NCBI RefSeq assembly: GCF_900110555.1
Contig: NZ_FOEE01000008.1
Span: 1 to 64,000 of the forward strand
DNA length: 64,000 bases
Reading direction: 5' to 3'
Origin: Trujillonella endophytica
GTDB taxonomy: Bacteria > Actinomycetota > Actinomycetes > Mycobacteriales > Geodermatophilaceae
This document shows positions 1-64,000 of this stretch, piece after piece. A program made the translations under genes and the position numbers. Numbering within the stretch: the stretch's first letter is position 1; each line of letters begins with the position of its first letter. The notes beneath the pieces were generated by a model, which had not been told where the DNA came from, did no database searches, and was given only the letters and a program-made list of their open reading frames with translations.

Positions 1-95
1 GGGGGCGGAAGCGCGAAGTTGCCCGGGGGCGGAAGCGCGAAGTTGCCCGGGGGCGGAAGCGCGAAGTTGCCCGGGGGCGGAAGCGCGAAGTTGCC
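1..95. repeat. tandem array of four 24-bp units
   Basis: Four near-identical 24-bp units start at 1, 25, 49 and 73; the shared core is AAGCGCGAAGTTGCC preceded by a run of five G. The array may continue left of the window. It lies 55 bases beyond the stop codon of the minus-strand amidase. Related arrays occur at 43876-43958 and 45241-45384. Because 24 is a multiple of three, all frames through it stay open, but this is not a protein signal. Function unknown. Confidence 0.9.
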
Positions 96-150
96 GGGGT
101 AGGGGCGTCTGGGGGTTTCTAGCGGGAGCGGTAGAGAAGCGTAGAAGCGG

Positions 151-1560
151 TCAGAGGGCGGGGGCGGGGAGGGGACCGCGGGCCTGCTCGAACGCGTGCC
201 CGACCTCGAGGACCCGCCGGTCGGCCCGCGGCGGCCCGATGATCTGCAGTCCCACGGGCAGGCCGTCGGGGGTCAGCCCGGCCGGCACCGACAGCGCGGG
301 GCAGCCCGTGGGGCTGATCAGCGTGCAGGAGCGCATCCACTGCAGGTAGTCCGTCTGCTCCACCCCGTCGATCTCGGTCGGGTACTCCTGCTCGACGGGG
401 AAGGGGAGCACCTGCGTGGTGGGCGCCAGGAGGACGTCGTAGCGCTCGAAGAACTCGACGACCCGCTCGAACAGCCGGGTGTGCTCCTGCTCGGCGAACG
501 CGAGGTCCGCCCCGGTGAGCCGCGCACCCAGCTCCGCGTTCCACCGGATCGCCTCCTTGACCAGCTCGGGGGAGCGGCGGCACAGCTCGCCGAAGGTGGC
601 CTCGAAGAGCCAGGCGCGCAGCGTGCCGAAGACGTCGTCGGCGCCGTCGAGGTCGGGGCAGGCCTCCTCGACGGTCGCGCCGAGCCGCTCGACGACGCCG
701 ACGGCCGGGGTCAGCGCCGCGCGCACGGCCGGGTCGACGGACACGCGGCCGCCGAGGTCCGGCGCCCAGGCCACCCGGCGTCCGGTGAGGTCCCCGGCGC
801 CCAGCGGTCCGGCGTCCTCGTGCTCCAGGGAGATGGGCACGCGGGGATCGGGGCCGGCGACGGCGCCGAGGACGAGCGCCACGTCGGCGACGGTGCGGCC
901 CATCGGCCCCTGCACGGACAGCTGGGTCCACGCCATCGCCGTGGGCCAGGTGGGCACCCGGCCCGGCGTGGGGCGCAGGCCGACGACGCCGCAGAACGCC
1001 GCCGGGTTGCGCAGCGACCCGCCCATGTCGCTGCCCTCGGCGACGGGCACCAGCCCCGCGGCGAGGGCGGCCGCCGCACCGCCGCTGGACCCGCCGGCCG
1101 ACAGCCCGTGCCGGTACGGGTTGTGGGTGACGCCGAACAGCGTGTTGAACGTGTGCGAGCCGGCGGCGAACTCGGGGGTGTTGGTCTTGCCCACCCGGAT
1201 CGCCCCGGCCCGCCGGAGCCGCTCCACGACGAGCTCGTCGCGCAGGGGCACGTGGTCGGCGTGCACCGGGGAGCCCCACGTCGTGCGCATCCCGGCGGTG
1301 AGGTGGGTGTCCTTGTGTGCCACCGGCAGGCCGTGCAGCGGGCCGACCGGATCGCCCGCGGCGAGTGCCGCGTCGGCGGCGTCGGCCGCGGCGCGGGCGC
1401 CGTCGGGGTCGAGCGTCACGATGGCGTTGAGCCGGGGGTCGAGGCGCTCGATGCGCGCCAGGTGGACCTCGAGCAGCTCCCGGGCCGAGACGGCGCGGTC
1501 CCGGACGAGCGCGGCGAGCTCGGTGGCCGGGCGCAGGCACAGCTCCTCGTCGGCGGTCAT
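151..1560 (-). CDS. amidase signature family amidohydrolase
   Basis: A 469-residue cytosolic hydrolase of the amidase signature family, which cleaves carboxamides (or Glu/Asp-tRNA amides in GatA relatives). The Ser-cisSer-Lys triad is visible: Lys83 in VAHKD, Ser158 in the GGSSGG motif and Ser182 in SDMGGS. The 75- and 24-residue spacings match those of well-studied members. The ATG at 1560 starts the conserved N-terminal helix; the reading frame stays open upstream but there overlaps the HxlR gene. It lies 17 bases after the HxlR stop, so the two form an operon. There are no GatB/GatC partners nearby, so a stand-alone amidase is more likely than a tRNA amidotransferase. Substrate unknown. 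Confidence 0.9.
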   Translation of the reverse strand: MTADEELCLRPATELAALVRDRAVSARELLEVHLARIERLDPRLNAIVTLDPDGARAAADAADAALAAGDPVGPLHGLPVAHKDTHLTAGMRTTWGSPVHADHVPLRDELVVERLRRAGAIRVGKTNTPEFAAGSHTFNTLFGVTHNPYRHGLSAGGSSGGAAAALAAGLVPVAEGSDMGGSLRNPAAFCGVVGLRPTPGRVPTWPTAMAWTQLSVQGPMGRTVADVALVLGAVAGPDPRVPISLEHEDAGPLGAGDLTGRRVAWAPDLGGRVSVDPAVRAALTPAVGVVERLGATVEEACPDLDGADDVFGTLRAWLFEATFGELCRRSPELVKEAIRWNAELGARLTGADLAFAEQEHTRLFERVVEFFERYDVLLAPTTQVLPFPVEQEYPTEIDGVEQTDYLQWMRSCTLISPTGCPALSVPAGLTPDGLPVGLQIIGPPRADRRVLEVGHAFEQARGPLPAPAL

Positions 1561-1577
1561 CGGGCGAGGCTGCCACG

Positions 1578-1943
1578 TCAGCCCGCGGCCGTCGCCTCCG
1601 CGGCGCACTGCCCGGCCGGCAGGTTCGTGCGCGCCCAGGCGGCGAGCTGGTCGAGCACGGGCATGAGCGCCCCGCCGGCCTCGGTGAGTTCGTAGGTCAC
1701 GGCGACCGGCGGCCCGGCCTCGACCGCGCGGTGCACGAGGCCCGCCGCCGCCAGCTCGGTCAACCGGTCCGACAGCACCGAGTCGCTGATCCCGCCGACC
1801 GCGCGCCGCAGCCCGCTGAAGGTGGCCGGCCCGCCGGTCAGCACGCCGATGATCAGGCCGTTCCAGCGCTTGCCGAGGAACCCGAACGCGCGGGTCAGCG
1901 CGTCGTCGCACGCCTGGGGCGTGTGCAGGAGCTCCTCGGACAC
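1578..1943 (-). CDS. HxlR-family transcriptional regulator
   Basis: A 121-residue winged-helix protein of the HxlR (DUF24) type. It has the family pattern of an N-terminal cysteine (Cys12), a GKRWNGLIIGVL helix, and a recognition region ISDSVLSDRLTEL followed by a wing with YELTEAG. HxlR proteins such as YodB and CatR of Bacillus sense quinones and diamide through an N-terminal cysteine and repress azoreductase genes. Here the gene is divergent from an azoreductase and upstream of an amidase, which fits that role by inference. The start is GTG at 1943; the ATG at 1950 is out of frame. The ribosome binding site is weak, so a leaderless or shortly led message is possible. Confidence 0.88.
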   Translation of the reverse strand: MSEELLHTPQACDDALTRAFGFLGKRWNGLIIGVLTGGPATFSGLRRAVGGISDSVLSDRLTELAAAGLVHRAVEAGPPVAVTYELTEAGGALMPVLDQLAAWARTNLPAGQCAAEATAAG

Positions 1944-1991
1944 GCGGTCATCGTAGGCGCCTGACCCCTCTCCCGGTGCACTTCTCGAATC

Positions 1992-2036
1992 GAAGTGCTA
2001 GCTTTCCCGAAGCACCAGCTTCGAACTAGCAGCTAG
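1992..2036. promoter_or_regulatory. candidate HxlR operator region between divergent genes
   Basis: The 115-base gap between the HxlR and azoreductase genes holds two related boxes: GAAGTGCTAGCTT at 1992-2004 and GAAGCACCAGCTTC at 2009-2022. The second is part of an inverted repeat (CGAAGC-ACCA-GCTTCG, 2008-2023). A CTAG-CAG-CTAG element follows at 2026-2036. Repeated dyads midway between a regulator and a divergent target suggest an operator for the HxlR protein; this is inference from position and symmetry. Confidence 0.45.
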
Positions 2037-2058
2037 GCATACGAGAGTAGGAGTCGCC

Positions 2059-2715
2059 ATGTCCCTGTTCCGTCTGGACGCCAGCATCCGCGTCGAGGGC
2101 TCGGCCAGCCGCGAGATCGCCGACATCGTCGAGGCCGGCTGGCGGGCCGAGGACCCGACGGCGCCCGTGGTCCGCCGCCACGTCGGCACCGAGCCCGTGC
2201 CGGCCACCGCCTGGGCCGCCGCCGTCACCGGCACCGGCCTGCCCGCCGCCGAGCGCACCCCCGAGCAGGCCGAGGCGGTCGCCCTCGCGACGGCGCTCAC
2301 CGACGAGCTGCTCGACGCCGAGGCCCTGCTGTTCGCCGTGCCGCTGTACAACTTCGGCGTCTCCCAGCACGTCAAGACCTGGGTGGACCTGGTGCTCACC
2401 GACCCGCGGATGGGCCCCGGCGCGGAGCCGCCGCTCGCCGGCCGCTCCGCCGTCCTCGTCACCGTCCGGGGCGGCAACTACTCCGCCGGCACGCCGCGCG
2501 AGGGCTGGGACCACTCCACCTCGTGGCTGCGCCGCATCCTCGCCGACGTCTGGCAGCTCGACCTGCGCGTCGTCGAGCGCGAGTTCACCCTCGTCGGCGT
2601 CAACCCGGCCCTCGACGCCTTCACCGACGTCGCCGCCGAGCTGAAGGCCGCCGCCGAGCGCGAGGCCGCCGCGCACGCCCCGCACCTGCTCGTCGCCCGG
2701 CCCGCCGCCGCCTGA
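2059..2715 (+). CDS. FMN-dependent NADH-azoreductase (AzoR-like)
   Basis: A 218-residue flavodoxin-fold quinone/azo reductase. It shows the N-terminal MSLFRLDASIRVEGSASRE loop that binds FMN phosphate, the central LLFAVPLYNFGVSQHVKTWVD segment and the TVRGGNYS loop, all typical of AzoR. Such enzymes reduce quinones and azo compounds with NAD(P)H by two-electron transfer, protecting against thiol-reactive electrophiles. The ATG at 2059 follows an AGGAG ribosome binding site. The divergent HxlR gene is its likely regulator. Length is normal for the family. Confidence 0.87.
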   Translation: MSLFRLDASIRVEGSASREIADIVEAGWRAEDPTAPVVRRHVGTEPVPATAWAAAVTGTGLPAAERTPEQAEAVALATALTDELLDAEALLFAVPLYNFGVSQHVKTWVDLVLTDPRMGPGAEPPLAGRSAVLVTVRGGNYSAGTPREGWDHSTSWLRRILADVWQLDLRVVEREFTLVGVNPALDAFTDVAAELKAAAEREAAAHAPHLLVARPAAA

Positions 2716-2727
2716 GCCCCCGACGGG

Positions 2728-5349
2728 TCAGCCGGAGGCCGTGCTCCCGGGAGCGCCCTCGGCCGGGATCGCCTCGGGCACCCGGTTGGGTCCGGCCTCC
2801 GGCGGCCGGGGACGGTCCTGGGAGTGCAGCCGGACGGCGACCAGCGCCACGTCGTCCTCGGGGCGGCCGTCGACCAGGCGCTCCAGCACCTCGTCCAGCA
2901 GCTGCTGCAGCGGCAGGTGGGCGAGCTCGGTGAGGGTCGCGCGGAGCCGGAGGATGCCGGCGTCCAGGTCCGAGTCGCGCCGCTCCACGAGCCCGTCGGT
3001 GTAGAGCAGCACGGTCGTTCCGCGGTCCAGCGTGACCACCGACTCCCGGCGCACCGCCCCGGCGTCCACGCCGAGCATCAGGTCGCCGTGCCACGTGGCG
3101 ACGTCGGCGACGCTCCCGTCGGGTTGCACGATCAGCGGGGGCGGGTGGCCGGCGTTGGCCCACCGCAGCCGGGTGACGCCGCGGGCCAGCTCGTCGTCGG
3201 TCTGCTCGAGCCGGGCCACGGCGGCGGTCGCCAGCACGTCGGTGCCGAGCACCGCCATGGAGGCGTCGAGGCCGCGCAGCACCTCCACGGGCGGGGCGTC
3301 GCTGTAGGTCGCGATGCCGCGCAGCAGCCCGCGCAGGTGACCCATGGCGGCGGCGGCCGCGGTGTCGTGGCCGACGACGTCGCCGATCACCAGCATCGTC
3401 GCGCCGCAGGGCTGCAGGAAGGCGTCGTACCAGTCCCCGCCCACCCGGGCCGCCTCGGCCGCCGGCAGGTAGCGCACCGCGATCTCGGCGTGGTCGGGCT
3501 CGGGCGGCTCGGTGAGCAGGCTGCGCTGGAGGCCCTCGGCGAGCTGCTGCTGCTGGCGGTAGAGGCGGGCGTTGTCCAGGGCCAGGCCGGCCCGGTCGGC
3601 GACGTCCTGGGCGGTGGCGAGGTCCTCCTGGCGGGGCGTCCAGCCACGGCGGAAGAACAGCGTGAGGACGCCGAGGGTGCGCCCGCGGGCCCGCAGCGGC
3701 AGGGCCACCCCGCCCTCGGGGTCCAGCAGCGCCAGCGCGTCGCGCGCGGCCCCCGGCGGCAGCACGGCCAGCACCTCGCGGCGGCGGGCGTGCACGGCCT
3801 CCCCGGACAGCAGGGCCCGCCCGACCGGCGCGGTCGCGGGCATCGCGTCGAGCCGGACCTCGGCGTAGCGGGCGACCAGGGCGCGCTGGGCCTCGTCGGC
3901 GTGCCAGTGGCCGACGTCGCGGATGCGGCCCTCGTCGTCGACCAGCGACACGATGCACCAGTCCGCGAGGGCCGGGACGACCAGCCGCGGGAGGTGGGAG
4001 GTGGCGACCTGGGCGTCGAGCGTGCCGGCGAGCTCGGCGCTGACCTGGGTCAGCAGCGCCAGCCGCTGCGCCGTGCGCTCGGCGCGGGCCTGCACCGCCC
4101 TGCGTTCGGTCACCTCGACGAAGTAGACCGACAGGCCCTCGGGGCTCGGCCAGACGCGCAGCTCGAACCACCCGTCCAGCGGCGGCGGGTAGTAGGCGTC
4201 GAAGGCGGCGGGCCGCCCGGTGCGGACGGCGCTCCTGCAGTGCTCCTCGAAGGTGCTGTCGACGGCAGCCGGGAAGGCGTCCCAGAACGTCTCGCCGAGC
4301 AGCTCGTCGCGGGAGTGCCACAGCAGCCGCTCGGCCTCGGCGTTGACGTAGGTGAACCGCCAGTCCCGGTCCAGGGAGTAGAAGCCGGCCGGCATGGCCT
4401 CCAGGACCCGGCTCACCCGGGCATCCTCGGTGCGGAAGTCCGTCGTGTCGTAGGCCGCGCCGAGGAGGCGGACGGCGGTGCCGTCGGCGTCGGCGAGCGT
4501 GCGACCGCGGGCCTGCACCCAGCGGGTCTCCCCGGGCGGGAGGACCACGCGGCACTCGGCCTCGAACTCTCCGAGGCCGTCGATCGCGTGCTTGAGGGCC
4601 TCGGACACCCGGGGCAGGTCGGCGGGGTGCACCCGGGCGTTGAACGCCTCGACGGTCCCGTCGAACTCGTCGGGGGAGTAGCCGAAGATGGCGGTCAGCC
4701 GGTCGTCCCAGTTCAGCTCGCCGGTGCGCAGGTCCCAGTCGAACGCGCCCACGCCGCCGGCCTCGATCGCCAGCCGCCAGCCCAGCCGCACCTGCTCGTA
4801 CTCGCGCACCAGCGCGGCGAGCTCGAGCTCGGTGGTGACGGAGGCGGCGAGCTGGGCGAGGACACCGGCGTCCGCCTCGGTCCAGGCATGGGGCGCGCTG
4901 TCGAAGACGCACAGCGTGCCGACGGCCGCGCCGTCCGACGTCGTGACCGGCGTCCCGAGGTAGGTGTCGATCTCCCCGCCGGCCACCCGCTGCAGGTCGC
5001 GGACCCGCTCGTCGGCCGCGGCGTCCGGCACGACCAGGGGCGAGCGCCCCGCGGCGACCAGCCCGCAGAACGACTCCTCGACCGGGACCTCGGTGCCGAC
5101 GGCCGGCGCGGCGTCGCCGGCGCCACCGGCGACGAGGAGGACGTCGTCGATCAGCGAGACCTGCGCCGACCGCGCGCCGAGCAGGCGGGCGGCGAGCCCC
5201 GCGATGCGGTCCAGGCCGGGGATGCCGGCGTCGGCCGGGCGCAGCCGGGTGGCGGCCCGCATGCGCGGGACGTCCGACCGCAGGGCCGCCGCGGCGCGGG
5301 CGGTGGCCCGCACGTCTGCGGCGGGCTCGGGCGTCGCGGTGCCGTGCAC
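2728..5349 (-). CDS. GAF/PAS-domain protein with SpoIIE-type PP2C phosphatase
   Basis: An 873-residue cytosolic sensor phosphatase. Domains in order: GAF (about 45-175, with YLGTPVTT and VGTLCVFD), PAS (about 180-300, with FDWDLRTGEL and IFGYSPDEF), a second PAS (about 305-425, with FTYVNAEAERLL), a second GAF (about 430-595), and a C-terminal SpoIIE/RsbU PP2C domain (about 625-835, with GGDWYDAF, VIGDVVGHD and LLYTDGLVERR). Such proteins dephosphorylate anti-anti-sigma factors in partner-switching pathways. No RsbW-like kinase domain is fused and no anti-sigma partner lies nearby. The start is GTG at 5349 because GGAGGA sits five bases upstream; a longer frame to 5379 lacks this. It converges with the azoreductase 12 bases away. 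Confidence 0.88.
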   Translation of the reverse strand: MHGTATPEPAADVRATARAAAALRSDVPRMRAATRLRPADAGIPGLDRIAGLAARLLGARSAQVSLIDDVLLVAGGAGDAAPAVGTEVPVEESFCGLVAAGRSPLVVPDAAADERVRDLQRVAGGEIDTYLGTPVTTSDGAAVGTLCVFDSAPHAWTEADAGVLAQLAASVTTELELAALVREYEQVRLGWRLAIEAGGVGAFDWDLRTGELNWDDRLTAIFGYSPDEFDGTVEAFNARVHPADLPRVSEALKHAIDGLGEFEAECRVVLPPGETRWVQARGRTLADADGTAVRLLGAAYDTTDFRTEDARVSRVLEAMPAGFYSLDRDWRFTYVNAEAERLLWHSRDELLGETFWDAFPAAVDSTFEEHCRSAVRTGRPAAFDAYYPPPLDGWFELRVWPSPEGLSVYFVEVTERRAVQARAERTAQRLALLTQVSAELAGTLDAQVATSHLPRLVVPALADWCIVSLVDDEGRIRDVGHWHADEAQRALVARYAEVRLDAMPATAPVGRALLSGEAVHARRREVLAVLPPGAARDALALLDPEGGVALPLRARGRTLGVLTLFFRRGWTPRQEDLATAQDVADRAGLALDNARLYRQQQQLAEGLQRSLLTEPPEPDHAEIAVRYLPAAEAARVGGDWYDAFLQPCGATMLVIGDVVGHDTAAAAAMGHLRGLLRGIATYSDAPPVEVLRGLDASMAVLGTDVLATAAVARLEQTDDELARGVTRLRWANAGHPPPLIVQPDGSVADVATWHGDLMLGVDAGAVRRESVVTLDRGTTVLLYTDGLVERRDSDLDAGILRLRATLTELAHLPLQQLLDEVLERLVDGRPEDDVALVAVRLHSQDRPRPPEAGPNRVPEAIPAEGAPGSTASG

Positions 5350-5427
5350 ACTGCTCCTCCGCCCCAGCGGGCGGGGCACGTGTCCGCATCGGGAAATCGG
5401 CTGCTCCGGTTCCGCGAGGACGACACA

Positions 5428-5468
5428 GTTATGACACGCCGAACCGTTGCGGGCAACGGTCGCAACGG
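5428..5468 (-). promoter_or_regulatory. candidate promoter and operator for the SpoIIE-type phosphatase
   Basis: On the minus strand a -35-like TTGCCC (5456 to 5451) and a -10-like CATAAC (5433 to 5428) are separated by exactly 17 bases. A perfect dyad CCGTTGC-GG-GCAACGG (5444-5459) overlaps the -35 box, and a third half-site GCAACGG follows at 5462-5468. A dyad over a -35 element is typical of repressor control. The regulator is not identified. Confidence 0.5.
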
Positions 5469-5508
5469 AAAATGTCCACAGATCTACGGAGGGTGAGCAC
5501 CGAGCGGT

Positions 5509-6273
5509 TCAGGCCCGCCGCACCACCTCGGCGGCCGGGACGACGAGGGTCAGCCGGTTGCCCCCGTCGTGTTCCACGTGCAACCCGGCGCGGCGCAGCA
5601 GGGCGCGCAGCCGGACCACGTCCGCCGGCTCCGCCGTCGTCGTCGCCAGCAGCCGGGCGACCCGGCCCTTGTGTGCCTTGTTGAAGTGGCTGACGACCGA
5701 CCGGGAGCCGTCGGGACGCTCGCTGAGCACGTCGACGGTGACGGCTCCGGCCGCCGGCGCCAGCGCCTGGTAGGACCCGCTCCGGAGGTCGACGACCAGT
5801 TCCCCGGACCGGGCGAGCAGCGGGCCCAGCACGGGCTTCCACAGCGTGCGCAGGGTGGGCAGGTCCGGCAGACCGGTGCCGGCCGACAGCCGGTAGGCCG
5901 GGATGGCGTCGGTGCCGCGCACGAGGCCGAACAGCGCCGAGCCGACCGCCAGCCGCCGGTCGGCCCGGGCGCGCTGGGCCCGCGTCATCGACCGGACGTC
6001 GAGGGCGTCGTAGAGGACGCCGGTGTAGCGCTCCAGGGCGGGCAGCGTCGGCGCCGTGCGCAGTGCTGCGTTCCGCGCCAACTCACCGGCCTGCGCCGGC
6101 GACAGCCCGAGCGCCTCGCGGGCGGCGGCGGGGTCCGCGGCCAGGTCCATCAGCGCGCCGACCAGCCGCGCGCGCACCGGCGTCAGCTCCGGCGCGCTCA
6201 GGGAGCACAGGTCCAGGGGCGCCCCGGCCCCGCCGGGGTGCTTGGTCTCCGAGGGGGGCAGGAGGACGAGCAC
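5509..6273 (-). CDS. yaaA: peroxide stress protein YaaA (DUF328)
   Basis: A 254-residue protein of the YaaA/UPF0246 family. In E. coli, YaaA limits free iron and DNA damage during hydrogen peroxide stress. Visible family features are the N-terminal LLPPSETK, the ERYTGVLYDALD segment, YRLSAGTGLP, the LWKP block, VDLRSGSYQAL and SHFNKAHKG. The GTG at 6273 puts the conserved LLPPSETK at residues 4-11. It lies 8 bases after the stop of xthA, so the two are probably co-transcribed and coupled. Pairing with an abasic-site endonuclease fits oxidative DNA damage defence (inference). Confidence 0.88.
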   Translation of the reverse strand: MLVLLPPSETKHPGGAGAPLDLCSLSAPELTPVRARLVGALMDLAADPAAAREALGLSPAQAGELARNAALRTAPTLPALERYTGVLYDALDVRSMTRAQRARADRRLAVGSALFGLVRGTDAIPAYRLSAGTGLPDLPTLRTLWKPVLGPLLARSGELVVDLRSGSYQALAPAAGAVTVDVLSERPDGSRSVVSHFNKAHKGRVARLLATTTAEPADVVRLRALLRRAGLHVEHDGGNRLTLVVPAAEVVRRA

Positions 6274-6281
6274 GACGGGAC

Positions 6282-7082
6282 CTACGCGAGCTCGACGATC
6301 ACGGGGGCGTGGTCGCTGGCGCCCTTGCCCTTGCGCTCCTCGCGGTCGATGCGGGCGCCGGAGACCCGCCGGGCCAGCGCCGGGGAGCCGAGGACGAAGT
6401 CGATGCGCATGCCCTCGCGGCGGGGGAAGCGCAGCTGCGTGTAGTCCCAGTAGGTGTAGACGCCGGGGCCGGGGGTGTGCGGGCGGACGACGTCGGCGTA
6501 GCCGGCCTCCACGACGGCGCGGAAGGCCTCCCGCTCCGCGGGGGTCACGTGCGTCGAGTCGGCGAAGACCGACATGTCCCACACGTCGTCGTCCTGCGGG
6601 GCGATGTTCCAGTCGCCGACGAGGGCGACCTGCGCCTCGGCGTCGTCGATCAGCCAGCCGCCGGCGGCGACGCGCAGCGCCTCGAGCCAGGCCAGCTTGT
6701 AGTCGTAGTGCGGATCGCCGAGCTGGCGGCCGTTGGGGACGTACAGGCTCCACACCCGCACCCCGCCGCAGGTGGCGCCGAGGGCGCGGGCCTCCGGCGC
6801 CGGGTCGAGGCCCTCCTTGGCCGCCCAGGACGGCATGCCGGGGAAGCCCACCTGCACGTCGGACAGGCCGACCCGGGAGAGCAGGGCGACCCCGTTCCAC
6901 TGCGAGTGGCCGACGTGCGCCACCTCGTAGCCCAGCTCCCGGAAGCGATCCTCGGGGAACTGCTCGTCGCGGCACTTGGTCTCCTGCAGCGCCACGACGT
7001 CGACGTCCGATCGCTGCAGCCAGGCCACCACCCGGTCGGCTCGGGAGCGGATCGAGTTCACGTTCCAGGTGGCCAGTCGCAC
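6282..7082 (-). CDS. xthA: exodeoxyribonuclease III (AP endonuclease)
   Basis: A 266-residue exonuclease III that cuts DNA at abasic sites and trims 3' blocked ends in base excision repair. The catalytic framework is intact: Asn7 in ATWNVNS, Glu34 in LQETKC, GDWNIAP (Asp/Asn pair), GMRIDFVL (Asp) and the C-terminal SDHAPV with the general base His. The length is standard. The GTG start gives the canonical MRLATWNVNS N-terminus. It is the first gene of a two-gene unit with yaaA. Confidence 0.95.
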   Translation of the reverse strand: MRLATWNVNSIRSRADRVVAWLQRSDVDVVALQETKCRDEQFPEDRFRELGYEVAHVGHSQWNGVALLSRVGLSDVQVGFPGMPSWAAKEGLDPAPEARALGATCGGVRVWSLYVPNGRQLGDPHYDYKLAWLEALRVAAGGWLIDDAEAQVALVGDWNIAPQDDDVWDMSVFADSTHVTPAEREAFRAVVEAGYADVVRPHTPGPGVYTYWDYTQLRFPRREGMRIDFVLGSPALARRVSGARIDREERKGKGASDHAPVIVELA

Positions 7083-7149
7083 GGACGCCGAGCTTACGAG
7101 TGGCCCGGTCGGCCCCCGGCTCCCGGTCGGCTGCCGGCTCCCGGTCGGG

Positions 7150-8076
7150 TCAGCGGGCGGCCACGCGGGCGCGGGCCCGCTCCCGGCTCTCCACGAACCG
7201 GGAGGCGGCCGCGTCGAGGCCGGTCACGAACTCTGCCAGCTCCTCGCGCGCCTTCTCGCCGGCGGCGCCGAGGTCGGTGCGCTCGAACACCCGCCACGCC
7301 CGGAGCACCGGGCTGACCACCTCGTCGTGGTGCAGCCGCAGGTCGTAGATCCCGGCCTTCGCGATGAGCGTGGACATGCGGCGGAACCCGGCCATGCCGG
7401 CGCCCGGCATCGCGAAGCCCACGACCTCCGTGGTCACCGCCTGCATGGACAGGTCGGGGTCGATGTCGAACGCCGCCGCCATGAGGTTGCGGTAGAAGAC
7501 CATGTGCAGGTTCTCGTCGGTGGCGATGCGGGCGAGCAGCTTGTCGGCGATCGGGTCACCGGTGGCGCGGCCGGTGTTGCGGTGCGAGACGCGGGTCGCC
7601 AACTCCTGGAACGACACGTAGGCCAGCGCCTCCAGGGGGCTCTTGTCCCCGGAGTCGTACCCGCTGGTCATGTAGTCCATCCGGGCGCGCTCGAGCGCGA
7701 CGGGATCGACGCCGCGCGTGACCAGCAGGTAGTCGCGCAGCGCTATGCCGTGCCGGTTCTCCTCGGCCGTCCAGCGGCCCACCCACTGCCCCCAGGCGCC
7801 GTCGCGGCCGAACCGGGTGGCGATCTCCCGGTGGTAGCTGGGCAGGTTGTCCTCGGTCAGCAGGTTGGTGATCATCGCCGCCCGCGCCGTCTCGTCGAGC
7901 CGCGACTGCTCCGGCGACCAGTCCTCGCCGCCGAGGGCGGCGAAGTCGCGCCCCTCCGACCACGGGACGAAGTCGTGCGGATGCCACTCCTTGGCCAGGG
8001 AGAGGTGCCGGTCCAGGTTGTCGGCCACCACGGGCTCGAGCTCGGTCAGCAGGGCGGCGTGCGGAGAGGTGGTCAC
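7150..8076 (-). CDS. acyl-ACP desaturase (di-iron, DesA-like)
   Basis: A 308-residue soluble desaturase of the stearoyl-ACP desaturase family. It inserts a double bond into ACP-bound fatty acids using O2 and ferredoxin. Both di-iron motifs are present: EENRHG in the first half and DENLHM in the second, each within a four-helix ferritin-like core. Actinobacteria such as mycobacteria carry several paralogues (DesA1/DesA2). The GTG at 8076 has GGAGT five bases upstream. It stands alone. The 244-base gap to the divergent LCP gene holds a CGGATG-G-CATCCG dyad at 8225-8237. Confidence 0.93.
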   Translation of the reverse strand: MTTSPHAALLTELEPVVADNLDRHLSLAKEWHPHDFVPWSEGRDFAALGGEDWSPEQSRLDETARAAMITNLLTEDNLPSYHREIATRFGRDGAWGQWVGRWTAEENRHGIALRDYLLVTRGVDPVALERARMDYMTSGYDSGDKSPLEALAYVSFQELATRVSHRNTGRATGDPIADKLLARIATDENLHMVFYRNLMAAAFDIDPDLSMQAVTTEVVGFAMPGAGMAGFRRMSTLIAKAGIYDLRLHHDEVVSPVLRAWRVFERTDLGAAGEKAREELAEFVTGLDAAASRFVESRERARARVAAR

Positions 8077-8320
8077 AGCGGACTCCGGTCGTCTCGGCGC
8101 GGGCGGCTCTCGAGCCGGGGGCCGCAGGAGCGGCCCTCGTGCATCCCCGTCTCACCGTCGCACGTCCGCTGGTGTTCCCCGTGAGGCGCCCGTCACACCT
8201 GGTCGGAGCTGGCCGTACGCCGATCGGATGGCATCCGCTGCGCAGGGTCCACGAATGCCCCCGGGTGGCGACCGGATGGGACCATGGCGGGATGAGCAGC
8301 CGGCGCGGAGGCGCGCGTTC

Positions 8321-9934
8321 GTGACGGACGCCGACGACGCGACCCGGCCGATCGGGTCCCCCCGGGCCGCGCTGCCACCCGTCCCGGGAGCGGGGTCGTC
8401 ACGGTCGCGGTGGGGTGCCCGCGCCGCCGCGGGATCCGGGGACGGGGCCGCCGCCCGTCCGCGGGGGTTCGGCGCGGCGCTCGCCCTGACCGTCGCCAAC
8501 GCCGTCGTCCCCGGCAGCGGGCTCCTCGCCGCGGGTCGTCGGCGCACCGGGCTCGCCGTCCTCGCCGCCTTCCTCGTGCTCGTGGGTGCCGCGGTCTGGC
8601 TGGTCACCGCGGGCCGCCGGACGGCGGTGGGCATCGCCGTCGACCCCGGGCAGCTGCGCTGGCTGCTGGCGGGGGTGGTCGCGGTGGCGGTGCTGTGGGT
8701 GGCCGTGGTGATCGTCGGCTACCGCGTCCTGATGCCGCGGCCGGCCTCGTGGGGGCGGCACGCGGTCGGGGGGCTGCTCGTCGTCGCGCTCGTCGCCGCC
8801 GTCGGCTATCCGGCCTACCTGGTCGGCCAGGTGGCGGTCGCGCAGACCGAGCTGATCGAGGAGGTCTTCGCCGACGACCGTGAGTCGGCCACCGTCGTCG
8901 ACGAGCCCGACCCGTTCGGCGACCAGGAGCGGGTGAACGTGCTGCTCCTCGGCGGGGACGGCGGCGAGGGCCGCGAGGGGGTGCGCACCGACACCGTCGT
9001 CGTCGCCAGCATCGACACCGATTCCGGGGACACCGTGCTGTTCAGCCTGCCCCGCAACCTGGAGGACCTGCCCTTCCCGGAGGACAGCCCGCTGGCGGAG
9101 GTCTACCCGGACGGGTTCGACGCCGGCAGCGAGAGCGAGAGCCTGCTCAACGCCGTCTACCGCAACGGGCCGGCCATGTACCCCGACATCCTGGGGCCCA
9201 CCGACGACCCGGGCGCCGACTTCCTCAAGCTCGGCGTCGGCGAGGCGCTCGGGCTGGACATCGACTACTTCGTGCTGGTCAACCTCGACGGGTTCGCCCG
9301 GCTGGTCGACGCCCTCGGCGGCATCACGGTGAACGTGAACTACTACGTGCCGATCAACGGCATCGAGGGCGGGGAACTCCCGGACGACTACATCGAGCCC
9401 GGTCGCGACCAGCACATGGACGGCCAGCGGGCGCTGGCGTTCGCCCGCGGCCGCTACGGGCTGTCGGACTACCTGCGGATGGAACGCCAGCGCTGCGTCA
9501 TCGACGCGATCATCGACGAGGCCGACCCCATCACCCTGCTGCGGGACTACCAGGAGCTGGCGGCCGCCACGCGCGACATCCTCAGCACCGACATCCCCCG
9601 CTCGGCCCTCCAGGACTTCGTCGACCTCGGCGACAAGGTCAAGGAGGGAGAGGTCACCAGCGTCGTCTTCGACAACACGGTCATCAACCCGGCCTATCCC
9701 AACTACGACGCGATGCGCTTCATCGTGCTGGCCGCGCTGTCGCCGGACTCCTCCTCCCCGGGGACGACGACCCCGGAGCCGACCGACCCGACCGACCCGA
9801 CCGCGACCGACCCCCCGCCCGGCGGCGAGGTGCCCGTGGGGCCGGTGGCCGACATCGGGAACGCCTGCGCCTACGACCCCGTGCAGGCCGCGGCCGCGCT
9901 GGAGGCCGGGGAACCGCCGAACCAGGCCGACTGA
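8321..9934 (+). CDS. LCP family (LytR-CpsA-Psr) cell-wall glycopolymer ligase
   Basis: A 537-residue membrane protein. After a basic, low-complexity N-terminus come about four hydrophobic segments (near 47-66, 74-92, 115-135 and 146-166), then an extracytoplasmic LCP domain from about 205 to 430. LCP hallmarks include VNVLLLGGDG, RTDTVVVASID, LFSLPRNL, YFVLVNLDGFARLVDALGGI and the RALAFARGRY-RMERQR block with Arg/Asp residues that bind the polyprenyl pyrophosphate. LCP enzymes attach teichoic acid or arabinogalactan-type polymers to peptidoglycan. A Thr/Pro/Asp-rich linker precedes the C-terminus. The start is GTG at 8321 with GGAGG about nine bases upstream. Multiple N-terminal membrane helices are more than the usual single anchor. 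Confidence 0.85.
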   Translation: MTDADDATRPIGSPRAALPPVPGAGSSRSRWGARAAAGSGDGAAARPRGFGAALALTVANAVVPGSGLLAAGRRRTGLAVLAAFLVLVGAAVWLVTAGRRTAVGIAVDPGQLRWLLAGVVAVAVLWVAVVIVGYRVLMPRPASWGRHAVGGLLVVALVAAVGYPAYLVGQVAVAQTELIEEVFADDRESATVVDEPDPFGDQERVNVLLLGGDGGEGREGVRTDTVVVASIDTDSGDTVLFSLPRNLEDLPFPEDSPLAEVYPDGFDAGSESESLLNAVYRNGPAMYPDILGPTDDPGADFLKLGVGEALGLDIDYFVLVNLDGFARLVDALGGITVNVNYYVPINGIEGGELPDDYIEPGRDQHMDGQRALAFARGRYGLSDYLRMERQRCVIDAIIDEADPITLLRDYQELAAATRDILSTDIPRSALQDFVDLGDKVKEGEVTSVVFDNTVINPAYPNYDAMRFIVLAALSPDSSSPGTTTPEPTDPTDPTATDPPPGGEVPVGPVADIGNACAYDPVQAAAALEAGEPPNQAD

Positions 9935-9941
9935 CGCGGGC

Positions 9942-11144
9942 TCAGAAGGGCGCCTCGGCGAACCAGACCGCGTCGAGCTCCTCCTGGCTGTGCCCGTCCC
10001 AGTCCACGCGCAGCACGTAGGACGACAGCTCGCCGTCGTAGAACGTGATGTAGCGCCAGGTGGCCGGCCCCGCAGGGCTGAGGACGAGGTCGCCCTCGGC
10101 GGGGCCGTCGCCGTAGGACCACGTCGTCGCCGGGCCGCCGAAGGCACGGGCGGCCCCGACCTCGACGTCGCGCGCGGCGGTGTCCGGGAACTGCAGCACC
10201 GTCAGCCGGAGGCCGTTGGGGTAGGCGCAGGCCACGACGGCGGCGCCGTTCGTCGGCGTTCCCTCGTCGCAGGTGGAGTCCTGCCAGGACGTGCCGCCGG
10301 GCTCGGCGGGGACGAGCTCGGGGAAGGCCAGCGCGATCTCGTGCGCGTCCATCCACGGCCCGGGGGAGAAGGCGCTGACGTCGATGGAGGTCTGGCTGCC
10401 GTCGCCGTCCTCGTCGACCGCGGTGAGCTCGTAGTCGTGGTCGCCCAGCGGCACGTCCTCGTCCCGGTACGGGCTCCCGGTCAGGTCGTCGGCGAGCAGC
10501 GTGCCGTCGCGGGTGACCTCGTACCGGTCGGCGCCGGTGACCGCCTCCCACTCCAGGTCGACGTCGTCCTCGGTGGTGCTCGCGCTGATCTCGGTCAGCG
10601 CGTCCAGGGGGGTCACGACGGCGTCGCTCTCCACCCGGTCCGAGCGGTCGCCGTCGTCGTCGAGCGCGGTGACGGCGTAGCGGACCTCGGTGCCGCCCGG
10701 CGCCTGCGCGTCCACGTACGTGGTCTCCGCCGTCGTCCCCAGCAGGTCGTCGCCGCGGTGCACCTCGTAGCGGTCGGCGTCCTCGGCCGCCTCCCAGGTG
10801 ACGGTCACGCCGGCGTCGGCGTTGGCGGCCGCCACCCCGGTCGGCGGCTCGACCGGACGGGTCAGCAGGAAGACGGTGACCCCCGCGGCGACCAGCACGG
10901 CGAGCAGCGCGATGCCCAGCGACCACCACAGCGCCGTGCGGGAGCGGCGCGGGGGCGGGTTCCACCCGGCGTTCGGGGTGGCCCAGCCCGGGTGTCCGGA
11001 ATCCTGCGGGGTCCCCCAGCCGGGCTGGGGCGGCGGCTGCGTGGGCTGCTGCTGCGCCGGGGGCTGCGGCTGCGGCCCCCACGCCGGCTGGGGCTGCCAG
11101 CCGGGCTGCGGACCCCAGGCGGGCTGGCCGTACGGATCGCTCAT
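9942..11144 (-). CDS. membrane-anchored protein with Fn3-like repeats, function unknown
   Basis: A 400-residue protein not recognised as a named family. The first 66 residues are a Pro/Gln/Trp/Gly-rich cytoplasmic tail with PGW and PAW repeats. One transmembrane helix follows (about 71-95), then two fibronectin-III-like repeats (about 98-180 and 183-260) that share the pattern TWEAAEDADRYEVHRG / LEWEAVTGADRYEVTRD. A C-terminal globular domain with two cysteines (about 265-400) completes the extracytoplasmic part. The topology suggests a surface or sensor protein. The ATG at 11144 has a GAGGGGG ribosome binding site. It converges with the LCP gene 7 bases away. Confidence 0.7.
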   Translation of the reverse strand: MSDPYGQPAWGPQPGWQPQPAWGPQPQPPAQQQPTQPPPQPGWGTPQDSGHPGWATPNAGWNPPPRRSRTALWWSLGIALLAVLVAAGVTVFLLTRPVEPPTGVAAANADAGVTVTWEAAEDADRYEVHRGDDLLGTTAETTYVDAQAPGGTEVRYAVTALDDDGDRSDRVESDAVVTPLDALTEISASTTEDDVDLEWEAVTGADRYEVTRDGTLLADDLTGSPYRDEDVPLGDHDYELTAVDEDGDGSQTSIDVSAFSPGPWMDAHEIALAFPELVPAEPGGTSWQDSTCDEGTPTNGAAVVACAYPNGLRLTVLQFPDTAARDVEVGAARAFGGPATTWSYGDGPAEGDLVLSPAGPATWRYITFYDGELSSYVLRVDWDGHSQEELDAVWFAEAPF

Positions 11145-11167
11145 GGGACCCCCTCGTCGCCGGCGAC

Positions 11168-11216
11168 CGTCGACACGCTCCGTGTCGACGACGGACAGAT
11201 CGTGACGCTACGTCAC
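11168..11216. promoter_or_regulatory. two palindromes in a divergent intergenic region
   Basis: The 191-base gap between the Fn3-like membrane protein and the small membrane protein holds two perfect inverted repeats. One is CGTCGACACG-CTC-CGTGTCGACG (11168-11190, ten-base arms). The other is GTGACG-CTA-CGTCAC (11202-11216, six-base arms). Two compact dyads 12 bases apart between divergent genes look like operators. No regulator gene is adjacent. Confidence 0.45.
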
Positions 11217-11335
11217 CGTTCGGAGGGTCGAACCCGGGCGACGGGAGGTGTTACCGGTCTGAGACGCTGCGGCGCGTCCGGCCGGTGGGCCGGCGCAGCG
11301 CGTTCCGGCCGGGAGCCGGCGGGAGGAGAGTGGTC

Positions 11336-11530
11336 ATGCCGCTGGGCGGGGATCCGCGCAGGGAGCGGCTCGTGGGGCTGCTCCTCCTGGGCGTCGCGGC
11401 CGTGCTGGTGGTGTCGTCGCCGACCTGGTTCGCCGGCGACCGGCAGGTGGTGGGCGTGGCCCAGCTCGCGGTCGGGGTGCTGCTGGCGGCCGTCGGCACC
11501 CTCCTCCTGCGCCGGGCGAGGCCCCGCTGA
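11336..11530 (+). CDS. small two-helix membrane protein, function unknown
   Basis: A 64-residue protein. After a short basic N-terminus (PRRER) there are two hydrophobic helices, about 12-27 (LVGLLLLGVAAVLVVS) and about 39-57 (VVGVAQLAVGVLLAAVGTLLL), then an RRARPR tail. GGGAGGAGA lies about seven bases before the ATG, which supports real translation. It is divergent from the Fn3-like membrane protein and shares its regulatory gap. I do not recognise a family. Confidence 0.6.
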   Translation: MPLGGDPRRERLVGLLLLGVAAVLVVSSPTWFAGDRQVVGVAQLAVGVLLAAVGTLLLRRARPR

Positions 11531-11579
11531 GCCGGGGATCGACCCGCGGTGGAGCGGACCGCACCCGGCACGGCGCGCG

Positions 11580-12791
11580 TCAGCCCGTGTAGGGGCGTTC
11601 CCGGGCGAGCTCATCCTTGGCGATCCCGCGGATGTGGACGGCGTCCGGTCCGTCGACGATCCGCAGGGTGCGCGCGCTGGCGTAGAACCGGGCGAGCACC
11701 GTGTCGTTGCTGACCCCGGCGCCCCCGTGCACCTGGATGGCACGGTCGATCACGTCGAGGGCGACACGGGGTGCGGCCACCTTGATCGCGGAGATCTCGG
11801 TCTTGGCCCCCTTGGCGCCGAACTTGTCGATCAGGTCGGCGGTCTTGAGCACGTAGAGCCGCGTCTGGTCGATCTCGATGCGCGACAGCGCGATCGCTTC
11901 GCGCACCGTGCCCTGCTCGGCCAGGGGCCTGCCGAAGGCGACCCGGTTCTTGGTCCGCTCCACCATCAGGGCCAGGGCGCGCTCGGCCATGCCGATGGCG
12001 CGCATGCAGTGGTGGATGCGACCGGGGCCGAGGCGGGCCTGGGCGATCATGAAGCCGTCGCCCTCGCCGGCCAGGAGGTTGCCCACCGGCACGCGCACGT
12101 CGGTGAAGCGCAGCTCGGAGTGGCCGTGCTGGTCCTGGTAGCCGAAGACCGGCAGGTGCCGCACGATCTCCAGGCCCGGGGCGTCGCGGGGCACCAGGAT
12201 CATCGACTGCTGCCGGTGCGGGGCGCCCTCGGGGTCGGTCTTGCCCATGACGATGAAGATCTGGCACCGCTCGTCGGCCGCCCCGCTGGTCCACCACTTG
12301 CGGCCGTTGATCACGTACTCGTCGCCGTCGCGGACGATCGACGTCTGGATGTTGCGGGCGTCCGAGGAGGCGACGTCGGGCTCGGTCATGGCGAAGCCCG
12401 ACCGGATCTCGCCCTCCAGCAGCGGCTCGAGCCACCGCGACTTCTGCTCGGGCGTGCCGAACAGCATCAGCGTCTCCATGTTGCCCGTGTCGGGCGCGCC
12501 CACGTTCATCGCCTCCGGGGCGATCACCGGCGACCAGCCGGTGATCTCGGCGACGGAGGCGTACTCGAGGTTGCTCAGGCCGCCGAGCTCGTGGTGGAAC
12601 AGGTTCCACAGCCCGCGCCGGCGGGCCTCGGCCTTGAGCTCCTCGAGCACCGGCGGGTGGGCGTGGTCGTCGTGACCGCGCTCGGCACGCCACGCGTCGT
12701 AGACCGGCTCGGCGGGGAACACGTGCTCGCGCATGAAGTCCCACGCGCGGGCGCTGACGTCCTCGGCCTTGGCGGAGAGGGCGAAGTCCAT
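11580..12791 (-). CDS. acyl-CoA dehydrogenase, ACAD10/11-like
   Basis: A 403-residue FAD-dependent acyl-CoA dehydrogenase. It has the FAD/acyl-CoA signature [13 protein letters not shown], the [21 protein letters not shown] beta-domain block, the [13 protein letters not shown] and [12 protein letters not shown] segments and the C-terminal [11 protein letters not shown] and [14 protein letters not shown]. The ending DGPDAVH resembles the ACAD10/ACAD11 clade, which acts on longer or branched acyl-CoAs or hydroxy-acyl derivatives, with the catalytic acid in this loop. It is monocistronic here, 49 bases from the carbamoyltransferase stop. The exact substrate cannot be read from sequence. Confidence 0.92.
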
Positions 12792-12840
12792 GAGCGGACC
12801 GTAGAGGGGGATGTGGCGGTCGGCACAGTGGGGGGCCGGG

Positions 12841-14487
12841 TCAGCCGGGCAGGGTCGGGCGCCGTCGCCGGACGACGAACGGTCCGATGGCCAGCAGGTC
12901 GACCGGCGCGGAGCCGAAGCACTCCAGCGCGTCGCGCGGGTCGTCGACCATCGGGCGGCCGGCGGTGTTGAGGCTCGTGTTCACCACGACGGGCAGGCCG
13001 GTGCGCCGCTCGAAGCACTCCAGCATGCGGGCCACCAGGGGCTCCTCGGTCCGGTCCACGGTCTGGATGCGCGCCGTCCCGTCCACGTGCGTGACGGTCG
13101 GGATGCGCTCCGCCCACTCCTCGGCGACGTCGTGGACGAAGAGCATGTAGCGCGAGGGGAGGGGGCCGCGGCTGAAGATCTCCGCGGCGCGCTCGGCCAG
13201 CACCATCGGGGCCACGGGCCGGAACTGCTCGCGCCCCTTCACGTCGTTCATCCGCTCGAGGTTGGCCTCGTGGCCGGGGTGGGCGAGCAGCGAGCGGTGC
13301 CCGAGCGCCCGCGGGCCGAACTCGCTGCGGCCCTGGAACCAGGCGACGATCCCGTTCTCCGCCAGCACCTGGGCGACGGCGTCGGCCACGTCGCGCGGGC
13401 GCTCGTACTCGATCGCCGCGGTGTCGAGCCGGGCCCGGATCTCCTCGTCGGACCAGCCGCGGCCGAGGTCGGCGCCGGGCATCGGCTCGGTGGTCTCGCC
13501 CAGGCCCCGGGCCACGTGCAGGGCGCTGCCCAGCGCGGTCCCGGCGTCGCCCGCGGCCGGTTGCACCCAGACGTGCTCGAACGGGGTCTCGCTGAAGATC
13601 CGGGTGTTGGCCACGCAGTTGAGGGCGACGCCGCCGGCGAGGGCGAGCGTGCGGTCGCCGGTGCGCTCGTGCAGCCAGCGGGCGAGGTCCAGGAGCACCT
13701 CCTCGACGCGCCGCTGCACGCTCGCGGCGAGGTCGGCGTGCCCTGCGGTCCAGTCCTCGCCCCGGGTGAGCCGCGGCGCGTAGTCGGAGAAGTCGATCCT
13801 CGGTGTGCGGAACCCGCCGTCGTCGGTCGCCACGATCAGCTCCGACAGCTCGCCGAGGAAGCGCGGCGTGCCGTAGGAGGCCATGGCCATGACCTTGAAC
13901 TCGTCGCTGCTGCGCAGGAACCCGAGGTGGTCGGTGAGCTCCTCGTAGAGGAGGCCGATCGAGTGCGGCAGGGCCTGGCCGGCAAGGATCTCCAGCTGCC
14001 CGTCGGTGTACCGGCCGGCCAGGTGGCTGTGCGCCTCCCCGCGGCCGTCGAGGACGAGCACGGAGTTGTCGGCGGTCGGGGCGGCCAGGCCCGCGGAGGC
14101 GGCGTGCGCCACGTGGTGCTTGACGAACCGCACCCTGGCGGGGTCGAGGCCGGGCAGGGCGTGGGCGAGGAACTCCGGCGCCCTCTCCGCGTACATCTTC
14201 CGCATGGCGTCACCCGGGTCGTCCAGCCCGGACTCCTCGGGGGTGCCCATGAGGGCGGGGTCGAAGGAGTAGGCGACGGCGTCCAGGTCCTCGGGGCGCA
14301 GTCCCGCCTCGGCCAGGCACCAGGCGGCGGAGAGCTCGGGCAGCTCCCACGCGCTCCACGGCAGCGGACGCTTGCCGTGCTTGCGCCGGCTGAACCGCTC
14401 CTCCTCCGCGGCGGCCACGATGCGGCCGTCGACGACCAGTGCCGCCGCCGGGTCGTGGTAGATCGCGTTGATCCCCAGCACCTTCAC
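12841..14487 (-). CDS. carbamoyltransferase (NodU/CmcH/TobZ family)
   Basis: A 548-residue O-carbamoyltransferase. The N-terminal Kae1-like domain starts with [16 protein letters not shown] and carries the metal-binding [10 protein letters not shown] motif and VLVLDGRGE. The C-terminal YrdC-like domain region carries [19 protein letters not shown], a family hallmark for carbamoyl phosphate/ATP chemistry, and [17 protein letters not shown]. Members decorate Nod factors, antibiotics or cell-surface sugars with carbamoyl groups. No biosynthetic cluster surrounds it, so the acceptor is unknown. The GTG start has GGAGGAG about eight bases upstream. The 94 bases between it and the helicase stop show no further gene. 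Confidence 0.93.
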
Positions 14488-14581
14488 GCCCGCACTCCTC
14501 CCGCCCGGCTGCCCCCGGCTCCCGCCTGGATGATCGGGTCGTCGGCTCCGCCGCGCAGGCCGAGCGGCCGCCGGGGCGGGG

Positions 14582-16282
14582 TCAGGCGGGGCTGCGCGGC
14601 CGTAGCAGGTCGTTGCCCAGGACGGCGGCCAGCCCGAGCGTCTTGTAGCCGACCTCCTCGAAGAGGACGACGAGGCGGTCGTCCTCCACGCGCATCACGA
14701 TGCCGGGACCCCACTCGGCGTGCTCCACGGGCGACTGCGGGGGAAAGGGGTCGTTCCCCTCGCCGGCGGTGGACCGCTCGGAGGCGAGGCCGGCGGTGCA
14801 GTTGTCGCAGTTGCCGCAGGGCTTCTCCAGCTGCTCGCCGAAGTAGCCGAGCAGGAACTGGCGCCGGCACTCGGTGGTCTCGGCGTAGCCGCGCATCATC
14901 TCGACCCGGCTCTGGTCGACCCGCTCGTGGTGTTCGGCCAGCTCGCGGGCGGCCGCGGCGGCGGCGGCGGGACTCGGGGCGCCGTCGGCGGGGTGGGCGG
15001 CGCCCTCCTCGTCGAGCACGACGGCCGACACCTGCTCCAGCAGGTTGAGGTCCCGCGCCAGCGGGGTGGCTCCCCGGCCGGTCTCCTCGCGCAGGTCCCT
15101 GATCTCCACGCCGTCCTCGAGTCCGGCGGCCGGTGCGGCGGCGACCAGGCCGGCGACCTGCTGCAGCTCCTCCTCCACGGGGGCGCCGGCGGCGAAGAAC
15201 CGGCGGAGGCCCAGGTCCTCCTGGCGGTAGACCAGGACGGCGAGCGCCGGCTCGCCGTCCCGGCCCGCCCGGCCGATCTCCTGGTAGTAGCTGTCGACCG
15301 AGTCGGCCGGTTCGGCGTGCACGACGAAGCGGGTGTCGGGCTTGTCGATGCCCATGCCGAACGCCGTGGTGGCGACGACGACGTCCAGCTCGTCGGTCAT
15401 GAAGGCACGCTGGGTGTCCTCGCGCTCCGCCTTGTTCAGGCCCGCGTGATAGGCGCGGGCCCGCAGGCCGCGCTCGGCCAGGTCGGCCGCGACCTCCTCG
15501 GTCCCCCTCCGGGTGGCGCTGTAGACGATGCCCGGCACGTGCCCGTCGCCGACCTCGGCGAGCACCCGGTCCAGCACCGCCTGGTGCTTGCCGGACGCGT
15601 CGGCGTGCTGCTCGACCTCCAGCCGGATCTCCGGCCGGTCGAACCCGGCGACGACGACGGCGGGATCGCGCATGCCCAGCCGTTCCACGATCTCCGCGCG
15701 CACGGGCGGGGCCGCGGTCGCGGTCAGGGCGAGCACGGGCGGGTGGCCCAGCTGCTCGACGACCGAGCCGAGGCGGAGGTAGTCGGGGCGGAAGTCGTGC
15801 CCCCAGGCCGAGACGCAGTGCGCCTCGTCGACGACGAACAGGGCGGGGGCGGCTGCGGCGACGGCCTCGACCACCTCCGGCTTGGCCAGCTGCTCCGGCG
15901 CGAGGAAGAGGTAGCGGACCGTTCCGTCCACCAGTCCCTCGAGCGCCGCGCGCTGATCGCCGGCGGACATCGCCGAGTTCAGCTGGGCGGGTCGACCGGT
16001 CAGCCCCTCGATCACGGTGAGGCGCTGGACCTGGTCCCGCTGCAGCGCGATGAGCGGGGAGACGACGACCACCGGTCCGTCCAGGAGGTGGCCGGCGATC
16101 TGGTAGACCGCGGTCTTGCCGGCGCCGCTGGGCAGGACGCCGAGGGTGTCCCGGCCGGAGAGCACCGACCGCATGGCCTCCTCCTGGCCGGGGCGGAACT
16201 CCGTGAAGCCGAGGAGATCGCGGGCGACCTCCCGGAGGCGGCGGGCGGTGACGGTCTTCCCCGCAGGGCTGCTCGGTGGCAC
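14582..16282 (-). CDS. RecQ-family ATP-dependent DNA helicase
   Basis: A 566-residue superfamily 2 helicase. Walker A is PSGAGKT, the DEAH box is [19 protein letters not shown], motif V is [18 protein letters not shown] and motif VI is [10 protein letters not shown]. The RecQ zinc site follows in [25 protein letters not shown] (broken here as cysteines about 20 apart, then a CGNCDNC cluster). A small C-terminal segment reads as an SH3-like domain ([17 protein letters not shown]), and no HRDC domain is seen. This is the shorter actinobacterial RecQ type used in recombination and fork repair. The GTG at 16282 is chosen from a GGGAAG nine bases upstream. The reading frame is open far upstream, so the start is uncertain. 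Confidence 0.88.
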
Positions 16283-16344
16283 CGAGTGCCGCTTCCCGGA
16301 GGGCGAGATCGGCAAACGACGCGCCGGTCGACCCGCGCCGGCGC

Positions 16345-17451
16345 TCAGGACGGCAGTGGTCGCCGGCGGGCGAGGTCGGCGGCGTCGGCCGCGGCGCGCC
16401 CGGACAGCCATCCGGTCCGGTCGACCGAGGTGGTCCGGCGCCGGCGCAGCCGGGGGAAGAGGTCGTCGAACGTCCGGGCGACGGCGGCCTCCCGGTCGCG
16501 GAGCACCGGTGCCAGGTCGGTGCCCCGCGCCGACGCCGCCGCGGTGGCGTCGGCGGTCCCGGTCCGGTGCGCCGCCTCCAGCCGCTCCCCGACCCGCACG
16601 GCGTAGGCCAGCAGGAACGCCCGGCGGAAGCCGCGGGACCGGGAGTGCGCGCCCCCGTGCCGGCCGGCCGCCTGCACGGCCCGCCCGGCCTGCACGAGCA
16701 GCGAGGTGACGAGCAGCTCGACCGCGTCCAGGTCGGCGGGCATCCCGATCAGCACGGCGATGCCCAGCGAGGCGAACCACGCGGTCCGGACGCCGTTGGC
16801 CTCCGCCACCGCGCTGACCAGGTGCATCTTCGCGTCCAGGTACGGCGCCTCGAGGTGCATCCGCCGCTCCGCCACCTCGGGAGCCGCCGCACCGGGGCCG
16901 CCGGGGCGGCTGGTCGCGGCCGCCGCGACGAGCACGGCGTCGATCGCGTGCTGGGCCATGAGCTCCTGGGCCTTCGCGGTGAGCGCCTCGGCCTCCTCCG
17001 GAAAGTCGGTCGACTCGGCCTTCGCCAGCAGCGCCCGGATGCGCCGCAGGGCCCGCGCGGCGGCGCCCGCGCCCGCGACGTGCCCGGGAGCGGCCGCCTC
17101 GCGGGCGCCGCCGACAGACCGCGGGGGCCACCGGGACGGGACCTCGGCGAGCCGGGGGAGGGGTGGCAGCAGCCGCACCTGGAGCCACAGCTGGTGCACG
17201 TCGTCCCCCGGCGCCGTCGCCCCCCGGGCCTGCCGCCGGACCTCGTGCACCTGCGCGTCCCACTCGGCGGGCACCGCCCGCTCCGCCCCGAGCAGCTCGA
17301 CGCTGGCCACGGCGACCGCGGCCGCGAGGCCGGCCAGCGAGGGCGCCGAGCGGCCGACCGCGTGCACGAGATCGGCCGGCCGCCACCCCCGCTCCCAGGC
17401 ATCGGCGACGGCGTCCAGGAGGCGGGGGTCCAGGAACTGCTCGCGACTCAT
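16345..17451 (-). CDS. DUF2786 domain-containing protein
   Basis: A 368-residue protein with a DUF2786 segment in the middle: [36 protein letters not shown], read in pieces around residues 135-170. This actinobacterial and phage family has no firm biochemical role. Flanking regions are Ala/Arg-rich; a hydrophobic [28 protein letters not shown] stretch lies near 220-250. The start is ATG at 17451; an in-frame GTG ten codons earlier is possible. It is divergent from the molybdenum sensor gene across 145 bases in which I see no clear motif. Confidence 0.8.
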
Positions 17452-17596
17452 GACGAGCAGGCTGCGGCACGGGGCCGACACGGAGCGGGCGGGCCTGTGG
17501 AGAACGGCGCGCCGTCCACAGATCGGCGGCAGTGCTTCCCGGGCGCCGGCCTCCCGGCGCCGCTCGTGGCCGGCGAGCGGCGGCTACCGTCCCGCC

Positions 17597-17989
17597 GTGG
17601 CCACCTACCGCATCGCCGAGGCGGCGGAGCTGCTCGGCGTCAGCGACGACACGGTCCGCCGCTGGATCGACAGCGGGCGGCTCGCCGCGCGGCGCGAGGC
17701 CGGCGGTCCCGCGGTGATCGACGGCGAGGCGCTGGCGGGCGTCGCGGCCGGCCTGCACGAGGCCCCGGAGCCCGGCGCCACGCGCTCCTCGTCCGCGCGC
17801 AACCGGCTGGCCGGCATCGTCACTCGCGTCGTCCGGGACACGGTGATGGCGCAGGTGGAGATCCAGGCCGGCCCGTTCCGGCTGGTCTCGCTGATGTCCC
17901 GCGAGGCCGCCGACGACCTGGGCCTCGAGGTGGGCGTGCGGGCGGTGGCGACCGTCAAGGCCACCCAGGTGAGCGTCGACGTCCCGTAG
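17597..17989 (+). CDS. HTH-TOBE molybdate-responsive regulator
   Basis: A 130-residue protein with an N-terminal MerR/excisionase-like helix-turn-helix ([26 protein letters not shown]) and a C-terminal single TOBE/Mop domain (about 66-130: [13 protein letters not shown] ... [10 protein letters not shown] ... [15 protein letters not shown]). Mop domains bind molybdate or tungstate. The pair is a compact analogue of ModE, and its place 44 bases upstream of modABC on the same strand supports control of molybdate uptake. The start is GTG at 17597. There is no strong ribosome binding site. Confidence 0.88.
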
Positions 17990-18033
17990 CCGGTTCCGCA
18001 CCTGCGGAACCTCCACCCGCTAGTCTCCCGCGC

Positions 18034-18813
18034 ATGCGGATCCGGGACATCGGCGCGACCGCGCTGGCGGTCGCGCTGCTCGCCGGCTGCGGAACGGACG
18101 GCGGCGGCAGAGGCGGCGGGTCGGACGGCGGCGGGCTCGGGGGCACCCTGACCGTGCTCGCGGCCGCCTCGCTGACCGACGTCTTCACCGACCTCGGCGC
18201 GCGGCTCGAGGGCGACCATCCCGGCCTCGAGGTGCGCTTCACCTTCGCCGGCAGCTCGGCGCTGGCCACCCAGATCACGCAGGGCGCCCCCGCCGACGTC
18301 TTCGCCTCGGCCAATCCCGACCAGATGGCGGTCGTCACCGACGCCGGGCTGACCGACGGCGAGCCCGAGGTGTTCGCCGCCAACGTGCTCGAGATCGCCG
18401 TGCCGGCGGACAACCCCGGCGGCGTCACCGGACTGGCCGACTTCGCGCGCGAGGAGCTGACGCTCGCCCTCTGCGCGCCGGAGGTGCCCTGCGGTGCGGC
18501 GGCCGAGGAGGTCCTCGACGCCGCCGGGGTCCCGGCGGCCCCCGACACGCTGGAGGAGGACGTGCGCGCCGCGCTCACCAAGGTCGAGCTCGGCGAGGTC
18601 GACGCCGCGCTGGTGTACGCCACCGACGTCGCCGCGGCCGGGGACGACGTCGAGGGCATCGCCGTCCCCGAGGCCGAGGACGCCGTCAGCGACTACCCCG
18701 TCTGCGTGCTGGCCGACGCGCCCAACCCCGCCGCCGCGCGGGCCTTCGTCGAGCTCCTCCGCTCCGGCGACGGGCAGGCGGCCCTGTCCGCGGCCGGCTT
18801 CCGCCTGCCGTGA
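18034..18813 (+). CDS. modA: molybdate ABC transporter substrate-binding lipoprotein
   Basis: A 259-residue periplasmic-type binding protein anchored as a lipoprotein: signal helix then lipobox LLAGC (Cys about residue 19), a Gly/Ser linker, then TLTVLAAASLTDVFTDLG, FTFAGSSALATQITQGAPADVFASA and the C-terminal YPVCVLADAPNPAAARAFVELLRS, all typical of ModA. It captures molybdate outside the membrane for ModBC. ModB starts inside its stop codon (GTGA). Family and context agree. Confidence 0.95.
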   Translation: MRIRDIGATALAVALLAGCGTDGGGRGGGSDGGGLGGTLTVLAAASLTDVFTDLGARLEGDHPGLEVRFTFAGSSALATQITQGAPADVFASANPDQMAVVTDAGLTDGEPEVFAANVLEIAVPADNPGGVTGLADFAREELTLALCAPEVPCGAAAEEVLDAAGVPAAPDTLEEDVRAALTKVELGEVDAALVYATDVAAAGDDVEGIAVPEAEDAVSDYPVCVLADAPNPAAARAFVELLRSGDGQAALSAAGFRLP

Positions 18814-19619
18814 GCCGCGCCGAGCGGAGCGTCCCGGCTCCGCTGCTGATCCCGGCGGTGGTCGCCGTGGCCTTCCTGGTGCTGCCGCTGGTCGGGCTGC
18901 TGGTCCGCACCCCCTGGAGCGGCCTCTGGCCCCAGCTCACCGCCCCGGGCGTGGGGGAGGCGCTGCGGTTGTCGCTGGTCTCGGCCACCCTCGCCACCGC
19001 CGTCTCCCTGGTGCTCGGCGTGCCGCTGGCCTGGGTGCTGGCCCGCTCGCGGATCCGCGGCCGGGGCCTGCTGCGGGCGCTGGTCACCGTGCCCCTCGTG
19101 CTGCCCCCGGTGGTGGGCGGCGTCGCGCTGTTCCTCGTCCTCGGCCGGCAGGGCATCGTCGGTCGCTGGCTGGACGAGGCGTTCGGGATCACCATCCCGT
19201 TCACCACCACCGCCGTCGTGATCGCCGAGACGTTCGTCGCGATGCCGTTCCTGGTGATCAGCGTCGAGGGCGCGCTGCGGGCCGCGGACGCCCGCTTCGA
19301 GGACGCCGCCGCCACGCTCGGCGCCGACCGGTGGACGACGTTCCGCCGGGTCACCCTCCCGCTGGTGGCGCCCGGCATCGCGGCCGGCGCGGTGCTGTGC
19401 TGGGCGCGGGCGCTGGGCGAGTTCGGCGCCACCATCACCTTCGCCGGCAACTTCCCGGGAACGACGCAGACGATGCCGCTGGCCGTCTACCTGGCCCTGC
19501 AGCGGGACCCGGAGGCGGCGATCGTCCTCTCCCTGGTGCTGCTCGCCGTCTCGCTGGCCACGCTGCTGCTCCTGCGGGGCCGCTGGCTGGGTCGCTCGGG
19601 CGCGGGGGCCGTGCCGTGA
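18810..19619 (+). CDS. modB: molybdate ABC transporter permease
   Basis: A 269-residue inner-membrane permease with about five to six transmembrane helices and the EAA-type coupling loop EGALRAADARFEDAAATLGADRWTTFRRVTLP, read as EDAAATLGA followed by the RVTLPLVAPGI element. ALGEFGATITFAGNFPGTTQT is the ModB signature that forms the molybdate path. It overlaps modA by four bases (GTGA) and modC by four bases, so translation of the three genes is coupled. Confidence 0.95.
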   Translation: MSRAERSVPAPLLIPAVVAVAFLVLPLVGLLVRTPWSGLWPQLTAPGVGEALRLSLVSATLATAVSLVLGVPLAWVLARSRIRGRGLLRALVTVPLVLPPVVGGVALFLVLGRQGIVGRWLDEAFGITIPFTTTAVVIAETFVAMPFLVISVEGALRAADARFEDAAATLGADRWTTFRRVTLPLVAPGIAAGAVLCWARALGEFGATITFAGNFPGTTQTMPLAVYLALQRDPEAAIVLSLVLLAVSLATLLLLRGRWLGRSGAGAVP

Positions 19620-20668
19620 GCCTCGCCGCCGACGTCCGGGTCCGGCGGGGCGCGGTGCACGTGGAACTCGCCGTCGACGTCCCCGCCGGGAGCGTGCTCG
19701 CCGTCCTCGGCCCGAACGGCGCCGGCAAGTCCACGCTGCTGCGGGTCCTGGCCGGCCTGCTGCCGCCCGACGGCGGCCGGGTCGAGGTGGACGGCGAGCC
19801 CTGGGACGACGTCTCCGCCGGCGTGCACCTGCCCGCACACCGTCGCCGGCTGGGCATGGTGTTCCAGGACTATCTCCTCTTTCCGCACCTGACCGTGCTC
19901 GACAACGTGGCGTTCGGGCTACGCACCCGGGGGGCCGGCCGCCGCGAGGCCCGGGCCGGCGCCGCGGAGTGGCTGGCCCGCGTGGAGCTGGGCGACCTCG
20001 CCGCCCGCCGCCCGGGGCAGCTGTCGGGCGGGCAGGCGCAGCGCGTCGCCCTGGCCCGCGCGCTCGCGGGGGACCCGGCGCTGCTGCTGCTCGACGAGCC
20101 GCTGTCGGCGCTGGATGCGCGCACCCGGCTCACGGTGCGCGCCGAGCTGCGCCGCCACCTCGGCGCGTTCGGGGGCGCCACCGTGCTCGTCACCCACGAC
20201 CCGGTCGACGCGATGGCGCTGGCCGACCGGGTCCTGGTGGTCGAGGACGGCCGGGTCGTGCAGGCCGGCCCGCCCGCGGAGGTGGCCCGCCGCCCGCGCA
20301 CCGACTACGTGGCCCGGCTGGTCGGCTTGGCGCTGCTGCCCGGGACGGGCGAGGGCACCTCCGTGCGGCTGGACGGCGGAGGGCGCGTGGCGGTCGCCGA
20401 GCAGGCCGCCGGCCCGGTCCTCGTCGCCGTCCGTCCCGAGTCCGTGGCCCTGTGGCCGGAGCGCCCCGCGGGGAGCCCGCGCAACACCTGGCCGGTCCGG
20501 CTGACCGGCGCGACCCCGCACGGCGCGACCGTGCGCTGCGAACTGGACGGCGAGGTGCCGCTGCTGGCCGACGTCACCGCCGCCGCCTTCGCCGAGCTCG
20601 GCCTCGCGCCCGGCATGCAGCTGTGGGCCACGGTCAAGGCCTCCGAGGTCACGGTCTACGCGCGCTGA
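19616..20668 (+). CDS. modC: molybdate ABC transporter ATP-binding protein
   Basis: A 350-residue ABC ATPase. Walker A is GPNGAGKST, the Q-loop is FQDYLLFPHLT, the signature is LSGGQAQR, Walker B is LLLLDEPLSALD and the switch histidine is in VTHDP. A C-terminal TOBE region (about 285-350: VAVRPESVAL ... LWATVKASEVTVYAR) can bind oxyanion and feed back on transport. The GTG overlaps the modB stop (GTGA). Length is standard for ModC. Confidence 0.95.
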   Translation: MSLAADVRVRRGAVHVELAVDVPAGSVLAVLGPNGAGKSTLLRVLAGLLPPDGGRVEVDGEPWDDVSAGVHLPAHRRRLGMVFQDYLLFPHLTVLDNVAFGLRTRGAGRREARAGAAEWLARVELGDLAARRPGQLSGGQAQRVALARALAGDPALLLLDEPLSALDARTRLTVRAELRRHLGAFGGATVLVTHDPVDAMALADRVLVVEDGRVVQAGPPAEVARRPRTDYVARLVGLALLPGTGEGTSVRLDGGGRVAVAEQAAGPVLVAVRPESVALWPERPAGSPRNTWPVRLTGATPHGATVRCELDGEVPLLADVTAAAFAELGLAPGMQLWATVKASEVTVYAR

Positions 20669-20680
20669 GAGGGTGGTGGC

Positions 20681-21259
20681 ATGAGCATCGCCGCCCTCGT
20701 CCTGGCCGCCGGTGGCGGCCGCCGCTACGGCATGCCGAAGGCGCTGGTCTCCTACGAGGGCAGCCTGCTGGTCGAGCGCGCGGTGCGGACGGCGCGGGCG
20801 GTCTGCGACCCGGTGCTCGTCGTCCTCGGTGCCCGGGCCGTCGACGTCTGGCGGACGGCGGACCTCGCCGGCGCCACCGCCCTGGCCAACCCGGACTGGG
20901 AGACGGGCATGGCCTCCTCCCTGCGCACGGGGCTGGAGGGGCTGCGCTCGTGGCCGGCGCAGGTCGACGCCGTGCTCGTGACCCTCGTCGACATGCCGGG
21001 CATGACCCCGGCGGCGCTGGAGCGGGTGGCGGCGCACGGGGCCCGCGGCGCCCTGGCGACCGCCGTCTACGACGGCGTCCGGGGCCATCCGGTGCTGCTC
21101 GGCCGCGACCACTGGGCCGGGGTGGCCGCCACCGCGACCGGCGACGAGGGGGCCCGCCGCTACCTGGCCGACCACGAGGTCGTCGAGGTCGACTGCACCG
21201 GCCTGGCCGATCCGGTCGACCTCGACGTGCCACCCGGCGGGGTACCGTCGGCGCCGTGA
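20681..21259 (+). CDS. MocA/MobA-like molybdenum cofactor nucleotidyltransferase
   Basis: A 192-residue nucleotidyltransferase with the GT-A-like nucleotide motif LVLAAGGGRRYGMPKAL and the metal-binding LVTLVDMPGMTP, ending with RGHPVLLGRDHW. Its LAAG-x-G-x-R-x-G-x-PK pattern fits MocA/MobA, which attach CMP or GMP to molybdopterin. CoxL-type hydroxylases use the cytosine dinucleotide (MCD). With a CoxL-type enzyme in the same window, a MocA role is the better guess. It follows modC by 12 bases and overlaps moaE (GTGA). Confidence 0.82.
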   Translation: MSIAALVLAAGGGRRYGMPKALVSYEGSLLVERAVRTARAVCDPVLVVLGARAVDVWRTADLAGATALANPDWETGMASSLRTGLEGLRSWPAQVDAVLVTLVDMPGMTPAALERVAAHGARGALATAVYDGVRGHPVLLGRDHWAGVAATATGDEGARRYLADHEVVEVDCTGLADPVDLDVPPGGVPSAP

Positions 21260-21666
21260 TCGCGCGCGTGGTCGACGAGCCCCTCTCGGTGGCCGAGCAC
21301 GAGGACGCGGTGGCCGACAAGGCCGCCGGCGCGGTGGTCTCCTTCGCCGGCGTCGTCCGCGACCACGACGGCGGGCGCTCGGTGACCGAGCTGGAGTACG
21401 TCGGGCACCCCAGCGCCGGCGACGTGATCGTCGAGCTGGCGCGGGAGTTCGCCGCCCGCCCCGGCGTCCAGGCGGTCGCGGTCTCCCACCGCATCGGCCT
21501 GCTCGGCATCGGCGACGTCGCCCTGGCCTGCGCGGTCAGCGCGGCCCACCGCGGCGCGGCGTTCGCCGCCTGCGCCGAGCTCGTCGACGAGGTGAAGAAG
21601 CGGCTGCCCATCTGGAAGCGGCAGGTCTTCACCGACGGCGAGGAGGAGTGGGTGGCCTGCCCCTAG
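21256..21666 (+). CDS. moaE: molybdopterin synthase catalytic subunit
   Basis: A 136-residue MoaE. Visible signatures are GAVVSFAGVVRDHDGGRSV, LEYVGHPSAGDVIVELA, VAVSHRIGLLGIGDVAL and the C-terminal KKRLPIWKRQVFTDG, which holds catalytic lysines that react with the MoaD thiocarboxylate. It converts precursor Z (cPMP) to molybdopterin. Its MoaD partner is close by on the opposite strand (22533-22784). The GTG overlaps the upstream stop. Its own stop overlaps the stop of the convergent GAF gene by four bases. Confidence 0.95.
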   Translation: MIARVVDEPLSVAEHEDAVADKAAGAVVSFAGVVRDHDGGRSVTELEYVGHPSAGDVIVELAREFAARPGVQAVAVSHRIGLLGIGDVALACAVSAAHRGAAFAACAELVDEVKKRLPIWKRQVFTDGEEEWVACP

Positions 21667-22178
21667 CGGGGCGCCGCCAGGTGGTCGGGCAGCGGCTCCG
21701 GCGCGGGACCCGGGTCCATCCCGGCCGCGAGCAGGGAGCTCAGCAGCCGGGCCACCAGCTCGACGAGCGGGAGGTCCCGGGTCGCGCTCAGCGGGCGCGC
21801 CCGCGCGCCGACCCCGCAGACCGTGCCGAAGAGCTCCATGTCCGGGCCGACCACGGGCACGCCGATGTAGGCCGCCACGGCCATCCCGTTGGGCAGGGTC
21901 CGGGTGGCGTACTCGGGGACGGCGGCCGTGACGGTCGCGATCCGGGGCGCCTGGCCGCTGACCATCTGCCGGCAGAAGCTCTCCGCCCACGGCAGGCTGG
22001 CCCCGGGGCGCACCGCCCCCATCGGCCGGGCACAGAGGACCACCTGCCGGTCCCCGACCACGCGGGTGACCAGCCAGGCGTCCCAGGACGAATGGGTGTG
22101 CAGGTACTCCAGAGCGCCGCTGGCGGCGGCCGACCAGTCGCGCCAGGGCGCCATGTCCGCGATCCCTGGATGAGCCAT
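21663..22178 (-). CDS. GAF domain-containing protein
   Basis: A 171-residue protein that is essentially a single GAF domain: ALEYLHTHSSWDAWLVTRVVGDRQVVLCAR, read as HSSWDAWLVTRV, then WAESFCRQMVSG, YIGVPVVGPDMELFGTVCGVG and a short Pro-rich tail. GAF domains bind small ligands or sense redox state. No output domain is attached, so it would act through a partner. The ATG at 22178 has no clear ribosome binding site, and an ATG at 22154 is an alternative. Its 3' end overlaps moaE tail to tail. Confidence 0.7.
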   Translation of the reverse strand: MAHPGIADMAPWRDWSAAASGALEYLHTHSSWDAWLVTRVVGDRQVVLCARPMGAVRPGASLPWAESFCRQMVSGQAPRIATVTAAVPEYATRTLPNGMAVAAYIGVPVVGPDMELFGTVCGVGARARPLSATRDLPLVELVARLLSSLLAAGMDPGPAPEPLPDHLAAPR

Positions 22179-22248
22179 ACCGGAGGTCGTTACCCAGACC
22201 GCGCCGGGGCATTCACCACCGGAGCCGTGTCGGAGCCTGGCCGGGGTT

Positions 22249-22449
22249 TCAGCGGGCGCCGGCGAGGCCGTCGTCGTCGGGGCGGTGGTGGGCCTCGCGC
22301 TCGGCGGTCTCCTCGTCGACCTCGCCCTCGATGCGGCGGGCCTCGCCGTCGAGGGTGGCCGCCGCGTCGCCGTGCGACTCCCCGTAGAGCTGCTCGGCGC
22401 GGCCGAAGAGCTGCTCGACCTTGGCCTTGGCCTTGTCGAAGACACTCAT
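22249..22449 (-). CDS. small CsbD-like stress protein
   Basis: A 66-residue, highly charged helical protein starting MSVFDKAKAKVEQLFGRAEQLYG, resembling CsbD-type general stress proteins of Gram-positive bacteria in size, charge and the KAKVEQLFGRAE pattern. The resemblance is partial. The ATG at 22449 is preceded by GGAGGGAAGAG. One copy of the 52-55 bp palindromic repeat lies immediately upstream (22477-22528), in what would be its leader. Confidence 0.6.
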   Translation of the reverse strand: MSVFDKAKAKVEQLFGRAEQLYGESHGDAAATLDGEARRIEGEVDEETAEREAHHRPDDDGLAGAR

Positions 22450-22476
22450 GGGGCTCTCTTCCCTCCTGCGGACCGC

Positions 22477-22528
22477 GGCCCCCCGCGGGGGTCCGCCACG
22501 AGCGTGCGAGTGGTGGGGCAGGGGGTCC
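22477..22528. repeat. dispersed 52-55 bp double-palindrome repeat, copy 1
   Basis: This copy shares an aligned core with copies at 32095-32148 and 51639-51693: outer arms GGCCCC.../...GGGGTCC, and an inner region CCGCC-CGAG...GCGAGTGGTGGGG. It sits between moaD and the CsbD-like gene, both on the minus strand. Its inner palindrome is the most degenerate of the three. Confidence 0.7.
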
Positions 22529-22532
22529 TGCG

Positions 22533-22784
22533 TCATCCTCCCGCGAAGGGGGGCAGCACGTCGACCACGGCACCGGGCGCGAGTGCGGCGTGCCGGTCGC
22601 GCGCTGCCGCGCCGTCGACGAGGAACGAGCAGGCTGTGAGCACCCGCTCCAGCCGGTCGCCGTGGGCGTCGACCAGCTGGCCGACGAGCTCCTCGAGCGT
22701 CGCGGCCGTCCGCGCCTCGCTGTCGACGCCGGCCGCGGCGCGGGCGCCGGCGAAGTAGCGCACGGTGACGGGGGCGCTGCTCAC
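22533..22784 (-). CDS. moaD: molybdopterin synthase sulfur carrier subunit
   Basis: An 83-residue ubiquitin-like protein starting VTVRYFAGARAAAGV and ending in VDVLPPFAGG. The terminal Gly-Gly is the site of adenylation and thiocarboxylation, from which sulfur is passed to cPMP in MoaE. The GTG start lies one base after the moaA stop, so moaA and moaD form an operon. The activating MoeB-type enzyme is not in the window. Confidence 0.93.
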   Translation of the reverse strand: MSSAPVTVRYFAGARAAAGVDSEARTAATLEELVGQLVDAHGDRLERVLTACSFLVDGAAARDRHAALAPGAVVDVLPPFAGG

Positions 22785-22785
22785 G

Positions 22786-23829
22786 TCAGCCCCCGATCGC
22801 CGACATCGGCCGGGTCGGCTGCAGGAAGCTGGGGTCGTCGATGCCGTGGCCGGGCAGCTTGCCCAGCGTCGCGACCCGCCACCGGTCGGCCAGCTCGTCG
22901 TCGGTCGCCCCGGATCGCAGCGCCGTCCGCAGGTCGGACTCCTCGCGGGCGAACAGGCAGTTGCGGATCTGCCCGTCGGCGGTGAGCCGCGTCCGGTCGC
23001 AGGTGCCGCAGAACGAGCGGGTCACCGAGGCGATGACGCCCACGGTGGCCGGGCCGCCGTCGACCAGCCAGCGCTCCGCCGGGGCCGAGCCGCGCTCCTC
23101 GGTGTCGGGGGTGAGCGTGTGCGCGGTCGACAGCCGCTCGAGGATGTCCTCGGCGGTCACCATCCGGCCGCGGGTCCAGGCGTGGTGGGCGTCCAGCGGC
23201 ATCTGCTCGATGAACCGCAACTGGTAGCCGTGCTCCAGGCAGAAGTCCAGCAGCGGCACCGCGTCGACGTCGTTGATGCCGTGCAGCAGGACGGCGTTGA
23301 CCTTCACCGGGGTCAGCCCGGCGGCCTGCGCGGCGGCCAGGCCGGCCAGCACGTCGTCCAGCCGGTCGCGGTGGGTGAGCTGCTTGAAGCGGGCCGGGTC
23401 GACCGTGTCCAGGCTGACGTTGATCCGGTCCAGGCCCGCCTCGGCCAGCGCGGGGGCGATCCGTGCCAGGCCGATGGCGTTGGTGGTCAGGCTGACCTCG
23501 GGGCGGGGGGTGAGCGCCGTCGCCGCCGCCACGATCCCGGGCAGGCCGGGCCGCAGCAGCGGCTCCCCGCCGGTGAAGCGCACCTCGCGGATGCCGAGCC
23601 GCTCCACCCCGATCCGGACCAGCCGGACGATCTCCTCGTCGGTGAGCACCTCGACCTTGGGCAGCCAGTCCAGGCCCTCCGGAGGCATGCAGTACGTGCA
23701 GCGCAGGTTGCACCGGTCGGTCAGCGAGACCCGCAGATCGGTCGCCGTGCGGCCGTAGCGGTCGACCAGCCCGCCACTGCCCGGGGTGGGGCGCACCACC
23801 GGGGTGGGGAGCGGGGTCGGCGAGGTCAC
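22786..23829 (-). CDS. moaA: GTP 3',8-cyclase (molybdenum cofactor biosynthesis)
   Basis: A 347-residue radical SAM enzyme. The N-terminal cluster ligands are Cys40, Cys44 and Cys47 in DRCNLRCTYC. FTGGEPLLRPG and INVSLDTVDPARF are SAM-site motifs. The second [4Fe-4S] cluster is in SFCGTCDRTRLTADGQIRNC, and the conserved C-terminal Gly-Gly is present. It makes 3',8-cyclo-GTP, which MoaC would turn into cPMP; no moaC is in the window. The GTG at 23829 gives the normal length. A TACATT -10-like box seven bases upstream suggests a leaderless transcript. Confidence 0.95.
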   Translation of the reverse strand: MTSPTPLPTPVVRPTPGSGGLVDRYGRTATDLRVSLTDRCNLRCTYCMPPEGLDWLPKVEVLTDEEIVRLVRIGVERLGIREVRFTGGEPLLRPGLPGIVAAATALTPRPEVSLTTNAIGLARIAPALAEAGLDRINVSLDTVDPARFKQLTHRDRLDDVLAGLAAAQAAGLTPVKVNAVLLHGINDVDAVPLLDFCLEHGYQLRFIEQMPLDAHHAWTRGRMVTAEDILERLSTAHTLTPDTEERGSAPAERWLVDGGPATVGVIASVTRSFCGTCDRTRLTADGQIRNCLFAREESDLRTALRSGATDDELADRWRVATLGKLPGHGIDDPSFLQPTRPMSAIGG

Positions 23830-23835
23830 GACCCG

Positions 23836-23841
23836 AATGTA
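23836..23841 (-). promoter_or_regulatory. -10-like box for leaderless moaA
   Basis: TACATT on the minus strand ends seven bases before the moaA GTG, so transcription would begin at or next to the start codon. No ribosome binding site is seen. Leaderless starts are common in actinobacteria. No convincing -35 box is visible. Confidence 0.4.
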
Positions 23842-23968
23842 GTGCGGGAACGGCCACGTGCCGCCGGAAGCGTGATGCCGTCGCAAACTCGGCCGCGGAA
23901 CTAAGGGTGGCCTTGCTACCGTCGCCCGGTCACCCGAGAGCCCGGCGGGCCCCTTCCCGCACTCGCTT

Positions 23969-25273
23969 GTGGCCAGGAAGCGCGAGAACTCCGTGTCGCC
24001 CCGCACCGTCCTCTCCCCCTATGCCCGCCTCTTCGCCGTCCCGGGCAGCCGGGCCTTCGCCCTCGCCGGCTGGATCGGGCGCCTGCCCGCCTCCACGCTG
24101 GGCCTGGGCACCGTGCTGCTCGTCGAGGCCGAGACCGACAGCTACGCCCTCGCCGGCGCCGTCTCCGGCACCCTCGCGGCGGCCTTCGCACTCGCCTCGC
24201 CGCTGTGGGCGCGCCTCGTCGACCGGCGCGGGCAGGGCGGGGTACTGCGCGTGGCGATGGTCGCCCTCGCGGTCACCGGCCTGGCGTTCCTCGCCGTGGT
24301 CGTCGCCGGGGCGCCGCAGTGGACCTGGTTCGTGCTCGCGGCGGCGACCGGCGGGGCGTCGCCCAACGTCGGCTCCCTCGTGCGGGCGCGGTGGGCGCAC
24401 GCCCTGCCCGAGGCGGGCCAGCGGCAGACGGCGTTCGCGTTCGAGTCCGTCGTCGACGAGGTCGTCTTCGTCGTCGGCCCGCCGCTGGTCACGGTGCTGG
24501 CCTCGCTGGTGACGCCCCCGGCCGGCTTCCTCACCGGCCTGCTGGCCGGCGTGGTCGGTGGCTGGGCGCTGAGCGGGCAGCGGGAGAGCCAGCCGCCGCC
24601 GCAGCCGGTGCGGACCGGCGGACCCCGGCAGAAGTCGGGCATCCTCACCGCGCCCGTGATCGTGGTCGCCGTCTCCTCGCTGGGCGTCGGCATCACGTTC
24701 GGGGCGATCGACGTCGTCGTGGTCGCCTTCGCGGAGGAGGAGGGCTCGCCGACGTCGGCCGGGCTGGTGCTGGCGATGTTCGCCGTGGGCAGCCTCCTGG
24801 CGGGGCTGGTCTACGGCCTGCTGCGGCTGCCCGGCACGCTGGCGGCCCGCTTCGTGGCCTGCTCGGTCCTGTTCGGGGTCGCGGGACAGCTGCTGTTCGT
24901 CGTGGGCTCGCTGTCGTGGCTGATGCCGGCGGCGCTGCTGGGCGGGATGGCCATCGCGCCGACCCTGGTCTCGGGTGCCTCGCTGGTCGAGTCGCGGGTG
25001 CCCCGGGCGAGCCTGACCGAGGCGCTGACCTGGACGATGGCGGGGCTCATCGGCGGCGTCACGCTCGGGGCGGCGCTGGCCGGCGCGGCCGTCGACGCCT
25101 GGGGTGCCCAGGACGCCTTCGCCGTCCCGGCGCTCGCCGCGGCGCTGGGCGGCGTCCTCGCCCTGGTCGGGTCGCCGCTGCTGCGGACCCCGGCGGCCGG
25201 CGGCCCCGGGGCGGACGGCGAGGTGCCGCAGGCCTCACCCGAGGCGCCGGTTGAGCGCCAGGCCGCGGGGTAG
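23969..25273 (+). CDS. MFS transporter
   Basis: A 434-residue major facilitator permease with about 12 hydrophobic segments. The loop 2-3 motif region (LWARLVDRRGQGG) and a central cytoplasmic loop near residues 205-220 (SGQRESQPPPQPVRTGG) are visible. The C-terminal tail is Pro/Gly/Glu-rich. Substrate unknown; drug or metabolite efflux is usual for this type. The GTG at 23969 is used, and a second GTG at 23993 is possible. Upstream, around 23900-23918, an AAGG-GTGG-CCTT dyad resembles a weak metal-regulator box. It is divergent from moaA across 139 bases. Confidence 0.8.
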   Translation: MARKRENSVSPRTVLSPYARLFAVPGSRAFALAGWIGRLPASTLGLGTVLLVEAETDSYALAGAVSGTLAAAFALASPLWARLVDRRGQGGVLRVAMVALAVTGLAFLAVVVAGAPQWTWFVLAAATGGASPNVGSLVRARWAHALPEAGQRQTAFAFESVVDEVVFVVGPPLVTVLASLVTPPAGFLTGLLAGVVGGWALSGQRESQPPPQPVRTGGPRQKSGILTAPVIVVAVSSLGVGITFGAIDVVVVAFAEEEGSPTSAGLVLAMFAVGSLLAGLVYGLLRLPGTLAARFVACSVLFGVAGQLLFVVGSLSWLMPAALLGGMAIAPTLVSGASLVESRVPRASLTEALTWTMAGLIGGVTLGAALAGAAVDAWGAQDAFAVPALAAALGGVLALVGSPLLRTPAAGGPGADGEVPQASPEAPVERQAAG

Positions 25274-25339
25274 CGGCGCGGACGGAAGGAGGCACGCGGC
25301 CGCGGTCGCGTGCCCCACCGCGAGACCGAGAGGACCCCT

Positions 25340-26179
25340 GTGGCAACCGTGCCCACCATCCGCCTGAACAACGGCGTCGAGATCCCCCAGCTGGGCTTCG
25401 GCGTCTACCAGATCCCGCCGGAGGAGACCGCCGACGCGGTCGGGACCGCGCTGGAGATCGGCTACCGGCACATCGACACCGCCGAGATGTACCGCAACGA
25501 GAAGGGGGTCGGCGAGGCCGTCCGCCGCTCCGGCATCCCGCGCGACGAGATCTTCGTGACCAGCAAGCTCAACAACGGCTTCCACCGGCGGGACGACGCC
25601 CTGCGCGCCTTCGACCGCACGCTGGCCGACCTGGGTCTCGACTCCCTCGACCTGTTCCTCGTGCACTGGCCGCTGCCGACCATCGACGTCGACTACGTGG
25701 AGACCTGGAAGGCGATGGAGGAGATCTCCCGCAGCGGCCGCTGCCGGGCGGTCGGCGTCTCCAACTTCCACGCCCCGCACCTGAGCCGGCTGTTCGCCGA
25801 GACCGAGATCCGGCCCGCGGTCAACCAGATCGAGGTCCACCCCTACCTCGCGCAGGACGAGCTGCGGGCCTTCGGCGCCGAGCACGGGATCGTCACCGAG
25901 GCCTGGTCCCCGATCGCGCAGGGCAAGGTGCTCGACGACCCGGCGATCGTGGAGGTGGCCGAGCGCGTCGGGCGGACGCCGGCGCAGGTCGTGCTGCGGT
26001 GGCACGTGCAGCGCGGCGACGTCGTCTTCCCCAAGTCGGTGACCCGCAGCCGCATGGAGGAGAACTTCGCGCTCTTCGACTTCGAGCTCGACTCCGACGC
26101 GATGACCGCCATCACCGCCCTCGACCGGCACGAGCGCACCGGCCCGGACCCGGACACGTTCGACTACGTGCCCCGCTGA
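25340..26179 (+). CDS. aldo/keto reductase
   Basis: A 279-residue NADPH-dependent TIM-barrel oxidoreductase. The catalytic tetrad is complete: Asp46, Tyr51 (DTAEMY), Lys76 (TSKL) and His109 (LVHWP). GVSNFHAPHL and the C-terminal PKSVTRSRMEENFALFDFEL form the NADPH pocket, close to the 2,5-diketo-gluconate reductase (AKR5) group. It reduces aldehydes and ketones in the cytosol. The GTG at 25340 has GAGAGGA about seven bases upstream. A perfect 19-bp terminator follows its stop. Confidence 0.93.
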   Translation: MATVPTIRLNNGVEIPQLGFGVYQIPPEETADAVGTALEIGYRHIDTAEMYRNEKGVGEAVRRSGIPRDEIFVTSKLNNGFHRRDDALRAFDRTLADLGLDSLDLFLVHWPLPTIDVDYVETWKAMEEISRSGRCRAVGVSNFHAPHLSRLFAETEIRPAVNQIEVHPYLAQDELRAFGAEHGIVTEAWSPIAQGKVLDDPAIVEVAERVGRTPAQVVLRWHVQRGDVVFPKSVTRSRMEENFALFDFELDSDAMTAITALDRHERTGPDPDTFDYVPR

Positions 26180-26184
26180 GCCGA

Positions 26185-26227
26185 GCGGAGTGCCGCAGCG
26201 CAGCTTTCCTGCGCTGCGGCACTCCGC
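26185..26227. terminator. bidirectional terminator, perfect 19-bp stem
   Basis: Arms 26185-26203 and 26209-26227 are perfectly complementary, with loop CTTTC. The hairpin lies between the convergent aldo/keto reductase and lipoprotein genes and touches the stop codons of both. No U tract follows, as is usual in high-GC actinobacteria. Confidence 0.88.
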
Positions 26228-27672
26228 TACCCGGGCACGCTGCGCAGGACGGCGCCGGCCGCGTCGTAGGCGGTCACGGTGAGCGGCGGGCCGCCGGGTG
26301 GGAGCGGGGGCCGTGCGTCGAACGCTCCCCACACCCGCTCGCCGGGGCGCGGGCCGACGTCGGCGAGCTGCGCCTCCAGCGTCCGCCCGTCGGCGGTGGT
26401 GACCGTGACCCGGGCGGTCCCCGGCGGGGCGACGCCGCCCAGGATCGTGTAGCCGGTACCGGTCCCGAGGTCGGTCGAGCCGTTCACCTCGACGACCAGC
26501 TCGCCCACCGGTGGCGGCGGGTAGATGGTCCCGCCGCCGCCGGAGCCGTTCGTGAACTCCATGTAGCAGGTCGTCCACTCGTCCAGGCCGGCCAGGGAGT
26601 TGGGGGCCAGGGCGAAGGCCCAGCGGCGGTCGCCTCCTGCTCCGCTCACGAACCCGCCGTCCAGACCGCAGCCCAGCTCGTCGGGGGTCGGCGGCCGGTC
26701 GAGGACCAGCCGGCGCATGGCCTCGAACTCCTCGGCGGTGCCCACGCGGAGGTTCTCCACCACCTGGTCGAGCAGCGCCTCCCCCTCGCCGGCCCCGTCC
26801 AGGGTCACGACGGCCGCGACGACCATGCCGTCCTCCGCCCACACCCGTCCCGGGGCCGCCGGGCCACCCAGGTAGGTCCCCCGCAGGACGCCGACGGAGC
26901 CCGGCTCAGCGCGCACCACGGTGCCGGTGGCGTCGTCGACCCAGAACCCCCACAGCGCCGCGAGGCGCGGATCGGCGCGGACCGCGACGACGGCGATCCA
27001 CGCGGAGTCCCCCCGGAGGGACAGGTACTCGCCCGGTCCTGCCCCGGGCCCGTCGGGCGGGCCGCCGGCGACCAGTGGCTCCAGCCCGGCCGGGACGGCG
27101 TCCGGCGCGAGCGTCGCCGTGGCGGAGGCGAAGTCGGCTCCGCGCGCCGCCGCGACGAGATCGTCCTCGTCGATCCCGCGCCCGACGACGAACTCCACGA
27201 AGTCGTTCCCCTCGAGCACGACCCAGGTGCGGTCCGCGTCGCGGACCACCTTCCCGGTCCGCCCGCCGAGGTCGACCTCCTCACCGGGCACGTCGCGTCC
27301 CGGTCCGCCGATCTGCGCCGAGCCCGAGCTCGTCCCGACCAGCAGGACCGGCCCATCGAGGGTGTCGGCCAGCGCCGGATCGCCGTACAGGGTGGCGCGG
27401 GACGGCTCGAAGTCCTGGGGGACGGTGTTCGGAGGCGCGATGCCCACCTGCTCGAGCCGGAGGCCGTCCGGGACCGGGTCCAGCACGACCGGGGCGTCGA
27501 GCGGGAGAGCGTCGACGACGAGCTCGTCATCGCCTGCGCCGGGGCGCTCGGGCCCGGCACCCGCCGGTCCGGGACCGTCGGGTGCGTCCGCCCCGGAGCC
27601 GCACCCGGCCAGGCACGAGGTCACCACGACCGTGGCCAGCAGCGCCGTCCGCACCCTGGCCCGTGAGGTCAC
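26227..27672 (-). CDS. large secreted lipoprotein, function unknown
   Basis: A 481-residue protein with a signal peptide ending in a lipobox (VVTSCLAGC), then an acidic, Pro/Gly-rich linker and a beta-rich globular region. I recognise no domain. The C-terminal 90 residues read like an immunoglobulin-like bacterial module (VTVTTADGRTLEAQLADVG ... LTVTAYDAAGAVLRSVPG), with an HTH-free, Cys-poor middle. GFWVDDATGTVVRAEPG and WTTCYMEFTNGSGGGG are distinctive stretches. The start is GTG at 27672. Likely anchored on the outer face of the membrane. Its upstream neighbour DUF3097 is separated by a terminator, so it is transcribed alone. Confidence 0.75.
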   Translation of the reverse strand: MTSRARVRTALLATVVVTSCLAGCGSGADAPDGPGPAGAGPERPGAGDDELVVDALPLDAPVVLDPVPDGLRLEQVGIAPPNTVPQDFEPSRATLYGDPALADTLDGPVLLVGTSSGSAQIGGPGRDVPGEEVDLGGRTGKVVRDADRTWVVLEGNDFVEFVVGRGIDEDDLVAAARGADFASATATLAPDAVPAGLEPLVAGGPPDGPGAGPGEYLSLRGDSAWIAVVAVRADPRLAALWGFWVDDATGTVVRAEPGSVGVLRGTYLGGPAAPGRVWAEDGMVVAAVVTLDGAGEGEALLDQVVENLRVGTAEEFEAMRRLVLDRPPTPDELGCGLDGGFVSGAGGDRRWAFALAPNSLAGLDEWTTCYMEFTNGSGGGGTIYPPPPVGELVVEVNGSTDLGTGTGYTILGGVAPPGTARVTVTTADGRTLEAQLADVGPRPGERVWGAFDARPPLPPGGPPLTVTAYDAAGAVLRSVPG

Positions 27673-27690
27673 GCGCGCATGGTGCCCGAA

Positions 27691-27731
27691 CGGAGTCGCC
27701 CGGTGTCGGAAAGCGTCACCGGGCGACTCCG
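27691..27731 (-). terminator. terminator after the DUF3097 gene, perfect 15-bp stem
   Basis: CGGAGTCGCCCGGTG (27691-27705) pairs perfectly with 27717-27731 across an 11-base loop. It directly abuts the minus-strand stop codon at 27733-27735. The arm is almost identical to that of the terminator at 62982-63022. Confidence 0.85.
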
Positions 27732-27732
27732 A

Positions 27733-28542
27733 TCACTCCGTCGTCACGAAGTCGATGAGCTCCTCGACCCGGCCGATCAGCTCGGGCTCGAGGTCGGTCC
27801 AGACCTTCACGCGGGCGAGGATGCGCTGCGCCCAGACGTAGCCGGTGTCGTCCTCCCAGCCCAGCCGCCGGCAGACGCCGGTCTTCCAGTCCTCGCCCTT
27901 CGGCACGGTCGGCCAGGCCTTGATCCCGACGACGGACGGCTTCACCGCCTGCCAGATGTCGATGAAGGGGTGGCCGACGACCAGCGCGTGCTCCCCGGTG
28001 ATCTGGGCGGCGATCCGGGACTCCTTGGAGCCCGTCACCAGGTGGTCGACCAGGACGCCGAGCCGGCGCCCCGAGGACGGCCGGAACTCGCGCACGATCC
28101 CGGGCAGGTCGTCGACGCCGTGCAGCGGCTCCACGACGACGCCCTCGATGCGCAGGTCGTGGCCCCACACCTTCTCCACGAGCTCGGCGTCGTGCTTGCC
28201 CTCGACGTACACCCGCCCCTCGCGAGCCACCCGCGCCCGGGCGCCCACGACGTAGGTCGACCCCGAGGCGCTGCGCTGCGGCCCGGACGGCGCGTTCTGC
28301 TTCGGGCGCACCAGGACGACGGGGCGCCCGTCCACCCAGAACCCCGGACCGAGCGGATAGGCGCGCACCTTCCCGAACCGGTCCTCGAGGTGGACGACGT
28401 CCTTCTCGCAGCGGACGACGGCGCCGACGAACCCCGAACTGGGGTCCTCGACGACGAGATCGCGTTCCGCCTCCACCGTCGGGGACGGCTTCTTCACCGT
28501 CCGCGGGTGCACGAGGTTGTCGTAGGGAGAGCGAGCTGGCAC
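27733..28542 (-). CDS. DUF3097 domain-containing protein
   Basis: A 269-residue protein of the DUF3097 family, which is conserved across actinobacteria but has no known role. Recognisable stretches are DLVVEDPSSGFVGAVV, RVYVEGKHDAELVEKVWG, GVLVDHLVTGSKESRIA, VVGHPFIDIWQAVKP and the C-terminal EELIDFVTTE. The VEGKHDAELVEKVWG and GVLVDHL segments resemble the acidic motifs of TOPRIM-fold nucleases, which is a suggestion only. The GTG at 28542 is chosen to start at the conserved PARSPYDNLV. Confidence 0.85.
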   Translation of the reverse strand: MPARSPYDNLVHPRTVKKPSPTVEAERDLVVEDPSSGFVGAVVRCEKDVVHLEDRFGKVRAYPLGPGFWVDGRPVVLVRPKQNAPSGPQRSASGSTYVVGARARVAREGRVYVEGKHDAELVEKVWGHDLRIEGVVVEPLHGVDDLPGIVREFRPSSGRRLGVLVDHLVTGSKESRIAAQITGEHALVVGHPFIDIWQAVKPSVVGIKAWPTVPKGEDWKTGVCRRLGWEDDTGYVWAQRILARVKVWTDLEPELIGRVEELIDFVTTE

Positions 28543-28909
28543 CCCCCGAGTCTGTGCAGGGGTCGGCCCGAGGCCGGGACGGCGCGCCGGGGCGTGACCT
28601 GCGACACGCCCGGGACGCGAGCATCTCACCGTGGGTGACGGAAGGCGCGGGACCGGCACGGAGCCGTCCGGGCTCGTGACCGGGGGCGGCAGACCCCTCG
28701 GTGACCAGCGGACTCGGCCGTACCGGGTGGGGGTCGGCCCGCTGCCCCGCGGGCCGGACACGGTGGTCCCCGGGCGTGTCGATCAGACCGATTCCGTTTC
28801 GTGATCTCCGCTGAGGCAACCCATTGCATCGACCGCTTCGACAGTCCCGTGAACACAGCGACGGCTCGACAAGTCCCGTGAACACCACAGCGATGGGAGC
28901 GACACCACG
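28543..28909. other. 367-base intergenic region with a direct repeat
   Basis: No gene is visible. Near the right end, GTCCCGTGAACAC occurs twice, within blocks at 28838-28861 and 28866-28893 that also share TCGACA before it and AGCGA after it (spacing about 29 bases). The second block ends 17 bases before the PRC-barrel start. Paired direct repeats just upstream of a start suggest an activator site or a duplicated leader. The rest (28543-28830) shows nothing I can support. Confidence 0.5.
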
Positions 28910-29833
28910 ATGATCGGCACCGAGAGCATCAGCCGAGTGATCGGCCAGGACGTCTACGACGAGTCCGGCAGCAAGATCGGCTCGGCGTCGGAGGTCTACC
29001 TCGACGACGAGACCGGCCAGCCCGAGTGGGTCACCGTCCGCACCGGCCTGTTCGGCACCAAGGAGTCGTTCGTCCCGATCCGCGACGCGGACCTGACCAA
29101 CGACGGCGTCCGCGTACCCGTGAGCAAGGACCGGGTGAAGGACGCGCCGAAGATCGACACCGACGGGCACCTCTCCCCCCAGGAGGAGCAGGAGCTCTAC
29201 CGGTACTACGGCATGGGCGCCGGTGGGACGACCGACACCACCCGCACCACCGACACGACCCGGACCACAGGGCAGACCACGCAGTCGACCGCCGGCATGG
29301 CCGCGGCGGGCACGGACACCCGGCGCACGGACACCCGTGACACCGGCACCCGTGACACCGGCACCCGCGGCGCCGTGGGTCACGACACGTCCGGGCCCAC
29401 CACGGACGACGCGATGACCCGCTCGGAGGAGCGGCTCACGGTCGGCACCCGCTCCGAGGAGGTCGGCCGCGCCCGGCTGCGCAAGTACGTCGTCTCGGAG
29501 AACGTGACCGAGACCGTGCCGGTCTCCCACGAGGAGGTCCGGGTCCAGCGCGAGCCGATCACCGAGGGCAATGCCGGCCGCGCGATGGACGGTCCGGCGA
29601 TCTCCGAGGAGGAGCACGAGGTCGTGCTGCACGCCGAGCGCCCCGTCGTCGCCAAGGAGGCCGTGCCGGTCGAGCGCGTCCGCCTGGACACGGAGACGGT
29701 CACCGGGCAGGAGACGGTGAGCGAGACCGTGCGCAAGGAGCAGATCGAGATGGAGGGCGCCGAGGGCACCGGCCGGACCGGCCGGAAGGCGAAGGACGCC
29801 CTCGACCGGGACCGGGACGGCCACGTCGGCTGA
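28910..29833 (+). CDS. PRC-barrel and DUF2382 domain protein
   Basis: A 307-residue acidic, soluble protein. Residues about 8-75 are a PRC-barrel (IGQDVYDESGSKIGSASEVYLDD ... EWVTVRTGLFGTKESFVPI). A Thr/Asp/Arg-rich low-complexity linker (about 105-160) with TTDTTRT and DTRDTGTR repeats follows. The C-terminal DUF2382 domain (about 170-285) has the repeated pattern EERLTVGTRSEEVGRARLRKYV ... HEEVRVQREPI. This architecture is frequent in desiccation- and radiation-tolerant bacteria and is thought to be stress-related; the role is unproven. ATG with GGAGCG about eight bases upstream. Confidence 0.85.
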   Translation: MIGTESISRVIGQDVYDESGSKIGSASEVYLDDETGQPEWVTVRTGLFGTKESFVPIRDADLTNDGVRVPVSKDRVKDAPKIDTDGHLSPQEEQELYRYYGMGAGGTTDTTRTTDTTRTTGQTTQSTAGMAAAGTDTRRTDTRDTGTRDTGTRGAVGHDTSGPTTDDAMTRSEERLTVGTRSEEVGRARLRKYVVSENVTETVPVSHEEVRVQREPITEGNAGRAMDGPAISEEEHEVVLHAERPVVAKEAVPVERVRLDTETVTGQETVSETVRKEQIEMEGAEGTGRTGRKAKDALDRDRDGHVG

Positions 29834-29970
29834 CCTCTTCCACTGGTACCCGGCAGCGGCCGGGCTCCGACACGGCGGTGGCCGGCCGAGGACTCGTCCC
29901 GGCCGGCCACCTGCGTGGGGGGCCCGGCCGCTGTCGCGTGCCGGGACCGCGCAGGTGGGATGCTCGGATC

Positions 29971-30882
29971 GTGACTGAGACCACGGTGCCGCTGCAGGCG
30001 TCGGTCGGGTTTGCCGGACCCGAGGCGCTCGCCGACGCGCTGCGTGCCACCGGCTACCTGCCCGACGAGGGGCTGGCCACCGCCGCCTACCTGGCGCTGG
30101 TCATGCGTCGGCCGCTGTTCCTGGAGGGCGAGGCAGGCGTCGGCAAGACGGCCCTGGCCCGGGCGCTGGCCGAGGTGACCGGCCGCCCGCTCTACCGGCT
30201 GCAGTGCTACGAGGGCCTGGAGGCCAGCCAGGCGCTCTACGACTGGGACTTCGGCCGGCAGTTGCTGCACCTGCGCGCCGCCGAGGCCGCGCACGCCGCG
30301 GTGGACACGGAGGCCCTCGAGTCCTCCCTCTACGACCGCCGCTTCCTGCTGGCCCGCCCGCTGCTGCAGGCGCTGGAGGACTCGCCGAGCGTGCTCCTGG
30401 TCGACGAGGTCGATCGCGCCGACGACGAGTTCGAGGCGTTCCTGCTCGAGGTCCTGTCGGACTTCACGATCTCGATCCCGGAACTGGGCACCGTGCGGGC
30501 CGAGATCCCGCCGCTGGTGATCCTGACCTCCAACCGCACCCGCGAGGTGCACGACGCCCTCAAGCGCCGCTGCCTCTACCACTGGCTGGAGCACCCGGAC
30601 TTCGACCGCGAGGTGGCGATCCTGCGCTCGCGCCTGCCCGAGGTGACCGAGCGGCTGGCCCGGGAGGTCGCGGCGGCGACGGCGAGGCTGCGCGACCTGG
30701 ACCTGGTCAAGCCGCCGGGCGTGGCCGAGGCGATGGACTGGGCGAGCGCGCTGCACGCGCTCGGCGCCCGCGAGCTCGACCCCGACCTCGCCGCGCGGAC
30801 CCTGGGCGCGGTGCTCAAGTACCGCGAGGACACCGACCGGGTGCACTCCCTGGCCCGCGGGGCGCTCTTCGGTGGCGGCTGA
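29971..30882 (+). CDS. MoxR-type AAA ATPase (CoxD-like)
   Basis: A 303-residue AAA+ ATPase of the MoxR group. Walker A is GEAGVGKTAL, LQCYEGLEASQALYDWDF is the CoxD-type signature, Walker B is VLLVDEVDRADDEFEAFLLE and the sensor is ILTSNRTREV. CoxD partners with the VWA protein CoxE to mature the Mo-Cu site of CO dehydrogenase; relatives act on other molybdenum hydroxylases. It is followed by a CoxE-like gene, XdhC and MOSC genes, which supports the same role. The GTG at 29971 is preceded only by a weak ribosome binding site. Confidence 0.9.
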   Translation: MTETTVPLQASVGFAGPEALADALRATGYLPDEGLATAAYLALVMRRPLFLEGEAGVGKTALARALAEVTGRPLYRLQCYEGLEASQALYDWDFGRQLLHLRAAEAAHAAVDTEALESSLYDRRFLLARPLLQALEDSPSVLLVDEVDRADDEFEAFLLEVLSDFTISIPELGTVRAEIPPLVILTSNRTREVHDALKRRCLYHWLEHPDFDREVAILRSRLPEVTERLAREVAAATARLRDLDLVKPPGVAEAMDWASALHALGARELDPDLAARTLGAVLKYREDTDRVHSLARGALFGGG

Positions 30883-32056
30883 ACCAGGCATAGGAGGCTT
30901 TCCCCCTGCCGACGACGGTCAGGACGCGGGGAAAGCTTCCTCTGCCTCGGGGGAGCGGGATGTCGTCAGCACCGTGCTCGGCTTCGCCCGCACCCTGCGC
31001 GCGGCCGGCGTCGCCGCCTCCCCGGACCGGGTCGAGGCGATGCTGGCCGCGATCGGCGCCCTCGACGTCCTGGACGCCTCCGCCGTCTACTGGGCCGGCC
31101 GGCTGACGCTGTGCAGCGGCCCCGACGACCTCGAGCGCTACGACGCCGCCTTCGCCGCCTGGTTCTCCGGCGAGGCGCCCCGGCTGCGGCCGGCGCCGGC
31201 CGACCGGACCCAGGTGGTCGTCTCGTCCTCGGCGCCGCTGGAGGCCGGCAGCGCCGACGGCGGGGACGACGACCCCTCCGACGTCGCCGGGCAGGCCAGC
31301 GCCGACGAGGTGCTGCGTCACCGCGACGTCGCCGAGCTGACCGTGGCCGAGCGGGAGGAGATGCGGCGGCTGTTCGCCCTGCTGCGGCCGGCGTCGCCCA
31401 TGCGGCCCTCGCGGCGCCGGCGGCCCAGCGCACACGGGTCGGTGCACGCCTCCCGCACGGTCCGCCGCGCGCTGCGCGACGGCGGCGAGGTGGCGCGGCT
31501 GCTCCACCGGCGGGCCCGCCCCCGCCCGCGCCGCGTCGTGCTGCTGATCGACGTCTCCGGCTCGATGAGCCCCTACGCCGACGCGCTGCTGCGCTACGCG
31601 CACGCCGCCGTCCGCGCGCACCCCGCCGCCACCGAGGTCTTCACGATCGGCACGCGGCTGACCCGGGTGACCCGCGAGCTGCGGCTGCGCGACCCCGACA
31701 AGGCGCTGGCGGCCGGCGGCGCGGCGATCCCCGACTGGTCCGGTGGCACCCGGCTGGGCGAGGTGCTCAAGGCCTTCCTCGACCGGTGGGGGCAGCGCGG
31801 CACCGCGCGGGGGGCGATCGTCGTGGTCTGCAGCGACGGGTGGGAGCGGGGCGACACCGGCCTGCTGGCCGAGCAGATGGCGCGGCTGCGCCGGCTCGCG
31901 TACGCCGTGGTGTGGGTGAATCCGCACAAGGGCCGGATCGGGTACGAGCCGCTGACCGGGGGCATGCGGGCGGCCCTGCCGTCGTTGGACGCCTTCGTGG
32001 CGGGGCACAGCCTCGCCGCGTTCGAGGAGCTCACAGGAGTGATCGCCCGTGCGTGA
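30872..32056 (+). CDS. VWA domain protein (CoxE-like)
   Basis: A 394-residue von Willebrand A protein of the CoxE type. An N-terminal helical region (VLGFARTLRAAGVAASPDRVEAML, read as two halves) is followed by an Arg-rich segment and a VWA domain with the MIDAS motif DVSGSMS at 227-233, plus GGTRLG and the SDGWERGD loop. It works with the preceding MoxR ATPase as a metallochaperone or insertase for molybdenum hydroxylases. The first possible GTG (30872) overlaps the upstream stop by 11 bases. A GTG at 30974, beyond a strong hairpin, gives a more conventional N-terminus (VLGFAR). Confidence 0.88.
   Translation: MAAEPGIGGFPPADDGQDAGKASSASGERDVVSTVLGFARTLRAAGVAASPDRVEAMLAAIGALDVLDASAVYWAGRLTLCSGPDDLERYDAAFAAWFSGEAPRLRPAPADRTQVVVSSSAPLEAGSADGGDDDPSDVAGQASADEVLRHRDVAELTVAEREEMRRLFALLRPASPMRPSRRRRPSAHGSVHASRTVRRALRDGGEVARLLHRRARPRPRRVVLLIDVSGSMSPYADALLRYAHAAVRAHPAATEVFTIGTRLTRVTRELRLRDPDKALAAGGAAIPDWSGGTRLGEVLKAFLDRWGQRGTARGAIVVVCSDGWERGDTGLLAEQMARLRRLAYAVVWVNPHKGRIGYEPLTGGMRAALPSLDAFVAGHSLAAFEELTGVIARA
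30886..30947 (+). promoter_or_regulatory. 20-bp inverted repeat at the coxD/coxE junction
   Basis: Arm 30886-30905 (AGGCATAGGAGGCTTTCCCC) pairs with 30928-30947 (GGGGAAAGCTTCCTCTGCCT), with two mismatches and a 22-base loop. It would lie in the coding sequence if the VWA gene starts at 30872, or in a leader if it starts at 30974. The 5' arm contains an AGGAGG sequence that would be sequestered. A terminator or translational switch is possible. Confidence 0.6.
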
Positions 32057-32094
32057 GAGATCTACGACCATCGGTACACGACGCGCGCCCTGGT

Positions 32095-32148
32095 GGCCCC
32101 CTGCAGGGGCCCGCCGCGAGCTCGCCAGTGGTGGGGGGCAGGGGGTCC
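32095..32148. repeat. dispersed 52-55 bp double-palindrome repeat, copy 2
   Basis: Outer arms GGCCCCCTGC and GCAGGGGGTCC flank an inner perfect palindrome GCGAGCTCGC followed by CAGTGGTGGGGGG. About 45 of 55 positions match the reverse complement of copy 3. It fills the 98-base gap between the CoxE-like and XdhC genes. Confidence 0.78.
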
Positions 32149-32154
32149 TCCGAC

Positions 32155-33276
32155 ATGCGTGATGTCCTGGACGACCTGGTGGGCTGGTGGCAGGCCGGGG
32201 AGACCGTCGGCATGGGAACGGTCGTGGCCACCTGGCGCTCGGCCCCCCGACCGGCGGGCGCCTCGATGCTGGTCGGCCCCGACGGGACCGCGGTCGGCAG
32301 CGTCTCCGGCGGGTGCGTGGAGGGCGCGGTCTACGAGGAGGCGCGGGACGTCGTCGAGACCGGCGTCCCCACGCTGGAGCGCTACGGGGTCAGCGACGAC
32401 GACGCCTTCGCCGTCGGCCTGACCTGCGGCGGGATCCTCGACGTCTTCGTCGAGCAGGTGTCGCGCGAGTCCTTCCCCGAGCTGGGCGACATCGCGGTGT
32501 CGGTGGGCCGGCACGAGCCGGTCGCCGTCGTCACCTGCGTGAAGGGGGCGGAGGACCGGCTCGGCAAGCGGCTCGTCCTGTGGCCCGACCGCGCCTCGGG
32601 CACGCTCGGCGGGCAGCGGATCGACGACGCCGTGGCGGCCGACGCCCGCGGGATGCTCGCCGCCGGCCGCACCGGGCTGCTGCACGTCGGGCACGACGGC
32701 GAGCGGCGCGGCGACGACCTCACCCTCTTCGTCAACTCCTTCGCCCCCGCCGCGCGGATGGTGGTGTTCGGCGCCATCGACTTCGCCGCCGCCGTCGCAC
32801 GGGTGGGCGCGTTCCTCGGCTACCGCGTCACCGTGTGCGACGCGCGGCCGGTGTTCGCCACGCCCAAGCGCTTCCCCGACGCCCACGAGGTGATCGTCGA
32901 GTGGCCGCACCGCTACCTGCAGACCGAGGTCGACGCCGGTCGGATCGACGAGCGCACGGTGCTGTGCGTGCTGACCCACGACCCGAAGTTCGACGTGCCG
33001 CTGCTGGAGGTCGCGCTGCGGCTGCCGGTCGCCTACGTCGGGGCGATGGGCTCGCGGCGCACGCACGACGAGCGGATGGAGCGGCTGCGCGAGGCCGGGA
33101 TGACCGCGGAGGAACTGGGCCGGCTCTCCTCGCCGATCGGCCTCGACCTCGGCGCGCGCACGCCGGAGGAGACCGCGGTGTCGATCGCGGCCGAGATCAT
33201 CGCCGGCCGGTGGGGCGGCTCGGGGGAGCGGCTGACCGGCGTCGACGGCCCGATCCACCGGACGGCGGACCGCTGA
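32155..33276 (+). CDS. XdhC/CoxF family molybdenum hydroxylase maturation protein
   Basis: A 373-residue XdhC-family protein. The N-terminal XdhC/CoxI domain has SGGCVEGAVYEEARDVV and LTCGGILDVFVEQV, each with a conserved cysteine. The C-terminal Rossmann domain has RMVVFGAIDFAAAVARVG, VCDARPVFATPKRFP, LTHDPKFDVPLLEVAL and VGAMGSRRTHDERM. XdhC binds sulfurated molybdenum cofactor and protects it until insertion into the hydroxylase. It belongs to the accessory set with the MoxR and VWA genes and the following MOSC gene. The true ATG is at 32155. Confidence 0.93.
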   Translation: MRDVLDDLVGWWQAGETVGMGTVVATWRSAPRPAGASMLVGPDGTAVGSVSGGCVEGAVYEEARDVVETGVPTLERYGVSDDDAFAVGLTCGGILDVFVEQVSRESFPELGDIAVSVGRHEPVAVVTCVKGAEDRLGKRLVLWPDRASGTLGGQRIDDAVAADARGMLAAGRTGLLHVGHDGERRGDDLTLFVNSFAPAARMVVFGAIDFAAAVARVGAFLGYRVTVCDARPVFATPKRFPDAHEVIVEWPHRYLQTEVDAGRIDERTVLCVLTHDPKFDVPLLEVALRLPVAYVGAMGSRRTHDERMERLREAGMTAEELGRLSSPIGLDLGARTPEETAVSIAAEIIAGRWGGSGERLTGVDGPIHRTADR

Positions 33277-33297
33277 TGCAGGCCCCCGCTCCCTGTT

Positions 33298-33354
33298 GAT
33301 CATCGGCGAGCGGTCGAGCCCACCGGCGTGGCGGCCGGCCACCCGCCGATGATC
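33298..33354. terminator. inverted repeat after XdhC, 11-bp arms
   Basis: GATCATCGGCG (33298-33308) pairs with CGCCGATGATC (33344-33354). The loop is 35 bases and GC-rich. The 3' arm overlaps the first codons of the MOSC gene if it starts at 33349. It may end XdhC transcription or control MOSC translation. Confidence 0.5.
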
Positions 33355-33954
33355 GACGTCGGTCTCCCGCACCGGTACGACGTCGAGGTGGTGGCGCTCG
33401 TCGTCTCGGCCGTGCACCGCTACGACGGGCGGCCGTCCGGTGCGGTACCGGACCCGGCCGCCGACCGCGTCGACCGCGCCGAGGTCCGGGCGGGGCACGG
33501 CGTCGTCGGCGACCGCTACGCCGGGAAGGCCGCCCATCGCGATGCCGCGCTCACCGTGCTGGCCGTCGAGTCGCTGGACGCGCTCGCCGCCGAGCTCGGC
33601 GTGCCGGCGTTCGACGCCGCGGCGACCCGGCGCACCGTCGTCCTGCGGGGGGCGGAGGTCGAGGCGCTGCGGGGAGTCGAGTTCGCGCTCGACTGCGGCG
33701 AGGGGCCGGTGCGGCTGCGCGGCGGCCGCCCGGCCAACCCGTGCGCCTGGATGGACGTCGTCCTGGCGCCCGGCGCGCACCGCGGGCTGCGGGGCCGGGG
33801 CGGCGTCCGCTGCGCCGCGCTGTCCGACGGCGTCCTCCGCGTCGGCCCGGCCGTGCTGCACTCCGCCGTGGAGCTCGACCCCGCCCGCGCCGGTGAGGTG
33901 GTGCGGCCCGCCGTCCGAGCCCGACCGGCGCCGGGCAACGGAACTCTCGGGTAA
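33349..33954 (+). CDS. MOSC domain-containing protein
   Basis: A protein of up to 201 residues with a MOSC (molybdenum cofactor sulfurase C-terminal) domain: SAVHRYDGRPSGAV, GVVGDRYAGKAAHRDAALTVLAVES, TRRTVVLRG, LRGGRPANPCAWMDVVLAPG and GGVRCAALSDGVLRVG. The conserved cysteine is in RPANPCAWMD. MOSC proteins carry sulfur or bind molybdenum cofactor, which fits its place after XdhC. ATG 33349 is used; GTG 33328 and GTG 33388 are alternatives. The usual family N-terminus (about VSAVHRYDGRP) favours a start close to 33388. Confidence 0.85.
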   Translation: MIDVGLPHRYDVEVVALVVSAVHRYDGRPSGAVPDPAADRVDRAEVRAGHGVVGDRYAGKAAHRDAALTVLAVESLDALAAELGVPAFDAAATRRTVVLRGAEVEALRGVEFALDCGEGPVRLRGGRPANPCAWMDVVLAPGAHRGLRGRGGVRCAALSDGVLRVGPAVLHSAVELDPARAGEVVRPAVRARPAPGNGTLG

Positions 33955-34084
33955 GGCCTCCCCACGCCCCTACTCGGCGGCTGACGGCTACCCGGACGGG
34001 GGACAAGCCCCCCGGGACCCCGCCGCGCTGAGGGACCATGGCGCGGCCGGCGCGCCGCCGGCCCAGACGACGAACGGATGGTCC

Positions 34085-34795
34085 ATGCGCGTCCGCGCCC
34101 TCGCCCTCGCCCTCGCGGGTGCCGCAGCCCTCACCCTCACCGCCTGTGGGGACGACTCCGCCGACGACGGGAGCTTCACCCCGCTGTCCAGCAGCCCGAC
34201 CGCGGGCGTGCAGAGCGGGCCGGAGCTCATCACGGCCGCCGCCGACGCGCTGGCGCAGGCAGGGTCGGTGCGGCTGCAGGGCACGGTTCCCGTCGGCGAG
34301 GGCACGACCGACGTCGACCTCCAGCTGATCGGCGAGGACGCCGCGGGCAGCCTCACCGTCGCGGGGGCGACCGTGCAGGTCGTCGTCGTCGGCGGGGACG
34401 CCTACGTCCAGGCCGACGCCGCGTTCTGGGCCGCCCAGGAGCTGCCGCCCGCGGCCGTCGCCCAGCTGGAGGGCGTCTGGGTGCTGGCGCCGGCAGAGGG
34501 CGGCGCGGCCCTGGGCGTCCTGACGCTGGCCCGGGTGGTCACGGAGTTCCGCCGGCCCGCCGAGGGGGCCGACGGCGCCGAGGTCACCACCGGGAACCTC
34601 GAGGGGCAGCCGGTCTGGGAGGTCCGCAGCGCCGACGGCGCGGTCATGCGCATCGCCTCGGAGGGGACGCCGTACCCGCTGGAGCTGGAGCGGACCGGGC
34701 TGCAGGCCGGCATCATGCGGCTGAGCGAGTTCGGCGTCGTCCCGCCGATCCAGGCGCCGGCGGAGTTCCTCGACCTGAGCAGCCTCGCCGGCTGA
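34085..34795 (+). CDS. LprG/LppX-like lipoprotein
   Basis: A 236-residue lipoprotein: signal peptide with lipobox TLTAC (Cys21), a Ser/Asp linker, then a beta-rich domain with TAAADALAQAGSVRLQGTVP, GSLTVAGATVQVVVVGGDAYVQADAAFW and GMIMRL-type ends. It looks like the LppX_LprAFG family, which carries lipids or glycolipids across the cell envelope in mycobacteria and relatives. The start is ATG at 34085. The 130 bases upstream carry no clear motif. Moderate certainty, as the family is divergent. Confidence 0.75.
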   Translation: MRVRALALALAGAAALTLTACGDDSADDGSFTPLSSSPTAGVQSGPELITAAADALAQAGSVRLQGTVPVGEGTTDVDLQLIGEDAAGSLTVAGATVQVVVVGGDAYVQADAAFWAAQELPPAAVAQLEGVWVLAPAEGGAALGVLTLARVVTEFRRPAEGADGAEVTTGNLEGQPVWEVRSADGAVMRIASEGTPYPLELERTGLQAGIMRLSEFGVVPPIQAPAEFLDLSSLAG

Positions 34796-34866
34796 CCGGC
34801 CCCGCCCGCACCCCCGTCCGGGGGTGGCCGCGCTCCCGCCCCCGCGCCCACGATGGCGGCCCGGCA

Positions 34867-34901
34867 CGGACGCGATCGGTGTCCCCGCCGGATCGCGTCC
34901 G
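34867..34901. promoter_or_regulatory. inverted repeat upstream of the first alcohol dehydrogenase
   Basis: CGGACGCGATC (34867-34877) and GATCGCGTCCG (34891-34901) form perfect 11-base arms around a 13-base spacer, 45 bases before the ATG at 34946. It is most likely an operator or a leader hairpin. Confidence 0.45.
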
Positions 34902-34945
34902 TAGCTCGTCCGGTGCCCGTGCCGGGGCCGGGGACTGGAGGGTCG

Positions 34946-36085
34946 ATGAAGACCAGGGCAGCCGTACTCCGCGCCGTCGGTGAGCCGTTCGAGATCGTCG
35001 AGCTGGAGCTCGACGAACCCAAGGCCGGCGAGGTGCTCATCCGCTATGTCGCCGCCGGGCTGTGCCACTCCGACGAGCACCTGCGGCACGGCGACATCGT
35101 GCCGCGCTTCCCGATCGTCGGCGGCCACGAGGGCGCCGGGATCATCGAGCGGGTGGGCCCCGGGGTGACCCGGCTGCAGCCCGGCGACCACGTCATCTGC
35201 TCGTTCCTGCCGGTCTGCGGCCACTGCCGCTGGTGCTCGACCGGAAAGTCGAACCTCTGCGACATGGGGGCGACCATCCTCGACGGGATGCTGGCCGACG
35301 GCACCTACCGGTTCCACGACGACAAGGGCGCCGACTACGGCGGCATGTGCATGCTCGGCACCTTCAGCGAGCGCGCCGTGATCAGCGAGAACTCGGCGGT
35401 GAAGGTCGACCCGGACCTGCCGCTGGACAAGGTCGTGCTCATCGGCTGCGGCGTGCCGACCGGCTGGGGCTCGGCGGTGCACGCCGCGGCCACCGAGCCC
35501 GGCGACACGATCGTCATCTACGGCATCGGCGGGATCGGCATCAACAGCGTGCAGGGCGCGGCCCTCGCCGGGGCGCGCAACGTCGTCGCCGTCGATCCGC
35601 TGCCCAACAAGCGGGAGGCCGCCGAGCAGCTGGGCGCCACCCACAGCTGCGAGACCGCCGAGGAGGCCCACGAGCTGGTGCAGCAGCTGACCCGGGGCGT
35701 CGGCGCGGACAAGGCGATCATCACCGTGGGCGTCGTCGACGCGAAGGTGGTCGGCGACGCGGTGAACACGATCCGCAAGGGCGGCGTCGCCGTCATCACC
35801 GGCCTGGCCGACCCGACCAAGACCAACATCGAGCTCAACAGCGCGATGCTGACGCTGTTCGAGAAGACGGTGAAGGGCAGCCTGTTCGGCTCCGGCGACC
35901 CCTTCCACGACATCCCGAAGATGGTCGAGCTCTACCAGTCCGGTGACCTCAAGCTCGACGAGCTGATCACCCAGACCTACACGCTCGACCAGGTCAACCA
36001 GGGGTACGAGGACCTGGTCAACGGCAAGAACATCCGCGGCGTCGTCCGCTACGACACCGCGCCGCTGGAGGGTGCACCGGCCTGA
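34946..36085 (+). CDS. NDMA-type zinc alcohol dehydrogenase (mycofactocin-associated MDR)
   Basis: A 379-residue medium-chain dehydrogenase. Catalytic zinc ligands are Cys40 and His61-Glu62 (GLCHSDEH, GGHEGAG). The structural zinc site is Cys91, 94, 97 and 105. GCGVPTGWGSAVHAA and the nucleotide motif YGIGGIGINSVQGAALAGA follow. The pattern matches the group known as NDMA-dependent alcohol dehydrogenases, which hold NAD tightly and need mycofactocin (or NDMA in vitro) to reoxidise it. The mft genes are 9 kb away. CTGGAGGG precedes the ATG. A strong hairpin follows the stop. A second enzyme of this type is at 40929-42056. Confidence 0.92.
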   Translation: MKTRAAVLRAVGEPFEIVELELDEPKAGEVLIRYVAAGLCHSDEHLRHGDIVPRFPIVGGHEGAGIIERVGPGVTRLQPGDHVICSFLPVCGHCRWCSTGKSNLCDMGATILDGMLADGTYRFHDDKGADYGGMCMLGTFSERAVISENSAVKVDPDLPLDKVVLIGCGVPTGWGSAVHAAATEPGDTIVIYGIGGIGINSVQGAALAGARNVVAVDPLPNKREAAEQLGATHSCETAEEAHELVQQLTRGVGADKAIITVGVVDAKVVGDAVNTIRKGGVAVITGLADPTKTNIELNSAMLTLFEKTVKGSLFGSGDPFHDIPKMVELYQSGDLKLDELITQTYTLDQVNQGYEDLVNGKNIRGVVRYDTAPLEGAPA

Positions 36086-36093
36086 CCACCCGC

Positions 36094-36149
36094 GGGATCT
36101 GCGCGCTCGGGGCCTCCGGCGCACCATGGGCTCCGAGCGTGCAGATCCC
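36094..36149 (+). terminator. terminator after the alcohol dehydrogenase
   Basis: GGGATCTGCGCGCTCGG (36094-36110) pairs with CCGAGCGTGCAGATCCC (36133-36149), 17 bp with one G-T pair, around a GC-rich 22-base loop. It starts nine bases after the stop codon and ends 21 bases before the GTG of the next gene. Confidence 0.75.
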
Positions 36150-36170
36150 GTTCCGGACGAGAGGGGCCGC

Positions 36171-38072
36171 GTGACCCAGGCCAGCCCGGCGCCGGTGGAC
36201 GGCGCCCCCCACCCGGTCATCGGGCTGCGCCGCGAGCGCGAGGTGCTCACCGTCGCCCTGCGCACCAACCGCCACGTCGTCCTGGAGGGGCCACCGGGCA
36301 CGGGCAAGTCCACCCTGCTGCGGGCGATCGCGGCCGACGTCGGCCAGTCGGTGGTCTTCGTCGAGGGGAACGCCGAGCTCACCCCGGCCCGGTTGATCGG
36401 CCAGTACGACCCGGCCGCGGTGCTCGCCGCGGGCTACGTGCCGGAGAGCTTCACCGACGGCCCGCTGCTGACGGCGATGCGCGGGTCGGGGCTGCTCTAC
36501 CTCGAGGAGCTCAACCGCATCCCCGAGGAGACGCTCAACGTCCTCATCACGGTGCTCACCGAGGGCGAGATCACCGTGCCGCGGCTGGGCCACGTGCGCG
36601 CGGCCGCCGGGTTCCGGCTGATCGCGGCCATGAACCCCTTCGACGCCATCGGCACCGCCCGCGTGGGGCAGGCCATCGCCGACCGGATGTGCCGGGTGGT
36701 GCTCGGGTACCAGGACGCCGCGGCCGAGCGGTCGATCACCGGCGCGGTCACCGCCGCCCCGGCCGACCTCACCGCGCTCGCCGTGCGGCTGGTGCGGGCC
36801 ACCCGCGAGCACCGGGACGTGCGGATGGGCTCCTCGGTGCGCGGAGCCATCGACCTGGTGCTGCTGCTGGGCGGCCTGCTGGAGATGCGCGGCCTGGCGG
36901 GGCTGCACGCCGCCGGGGCGCGCGAGACCGCGCGGGACGCCGCGCACGCCGCGCTGTCGGGCCGCATCCGGGTGACCGACGGGGTCGAGCGCACGGCCGA
37001 GGCGGTCATCGACGACCTGCTGGACGAGATCTGGCCGGAGGACGGGCCGCCCCCGGAGGCGGACCCGGCCGAGCCGGCGGAGCCCGGCGAGCCCGAGCCC
37101 GGGGGTGGCCAGGGAAAAGGTGAGGGCCCGCCTGCGGCGCAGGCGGGCCCGGAGTCCGCGTCCTCCCTGCGCCGCGACCGCCGCGCCGGCGGTGCCCGGC
37201 GGCAGACCGGACGGCGCGAGATGGCCGCCCGGCACGAGGCCTTCGCCGAGGTCAGCCCGGAGGTCGGGGAGTTCGACGAGGAGGCGTTCTCGGCGCTGAT
37301 GGCCACCGACGCCGACGCCGCCGCGGCCCTGCTCAGCGATCTGGCCGCGGCCACCGACCGGGAGCTGCGCGCGGCGGCGCAGCGGGTGGCGGCGCGGGTG
37401 TTCGTGCAGGTCGGCCGGGTGGGCCGGACCCGGACCCGGGGCACCCGGCGGCTGGTCCCGGACCGGCGGGGGGACGGCGACCTGGACCTGGACCGCACCC
37501 TGGACCGCTGGGACCCGGGCCGCGCCCTCGCCCCCGACGACCTCGTCACCCGCACCTGGACCGGGGCCCGCCGCGCCGTCTGCCTCGCCGTCGACACCTC
37601 GGGCTCGATGACCGGCCTCGGCGTCGCCATCGCCGCGGTGGCCGCCGCCGGGGTGGTGCTCACCGCCGACGAGCGGCTGCAGACCAGCGTGCTCACCTTC
37701 GGCCGGGAGGTCGACGTGGTGCAGCGGCACGGCCAGCGGCGGGCGCCCGAGGACCTGGTGCGGCACCTCGTGGCCCTGCGCGGGCACGGGATGACCGACC
37801 TCGCGGGCGCGCTGCGGGCGGTCCGCGCCCAGCTGCTGCCCGCGGTCGCCGACGAGCGGGTCGCCGTCCTGCTGTCGGACTGCCTGCACACCACCGGCGA
37901 CCCCCCGGAGACGGCACTGGCCGGCATCGACCGGCTGCACGTCCTCTGCCCGCTGCCGACGCCGGAGGCCGAGGAGGCCGCCCGCGCGCTCGCCGCCCGC
38001 GGCGGGGGGACGGCGGAGATGGTGCGCTCCGTCCGCGACCTCGGCCCCGCCCTCACCCGCCTGCTGGGCTGA
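36171..38072 (+). CDS. MoxR AAA ATPase fused to a VWA domain (Mg-chelatase-like)
   Basis: A 633-residue fusion. Residues about 15-260 are a MoxR-type AAA+ ATPase (Walker A GPPGTGKS at 40-47, Walker B LLYLEELNRIPEE, sensor AAMNPFDAIG). A charged Pro/Glu/Gly linker (about 285-340) leads to a C-terminal VWA domain with MIDAS motif DTSGSM at 475-480 and DLAGALRAVRAQ. It joins in one chain the two partners that are separate at 29971-32056. Such pairs remodel metalloenzymes. Next to an alcohol dehydrogenase it may activate that enzyme (inference). The start is GTG at 36171, because GAGAGGGG precedes it and the upstream hairpin then falls between genes. An ATG at 36126 is possible. Confidence 0.85.
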   Translation: MTQASPAPVDGAPHPVIGLRREREVLTVALRTNRHVVLEGPPGTGKSTLLRAIAADVGQSVVFVEGNAELTPARLIGQYDPAAVLAAGYVPESFTDGPLLTAMRGSGLLYLEELNRIPEETLNVLITVLTEGEITVPRLGHVRAAAGFRLIAAMNPFDAIGTARVGQAIADRMCRVVLGYQDAAAERSITGAVTAAPADLTALAVRLVRATREHRDVRMGSSVRGAIDLVLLLGGLLEMRGLAGLHAAGARETARDAAHAALSGRIRVTDGVERTAEAVIDDLLDEIWPEDGPPPEADPAEPAEPGEPEPGGGQGKGEGPPAAQAGPESASSLRRDRRAGGARRQTGRREMAARHEAFAEVSPEVGEFDEEAFSALMATDADAAAALLSDLAAATDRELRAAAQRVAARVFVQVGRVGRTRTRGTRRLVPDRRGDGDLDLDRTLDRWDPGRALAPDDLVTRTWTGARRAVCLAVDTSGSMTGLGVAIAAVAAAGVVLTADERLQTSVLTFGREVDVVQRHGQRRAPEDLVRHLVALRGHGMTDLAGALRAVRAQLLPAVADERVAVLLSDCLHTTGDPPETALAGIDRLHVLCPLPTPEAEEAARALAARGGGTAEMVRSVRDLGPALTRLLG

Positions 38073-38147
38073 TCGGCCGCGCTGCGGGTGTTCCACGTGG
38101 ATCACCGGTGCGGCGGCACCCGCGATGCGCGCCGGCCCCGCCCACCC

Positions 38148-39017
38148 TCAGGGCAGCAGCCCCCATCGCCGGGCGGTGACGACCGCCTCCAGGCGGGTGT
38201 GCGCGTCGAGCTTGGTCATCGCGGCACCCAGGTAGCTCTTCACGGTCTCCGGGCGCAGCGACAGCCGCCCGGCGACCTCGCGGTTGCTGCAGCCGAGTGC
38301 CACCTGCGCCAGCACGTCGAGCTCGCGCGCCGACAGGTGCGGCCGGTCCGGCGTCGGCGCGGCGGTGCCCAGCGCGGCCAGCCGGGTGCAGGCCTCGAGC
38401 AGCCGGTGCCGGAGGGGCTCGTCGGCGATGTCCTGCGCGGCCAGCCGCAGGTCGGCGTGCACGGCGCGGACCTCCTCCCAGCGGGCCGGGTCGCCGTCCG
38501 CCCGGGGGCCGGGAGCGGCGGCCGCGAGCAGCGCCACCCGGCGGTCGACCTCGTCCCGGATCGCGAGCTCGGCGGCCATGCGCCGGGCGGACCGGGCGAG
38601 GGCGTCGCGCACGCGGTCGCCGACCGAGCCGCGCTCGCGGGAGGCCGCGTAGAGGACGGCCCGGGGCCGACCGGCCACCAGCACGGGGACGGCGGCCACG
38701 GTGCACAGCCCCTCGGCGAGCACCGGCCCGTCGTACTCGTGCGTGATGTCCGGTGAGCCCGAGTAGTCCTCCACGCCCGCCGGCCGGGCCTCGGCGAGCA
38801 CGCGGCCGCCGAGCCCCGCGCCGGCGCGCACCTCCAGGCCCCGCAGGTGCGTCGTCCGTGCGCCGACCAGCTCGCCGATCCGGATCACCGCACCGCCGCG
38901 GGCGGTGCGGACCGGCCCCGCGAAGACGACGCCCATCCCCGACGAGGCGTAGACCTCGCGGACCGCCGTGCGCAGCGCGTCGCGGTCGTCGGGCCGGGCG
39001 GTCGCCGGGAGGGACAC
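38148..39017 (-). CDS. GAF-LuxR transcriptional regulator
   Basis: A 289-residue regulator: N-terminal GAF domain (about 10-150, with LRGLEVRAGAGLGGRVLAEARP and LCTVAAVPVLVAGRPRAVLYAA) and a C-terminal LuxR helix-turn-helix (about 225-285: LSARELDVLAQVALGCSNREVAGRL, then SLRPETVKSYLGAAMTKL). It has no receiver domain, so it likely senses a small molecule. It is divergent from the acyl-CoA ligase and lies between two NDMA-type dehydrogenases, so control of alcohol or acid catabolism is likely. The shared promoter region holds the TGTGA-N6-TCAC site at 39043-39058. The GTG start has GGGAGG nearby. Confidence 0.88.
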   Translation of the reverse strand: MSLPATARPDDRDALRTAVREVYASSGMGVVFAGPVRTARGGAVIRIGELVGARTTHLRGLEVRAGAGLGGRVLAEARPAGVEDYSGSPDITHEYDGPVLAEGLCTVAAVPVLVAGRPRAVLYAASRERGSVGDRVRDALARSARRMAAELAIRDEVDRRVALLAAAAPGPRADGDPARWEEVRAVHADLRLAAQDIADEPLRHRLLEACTRLAALGTAAPTPDRPHLSARELDVLAQVALGCSNREVAGRLSLRPETVKSYLGAAMTKLDAHTRLEAVVTARRWGLLP

Positions 39018-39042
39018 GGGCTGCTCCTCCCGGACGCCGGTC

Positions 39043-39061
39043 TGTGACCCCGGTCACGCTA
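39043..39061 (-). promoter_or_regulatory. TAGCGTG-N7-TCAC promoter/operator element (CRP-like dyad)
   Basis: On the plus strand TGTGACCCCGGTCACG (39043-39058) matches the CRP-type consensus TGTGA-N6-TCACA at nine of ten fixed positions. On the minus strand a -10-like TAGCGT (39061 to 39056) overlaps it, pointing at the GAF-LuxR gene. The same arrangement recurs before the cox operon (57935) and, with two extra bases, before the SDR pair (47880). Confidence 0.5.
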
Positions 39062-39165
39062 GCGCAGGTCCGCCGCCGCAGGGGCCGGGCAGGCGCGACC
39101 GGGGGTGGTGGCCGGCGCCGGCCTCGGCACAGGATGCCGACGACGACGAGAGGGGACCTCCACCC

Positions 39166-40866
39166 ATGTCCGACAGCTCCGCCACCGCCCGCTACCGCGC
39201 CGCCCGCGACCAGCTGCTGGCGCTCCGCGGAGACCACGCCCGGGCCGTCGCCGAGTTCCGCTGGCCGGAGGTCGACGGGCCGTTCAGCTGGGCCGTCGAC
39301 TGGTTCGACGTCGTCGCGCGCGGCGTCGACCGGCCGGGGCTGGTGATCAGCGAGGAGGACGGCACCGAGGGCAGCTGGTCCTTCGACACCCTGGCCCGCC
39401 GCTCCGACCAGGTCGCCGCCTGGCTGCGCGACCGCGGGGTGCGCCGGGGGGACCGCGTCGTCCTCATGCTCGGCAACCAGGTCGAGCTGTGGGAGTCGAT
39501 GCTCGCCGTGATGAAGCTCGGCGCGGTGATCATGCCGACCACCACCGCGCTGGGCCCGGCGGACCTCGCCGACCGGATCGGCCGCGGCGGGGCGCGGCAC
39601 GTCGTCGCCAATGCCGCGGACGCCGCCAAGTTCGCCGAGGTCCCCGGCGACTACGGGCGGATCGTCGTCGGGGACGCCGTCGCCGGCTGGGCGCCCTACG
39701 CCGAGGCGGCCACCGCGCCGGACGAGCCGCTCGGGCACCCGGGGACGACGGCCACCGACCCGCTGCTCCTGTACTTCACCAGCGGCACCACCAGCCGGCC
39801 CAAGCTGGTCGAGCACACCCAGGTCAGCTATCCCGTGGGCCACCTGTCGACGATGTACTGGCTCGGCGTGCGCCCCGGCGACGTGCACCTGAACATCAGC
39901 TCGCCCGGCTGGGCCAAGCACGCCTGGAGCTGCTTCTTCGCGCCGTGGGCGGCCGAGGCCACCGTGTACCTCGCCAACTACCGCCGCTTCGACGCCGCGG
40001 CGATGCTCGACCGCATCCGCGGTGCGGACGTCACCACGTTCTGCGCCCCGCCGACGGTCTGGCGGATGCTCATCCAGGCCGACCTCTCCGGCGGGCCCGG
40101 CGCCCTGCGGGAGGTGCTCGCGGCCGGGGAGCCGCTGAACCCCGAGGTCATCGACCAGGTGCAGCGGCACTGGGGGCTGACGCTGCGCGACGGCTTCGGC
40201 CAGACCGAGACGACGGCCGCGGTGGGCAACACCCCGGGATCGGTCGTCAAGCCCGGCTCGATGGGCCGGGCGCTGCCGGGGGTGCCGGTCGTGCTGGTCG
40301 ACCCGGTCACCGGACAGCCCGGCGACGACGGCGAGATCTGCCTCGACCTCTCCCGGCGGCCGCTGAACCTCATGACCGGCTACCAGGGCGATCCCGAGCG
40401 CGCCGCGGAGGCGATGGCCGGCGGCTGGTACCACACCGGCGACGTCGCGACCCGCGACGCGGAGGGCTACATCACCTACGTGGGGCGCACCGACGACGTC
40501 TTCAAGGCCAGCGACTACAAGATCAGCCCGTTCGAGCTCGAGAGCGTGCTCATCGAGCACCCGGCCGTCGTGGAGGCCGCCGTCGTCCCGGTGCCCGACC
40601 CGGTGCGGGCCGCCGTTCCCAAGGCGTACGTGACGCTGGCGCCGGGCTGGGAGCCCACCGCCGACACGGCCCTGGCGCTGTTCCGGCACACCCGGGACCG
40701 GCTCGCGCCCTACCTACGGGTCCGCCGGCTGGAGTTCGCGGAGCTGCCCAAGACCGTGTCCGGGAAGATCCGCCGGGTCGAGCTGCGGCAGCGCGAGGAG
40801 CAGCTGGCGCCGGCCGGCAGCGACACCGAGTTCGCGGACGGCGACTTCCCCGAGCTGCGGGCCTGA
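39166..40866 (+). CDS. acyl-CoA synthetase (AMP-binding)
   Basis: A 566-residue adenylate-forming enzyme that activates a carboxylic acid with ATP and CoA. A3 loop YFTSGTTSRPK, A5 region FGQTETTAAVGN, A7 GGWYHTGDVATRDAEGYITYVGR, A8 hinge FKASDYKISPFELES and the A10 lysine in PKTVSGKIRR are all present. The long GWAKHAWSCFFAPW segment resembles the acetyl/acetoacetyl and medium-chain acid ligase group. Together with alcohol dehydrogenases, an acid made by oxidation could be activated here (inference). ATG at 39166 with AGAGGGGAC upstream. Confidence 0.92.
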   Translation: MSDSSATARYRAARDQLLALRGDHARAVAEFRWPEVDGPFSWAVDWFDVVARGVDRPGLVISEEDGTEGSWSFDTLARRSDQVAAWLRDRGVRRGDRVVLMLGNQVELWESMLAVMKLGAVIMPTTTALGPADLADRIGRGGARHVVANAADAAKFAEVPGDYGRIVVGDAVAGWAPYAEAATAPDEPLGHPGTTATDPLLLYFTSGTTSRPKLVEHTQVSYPVGHLSTMYWLGVRPGDVHLNISSPGWAKHAWSCFFAPWAAEATVYLANYRRFDAAAMLDRIRGADVTTFCAPPTVWRMLIQADLSGGPGALREVLAAGEPLNPEVIDQVQRHWGLTLRDGFGQTETTAAVGNTPGSVVKPGSMGRALPGVPVVLVDPVTGQPGDDGEICLDLSRRPLNLMTGYQGDPERAAEAMAGGWYHTGDVATRDAEGYITYVGRTDDVFKASDYKISPFELESVLIEHPAVVEAAVVPVPDPVRAAVPKAYVTLAPGWEPTADTALALFRHTRDRLAPYLRVRRLEFAELPKTVSGKIRRVELRQREEQLAPAGSDTEFADGDFPELRA

Positions 40867-40871
40867 CGCGC

Positions 40872-40920
40872 GGTGGGGCCCGGGGTGGGGCCCGGGGTGG
40901 GGCCCGGGTGGGGCCCCACC
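40872..40920. terminator. 12-bp tandem repeat ending in a palindrome, between convergent genes
   Basis: GGTGGGGCCCGG occurs three times in tandem from 40872, and the run ends in the perfect palindrome GGTGGGGCCCCACC (40907-40920). It fills the gap between the convergent acyl-CoA synthetase and second alcohol dehydrogenase. It probably acts as a terminator; the tandem copies may be slippage products. Confidence 0.65.
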
Positions 40921-40928
40921 CCGGCCGG

Positions 40929-42056
40929 TCAGCGGTCGGCGTCGGTGTAGATGATCATCCCGCGGATGTTCTTGCCGTCGCGCATGTCCTGGTAGCCGGA
41001 GTTGACGTCCTCCAGCGAGTACTTCGTCGTCACCAGGCTGTCCAGGTTGAGCTGCCCCTCCTGGTAGAGCGAGAGCAGCTCGGGGATCGCCGACCGCGGG
41101 GACAGGCCGCCGAAGATGGCGCCCTGCAGGTCCTTCTGCAGCAGGGCCAGCTCGAACAGGTTGAGCTTGACGTCCATGTTGGCCGCGTTGCCCATGCCGG
41201 TGACGACGGCGCGGCCGCCCTTGCCCGTCACGCTGAGCGCGGCCGCGACGTCCTCGCCCTGGATGTCGCCGACGGTGATGATCACCTTCTCGGCCATCCG
41301 GCCCCACGTGAGCTCGTTGATCTCGGCCGTGGCGTCCTCGATGCTGGCGAAGGCGTGCGTGGCGCCCATCTCCATGGCCCACTCGCGCTTCTGGGCCACC
41401 GGGTCGATCGCGAACACCCGCTTGGCGCCGGCGGCGGCCGCCCCCTGGACGGCGTTCATGCCGACCCCGCCGACGCCCATGACGACGACGTTCTCGCCGG
41501 GACGGACGTTCGCCACCTTGGTCGCCGAGCCCCAGCCCGTGGTGACCCCGCAGCCGACCAGCGCGGCGACCTCCAGCGGGATGTCGGGCTCGATCCGCAC
41601 CACCGACGCCTCGTGCACGGTGATGTAGGGCGAGAACGTGCCGAGCAGGCACATCGGGATGACGTCCTTGCCCTTGGCCTGCACCCGGTAGCTGCCGTCG
41701 GAGATCGACGTCCCGGCGAGCAGGCTGGCGCCCAGGTCGCACAGGTTCTGCATCCCCTTGGAGCAGGGCGGGCACTGACCGCAGGCGGGGATGAAGGCGG
41801 TGACCACGTGGTCGCCCTCCTTCAGCCCGGTCACCCCCGGACCCACCTTGGTGACGACGCCGGCGCCCTCGTGCCCGCCGAGGACCGGGTAGAACGCGAC
41901 CGGGGTCCCACCCGTGACGAGGTGCTCGTCGCTGTGGCACAACCCGGAGGCGGCGAGCTGGACCGTGACCTCGCCCTCGCGCGGGTCACCCAGCTCGATC
42001 TCCTCGATCGACCACTCCTCGCCGACACCCCACAGCAGCGCGCCCTTGGTCTTCAC
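40929..42056 (-). CDS. NDMA-type zinc alcohol dehydrogenase, second copy
   Basis: A 375-residue zinc dehydrogenase of the same group as the enzyme at 34946, clearly diverged. It has GLCHSDEH with Cys40, GGHEGAGVV, the structural zinc cysteines in FIPACGQCPPCSKGMQNLC, LVGCGVTTGWGSATKVA and the cofactor motif MGVGGVGMNAVQGAAAAGA, with AIDPV for NAD ribose binding. These enzymes are thought to depend on mycofactocin for reoxidation of bound NAD. GTG start with GAGAGGA about nine bases upstream. Its 3' end faces the acyl-CoA synthetase; its 5' side is divergent from the FAD monooxygenase. Confidence 0.92.
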   Translation of the reverse strand: MKTKGALLWGVGEEWSIEEIELGDPREGEVTVQLAASGLCHSDEHLVTGGTPVAFYPVLGGHEGAGVVTKVGPGVTGLKEGDHVVTAFIPACGQCPPCSKGMQNLCDLGASLLAGTSISDGSYRVQAKGKDVIPMCLLGTFSPYITVHEASVVRIEPDIPLEVAALVGCGVTTGWGSATKVANVRPGENVVVMGVGGVGMNAVQGAAAAGAKRVFAIDPVAQKREWAMEMGATHAFASIEDATAEINELTWGRMAEKVIITVGDIQGEDVAAALSVTGKGGRAVVTGMGNAANMDVKLNLFELALLQKDLQGAIFGGLSPRSAIPELLSLYQEGQLNLDSLVTTKYSLEDVNSGYQDMRDGKNIRGMIIYTDADR

Positions 42057-42180
42057 GTCGTCGTCCTCTCGCCGGCCCGTCGTCGTCGACGGGCGCTCCG
42101 GCAGCTCCGCCGTCGGCGGAGTGCTCCGCGTCACAGCCTCAGCAGGGAGGGCGGGGGCGTCAAACCGAGGCGCCGGCAGT

Positions 42181-42200
42181 GCAACGTCGTGCAGCGTTGC
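42181..42200. promoter_or_regulatory. palindrome between the second dehydrogenase and the FAD monooxygenase
   Basis: GCAACG (42181-42186) and CGTTGC (42195-42200) form a dyad with an eight-base spacer, 14 bases before the monooxygenase GTG. The half-site equals that of the dyad at 5444-5468. A TetR-type operator is one possibility. Confidence 0.35.
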
Positions 42201-42213
42201 GCAGACTGACCCG

Positions 42214-43626
42214 GTGTCCGGTGCCCCGGTGGTCGTGGTCGGCGCCGGGCCGGTGGGGCTGACGGCGGCGCTGCTCCTGGCCCGCCGCGGGCTGCCGGTG
42301 CTGGTGCTGGAGCGGCACCCCGCCCCGTACCGCTCGCCCCGGGCGGTGCACCTGGACGACGAGGCGCTGCGCGCGCTGGCCGACGCCGGTGTGGTCGAGG
42401 AGTTCCTGCGGATCAGCCGCCCGGCGCGGGGGCTGCGCCTGCTCGACGGGCGGGCCCGGGTGCTGGCCGAGTTCGGCCGTGCCGCCGGCGCGGGCCGGCA
42501 CGGGTGGCCGCAGGCGTCGATGTTCCACCAGCCCGACCTGGAGGACCTGCTGCGGGCCGCGGTCGACGCCGAGCCGCTGGTCCGGGTGGAGGTCGGGGCC
42601 GAGGTGACCGGCCTGGCGGTGGACGGCGACGGGGTCACGGTGCGCGGAGCGGACCGGTCCGTCCCGGCGTCCGCGGTGCTCGGCTGCGACGGCGCGAACA
42701 GCACGGTGCGCCGGCTCATCGGCGCCCGGATGCGCGACCTGGGCCGCGCCGACCGCTGGCTGGTCGTCGACCTCCGCGCCGACGGCCCGCTGCCCGTCTG
42801 GCCCGGCGTGCACCAGGTCTGCGACCCCGCCCGCGCGGCCACGTTCATGCCGGTGGCGGGGGACCGGTACCGCCTCGAGGCCCGCCTGGCGCCGGGCGAG
42901 CGCGCGGCGGACCTCCCGCTGGCCTCCCTGCTCGCTCCCTTCGGTGCCGACCGGGCGCAGGTGCTGCGCAGCTCCGAGTACGTCTACCGGGCGCAGGTGG
43001 CCGACCGCTGGCGCGCCGGGCGGGTGCTGCTGGCCGGCGACGCGGCCCACCTCACCCCGCCGTTCATCGGGCAGGGCCTCGGGCTGGGGCTGCGCGACGC
43101 GCACCAGGTCGCCTGGAAGCTCGCCGCCGTCCTGGCCGGGGCGGCCGGTGACACGCTGCTGGACACCCACCAGGCCGAGCGCGCCCCCCATGCCCGCTCG
43201 CTGATCCGGCTGGCCGGGGTACTGGGCGCGCTGATGACCGGGGGTGGGCGGGCCGCCGGTGTCGTGCGCCGGGGGGTGCTCGCCGGCGTCACCCGGATCC
43301 CCGCGGCGGCGGCCCTCGCGACCGACAGTCGCACGCCGCCGCTGCGCCCGGGGCCGCTCGTGGAGCGCTCCGGACCGGCCGGTCGGCGGCTGGCGGGCAC
43401 GCTGCTCCCGCGCGCGCAGGTCGCCGTCGACGGGCGGCGCTGCCCGGTCGACGACGTCCTGGGCACCGGCACGGCGGTGCTGGGGCGGGCGGGGAACGGG
43501 CTGGTGGTGCACGCGGCCGGGCGGCGGATCGAGGTGACCGACGTCGACGGCGGCCTGGCCGGGTGGCTCGGGAGCGCCCGCAGCGTCGTCGTCCGGCCGG
43601 ACCGGATCATCCGATCCGCGGAGTGA
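42214..43626 (+). CDS. FAD-dependent monooxygenase (aromatic hydroxylase family)
   Basis: A 470-residue flavoprotein monooxygenase of the PheA/MhpA/UbiH class. Rossmann motif VVVGAGPVGLTAALLLARRG, the DG motif VLGCDGANSTVRRLIGAR and the GD motif GRVLLAGDAAHLTPPFIGQGLGLGLRDAHQVAWKLA are intact. The shortened thioredoxin-like C-terminal domain (about 380-470) is degenerate. It hydroxylates aromatic or polyketide-like substrates with NAD(P)H and O2. GTG at 42214, divergent from the second alcohol dehydrogenase. Substrate unknown. Confidence 0.9.
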   Translation: MSGAPVVVVGAGPVGLTAALLLARRGLPVLVLERHPAPYRSPRAVHLDDEALRALADAGVVEEFLRISRPARGLRLLDGRARVLAEFGRAAGAGRHGWPQASMFHQPDLEDLLRAAVDAEPLVRVEVGAEVTGLAVDGDGVTVRGADRSVPASAVLGCDGANSTVRRLIGARMRDLGRADRWLVVDLRADGPLPVWPGVHQVCDPARAATFMPVAGDRYRLEARLAPGERAADLPLASLLAPFGADRAQVLRSSEYVYRAQVADRWRAGRVLLAGDAAHLTPPFIGQGLGLGLRDAHQVAWKLAAVLAGAAGDTLLDTHQAERAPHARSLIRLAGVLGALMTGGGRAAGVVRRGVLAGVTRIPAAAALATDSRTPPLRPGPLVERSGPAGRRLAGTLLPRAQVAVDGRRCPVDDVLGTGTAVLGRAGNGLVVHAAGRRIEVTDVDGGLAGWLGSARSVVVRPDRIIRSAE

Positions 43627-43661
43627 GGGTGGAGCGGGCCGGCACGGGTAAGGGTTCCGGT

Positions 43662-43865
43662 ATGCAGACCGACAAGTCCCAGATCCTGGACCTCCTCCGC
43701 ACCCGCGGCGACGACGCGGCCGCCGAGCGCGCCGATCGTGAGCTGCCCGACCAGGTCGACATCCACGAGCACAGGGGCGTCCTCGACGAGCTCGGCGTCG
43801 ACCCGATGGCCCTCGCGAGCGAGTTCGCCGGCGGCGGCGGACTGGGCAACGTCGCCGGGACCTGA
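43662..43865 (+). CDS. small acidic protein, function unknown
   Basis: A 67-residue soluble protein: MQTDKSQILDLLRTRGDDAAAERADRE is followed by LPDQVDIHEHRGVLDELGVDP and a Gly-rich end. It has a helical N-terminus and no membrane segment. The ATG follows a TAAGGG. A normal GC pattern at codon position three supports coding. I do not recognise a family. It sits 35 bases after the monooxygenase stop and is probably co-transcribed. Confidence 0.6.
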   Translation: MQTDKSQILDLLRTRGDDAAAERADRELPDQVDIHEHRGVLDELGVDPMALASEFAGGGGLGNVAGT

Positions 43866-43875
43866 GCCTCCCCGC

Positions 43876-43958
43876 GCGGAAGCGCGGAACTGCCCCGTGC
43901 AGAAGCGCGAAATTGCCCCGTGCAGAAGAGCGATTCTGCACGGGGCAGAACGGCGATA
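43876..43958. repeat. short array of 23-24 bp repeat units with two dyads
   Basis: Three diverged units (period 23, AAGCGCG cores at 43880 and 43903, AAGAGCG at 43926) match the arrays at 1-95 and 45241-45384. The last unit forms TGCAGAA-GAGCGA-TTCTGCA (43921-43940), and the palindrome CGGCGATATCGCCG follows. It lies between the small protein and the aminotransferase and may also end transcription. Confidence 0.7.
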
Positions 43959-43992
43959 TCGCCGTCAGTCCCGCGCCCGGTCGGCACCGCGC

Positions 43993-45222
43993 ATGCTGGA
44001 CGGCGTGAGCTACGACGTCGACGCCGTCCGGTCCTCGTTCCCCGCCCTCCGCGACGGGGCCGCCCACTTCGACGGCCCCGGCGGCTCGCAGGTGCCGGAA
44101 CAGGTGGCGGCCGCGGTCGCCGCCACGCTGACCAGCCCCATCGCCAATCGGGGCCGGCTCACCCGCGCGGAGCGCAACGCCGACGCGGTGGTGGTGGCCG
44201 CCCGGGCGGCGGTGGCGGACCTCGTCGGCGGGGACCCGGGAGGCGTCGTCCTCGGGCGCAGCATGACCCAGCTGACCTACGACCTCTCCCGCACGCTCGC
44301 CGCCGGCTGGGGCCCCGGCGACGAGGTGGTGGTCAGCCGGCTCGACCACGACGCCAACGTGCGGCCGTGGGTGCAGGCCGCGACCGCCCGCGGGGCCACG
44401 GTCCGCTGGGCGGACCTCGACCCGGAGACCGGGGAGCTGGAGCCCGCCGCCGTCGCCGCGGTGCTGTCGGGGCGCACGCGGCTGGTCGCCGTCACGGGCG
44501 CCTCCAACCTCATCGGCACCCGGCCCGACGTCCCGGCGATCACCGCCCTCGCGCGCGACGCCGGGGCGCTGACCTACGTGGACGGCGTGCACCTGACCGC
44601 GCACGCGCCGGTCGACGTCGCCGCCCTCGGGGCCGACCTCTACGCCTGCTCGCCGTACAAGTTCCTCGGTCCACACCTCGGCTGCGTGATCGCCGCGCCG
44701 GCCCTGCTCGAGACCCTGCACCCGGACAAGCTCCTGCCCTCCACCGACGCCGTCCCCGAGCGGTTCGAGCTGGGGACCCTGCCCTACGAGCTGCTCGCCG
44801 GGACGACGGCGGCCGTCGACTTCCTGGCCGGGCTGGGCGGATCCGGCTCCGGCGGGCCGGACGGCGACCGGCGGGCGAGTCTCGAGCGGGGGCTGGCCGC
44901 CGTCGAGGCGCACGAGGACCGGCTCCGGGTGCGCGTGGAGGACGCCCTGGCGCAGCTGCCCGGCGTCACCCTCTGGTCGCGGGCCCGGCACCGGACGCCG
45001 ACGCTGCTGCTCACCGCCGAGGGGCACCCGGCCGCCGACCTGTCCCGCGGGCTGGCCGAGCGGGACGTCAACGCCCCGGCCGGCTCCTTCTACGCGATCG
45101 AGCCGGCCCGGCGGCTCGGCCTCGGCGACGCCGGCGGGCTGCGGATCGGCATGGCGCCCTACACCAGCGACGACGACGTCGGCCGCCTGCTCGCCGGGCT
45201 CACCGAGCTGCTGGCCGCCTGA
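43993..45222 (+). CDS. cysteine desulfurase-like class V aminotransferase
   Basis: A 409-residue PLP enzyme of the class V (NifS/SufS-like) superfamily. The Schiff-base lysine is Lys223 in CSPYKFLGPHLG. GRSMTQLTYDLSRTLA, VVVSRLDHDANVRPW, VTGASNLIGTRPDV and VDGVHLTAHAPVDV mark the PLP site. It fits the 'cysteine desulfurase-like protein' subfamily, whose substrate is unclear; no Fe-S scaffold genes are adjacent. Sulfur supply to molybdenum cofactor is conceivable (inference). The gene is flanked on both sides by related repeat arrays. Confidence 0.88.
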   Translation: MLDGVSYDVDAVRSSFPALRDGAAHFDGPGGSQVPEQVAAAVAATLTSPIANRGRLTRAERNADAVVVAARAAVADLVGGDPGGVVLGRSMTQLTYDLSRTLAAGWGPGDEVVVSRLDHDANVRPWVQAATARGATVRWADLDPETGELEPAAVAAVLSGRTRLVAVTGASNLIGTRPDVPAITALARDAGALTYVDGVHLTAHAPVDVAALGADLYACSPYKFLGPHLGCVIAAPALLETLHPDKLLPSTDAVPERFELGTLPYELLAGTTAAVDFLAGLGGSGSGGPDGDRRASLERGLAAVEAHEDRLRVRVEDALAQLPGVTLWSRARHRTPTLLLTAEGHPAADLSRGLAERDVNAPAGSFYAIEPARRLGLGDAGGLRIGMAPYTSDDDVGRLLAGLTELLAA

Positions 45223-45240
45223 CCGCCCCCGCCGCCGGTG

Positions 45241-45384
45241 CAGAAGCGCGGAATTGCCCCGGGGCGGAAGCGCGGAATTGCCCCGGGGGCGGAAGCGCGG
45301 AATTGCCCCGGGGCGGAAGCGCGGAATTGCCCCGGGGCGGAAGCGCGGAATTGCCCGGGGGCGGAAGCGCGGAATTGCCCGGGG
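45241..45384. repeat. tandem array of six 24-bp units
   Basis: Six units with AAGCGCGGAATTGCCC cores begin their AAG at 45244, 45268, 45293, 45317, 45341 and 45365 (one 25-base step). The array runs between the convergent aminotransferase and mftR genes and ends exactly at the mftR stop codon. No spacer sequences separate the units, so it is not a CRISPR. Confidence 0.92.
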
Positions 45385-45990
45385 TCAGGGGCCGGGGCGG
45401 TGCGTCGTCAGCAGGGCGGGGAAGCCGGCGGCCAGCTCGTCGAACGCCCGCCGCAGCCCGGCGTCCAGCGGGGTGCCGCCGGCGAGCCACACCTCGAACG
45501 CCGTGGTCGCGGCGGCGCGGGTGCTCGTGGCGACCAGCCGCGGCACCAGGGCGGTCGGGACGACACCGGTCCGACGGGCGACGTGCGCGGCGACCACCCG
45601 GTCGACCTCGGCGTAGCGCAGCTGGGAGTGCGCCAGCAGCGCCGGCTCGCCGAGGATCAGCCGCATCCGCTGGCGCAGCACCGGCAGCTGCTCCGGCGGG
45701 TAGTCGTTGACCTCGAGGTAGGCGGCGCAGATCGAGGCGAGCACGGGCTGCTCGGGCGCGGTTGCGGCCAGCCGGGCCTCGAGTCGCGCCACGTGCCCGG
45801 CGAAGTCGCCCCAGACGACGTCGGCCTTGGTCGGGAACCAGCGGAAGAAGGTGCGCCGGCTGATCCCTGCCGCCTCGGCGATCTCGTCGGCGGTCACCCG
45901 CTCGAAGCCCTCCGCGGCGAAGAGGTCGAGGGCGACGCGCTCGAGGCGCGCGCGGGTGTCGGCACGCAGATCGGTGGGGACGGCGGTCAC
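45385..45990 (-). CDS. mftR: mycofactocin system TetR-family regulator
   Basis: A 201-residue TetR regulator. The N-terminal helix-turn-helix reads FAAEGFERVTADEIAEAAG then ISRRTFFRWFPTKADVVWGDF, the variant typical of MftR. The C-terminal ligand domain has YPPEQLPVLRQRMRLILGEP. MftR binds long-chain acyl-CoA and represses the mft genes in mycobacteria. It is divergent from mftA across 127 bases that hold a palindrome within the mftA promoter (46056-46072). GTG start. Confidence 0.9.
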   Translation of the reverse strand: MTAVPTDLRADTRARLERVALDLFAAEGFERVTADEIAEAAGISRRTFFRWFPTKADVVWGDFAGHVARLEARLAATAPEQPVLASICAAYLEVNDYPPEQLPVLRQRMRLILGEPALLAHSQLRYAEVDRVVAAHVARRTGVVPTALVPRLVATSTRAAATTAFEVWLAGGTPLDAGLRRAFDELAAGFPALLTTHRPGP

Positions 45991-46049
45991 GCGTCCATCC
46001 TGGACCGGTCGGTCCGTCGCGGGAACCGGCGCTCGTCGTCTTCACCCGG

Positions 46050-46079
46050 TTGCCTGTGGCACCCGGTGTCACCTAGCGT
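46050..46079 (+). promoter_or_regulatory. mftA promoter with palindromic operator in its spacer
   Basis: TTGCCT (46050-46055) and TAGCGT (46074-46079) form a -35/-10 pair with an 18-base spacer. The spacer is filled by GTGGCACCCGGTGTCAC (46056-46072), a 17-bp near-perfect palindrome with two symmetric mismatches around a central base. A bound repressor would block RNA polymerase. MftR, encoded divergently, is the obvious candidate. Confidence 0.65.
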
Positions 46080-46117
46080 TCGCAGGCGACCCAGGTTCCC
46101 CATCCCGAGGAGGCGTC

Positions 46118-46237
46118 ATGCCCGAGCAGGTCACCGTCAGCACCGAGAACGAGACCGCTGCCGTTGCCGAGGAGGCGCTGGTCGAGGAGACCCTCGTCGA
46201 AGAGGTCTCCATCGACGGCATGTGCGGCGTCTACTGA
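46118..46237 (+). CDS. mftA: mycofactocin precursor peptide
   Basis: A 39-residue precursor peptide. The Glu-rich leader binds MftB. The C-terminal core IDGMCGVY (residues 32-39) is the conserved mycofactocin ending. MftC decarboxylates the terminal Tyr39 and crosslinks it to Val38; MftE then releases the Val-Tyr-derived product. GAGGAGG lies just before the ATG. The gene is the first of the mftABC operon and directly follows the palindromic promoter. Confidence 0.97.
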   Translation: MPEQVTVSTENETAAVAEEALVEETLVEEVSIDGMCGVY

Positions 46238-46247
46238 GCCCGACCTC

Positions 46248-46571
46248 GTGACCTCCGCCGAGCCCGCTGCCGTGATCCGGGACGAGTCCGCAGGGGCGTT
46301 CGACCCCGATCTGGCCTGGCAGCGGGCCCGGTCGGTGGCGATGCGCCCGGAGCCGTTCGGGGCGCTCGTGTACCACTTCGGGAACCGCAAGCTGTCGTTC
46401 CTGAAGTCGAAGCTGCTGGTCAGCGTCGTCGAGGCGCTGGAGCAGCACCCGAGCGTGCACGCGACGCTCGCCGCCTGCGAGGTCCCCGAGGCGCAGCGTC
46501 CCGCCTACGTGAAGGCGCTGGCCGACCTCGCCCGCTCGCAGATGATCGAACGCAGGGAGCTGCCCGCATGA
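46248..46571 (+). CDS. mftB: mycofactocin precursor-binding chaperone
   Basis: A 107-residue PqqD-like RRE protein that binds the MftA leader and delivers it to MftC. Family features are WQRARSVAMRPEPFGALVYHFGNRKLSFLKSKLLV and the helical C-terminus ending SQMIERRELPA, read in segments. GTG at 46248, ten bases after the mftA stop. It overlaps mftC by four bases (ATGA), so the two are translationally coupled. Confidence 0.95.
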   Translation: MTSAEPAAVIRDESAGAFDPDLAWQRARSVAMRPEPFGALVYHFGNRKLSFLKSKLLVSVVEALEQHPSVHATLAACEVPEAQRPAYVKALADLARSQMIERRELPA

Positions 46572-47806
46572 CCGCCGTCCTCCCCTCCCGTCCCGCCGCA
46601 CCGGCCGTCCGCCCCGACCGCCCCGTCGGCGGCCGGCTGATCGACCAGTTCGAGTACGGCCTCGACGCGCCGATCTGCCTGACGTGGGAGCTCACCTACG
46701 CCTGCAACCTGGCGTGCGTGCACTGCCTGTCGTCGTCCGGGCGGCGCGACCCGCGCGAGCTGTCCACCGCCGAGGCCGAGGGCGTCATCGACGAGCTGCA
46801 GCGCATGCAGGTCTTCTACGTCAACGTCGGCGGCGGCGAGCCGACCGTGCGGCCGGACTTCTGGCACCTGCTGGACTACGCGATCGACCACCAGGTCGGC
46901 GTGAAGTTCTCCACCAACGGCATCAAGCTCGACAAGGCCCGCGCCGCGCAGCTCGCGGCCACGGACTACGTGGACGTGCAGATCTCCCTCGACGGCGCCA
47001 CCGCCGAGGTGAACGACCGCGTCCGCGGCGCCGGCTCGTTCGCCACCGCCACCCGGGCCCTGGAGAACCTGGCCGAGGCCGGGATGAAGGACTTCAAGGT
47101 CTCGGTCGTCGTCACCCGGGAGAACGCCGGGCAGCTCGACGCGTTCAAGGCGCTCACCGACTCCTTCGGCGCCCAGCTGCGGATCACCCGGCTGCGCCCG
47201 TCGGGCCGCGGGGCCGATGTGTGGGACCAGCTGCACCCCACCCAGGCGCAGCAGCGGGACCTCTACAACTGGCTGCTGGCCAACGGCGACAACGTGCTCA
47301 CCGGCGACTCGTTCTTCCACCTGTCGGCGTTCGGCGAGGCCCTGCCGGGGCTCAACCTCTGCGGCGCCGGCCGCGTGGTGTGCCTGATCGACCCGGTCGG
47401 CGACGTGTACGCGTGCCCCTTCGCCATCCACGAGAACTTCCTGGCCGGCAACGTCCGGGACGAGGGCGGCTTCCAGCGGGTCTGGCAGCAGTCGGAGCTC
47501 TTCGCCGACCTCCGCAGCCCGCAGACCGGCGGCGCGTGCACCAAGTGCGCCCACTTCGACGCCTGCCGGGGCGGGTGCATGGCCGCGAAGTTCTTCACCG
47601 GCCTGCCCCTGGACGGCCCCGACCCCGAGTGCGTGCAGGGGTACGGGGAGAGCGCCCTGGCGGCCCGCGACAGCGAGCGCGTCGCGCCGAAGAGCCACAT
47701 CGACCACTCGCACAGCGGTCCGGTGCGCGGCCAGCCCACCCTTCTGGGCTTCCCGTCGATCCCGGCCAAGCTCTGCGACGAGTCGCCGCTGGCCGGGATG
47801 GCCTGA
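46568..47806 (+). CDS. mftC: mycofactocin radical SAM maturase
   Basis: A 412-residue radical SAM/SPASM enzyme. The SAM cluster cysteines are Cys46, Cys50 and Cys53 in YACNLACVHC. VNVGGGEPTVRPDF and VQISLDGATAEVNDRVRG are SAM-site motifs. The C-terminal SPASM cysteines are in GAGRVVCLIDPVGDVYACPFAIHE (in part), CTKCAHFDACRGGC and the final ECVQGYG. It catalyses oxidative decarboxylation of Tyr39 and C-C bond formation with Val38 in MftA. The C-terminal tail HIDHSHSGP is His-rich. The expected next gene, mftD, is missing here. Confidence 0.96.
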   Translation: MTAVLPSRPAAPAVRPDRPVGGRLIDQFEYGLDAPICLTWELTYACNLACVHCLSSSGRRDPRELSTAEAEGVIDELQRMQVFYVNVGGGEPTVRPDFWHLLDYAIDHQVGVKFSTNGIKLDKARAAQLAATDYVDVQISLDGATAEVNDRVRGAGSFATATRALENLAEAGMKDFKVSVVVTRENAGQLDAFKALTDSFGAQLRITRLRPSGRGADVWDQLHPTQAQQRDLYNWLLANGDNVLTGDSFFHLSAFGEALPGLNLCGAGRVVCLIDPVGDVYACPFAIHENFLAGNVRDEGGFQRVWQQSELFADLRSPQTGGACTKCAHFDACRGGCMAAKFFTGLPLDGPDPECVQGYGESALAARDSERVAPKSHIDHSHSGPVRGQPTLLGFPSIPAKLCDESPLAGMA

Positions 47807-47879
47807 CCGGCCCTCCCCGCACGTCCTCACCCCCGTCCGGCACCGCCGGGCGGGGGTGGACGTCGTTCGGGCCCGCGCC

Positions 47880-47900
47880 TAGCGTGTGATCCAGGTCACG
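47880..47900 (+). promoter_or_regulatory. TAGCGT plus TGTGA-N6-TCAC element before the SDR pair
   Basis: TAGCGT (47880-47885) is followed by TGTGATCCAGGTCACG (47885-47900), sharing its T. The dyad matches TGTGA-N6-TCACA at nine of ten fixed positions and would cover the transcription start. It means the SDRs can be expressed separately from mftABC. Confidence 0.5.
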
Positions 47901-47923
47901 GGTTGCTGAGCAGGAGGCGCCGC

Positions 47924-48739
47924 ATGGGCAAGCTCGAGGGCAAGGTCGCGTTCATCACCGGCGCCGCACGAGGTCAGGGGCGCAGCCACGCGGTCCGGCT
48001 CGCTCAGGAGGGGGCCGACATCGTCGCCGTCGACATCTGCGCGCAGATCGACTCGGTGCCCTACCCGATGGCCACCCCGGAGGACCTGGAGCAGACGGTC
48101 CGGGAGGTCGAGGCGCTGGACCGGCGGATCGTGGCCAGCCGGGCCGACGTCCGCGACCTGGGCGCCCTGGAGCGGGCCGTCGCCGACGGCGTGGCCCAGC
48201 TGGGCCGGCTGGACATCGTCCTGGCCAACGCCGGCATCGCGCCGATGGGTGCCGACGACGACCCGGCCCGGGCGTTCGCCGACGTCGTGGACGTCAACCT
48301 GACCGGGGTCTGGAACACGCTGCGGGCGACGGCCCCGGTGCTCGTCGAGCAGGGCGACGGCGGGGCGATCGTGATCACCAGCTCCACCGCGGGCCTGAAG
48401 GGGATCGGCGGGGACTCCCCGGGCGGGCAGGGCTACACGGCCGCCAAGCACGGCGTCGTCGGTCTCATGCGCTCCTACGCCATGACACTGGGGCCGCAGG
48501 GAATCCGGGTGAACACCGTCCACCCGACCGGGGTGAACACCCCGATGGTCGTCAACGACTTCATGCAGAAGTGGCTGGCGGAGGACCCGACCGTCGCCGG
48601 GGCGATGACCAACCTGATGCCGGTGGAGATGCTCGAGGCGGTCGACATCAGCAACGCGATCGTCTGGCTCGTCAGCGACGACGCCCGGTACGTCACCGGC
48701 GTGACACTGCCGGTCGACGCCGGCTTCACCGCCAAGTAG
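47924..48739 (+). CDS. mycofactocin-coupled SDR oxidoreductase
   Basis: A 271-residue short-chain dehydrogenase. It has the nucleotide motif [21 protein letters not shown], the NAG motif [16 protein letters not shown] with the catalytic Ser, Tyr171 and Lys175 in [10 protein letters not shown], and [19 protein letters not shown] and YTAAKHG are hallmarks of the mycofactocin-coupled SDR group, which keep NAD bound and pass electrons to mycofactocin. It lies 117 bases after mftC with its own promoter-like element, and GGAGG precedes the ATG. The alcohol substrate is unknown. Confidence 0.93.
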
Positions 48740-48749
48740 GGGAGGGGCC

Positions 48750-49583
48750 GTGGCCGGGCGGGTGCAGGGCAAGGTCGCGTTCATCACCGGGGCGGCCCGC
48801 GGCCAGGGGCGCAGCCACGCGCTCCGGCTGGCGGAGGAGGGCGCCGACGTCATCGCCGTCGACCTCTGCGGGCCGATCCCCACGATCGAGATGTACCCGC
48901 CCGCCACGGAGGAGGACCTGGCCGAGACCGTCCGGCAGGTGGAGGCGCTGGACCGGCGGATCGTCGCGACCAAGGCCGACGTCCGCGATCGGGGCGCGCT
49001 GGAGGCGGCCGTCGCCGAGGGCGTCGCGCAGCTGGGGCGGCTGGACATCGTGCTGGCCAACGCCGGTGTCTTCGAGATCCAGCCCGCGCTCGAGGTCGGC
49101 GACGACGCGTGGCGGGAGATGATCGACATCAACCTCACCGGCGTCTGGAACACCTGCCGGGCGGGGCTGCCGCACCTGATCGAGGCCGGGGGCGGGTCGA
49201 TCGTGCTGACCAGTTCCACCGCGGGGCTGAAGGGGACGCCGAACACGGTCCACTACACGGCGGCCAAGCACGGCGTCGTCGGGATCATGCGGACGCTGGC
49301 CAACGAGTTCGCCGCGCAGTCCATCCGCGTCAACTCCGTGCACCCCACCGGCGTCGACACCCAGATGATCATGAATCCCAAGACCTGGGGGCTGTTCGAC
49401 CCGGAGAACCCGAACCCGACGCGGGAGGGCGCCGAGCCGATCTTCCGGTCGACCAACGCGCTGCCGGTGCCGTGGGTGGAGCCGCGCGACATCAGCAACG
49501 CGGTGCTCTTCCTCGTCTCCGACGAGGCCCGCTACATCACCGGCGTCACGCTGCCGGTCGACGCGGGGTACACCGTCAAGTAG
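48750..49583 (+). CDS. mycofactocin-coupled SDR oxidoreductase, paralogue
   Basis: A 277-residue SDR closely related to the preceding gene, a tandem duplication: the same [30 protein letters not shown], Ser in LTSSTAG, Tyr169 and Lys173 ([10 protein letters not shown]), and end TLPVDAGYTVK. It differs by an insertion (NPKTWGLFDPENPNPTREGAE) in the substrate loop, so it probably takes a different alcohol. The GTG lies ten bases after the upstream stop, with GGGGAGGGGCC as ribosome binding site. Confidence 0.93.
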   Translation: MAGRVQGKVAFITGAARGQGRSHALRLAEEGADVIAVDLCGPIPTIEMYPPATEEDLAETVRQVEALDRRIVATKADVRDRGALEAAVAEGVAQLGRLDIVLANAGVFEIQPALEVGDDAWREMIDINLTGVWNTCRAGLPHLIEAGGGSIVLTSSTAGLKGTPNTVHYTAAKHGVVGIMRTLANEFAAQSIRVNSVHPTGVDTQMIMNPKTWGLFDPENPNPTREGAEPIFRSTNALPVPWVEPRDISNAVLFLVSDEARYITGVTLPVDAGYTVK

Positions 49584-49621
49584 GCCGCGGGGGCGGCGCG
49601 GGTACGCCGCCCCCGGAGCGA

Positions 49622-50101
49622 TCAGAGGTCGACGACCGCGTTCTCGCCCGAGTCGATCCGCTCGCCGGTGGCCTTGGCCTTCACGAAGCTGAAGGCGGTG
49701 GCGAGGCGGCCGCCGGGGCTGTCCCAGTACTCCGCGGTGTCGCCGTCGACCCGCACGAGGACGACGGAGGGGTCCTCCGGGCCCTGGGGCAGCCACGCCT
49801 CCACCCCGCCGTTCCACAGGTCCTTCTTCTTCGCCACGTCGTCCACCACCGTGGCCTGCCCGGTCAGCGACACCCACGTGCCGCCGGAGCCGACGCCGAC
49901 GTTGACCTGCGGTGAGACGCGGACGTGGTCGAGCCACTCCGCCCCGCGCTCGGCGAAGAACCACAGGTCGCCGTCGAAGTCGACCTCCTGCAGCGTCATC
50001 GGGCGGCTGGTCAGCGTGCCCGTCGGTGTCGTCGTGGTGAGGAAGCCGAAACGTTCGCCCCTGATCAGTTCGGCGACCCTGCGGGTGTCCTCGGTGCTCA
50101 T
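49622..50101 (-). CDS. pyridoxamine 5'-phosphate oxidase-like flavoprotein
   Basis: A 159-residue split-barrel protein of the 'general stress protein 26' PNPOx type: LIRGERFGFLTTTTPTGTLTSRPM, DLWFFAERGAEWLDHV, WVSLTGQATVV and ATAFSFVKAKATGE. These bind FMN, FAD or F420; the exact cofactor cannot be told here. It is convergent with the SDR pair (38 bases) and divergent from the MFS exporter. It interrupts the mft gene order, and a link to mycofactocin chemistry is unproven. Confidence 0.85.
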   Translation of the reverse strand: MSTEDTRRVAELIRGERFGFLTTTTPTGTLTSRPMTLQEVDFDGDLWFFAERGAEWLDHVRVSPQVNVGVGSGGTWVSLTGQATVVDDVAKKKDLWNGGVEAWLPQGPEDPSVVLVRVDGDTAEYWDSPGGRLATAFSFVKAKATGERIDSGENAVVDL

Positions 50102-50322
50102 GCGCGTCCTTCCGTCGATGGTCCGTGCCGGCGGTGCCCCGCCGGGGGGTGCGTGACACGCGGGCTCGGAGCGGGTACCAAGAGGGGGCAACCGAAAGGC
50201 ATACGAGAAACTGCGCAGCGACGCGCGGCAGTCGGGAATGCCGGGGCCGTTCGTCCCCTTGGCCCCCAACGAGCCGGGAGCGCAGCGCCCCCGGGGAACG
50301 AACCGGACCCAGGAGCGCTCGC

Positions 50323-51633
50323 GTGACCACGACGCACGACCGGCCGACCACGGCCACGGCCACGGCGGACCCCGCCGGCCCGGCCCCCGCCGTCGGCCCG
50401 GCCCCCGCGCCGCCCGGCATGGCCCGCACCGCGCTCACGCTCGGCGCGTTCGTCGCGCTGGGCCCGCTCACCATCGACATGTACCTGCCGGCCCTGCCGA
50501 CGGTCGCCGACGACCTGATGACGACGTCGTCGGCGGTGCAGCTCACGCTCACCGGCACCCTCGTCGGGATGGGCCTGGGCCAGATCGTCATCGGCCCGCT
50601 CTCGGACGCGGTCGGCCGGCGCAACCCGCTGCTGCTCGGCACGGCGCTGCACGTCGTCGCCTCGCTGCTGGTGCTCGTCGCCCCCAACGTCGCCGTGCTC
50701 GGGGCCCTGCGGGTGCTGCAGGGCGTCGGCGTGGCGGCGGGGATGGTCATCGCGATGGCGGTGATCCGCGACCTCTACGACGGCCGGGCCGCGGCCACGA
50801 TGATCTCGCGGATCATGCTGGTCATCGGCGCGTTCCCGGTGCTGGCGCCGACGCTGGGCGGCGAGGTGCTGCGGTTCACCACCTGGCGCGGGGTCTTCGT
50901 CATCCTCGCGGCGTTCGGGCTGCTGCTCGTCGTCGTCGGCTGGTTCGTCCTGCGCGAGACCCTGCCCGTGGAACGCCGCGTGCCGGTGGGCGTGCGCAGC
51001 ACGCTGCGCAGCTACCGGGGGCTGTTCGGCGACCGGGTGTTCGTCGGGCTCGTGCTGGTCGGCGGCCTCGTCATCGCCGGGCTGTTCAGCTACGTCTCGG
51101 GCGCGGCCTTCGTCTACCAGGACGAGTTCGGCCTCGACGAGCAGGAGTTCGGGCTCCTGTTCGGCGCCGGCGCGATCTGGCTGATCGTGGCCACGCAGCT
51201 CAACCCGGTGTTCCTGAAGCGCTGGGCGACCGGGCAGATCCTGCTGGCCTCGACGGTCGGCGGGGCGGTCGCGGGCGTCGCACTGGTCGTCCTGGCGGTG
51301 CTCGACACGGGCAGCATCTGGGCCGTGGCCCTGCCGATGTGGGTCGTGCTGTTCTTCGCCGGGCTCGGGCTCCCCAACGCCCCGGCGCTGGCGCTCTCCC
51401 GGCACGGCGAGGCGGCCGGCACCGCCGCCGCCCTGCTCGGCGCGGTGCAGTTCGTCGTCGGCGCCGCGGTGGCCCCGATGGTGGGCGTCCTGGGCAACGA
51501 CGCGCTCGCGATGGGCGTGATCGTGGTCGTGGCGATGGTGCTCTCGCTCGTCGTCCTCGTCACGATGGTGCGGCCGTGGCAGCTGCCCGACCCCTCCGAC
51601 GACGAGGACGCCGCGTTCGTCGTCGCCCACTGA
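50323..51633 (+). CDS. Bcr/CflA-family MFS drug-resistance transporter
   Basis: A 436-residue 12-helix exporter. The Bcr/CflA group pattern is clear: LGPLTIDMYLPALPTVADDL in helix 1, GPLSDAVGRRNPLLLGTALH (motif A) and RVLQGVGVAAGMVIAMAVIRDLY. The N-terminal 40 residues are a Thr/Ala/Pro-rich tail. It exports drugs or small metabolites. GTG at 50323 with AGGAG upstream. The 221-base leader region holds an imperfect hairpin, GTTCGTCCCC (50249-50258) with GGGGAACGAAC (50293-50303). Confidence 0.88.
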   Translation: MTTTHDRPTTATATADPAGPAPAVGPAPAPPGMARTALTLGAFVALGPLTIDMYLPALPTVADDLMTTSSAVQLTLTGTLVGMGLGQIVIGPLSDAVGRRNPLLLGTALHVVASLLVLVAPNVAVLGALRVLQGVGVAAGMVIAMAVIRDLYDGRAAATMISRIMLVIGAFPVLAPTLGGEVLRFTTWRGVFVILAAFGLLLVVVGWFVLRETLPVERRVPVGVRSTLRSYRGLFGDRVFVGLVLVGGLVIAGLFSYVSGAAFVYQDEFGLDEQEFGLLFGAGAIWLIVATQLNPVFLKRWATGQILLASTVGGAVAGVALVVLAVLDTGSIWAVALPMWVVLFFAGLGLPNAPALALSRHGEAAGTAAALLGAVQFVVGAAVAPMVGVLGNDALAMGVIVVVAMVLSLVVLVTMVRPWQLPDPSDDEDAAFVVAH

Positions 51634-51638
51634 AAACG

Positions 51639-51693
51639 GGCCCCGGTGCCCCCCGCCACTCGCGAGCTCGCGGCGGGTCCCTGCACCGGGGCC
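51639..51693. repeat. dispersed 52-55 bp double-palindrome repeat, copy 3 (inverted)
   Basis: Perfect outer arms GGCCCCGGTGC (51639-51649) and GCACCGGGGCC (51683-51693) enclose CCACTC and the palindrome GCGAGCTCGC. Relative to copies 1 and 2 it is inverted. It begins five bases after the MFS stop and precedes mftE, so it may end the MFS transcript. Confidence 0.82.
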
Positions 51694-51723
51694 GCCGTCG
51701 GGCGGCGTCACTAGGCTTCCGCG

Positions 51724-52419
51724 GTGCGTTCTCTCGCGGCCGCGACCTGGCCGGACCTGCCCGAGTCGGCGCTGCTGCTGGTGCCGCTGGGTGCGGTGGA
51801 GCAGCACGGGCCGCACCTGCCGCTGCTCACCGACACGGCCGTCGCCGGGGCGGTCGCCGACGCGGCCGTGGACCGGATCGACTCGGCGCTGCTGGCCCCT
51901 GCACTGGCCTACGGCGCCAGCGGCGAGCACGAGGGCTTCCCGGGCACGATCTCGCTGGGCACCGAGGCGCTCACGGGGCTGCTGGTCGAGTACGGCCGGT
52001 CGGCCTGCCGCTGGGCGGGGCGGGTGCTGCTGGTGAACGGCAACGGCGGCAACCTGGACGCGCTGCGCTCCGCCGGGGCGCTGCTGCGGTCGGAGGGGCG
52101 CGACGTCGCCTGGTGGCCCTGCGGGGTGCCCGGCGGGGACGCCCACGCCGGCCGGACCGAGACGTCGCTGATGTTGCACGTGGAACCCGAGTGGGTGCTG
52201 GGGTCACGGGCGGAGGCGGGGGACACGACGCCCCTCGCGGAGCTCCTGCCCCGGTTGCGCGCCGAGGGGGTAGCGCCGGTGAGCCCGAACGGCGTCCTGG
52301 GCGACCCGGCGGGGGCCAGCGCCGCGGAGGGTGCGGAGTTGCTGGCCGGCCTCGCCGACCGGCTGGTCGCGGCGGCCGGAGCGTGGCGGGTCGACGTCTC
52401 GGGCCGGCTCCGGGACTGA
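51724..52419 (+). CDS. mftE: mycofactocin biosynthesis peptidyl-dipeptidase (creatininase family)
   Basis: A 231-residue metal-dependent creatininase-family hydrolase. Metal ligands are seen in PLGAVEQHGPHLPLLTD (Glu26, His28, Asp37), GEHEGFPGTISLG and DAHAGRTETSLML, plus VNGNGGN. MftE cuts modified MftA to free the Val-Tyr-derived heterocycle. GTG at 51724. It is separated from mftC by 3.9 kb holding the SDRs, a PNPOx protein and an MFS gene. In typical loci mftD and mftE directly follow mftC. Confidence 0.9.
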   Translation: MRSLAAATWPDLPESALLLVPLGAVEQHGPHLPLLTDTAVAGAVADAAVDRIDSALLAPALAYGASGEHEGFPGTISLGTEALTGLLVEYGRSACRWAGRVLLVNGNGGNLDALRSAGALLRSEGRDVAWWPCGVPGGDAHAGRTETSLMLHVEPEWVLGSRAEAGDTTPLAELLPRLRAEGVAPVSPNGVLGDPAGASAAEGAELLAGLADRLVAAAGAWRVDVSGRLRD

Positions 52420-52442
52420 GCTGAGGCCACGATCAGCTCACC

Positions 52443-52498
52443 TGATCCGAGAGTGTCCTCCCTCACCGCAGGAGGTGAGGGAGGACGCTCGGCGATCA
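52443..52498. terminator. bidirectional terminator between mftE and the siderophore-binding gene
   Basis: GTCCTCCCTCACC (52455-52467) pairs perfectly with 52474-52486 around GCAGGA, and flanking CTGATC/GATCAG extend the structure. A further dyad GATCAGGT-C-ACCTGATC spans 52494-52510. Confidence 0.82.
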
Positions 52499-52531
52499 GG
52501 TCACCTGATCATCGTCGTGCCGAGAGCGGGC

Positions 52532-53539
52532 TCAGCCGGCGGCGAGCGCCGTCGCGAACAGCGGCACGGCGCTGTCCAGGGCGTAGGTGATGCCGGCGAC
52601 CGAGGCGGCGGAGAAGGCGTTGGCCAGGTTCGGGTCCTCGAGGACGATGGCGCGGTTCTCCCGGACCGACGCCAGCGTGCCCCACAGCGGGTTGCCGGTG
52701 ATGTCGCCGACCTCGACGGAGATCGGGAAGACGACGGTGAGGCCGGAGTCCAGCAGGGACACCTGCTCGTCGCTGACCGGGATGAAGAAGTTCGACCCGG
52801 CCTCGGCCTGGACCGCCGGCGCGTTCACGAAGCCCAGCGCCTCCATGAAGTCGACCCGACCGTCGCCGCGGACGTAGGCGCCGAAGCCCTCGGACGTGTA
52901 GGCGGCGACGGCGACCTCGACCCCGGCGAACTCCGGGTGCCCGGCCTCGGCGTCGGCGATCCGCTGCTCGAGGTCGGCCTGCAGCTGCCCGGCCTCCTCG
53001 GCGCGGCCCAGCGCCCGGCCCACGAGTTCCAGCTGCTGCTGCCAGGTGGTCTGGTACGGCCCCACGCCCTCGGGCTGGCCGATGGTCGGTGCGATCCGGC
53101 TCAGCAGGTCGTAGCGCTCCTGCGTCCCGTCGGAGCGGGTGTCGAGGATGAGGTCGGGCTCCAGGGCCGCGATCGCCTCGGCGCTGGGCTCCAGCGTGTC
53201 GACGAGCTCCGGGTCCTCGGCGTAGGTCACCTCGACCCAGTCGCCCAGCCCGTCGTCGCCGCCGACGCCGAGCCAGTCGGTGGCACCGACCGGCTCGACC
53301 CCCAGCGCGAGCGCCGTCTCGGCGTCGGACCAGCCGAGCGCGACGACGCGGGTCGGCTCCTCGTCGATGGTCACGTCGCCGAACGCCGTCTCGATCGTGA
53401 CGGGGAAGGAGCCGGACGACGACGCCGAGCCCCCGTCGCCGCCGCCCGACTGCGTGTCGTCGTCGTCGCCGCACGCGGTGAGGACGAGGGCGGCGGCGGC
53501 CACGAGGGCGGCCGCGCGGGTGGGGGTGCGGAACGACAT
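52532..53539 (-). CDS. iron-siderophore ABC transporter substrate-binding lipoprotein
   Basis: A 335-residue FepB/FhuD-type binding protein: signal peptide with lipobox VLTAC (Cys23), an acidic Ser/Gly linker, then PTRVVALGWSDAETALALG, ALEPDLILDTRSDGTQERYDLL and NFFIPVSDEQVSLLDSGLTVVF. It captures ferric siderophores for an ABC importer; no permease or ATPase is next to it. A DtxR/IdeR-like box lies upstream (53559-53577). It sits on the minus strand between mftE and mftF, breaking the mft order. ATG with GAGGAG. Confidence 0.9.
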   Translation of the reverse strand: MSFRTPTRAAALVAAAALVLTACGDDDDTQSGGGDGGSASSSGSFPVTIETAFGDVTIDEEPTRVVALGWSDAETALALGVEPVGATDWLGVGGDDGLGDWVEVTYAEDPELVDTLEPSAEAIAALEPDLILDTRSDGTQERYDLLSRIAPTIGQPEGVGPYQTTWQQQLELVGRALGRAEEAGQLQADLEQRIADAEAGHPEFAGVEVAVAAYTSEGFGAYVRGDGRVDFMEALGFVNAPAVQAEAGSNFFIPVSDEQVSLLDSGLTVVFPISVEVGDITGNPLWGTLASVRENRAIVLEDPNLANAFSAASVAGITYALDSAVPLFATALAAG

Positions 53540-53558
53540 GCGTACTCCTCGACGAAGG

Positions 53559-53577
53559 AAAGGGAAGGCTCACCTAA
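53559..53577 (-). promoter_or_regulatory. DtxR/IdeR-like iron box
   Basis: Read on the minus strand, TTAGGTGAGCCTTCCCTTT matches 13 of 19 positions of the DtxR/IdeR consensus, with the left half-site TTAGGT intact. It lies 20 bases before the ATG of the siderophore-binding gene, where iron-loaded repressor would block transcription. Confidence 0.6.
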
Positions 53578-53653
53578 CCATCGGCCGGTCACGGGGGGAT
53601 CACGGGCGTCGCTAGGCTCGGCGGGTGCGTCCCGAGGGGTGGCTGGTCGTCGG

Positions 53654-55135
53654 ATGCCCGCCGCTGCGGGTGGTCGCGAGCGCCCGCGTGCCCGGCGGCG
53701 GCGCCTGAACGTCCCCGCCGCCCCGGCCGGCCGGCTGCCGGACGGATGGACCGTGCGGCTGGACGCGGGGGTGCGCCGCCGCGACGGCGGGACGGCGCTG
53801 CTCGGCGGCTCGCCGTCCCGGCTGCTGCGCCTGCGCCCGCGCGCGGTCGAGCTGCTGGCCGGGGACCGGCTGGCGGTGGTGGACGCGGCGTCGGCGGCGC
53901 TGGCGGGCCGGCTGCTGGACAGCGGCATCGCCCATCCCGACCCGGCCGTCCTCCCCGACCCCGGGACGGCGGTCACCGTCGTCGTCCCGGTCCGGGACCG
54001 GGCCGCCGGTGTCGCCCGCCTGCTGGCCGCCCTCCGCGCCGACCCGGCCACCGCCGCCCTGCCCGTCCTCGTGGTGGACGACGGCTCGGCCGATCCCGCC
54101 GCCCTGGCCGCGGTCGCCGCCGCGGGCGGGGCGCAGGTGCTGCGGGAGGAGACCTCCCTCGGCCCGGCCGCCGCCCGCAACCGGGGCCTGCGGGCCGCGC
54201 GCACCCCGCTGGTCGCCTTCCTCGACTCCGACTGCGTGCCCCGCGCCGGATGGCTGTCCCCGCTGCGCCGGCACCTGGGCGATCCGCGCCTGGCGCTCGT
54301 GGCACCCCGGGTGGTGGCCCTGCACGCCCCGGCCCGGGGGCTGGCCGCCTACGAGGCCGCGGTCAGCGCGCTGGACATGGGACCCCGTCCGGCCGCCGTC
54401 CGGCCGCTGGCCGCGGTCTCCTACGTGCCCAGCGCCGCGCTGCTGGCCCGCCGGGAGGCGCTCGGCGACGGCTTCGACGAGTCGATGCGGGTCGCCGAGG
54501 ACGTCGACCTGGTCTGGCGGCTGCTCGCCGCGGGGTGGCGGGTGCGCTACGAGCCGGCGGCGGAGGTCGCCCACGAGCACCCGGCGTCGGTGGGGTCGTG
54601 GCTGCGCCGGCGGGCGTTCTACGGCACGGGTGCGGCCCTGCTGGCCCAGCGGCACGGGGCGGCGGTGGCGCCGGTCGTCGTCACCGGCTGGGCGGGGGCC
54701 GCGCTCGCGCTCGCGCTGGCCGGGCGGGCGCCGGGGCGCGTCGCCGCGGCCGGCGTGCTGGCCGGCGCGACCGTGCGGCTGGCCCGGCGGATGACGCCGC
54801 CCGGTGGCCGGCCGCCGACCGCGCTCGCCGCCGGGCTGGTGCTGCGCGGAACGGCGACGGCGACGCGCACGCTGGCCCGCGCGGCCACCCGGCACCACTG
54901 GCCGGTGGCGGTCGCGGGCGCCCTGCTCTCCCGCCGGGTGCGGGTCCTGGTGGCCGGGATCGCGGTCGCCGACGGGCTCGCCGCCTGGTGGCCGCACCGG
55001 CGCGCGGTGGGGCCGGGAACCTTCGTGGCCGCGCGCCGGGCCGAGGACCTCGCGTACGGCGCGGGCCTCTGGGCGGGGGCGCTGCGGGTGCGCAGCGGCC
55101 GGGCGTTGCTGCCCGCGCGCCCGCCGCGGATCTGA
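53654..55135 (+). CDS. mftF: mycofactocin glycosyltransferase
   Basis: A 493-residue family 2 glycosyltransferase of the MftF type. The family-specific N-terminus LPDGWTVRLDAGVRRRDGGTALLGGSP precedes the GT-A domain with VTVVVPVRDRAAGVARLL, VVDDGSADPAAL, LDSDCVPRAGWL and FDESMRVAEDVDLVWRL. Hydrophobic helices near the C-terminus anchor it to the membrane. MftF adds beta-1,4-linked glucoses to premycofactocin. ATG 53654 is the only in-frame ATG; the region before LPDGW is Arg-rich and poorly conserved, so the start is uncertain. It is on the opposite strand to the iron gene, 115 bases away. Confidence 0.9.
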   Translation: MPAAAGGRERPRARRRRLNVPAAPAGRLPDGWTVRLDAGVRRRDGGTALLGGSPSRLLRLRPRAVELLAGDRLAVVDAASAALAGRLLDSGIAHPDPAVLPDPGTAVTVVVPVRDRAAGVARLLAALRADPATAALPVLVVDDGSADPAALAAVAAAGGAQVLREETSLGPAAARNRGLRAARTPLVAFLDSDCVPRAGWLSPLRRHLGDPRLALVAPRVVALHAPARGLAAYEAAVSALDMGPRPAAVRPLAAVSYVPSAALLARREALGDGFDESMRVAEDVDLVWRLLAAGWRVRYEPAAEVAHEHPASVGSWLRRRAFYGTGAALLAQRHGAAVAPVVVTGWAGAALALALAGRAPGRVAAAGVLAGATVRLARRMTPPGGRPPTALAAGLVLRGTATATRTLARAATRHHWPVAVAGALLSRRVRVLVAGIAVADGLAAWWPHRRAVGPGTFVAARRAEDLAYGAGLWAGALRVRSGRALLPARPPRI

Positions 55136-55215
55136 CCTGCGACCGCTGCTCTGGTGCCCGGCCGCCGGACCGGGGACCATGGCCGTGACATGAGCCACTG
55201 CCCGGGTGCGAGACG

Positions 55216-56526
55216 GTGACCGCGTCCCCGTGGCTCGCGCTGCCCGAGGGGCGGCCCGACCCGGCGCTGGCCCGCCGGCTGCGGGCCGCCCACGAGGCGC
55301 TGGTGACGTCGTCGGCCGGGCCGCCGCGGCAGGTGCGCAGCGTCGTCTGGGAGTCCTGGCGGCGCAGCCTGGGCAACGGCGTCGACCCCGACGGCGTGGC
55401 GCCGCCGGTCGACCTCCTCGACGACGACCTCGAGGCCTACCGGGCGGCGCATCCCCTGGCGCCGGTCCTGCCGGTGATCCGGCGGCTGCTGGTGGAGGAC
55501 GCCGAGGACGACCGGATGATCGTCGCGGTCACCGACGCCGCCGGCCGGATGCTCTGGGTGGAGGGCGACCCCCGCCTGCGCAGCCGCGCCGCCGGGATGA
55601 ACTTCGTCGAGGGCGCCCGCTGGGCCGAGGACGTCGCCGGCACGAACGCCCCCGGCACGGCGCTGGCCCTCGACCACGCCGTGCAGTTCTACGGCGGGGA
55701 GCACTACCGCCGCCCGGTGCAGTCGTGGAGCTGCTCGGCCGCCCCGGTGCACTCCCCCGTCACGGGCGAGCTGCTCGGCGCGATCGACGTCACCGGCGGC
55801 GACCACGTGGCCAGCCCGCAGATGCTGACGCTGGTCCGGGCCACGGCCGCCGCCGTCGAGGCCGAGCTGCGGTGGCTGCACCGCGCCGACCTGGAGACCC
55901 GGCCCGCCCCGCCCCCCGCGGCGGCCCGGCCCGCGCCGCGGCTGGAGGTCCTCGGCCGCGACCGCGCCCGCCTGGTGCTGCCGTCGGGGCCGGTGCAGCT
56001 GTCGCTGCGCCACTCCGAGCTGCTCCTGCTGCTGGCCGAGGCGGCCGCCGCCGGCGAGGGGCGGACGGCGGAGCAGCTGGCCGCCGAGTGCCACCGCGGC
56101 GACACGGCCGGGGTGACCGTCCGGGCCGAGCTCTCCCGGCTGCGCCGGCTGGTCGGCGCCCACCTGATCGGCTCGCGGCCCTACCGGCTGCTGGGCCGGC
56201 TGGACACCGACCTCGACCGGGTGCGCCGGCTGCTGGACCTGGGCGCGGTCGCCGACGCCCTGGAGCGCTACCCCGGCGCGGTGCTGCCCCGCTCGACCGC
56301 TCCCGGCGTGGCCGCGGCGCGCGAGCGGCTGGCCCACCGGCTGCGGCGGGCGGTGCTCACGGGCCGCCGTCCCGAGCTGCTGCTGCGCTACAGCCGCCTG
56401 CCGGAGGCCCGGGCCGACGTGGCGGTCTGGCAGGCCTGCCGGGAGGTGCTGCCGCCCGGCTCCGCGCGACAGGCGGCGGTCGCCGCGCACCTGGGCCGGC
56501 TCCGCCGGGGCGACCTCGCCACCTGA
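55216..56526 (+). CDS. GAF-domain transcriptional regulator (AcoR-like N-terminus)
   Basis: A 436-residue protein. The N-terminal two-thirds match the sensor part of AcoR-type regulators (VWESWRRSLGNGVDP, GMNFVEGARWAEDVAGTNAPGTALAL, then HYRRPVQSWSCSAAPVHSPVTGELLGAIDVTGG), but there is no sigma54 AAA+ domain. After a Pro/Ala linker (about 230-250) a C-terminal region with winged-helix character follows (LSLRHSELLLLLAEAAAA ... VTVRAELSRLRRLVG). Such proteins often accompany aldehyde or alcohol dehydrogenases in actinobacteria and may sense the substrate. GTG at 55216, 80 bases after mftF on the same strand. Confidence 0.8.
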   Translation: MTASPWLALPEGRPDPALARRLRAAHEALVTSSAGPPRQVRSVVWESWRRSLGNGVDPDGVAPPVDLLDDDLEAYRAAHPLAPVLPVIRRLLVEDAEDDRMIVAVTDAAGRMLWVEGDPRLRSRAAGMNFVEGARWAEDVAGTNAPGTALALDHAVQFYGGEHYRRPVQSWSCSAAPVHSPVTGELLGAIDVTGGDHVASPQMLTLVRATAAAVEAELRWLHRADLETRPAPPPAAARPAPRLEVLGRDRARLVLPSGPVQLSLRHSELLLLLAEAAAAGEGRTAEQLAAECHRGDTAGVTVRAELSRLRRLVGAHLIGSRPYRLLGRLDTDLDRVRRLLDLGAVADALERYPGAVLPRSTAPGVAAARERLAHRLRRAVLTGRRPELLLRYSRLPEARADVAVWQACREVLPPGSARQAAVAAHLGRLRRGDLAT

Positions 56527-56595
56527 CCCGCCACTTGACGCTCGCCACAGGGACGCGCCTGGGGGAATGCGCGCCGGGTCCGCCGGCATTGGCCT

Positions 56596-57873
56596 GTGCA
56601 CGTGAGTGCAGCCGTCGACGTGTCCGTTCCACCCGCCTCCCGGACGTCGCCCGACCGCCGCCGCCGGGTCGTCGTCGCGATCGTCGCGCTGGCCATGGGC
56701 GGGTTCGCCATCGGCACCACCGAGTTCGTCACGATGGGCCTGCTCCCCGACATCGCCGACGGCGTCGGCGTGGACATCCCGACCGCCGGCCACGTGATCT
56801 CCGCCTACGCGCTCGGCGTCGTCGTCGGCGCGCCCGTGATCGCCGCCCTGGGCGCGCGGCTGCCCCGGCGCGGGCTGCTCCTCGGCCTCATGGTGGCCTT
56901 CCTCGCCGGCAACGTGCTCAGCGCGACCGCCGACGGCAACGGCGCCCTGCTGCTCGCCCGCTTCGTCAGCGGCCTGCCGCACGGCGCCTACTTCGGCGTC
57001 GCCTCCCTGGTGGCCGCCTCCCTCGTCGCTCCCGAGCAGCGGGGCCGGGCGGTCAGCTCGGTGATGCTCGGCCTGTCGGTCGCCACCGTCGCGGGGGTGC
57101 CGGCGGCCACCTGGCTGGGCCAGCACCTGGGGTGGCGGTCGGCGTACTGGGCCGTCGTCGTCCTCGCGGTGGCGACCCTCGCGGCCGTCGCGACCGCCGT
57201 GCCCCGGGTGCCGGCCGCACCCGGCGCGTCGATCGCCACCGAGCTCGGGGCGCTGCGCCGTCCGCAGGTGCTGCTCACCCTCGCCGTCGGCGTCGTCGGG
57301 TTCGGCGGCATGTTCGCCCTCTACAGCTACGTCGCGCCGCTGGCCACCGAGGCCACCGGGCTCTCCCGGGGCGCGGTCCCGTGGGTCCTGTTCGCCTACG
57401 GGGTGGGCGGCGTCGCGGGCACGGTGATGGGCGGCCGGCTCGCCGACGTCGCGCTGTTCCGCTCGCTGCTCGGCGCCGTCGTCGGCATGGGCGTGCTGCT
57501 GGCGCTCGTGCCCGCCGCCACGACGACCGGCGCCACCCTGTTCCTCGTGGTGTTCCTGGTGGCCGTCGCCGCCTCGGTGCTCGTCGTCTGCCTGCAGCTG
57601 CGGCTGATGGCGGTCGCCGCCGAGGCCCGGATGCTCGGCGCCGCGCTCAACCACTCGGCGCTCAACGCCGCCAACGCCCTCGGCGCGTGGCTCGGCGGCC
57701 TGGTCATCGCCGCCGGGGCCGGCTACACCGCGCCCTCGCTGGTGGGCGCGGGGCTGGCCGTCGTCGGGTTGCTCGCCCTCGGCTGGTCGGCGCTCCTGCA
57801 GCGCCGGGAGACGCGGTCCGTCGCCGCGGCCCGGCGTCCCGTCCTCGAGTGCAACCCCGCTGCAACGTCCTGA
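56596..57873 (+). CDS. MFS transporter (AraJ/Cmx type)
   Basis: A 425-residue 12-helix permease. Helix 1 GGFAIGTTEFVTMGLLPDIADGVG is the signature of the DHA1 AraJ/Cmx/PbuE group. LPRRGLLLGLMVAF and the motif around SGLPHGAYFGVASLVAASL (helix 4-5) agree. Substrates in this group include arabinose-like sugars, purines and chloramphenicol. The start is GTG at 56596 or 56602, without a clear ribosome binding site. The C-terminus runs close to the cox promoter region. Confidence 0.88.
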   Translation: MHVSAAVDVSVPPASRTSPDRRRRVVVAIVALAMGGFAIGTTEFVTMGLLPDIADGVGVDIPTAGHVISAYALGVVVGAPVIAALGARLPRRGLLLGLMVAFLAGNVLSATADGNGALLLARFVSGLPHGAYFGVASLVAASLVAPEQRGRAVSSVMLGLSVATVAGVPAATWLGQHLGWRSAYWAVVVLAVATLAAVATAVPRVPAAPGASIATELGALRRPQVLLTLAVGVVGFGGMFALYSYVAPLATEATGLSRGAVPWVLFAYGVGGVAGTVMGGRLADVALFRSLLGAVVGMGVLLALVPAATTTGATLFLVVFLVAVAASVLVVCLQLRLMAVAAEARMLGAALNHSALNAANALGAWLGGLVIAAGAGYTAPSLVGAGLAVVGLLALGWSALLQRRETRSVAAARRPVLECNPAATS

Positions 57874-57934
57874 TCCGTCCGCTGACCTGGGCGGACGTCG
57901 TCCACGCAGCCCTTCGGCCGCGACCGCGCGAACT

Positions 57935-57953
57935 TAGTGTGGCCTGAGTCACT
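57935..57953 (+). promoter_or_regulatory. TAGTGTG-N7-TCAC element before the cox operon
   Basis: TAGTGT (57935-57940) overlaps TGTGGCCTGAGTCACT (57938-57953), which matches eight of ten fixed positions of TGTGA-N6-TCACA. Spacing is identical to the element at 39043-39061. It lies 78 bases before the small-subunit ATG. A TTGACA at 57960-57965 has no good -10 partner. Confidence 0.45.
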
Positions 57954-58030
57954 CCCCCGTTGACAGACTCCGACCAGCGCCCGGCCGAGCCGGCGTGGCG
58001 TCGGGATCTGCAACGAAGCGGAGGATGCGC

Positions 58031-58515
58031 ATGACGTCGATCAACGTGCGGGTGGACGGGGCGTCGTACAGCGACGACGTCGAACCGCGGACCCTGCTGG
58101 TGCACTACCTGCGCGAGACGCTGGGCAAGGTCGGCACCGTCGTCGGCTGCGACACCAGCAACTGCGGTGCCTGCACCGTCCACCTGGACGGCGAGGCCGT
58201 GAAGTCGTGCACCGTCTTCGCCGTCCAGGCCGACGGCAGCGAGATCACCACCATCGAGGGCATCGCCGGAGGGGACGGCGCCCTGCACCCGGTGCAGAAG
58301 GCCTTCCACGAGATGCACGGGCTGCAGTGCGGCTACTGCACCCCCGGGATGATCATGGCCTCGATCGACCTGCTCAAGGAGAACCCGAGCCCGAGCGAGA
58401 CCGAGATCCGCGAGGGCATCGAGGGCAACCTCTGCCGGTGCACCGGCTACCAGAACATCGTCCGCGCGGTGCAGCAGGCCGCCGGCGAGATGTCGGGCGC
58501 GACAGGAGGCCAGGC

Positions 58516-58519
<4 letters not shown>
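58031..58519 (+). CDS. molybdenum hydroxylase [2Fe-2S] small subunit (CoxS-like)
   Basis: A 162-residue iron-sulfur subunit with two [2Fe-2S] clusters. The plant-type ferredoxin site is Cys40, 45, 48 and 60 ([13 protein letters not shown]). The second site is Cys100, 103, 135 and 137 ([16 protein letters not shown]). It passes electrons from the molybdenum subunit to the FAD subunit. The start is ATG at 58031, since GCGGAGG sits seven bases before it; an ATG at 58025 and earlier codons are less likely. It overlaps the large-subunit gene by four bases (ATGA). Confidence 0.95.
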
Positions 58520-61004
<2,485 letters not shown>

Positions 61005-61008
<4 letters not shown>

Positions 61009-61862
61009 TCCCCGCACCCTTCGCCTACGAGCGGCCGACGACGGTCGACGAGGCGCTGCAGGCGATCGCCGCCGGCGGCGAGGACGTCAAGATCCTCGCC
61101 GGCGGGCAGTCGCTCATCCCCGTCATGCGGCTGCGGCTGGCCGCGCCGGAGACCGTCGTGGACCTGACGCGGGTGACGGAACTGCGCGGGGTGCGCGAGG
61201 AGGGGGACGTCCTCGTCATCGGCGCGATGACCACGCACCACGACGTGATCACCGACCCGCTGATCGCGCAGCACGCCCCCCTGATCGCCGAGGCGACGGA
61301 GACGGTGGCCGACCGGCAGGTGCGCCACCGGGGCACCTTCGGCGGGGCGCTGGCCCACGCGGACCCGGCCGGCGACCTGCCGGCGGTGGCGCTGGCGCTG
61401 GACGCCGAGTTCGTCCTCGCCGGCCCGAACGGACGGCGGACCGTCGGCGCCTCGGACTTCTTCGTCGACTACCTCACCACCGCGCTGGAGGAGGGGGAAC
61501 TGCTCGTCGAGATCCGCGTCCCGAAGCTGACCGGCTCGTGGGGGGTGCGCTACGAGAAGTTCAACCGGGTGGCGCAGGCCTGGTCGATCGTGGCGGTGGC
61601 CGCGGCGGTGCGCCGGGAGAACGGGCACATCGCGGAGGCGCGGATCGGGCTGACCAACATGGGCCCGACCCCGCTGCGGGCGCGGGCCACCGAGGCGGCC
61701 CTGGCCGGGGCGGCGGTCACCGCCGAGGCCATCGCCGACGCGGCGCGGTCGGCCGCCGAGGGCACGAGTCCGAGCAGCGACCTCAACGCCCAGGCGGACT
61801 ACCGTGAGCACCTGGCCCAGGTGCTCACCCGGAGAGCGGTCTCGGCAGCCGCCGGGCTGTAG
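61005..61862 (+). CDS. molybdenum hydroxylase FAD-binding medium subunit (CoxM-like)
   Basis: A 285-residue FAD subunit. FAD-binding motifs are KILAGGQSLIPVMRLRLA and TFGGALAHADPAGDLPAVAL; the C-terminal CO_deh_flav_C domain (about 175-280) has SWGVRYEKFNRVAQAWSIVAVAAAV. It accepts electrons from the [2Fe-2S] subunit and passes them to the respiratory chain or another acceptor. ATG at 61005 overlaps the large-subunit stop. A TAGCGT box overlaps its own stop codon (61860-61865) and may start a coxG transcript. Confidence 0.94.
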
Positions 61863-61893
61863 CGTTCGACACAACCCGGTACCCGCGTTCCAC

Positions 61894-61937
61894 CGGCTCG
61901 GCCGGTCCGTCCTCCTCCGGACGGGCCGGCCGAGCCG
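61894..61937 (+). promoter_or_regulatory. 19-bp hairpin in the coxM-coxG gap
   Basis: Arms 61894-61912 and 61919-61937 pair over 19 bases with a single G-T wobble, loop TCCTCC. The hairpin ends 23 bases before the coxG-like GTG and just ahead of its AGGAGG. It could end coxSLM transcription, stabilise an upstream mRNA or tune coxG expression. Confidence 0.7.
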
Positions 61938-61960
61938 TCCACCATCAGGAGGTCGCACCC

Positions 61961-62971
61961 GTGCAGCTGGAGAACTCGTTCACCGTCCCGGTTCCGATCG
62001 ACGAGGCCTGGCGGGTGCTGCTGGACATCGAGCGGATCGCGCCGTGCATGCCCGGCGCGGCGCTGGACTCCGTCACGGGTGACGACTTCACCGGCCGGGT
62101 CAAGGTCAAGCTCGGCCCGATCAACCTGACCTACCAGGGCAAGGCGTCGTTCGTGGAGAAGGACGAGGCCGCCCACCGCGCGGTCATCGACGCCCGGGGC
62201 AAGGACCAGCGCGGCAACGGCACGGCCGCCGCCGTCGTCACGGCGACGCTCGCGGCCGAGGGCTCGGTCACCCGGGTCGACGTCCTCACCGACCTCAACA
62301 TCACCGGCCGACCGGCGCAGTTCGGCCGCGGCGTGATGACCGACGTCGGCAACAAGCTGCTCGGGCAGTTCGCCGACAAGCTCGCCGCCCAGCTCGGCGA
62401 GGGCGACGCGCAGGGCGACGCCGACCGCGCCGAGAGCGCCGCGGCGACGGCCGCGGCCACGGTGAGCGGCGCCGCCGAGGAGGTGGCCGCCTCGGTCGAG
62501 CAGACGCCGGGGGACACCGCGGCCGCCGAGACCGCCCGCAAGGCCGGCACGGCGGCGAAGAAGACCGCGGCAGCGGCCACCGACGCGACCGGTGCCGGCG
62601 GCCGGGCCCCGGCCAAGAAGGCGCCGGCGAAGAAGGCGGCCCCCGCGGCGACCGACACGGCGCCCGCCGCTGTGGCCGGCGCTGCGCCTGCCGCGGCGAC
62701 GTCAGCCCCGGCGGCAGGCGTGTCCGGCGGCCGGCCGAGCGGCCCGCCGTCGGGCCCCAGCGCCCCGCCCGCGCGGCCGGCCACCGGCGCCCCGGCGAAG
62801 AGCTCGCCGTCCACGGTGCGGCCGCCGGTCGCCGAGCCCGAGCCGATCGACCTGCTCGAGGTCGCCGGCGGAGCGGCGCTGACCCGCTACGCCCAGCCGC
62901 TGGCCGGGGTGGCCGCGCTGCTGCTCGTCCTCGGCATCGTCCTGCGCCGCCGTCGGCGCCGCCGCCGCTAG
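61961..62971 (+). CDS. CoxG-like SRPBCC membrane protein with long disordered tail
   Basis: A 336-residue protein. Residues 1-145 form a CoxG/SRPBCC domain (MQLENSFTVPVPIDEAWRVL, IAPCMPGAALDSVTGDDF, VKVKLGPINLTYQGKA, LLGQFADKLAAQL). An Ala/Lys/Pro-rich disordered region (about 150-290) with PAKKAPAKKA repeats follows, then one transmembrane helix (about 312-327) and a poly-Arg end. In Oligotropha and mycobacteria, CoxG anchors CO dehydrogenase to the membrane, binding quinone in its SRPBCC pocket. Here the tail would be a long tether. AGGAGG precedes the GTG. Confidence 0.9.
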   Translation: MQLENSFTVPVPIDEAWRVLLDIERIAPCMPGAALDSVTGDDFTGRVKVKLGPINLTYQGKASFVEKDEAAHRAVIDARGKDQRGNGTAAAVVTATLAAEGSVTRVDVLTDLNITGRPAQFGRGVMTDVGNKLLGQFADKLAAQLGEGDAQGDADRAESAAATAAATVSGAAEEVAASVEQTPGDTAAAETARKAGTAAKKTAAAATDATGAGGRAPAKKAPAKKAAPAATDTAPAAVAGAAPAAATSAPAAGVSGGRPSGPPSGPSAPPARPATGAPAKSSPSTVRPPVAEPEPIDLLEVAGGAALTRYAQPLAGVAALLLVLGIVLRRRRRRRR

Positions 62972-62981
62972 TCGTACCGAT

Positions 62982-63022
62982 CGGAGTCGCTCGGTGCCGG
63001 GAACCGGCACCGAGCGACTCCG
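62982..63022. terminator. bidirectional terminator, perfect 19-bp stem
   Basis: Arms 62982-63000 and 63004-63022 are perfectly complementary with a three-base loop GAA. It sits between the convergent coxG-like and hydrolase genes and touches the hydrolase stop. Its CGGAGTCGCTCGGTG arm nearly equals that at 27691-27705. Confidence 0.9.
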
Positions 63023-63023
63023 T

Positions 63024-63653
63024 TCACCGCCTGGGATGGACCTCGTCCAGCCAGGCCAGGGCGGCCGCGGCGACGAGGTCGGGGTTCTTCTTGAGCGAGT
63101 GGTCGCCGGGCACCGCGTAGACCGAGGCCGTGGCCCGGCCCTGCAGCGCGGCGGCGACGTCGGCCGGTGCCCCGAACGCGTCGGTCTCGCCCTGGACGAC
63201 GACCAGCGGCACCTCGACCGCGGTCACCTCGTCGGCGCGGCTCTTCTCGGGCCGGCCCGGCGGGTGCAGCGGGAACGCCAGCGCCAGGACGCCGTCCGCG
63301 CCGAGGGCGGCCGCGGTCCGGCAGGCCACCCGCGCGCCGGCGCTGCGGCCCCCGAACACCAGCGGACCCGCCAGCCGGCCGCCGTCGCGGAGGGCGCCGA
63401 GCACCGCCGTCCAGCCCTCGTCGAGCCGCGGCGGGGCCGGGGCGACGCGCTTGCCGGCGACCCGCCAGGGCTGCTCCACGCGCAGCACCCGCCAGCCGGC
63501 GTCGGCGGCGTCCCGGGAGACGGCGGCCAGGTCGACCGACTCCACGCCACCGCCGGCGCCGTGGCCGAGCACCAGGGTGCCGTGGACGCCCGACGGCGGC
63601 TCGTCGGCGTGCACCCGCGCCGGGCCGTGCGGGGTCGGGATCTCGACGGTCAC
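63024..63653 (-). CDS. alpha/beta hydrolase (KANL3/Tex30-like)
   Basis: A 209-residue alpha/beta hydrolase. LVLGHGAGGG forms the oxyanion loop, the nucleophile elbow is GGRSAGARVA (Ser), and the C-terminal histidine is in VPGDHSLKKN. This is the KANL3/Tex30-like dienelactone hydrolase-type family of unknown substrate. GTG start overlaps the dehalogenase stop (GTGA), so both are in one operon. Length is typical. Confidence 0.85.
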   Translation of the reverse strand: MTVEIPTPHGPARVHADEPPSGVHGTLVLGHGAGGGVESVDLAAVSRDAADAGWRVLRVEQPWRVAGKRVAPAPPRLDEGWTAVLGALRDGGRLAGPLVFGGRSAGARVACRTAAALGADGVLALAFPLHPPGRPEKSRADEVTAVEVPLVVVQGETDAFGAPADVAAALQGRATASVYAVPGDHSLKKNPDLVAAAALAWLDEVHPRR

Positions 63654-64000
63654 GATGCGGGGAGGGCGAGCAGCGCGTCGACGGCGCCGCCCAGGTCCGC
63701 TGCCACCAGCGCGGCGGGGTCGTAGACGGCCGGGTAGCTGCGCTCCTCGCGGGGGAACCACACGCCGGTCAGCCCGGCCCGGACCGCGCCGTGCACGTCC
63801 CAGCCGTGGGCGGCGACCAGCGCCATCGCGGCCGGCTCGACGCGGCATTCGCCGGCGGCCCAGAGGTAGACCTCCCGGGCCGGCTTCCAGGCCCGGATGA
63901 GCTCGCTGGACAGGGAGCGCTCGACCAGCGGCGCGATCCCGGCGCGCTCCAGGCCGGCCTCGGCGACGCCGGGGGAGCCGTGGGTGAGCGTCACGACCCG
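63650..64000 (-). CDS. haloacid dehalogenase-like hydrolase, 5' end outside window
   Basis: The last 116 residues of a type II haloacid dehalogenase-like protein; the start lies beyond position 64000. Visible motifs are the phosphate-binding VTLTHGSPG region, the lysine in SSELIRAWKPAREVY (motif III) and VAAHGWDVHGAVRAGLTGVWFPRE (motif IV region). L-2-haloacid dehalogenases use an N-terminal Asp that cannot be seen here. It is followed by the alpha/beta hydrolase with a GTGA overlap. Confidence 0.88.
   Translation of the reverse strand, partial: RVVTLTHGSPGVAEAGLERAGIAPLVERSLSSELIRAWKPAREVYLWAAGECRVEPAAMALVAAHGWDVHGAVRAGLTGVWFPREERSYPAVYDPAALVAADLGGAVDALLALPAS

Follow-up and report, generated by a model that had tools for sequence, protein, structure and literature searches.

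Three hairpin elements in the window

The window, which is the whole stretch of DNA analysed (64,000 nt of Trujillonella endophytica, referred to below as the host), contains three copies of a short hairpin-forming repeat, and the reported element, copy 3, sits between the MFS gene and mftE of a mycofactocin cluster. Throughout, sense denotes the orientation in which most copies of the repeat follow a gene. The features of the window are as follows.

7694-7761, plus strand: Rfam match (79.7 bits) to the mycobacterial sRNA family ASdes (RF01781)
22477-22528, minus strand: copy 1 (model match 22472-22534, plus strand, E 2.5e-10)
32095-32148, minus strand: copy 2 (model match 32090-32154, plus strand, E 1.9e-13)
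46568-52419: mycofactocin cluster with the radical SAM maturase MftC, a mycofactocin-coupled SDR, a Bcr/CflA-type MFS gene and MftE
51631-51633, plus strand: TGA stop of the Bcr/CflA-type MFS gene (50125-51633); the hairpin of copy 3 begins 4 nt on
51639-51693, plus strand: copy 3, in sense orientation with its GAAGG/GGNCC end first (model match 51633-51698, minus strand, E 1.9e-13)
51639-51649 and 51683-51693: outer arms of copy 3
51652-51659 and 51670-51677: inner arms of copy 3
51660-51669 and 51678-51682: loop and internal loop of copy 3, respectively, by fold prediction
51694-51716, plus strand: right-hand junction of copy 3, GCCGTCGGGCGGCGTCACTAGGC, from the empty-site alignment
52431-52510: hairpin of a second dispersed family, which starts some 12 nt past the stop of mftE (52419)

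The ASdes match may be mere similarity to a desaturase coding sequence. The second dispersed hairpin family (GATCAGCTCACCTGATCCGAGAGTGTCCTCCCTCACC / GGTGAGGGAGGACGCTCGGCGATCAGGTCACCTGATC, with 37-nt arms) has similar copies in several Geodermatophilaceae genomes.

Copies 1 and 3 each follow the stop codon of their upstream gene in sense; for copy 1, whose sense strand is the minus strand, this is a short gene of that strand with its TGA at about 22533-22535. Copy 2 is placed the opposite way round, being antisense to the two plus-strand genes that flank it, a VWA/CoxE gene (Pfam VWA_CoxE) that ends at 32056 and the next gene, which starts near 32155. The preliminary description stated that the three copies align over their full length, and the alignment bears this out: identical columns number 45 of 55 between copies 2 and 3, 45 between copies 1 and 2, and 38 between copies 1 and 3. 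The outer arms and the inner palindrome that it described were also found, except that copy 1 reads GCGTGC at the position where the others read GCTCGC. A refined covariance model (R2) has exactly three matches in the window, copies 1-3, with the next-best at an E value of 0.46. Compared with dinucleotide-shuffled sequence, the stems of copies 2 and 3 score better on one strand or both (z -1.9; -3.1 to -3.8), but the stem of copy 1 alone does not, and evidence at the level of the family is therefore needed for the structure. The window element had no match in Rfam, and five copies that were searched there had no convincing match.

Structure and covariation of the family

The consensus of the family in sense is GA[AC]GGACCCC-NNNGC-CCCC-CACC[AG]CTCGC-NN-GCTCGCGGCGGG-CCCCT-GCNNN-GGGGCCG, and its unit is a two-helix hairpin of 55-65 nt. 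The outer stem comprises 10 bp and the inner stem 8 bp; an asymmetric internal loop of purines separates the two, and the inner stem closes on a conserved hairpin loop that reads CGAGCNNGCGAG on one strand. A second subtype has GTCC/GGAC as its outer arms and inner arms that resemble CTCACCCC/GGGGTGAG. Arrays of 2-4 units, joined by the linker GTTCCAGYACSTCACC, also occur; only a minority of copies have a linker, and the tetranucleotide CGTC is confined to it and not found at the hairpin ends.

Compensating differences between the window copies had been read as a sign of selection on structure, and the family displays massive covariation in support of this. Among 94 distinct host copies, 94.4% of the cells are paired, 13 of the 18 pairs have changed on both sides and double-change cells number 246 against a shuffled mean of 77, a signal that was destroyed when the partner was slid by 1-3 columns as a control; because the model used for the alignment had this structure built in, the counts lean its way, but the excess is far above that in the slid controls. 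At two orthologous sites compared across congeners, double-change cells likewise number 97 vs 32 in shuffles. Wobble cells are distributed unequally between the strands, with 444 G.T on the antisense strand and 37 on the sense strand. This bias is confined mainly to three or four fixed pair positions and thus represents a trait of the family and not many independent events, and we rejected a G.U strand signal as a general trait.

Copy number and distribution in the Geodermatophilaceae

The window copies are part of a large family. A covariance model built from the three of them gave at least 106 matches at E<=10, about 90 of which had E<0.1, in the 4.87 Mb host genome, these figures being taken from 150 scored among 3128 candidates. 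Neither of the outcomes that the preliminary description had named as contrary to it, an absence of further copies or copies within genes that lack a conserved structure, was thus observed. An improved model identified 32 clear copies in 797 kb of the congener G001 (42-77 bits, with the next match at 24.8 bits), which extrapolates to about 190 copies per genome, nearly all intergenic, and at least 150 copies are present in the complete genome G081.

The Geodermatophilaceae are bacteria of soil and stone, and the hairpin family was found in 101 of their 112 genomes, representing 9 of 12 genera. It was detected in none of 16 genomes of the order outside the Geodermatophilaceae and, with stricter filters, in none of 295 genomes of the class. 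Named genomes were also scanned with an exact pattern, and matches came only from Modestobacter, Geodermatophilus, Blastococcus and Klenkia, together with one record labelled unverified Bacillus; this distribution places the host genome in the Geodermatophilaceae. An identical 56-bp core (two positions were free in the pattern) recurs in several named genera, at 17 loci unrelated to one another. The distribution within the Geodermatophilaceae is patchy; G019 and G039, which are nearly complete genomes from copy-rich genera, have no copy at all, G045, G054 and G004 have 2-5 copies and most congeners have dozens or more. No description of such a family in the Geodermatophilaceae was found in the freely accessible journal papers searched.

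Placement at stop codons

To place the copies, genes were called by a simple codon-usage method, whose individual calls carry some error; by these calls, of 228 copies from several genomes, 136 are flanked by co-directional genes, 60 by convergent and 14 by divergent ones, and 18 fall inside genes. The location in short gaps between co-directional genes, as first described, therefore applies to all three window copies but not to the family in general. Sense copies outnumber antisense copies by 106 to 30 in the co-directional gaps. Among copies with the upstream gene in sense, 77 have the hairpin start exactly 4 nt behind a TGA and 15 have it 1 nt behind, and hairpins behind TAG stops are mostly 2 or 5 nt away. 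A C precedes the TGA in 91% of the 4-nt copies, as compared with 65% of TGA genes in G001.

Left junctions in non-stop contexts show no enrichment of TGA (4 seen, 3.7 expected), and a plain TGA target motif thus does not explain the placement at stop codons. In the same contexts, TAG was seen 9 times with 1.4 expected, and CTAG 6 times with 0.3 expected, in part at apparent promoter -10 boxes.

Copies in divergent gaps (L146 13340, L216 172, L176 9495 and others) often adjoin CTAG, which looks like the -10 box of the leftward gene that starts about 18 nt away. The copy at L008 495-562 interrupts an HNH-endonuclease-like gene and replaces about 66 nt, apparently the HNH core, that are present in the congener G002.

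Turnover of copies at fixed sites

Alignment of the copy 3 site with the congeners G001 and G002 revealed that it is empty in both, with an uninterrupted CTCACTAGG in place of the host arrangement CCCACTGA-element-GTCACTAGG. The MFS gene of G001 and G002 ends CAC-TAG at the uninterrupted site, and that of the host now stops at the TGA formed at the junction with copy 3. As judged from the aligned sequences, the simplest account of copy 3 is that it was inserted in the lineage of the host, and the CACT found at both its left (CCCACTGA) and right (GTCACTAGG) junctions is a possible candidate for a 4-nt target duplication. Such a CACT is seen at window copy 3 only, with no clear target duplication at the other empty sites aligned. 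Nearest neighbours within a genome are only about 85% identical and so do not point to recent transposition in the host.

The copy 1 site is also empty in G001, and 26 orthologous sites were compared between congeners; an intact copy is shared at 3 of them, about 3 hold remnants, and most of the remaining sites are empty or occupied by another hairpin. The site of copy 2 in G001 is one that holds a different hairpin, which belongs to a third intergenic family (CGGAGTCGCTCG...CGAGCGACTCCG). There are 8 copies of this third family in 797 kb of G001, for example at C26:17884-17966 (in L179) and C28:81825-81896 (in L157). G001 also has a fourth intergenic family, whose hairpins (AGGCATGGGAAGCGATCCCC...GGGGATCGCTTCCCATGCCT) are long and nearly perfect and differ from copy to copy by paired changes; they lie at C45:2674, 132111, 201903 and 233918, C40:146563 and C28:220044.

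Turnover could be followed best at the rpsF-ssb-rpsR-rplI locus, where ssb, rpsR and rplI were recognised from their translations. Of 25 congeners, 20 carry 1-4 units of differing subtypes immediately after the ssb stop, and in the other 5 there is just a gap of about 40 nt. The rplI stop is followed by a family copy or a clear remnant in 13 of 25 species (sequences judged by eye), once in reversed orientation, and the copies there sit between the stop and a terminator-like hairpin that is conserved across species. When mapped on a tree of the flanking genes, presence at the ssb site requires at least 5 changes and subtype 10, and presence at the rplI site requires 7, although this tree rests on 1.2 kb with many forks open; its starred branches alone nevertheless force 3 and 5 changes. 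Even the sisters G080 and G022 (support 99/95) differ in the presence of a copy at the ssb stop. Since 20 of the 25 ssb stops are filled, the subtypes vary and sisters differ, it is apparent that copies have been repeatedly gained, lost or replaced there, and each such turnover could be a new insertion or gene conversion between copies.

Interpretation and alternative explanations

Taken together, these observations make it probable that the elements constitute a REP-like non-coding mobile hairpin family of the Geodermatophilaceae that settles at stop codons. We propose that copies are inserted at a stop codon or right after it, where the purine-rich end (GANGAAGG, AGAAGG or AAGG) often follows the T of the stop and the stop codon would thereby be kept or remade, and that between species the copies are quickly gained, lost, tandemly duplicated or overwritten. 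The hairpins would be moved by a dedicated trans-acting machinery other than Y1/RAYT. On the mRNA, a stop-proximal hairpin may slow termination or lower the output of the upstream gene, and not end transcription, by analogy with the REPs of E. coli, which stall ribosomes and lower output when located within 15 nt of a stop codon (PMC12306157). Within this picture the hairpin structure, the copy number, the restriction to the lineage, the position at stop codons, the empty sites, the turnover and the absence of a Y1 transposase are direct observations, and the dedicated machinery and the effect on translation are inferred. We also consider, as a possibility that is more speculative, a new kind of mobile hairpin, in which non-Y1 machinery would recognise translational stop sites, perhaps via coupling to termination, to transcription, or through a T-purine-purine target, and the stop would be kept or rebuilt on insertion; gene ends would then be a safe harbour for the hairpin.

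The hairpins could instead be static and regulatory, selected in situ for an effect on translation or mRNA stability and spread by gene conversion and not by transposition. This would agree with the covariation kept in each copy, with the filling of the same stop codons in many species at a conserved distance and with the absence of TGA enrichment at non-stop left junctions, but sister species have truly empty sites without any hairpin, the two nearly complete genomes from copy-rich genera have no copy and one copy interrupts a gene of HNH type, and we consider static hairpins an unlikely explanation.

Repeated intrinsic transcription terminators, that is, hairpins retained for ending transcripts, would likewise be positioned behind genes and be scarce between divergent genes (14 of 228 copies); about 30% of 3' regions in the lineage carry a strong unique hairpin, and at two sites another hairpin family occupies the equivalent place in the congener, both in keeping with such a role. 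The T fraction after the sense hairpin, however, is 0.12 against 0.22 for unique 3' hairpins and a background of 0.14, and other strong hairpins are not spared behind the element, with 26% vs about 30% elsewhere. Copies located inside the ribosomal-protein operon ssb-rpsR-rplI, in the ssb-rpsR gap, and those between the rplI stop and the conserved terminator also argue against sense termination, and no terminator-like match was found near window copy 3. The terminator activity that the preliminary description had suggested assaying is thus not supported on sequence grounds (no sense T-tract, operon-internal copies and a terminator already present), by which the element is probably not a sense transcription terminator, and retention of the family for ending transcripts appears quite improbable. 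The T-rich side of the element is its antisense side, and termination of antisense transcripts may still be among its effects.

Very improbable, finally, is a true REP/REPIN of a RAYT system, mobilised by a Y1 tyrosine transposase acting on single-stranded DNA, for although the high copy number, the extragenic hairpins, the arrays and the favouring of one strand by fixed wobble positions (444 G.T vs 37) are reminiscent of it, a search for the RAYT-type transposase (PF01797) that the preliminary description had suggested looking for was negative in all 112 Geodermatophilaceae genomes and positive in the control genomes, the palindrome ends are GA[AC]GGACC and GGCCG without a GTAG tag, the 150 copies of G081 show no leading/lagging strand bias (with the start of the record taken as the origin) and wobble is about symmetrical outside the three or four fixed pairs, so that a RAYT system is largely refuted for living genomes and would have to rely on an enzyme that is extinct or highly divergent.

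Several other candidates for the mover were rejected. A reverse transcriptase (PF00078) is absent from the copy-rich genomes G000 and G001 and present in the copy-poor G045, IS110 (PF01548) is present in the zero-copy genomes G019 and G039 and absent from copy-rich genomes, so that neither follows the number of copies, and the dense clusters of copies examined as a home for a mobiliser gene hold ordinary host genes only.

Comparison with known systems

A mobile REP-like family that settles at stop codons remains our preferred reading, and the assignment of the window element to a REP/BIME type of this lineage is upheld by the high copy number, the extragenic and 3'-biased location, the arrays and the confinement to one bacterial family. 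The REP/BIME/REPIN elements of Enterobacteria and Pseudomonas are similarly short extragenic hairpins present in more than 100 copies behind genes, and they too form tandem arrays with linkers, are lineage-specific and show covariation in their stems. In E. coli, a stop codon is found within 15 nt of many REPs (PMC12306157), and the Geodermatophilaceae hairpins are likewise stop-proximal. Unlike these systems, the Geodermatophilaceae family is without a RAYT/Y1 transposase match (0 of 112 genomes) and without a GTAG end tag, its element is longer and built of two helices, and its placement is much sharper, with a mode at exactly 4 nt after TGA.

The CGTC-tagged REPs of alpha-Proteobacteria, which have stems of 8-9 bp, loops of 4-5 nt and a CGTC end tag (PMC3733652), are also REP-like repeats without a dedicated transposase, but CGTC in the Geodermatophilaceae is limited to the linker and to a minority of copies. 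MITEs share the small non-coding format and the presence/absence polymorphism, whereas for the hairpins described here no consistent target-site duplication was found at the sites aligned and no parent insertion sequence was seen, the dense clusters examined holding ordinary host genes. The attC sites of integrons are imperfect hairpins beside a stop codon whose antisense strand folds better, as in the present family; on inspection, however, neither the hairpin consensus nor the aligned copies contain GTTRRRY/RYYYAAC core sites, and only the element, with no gene cassette, is inserted between syntenic genes.

RAYT transposases account for most of REP biology. The family described here is abundant, REP-like and actinobacterial, no RAYT was found across the Geodermatophilaceae, and its nucleotide-exact placement at stop codons is renewed between species. 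This makes two questions testable, namely what moves REP-like hairpins without RAYT and whether a stop-proximal position results from targeting or from selection on translation, and the ssb-rpsR and rplI sites, occupied in some species and vacant in sister species, offer natural experiments for this. In comparison with the known systems, the family works like REP/BIME yet shows neither of two defining traits, the RAYT and the end tag, and adds a sharp placement at the stop codon.
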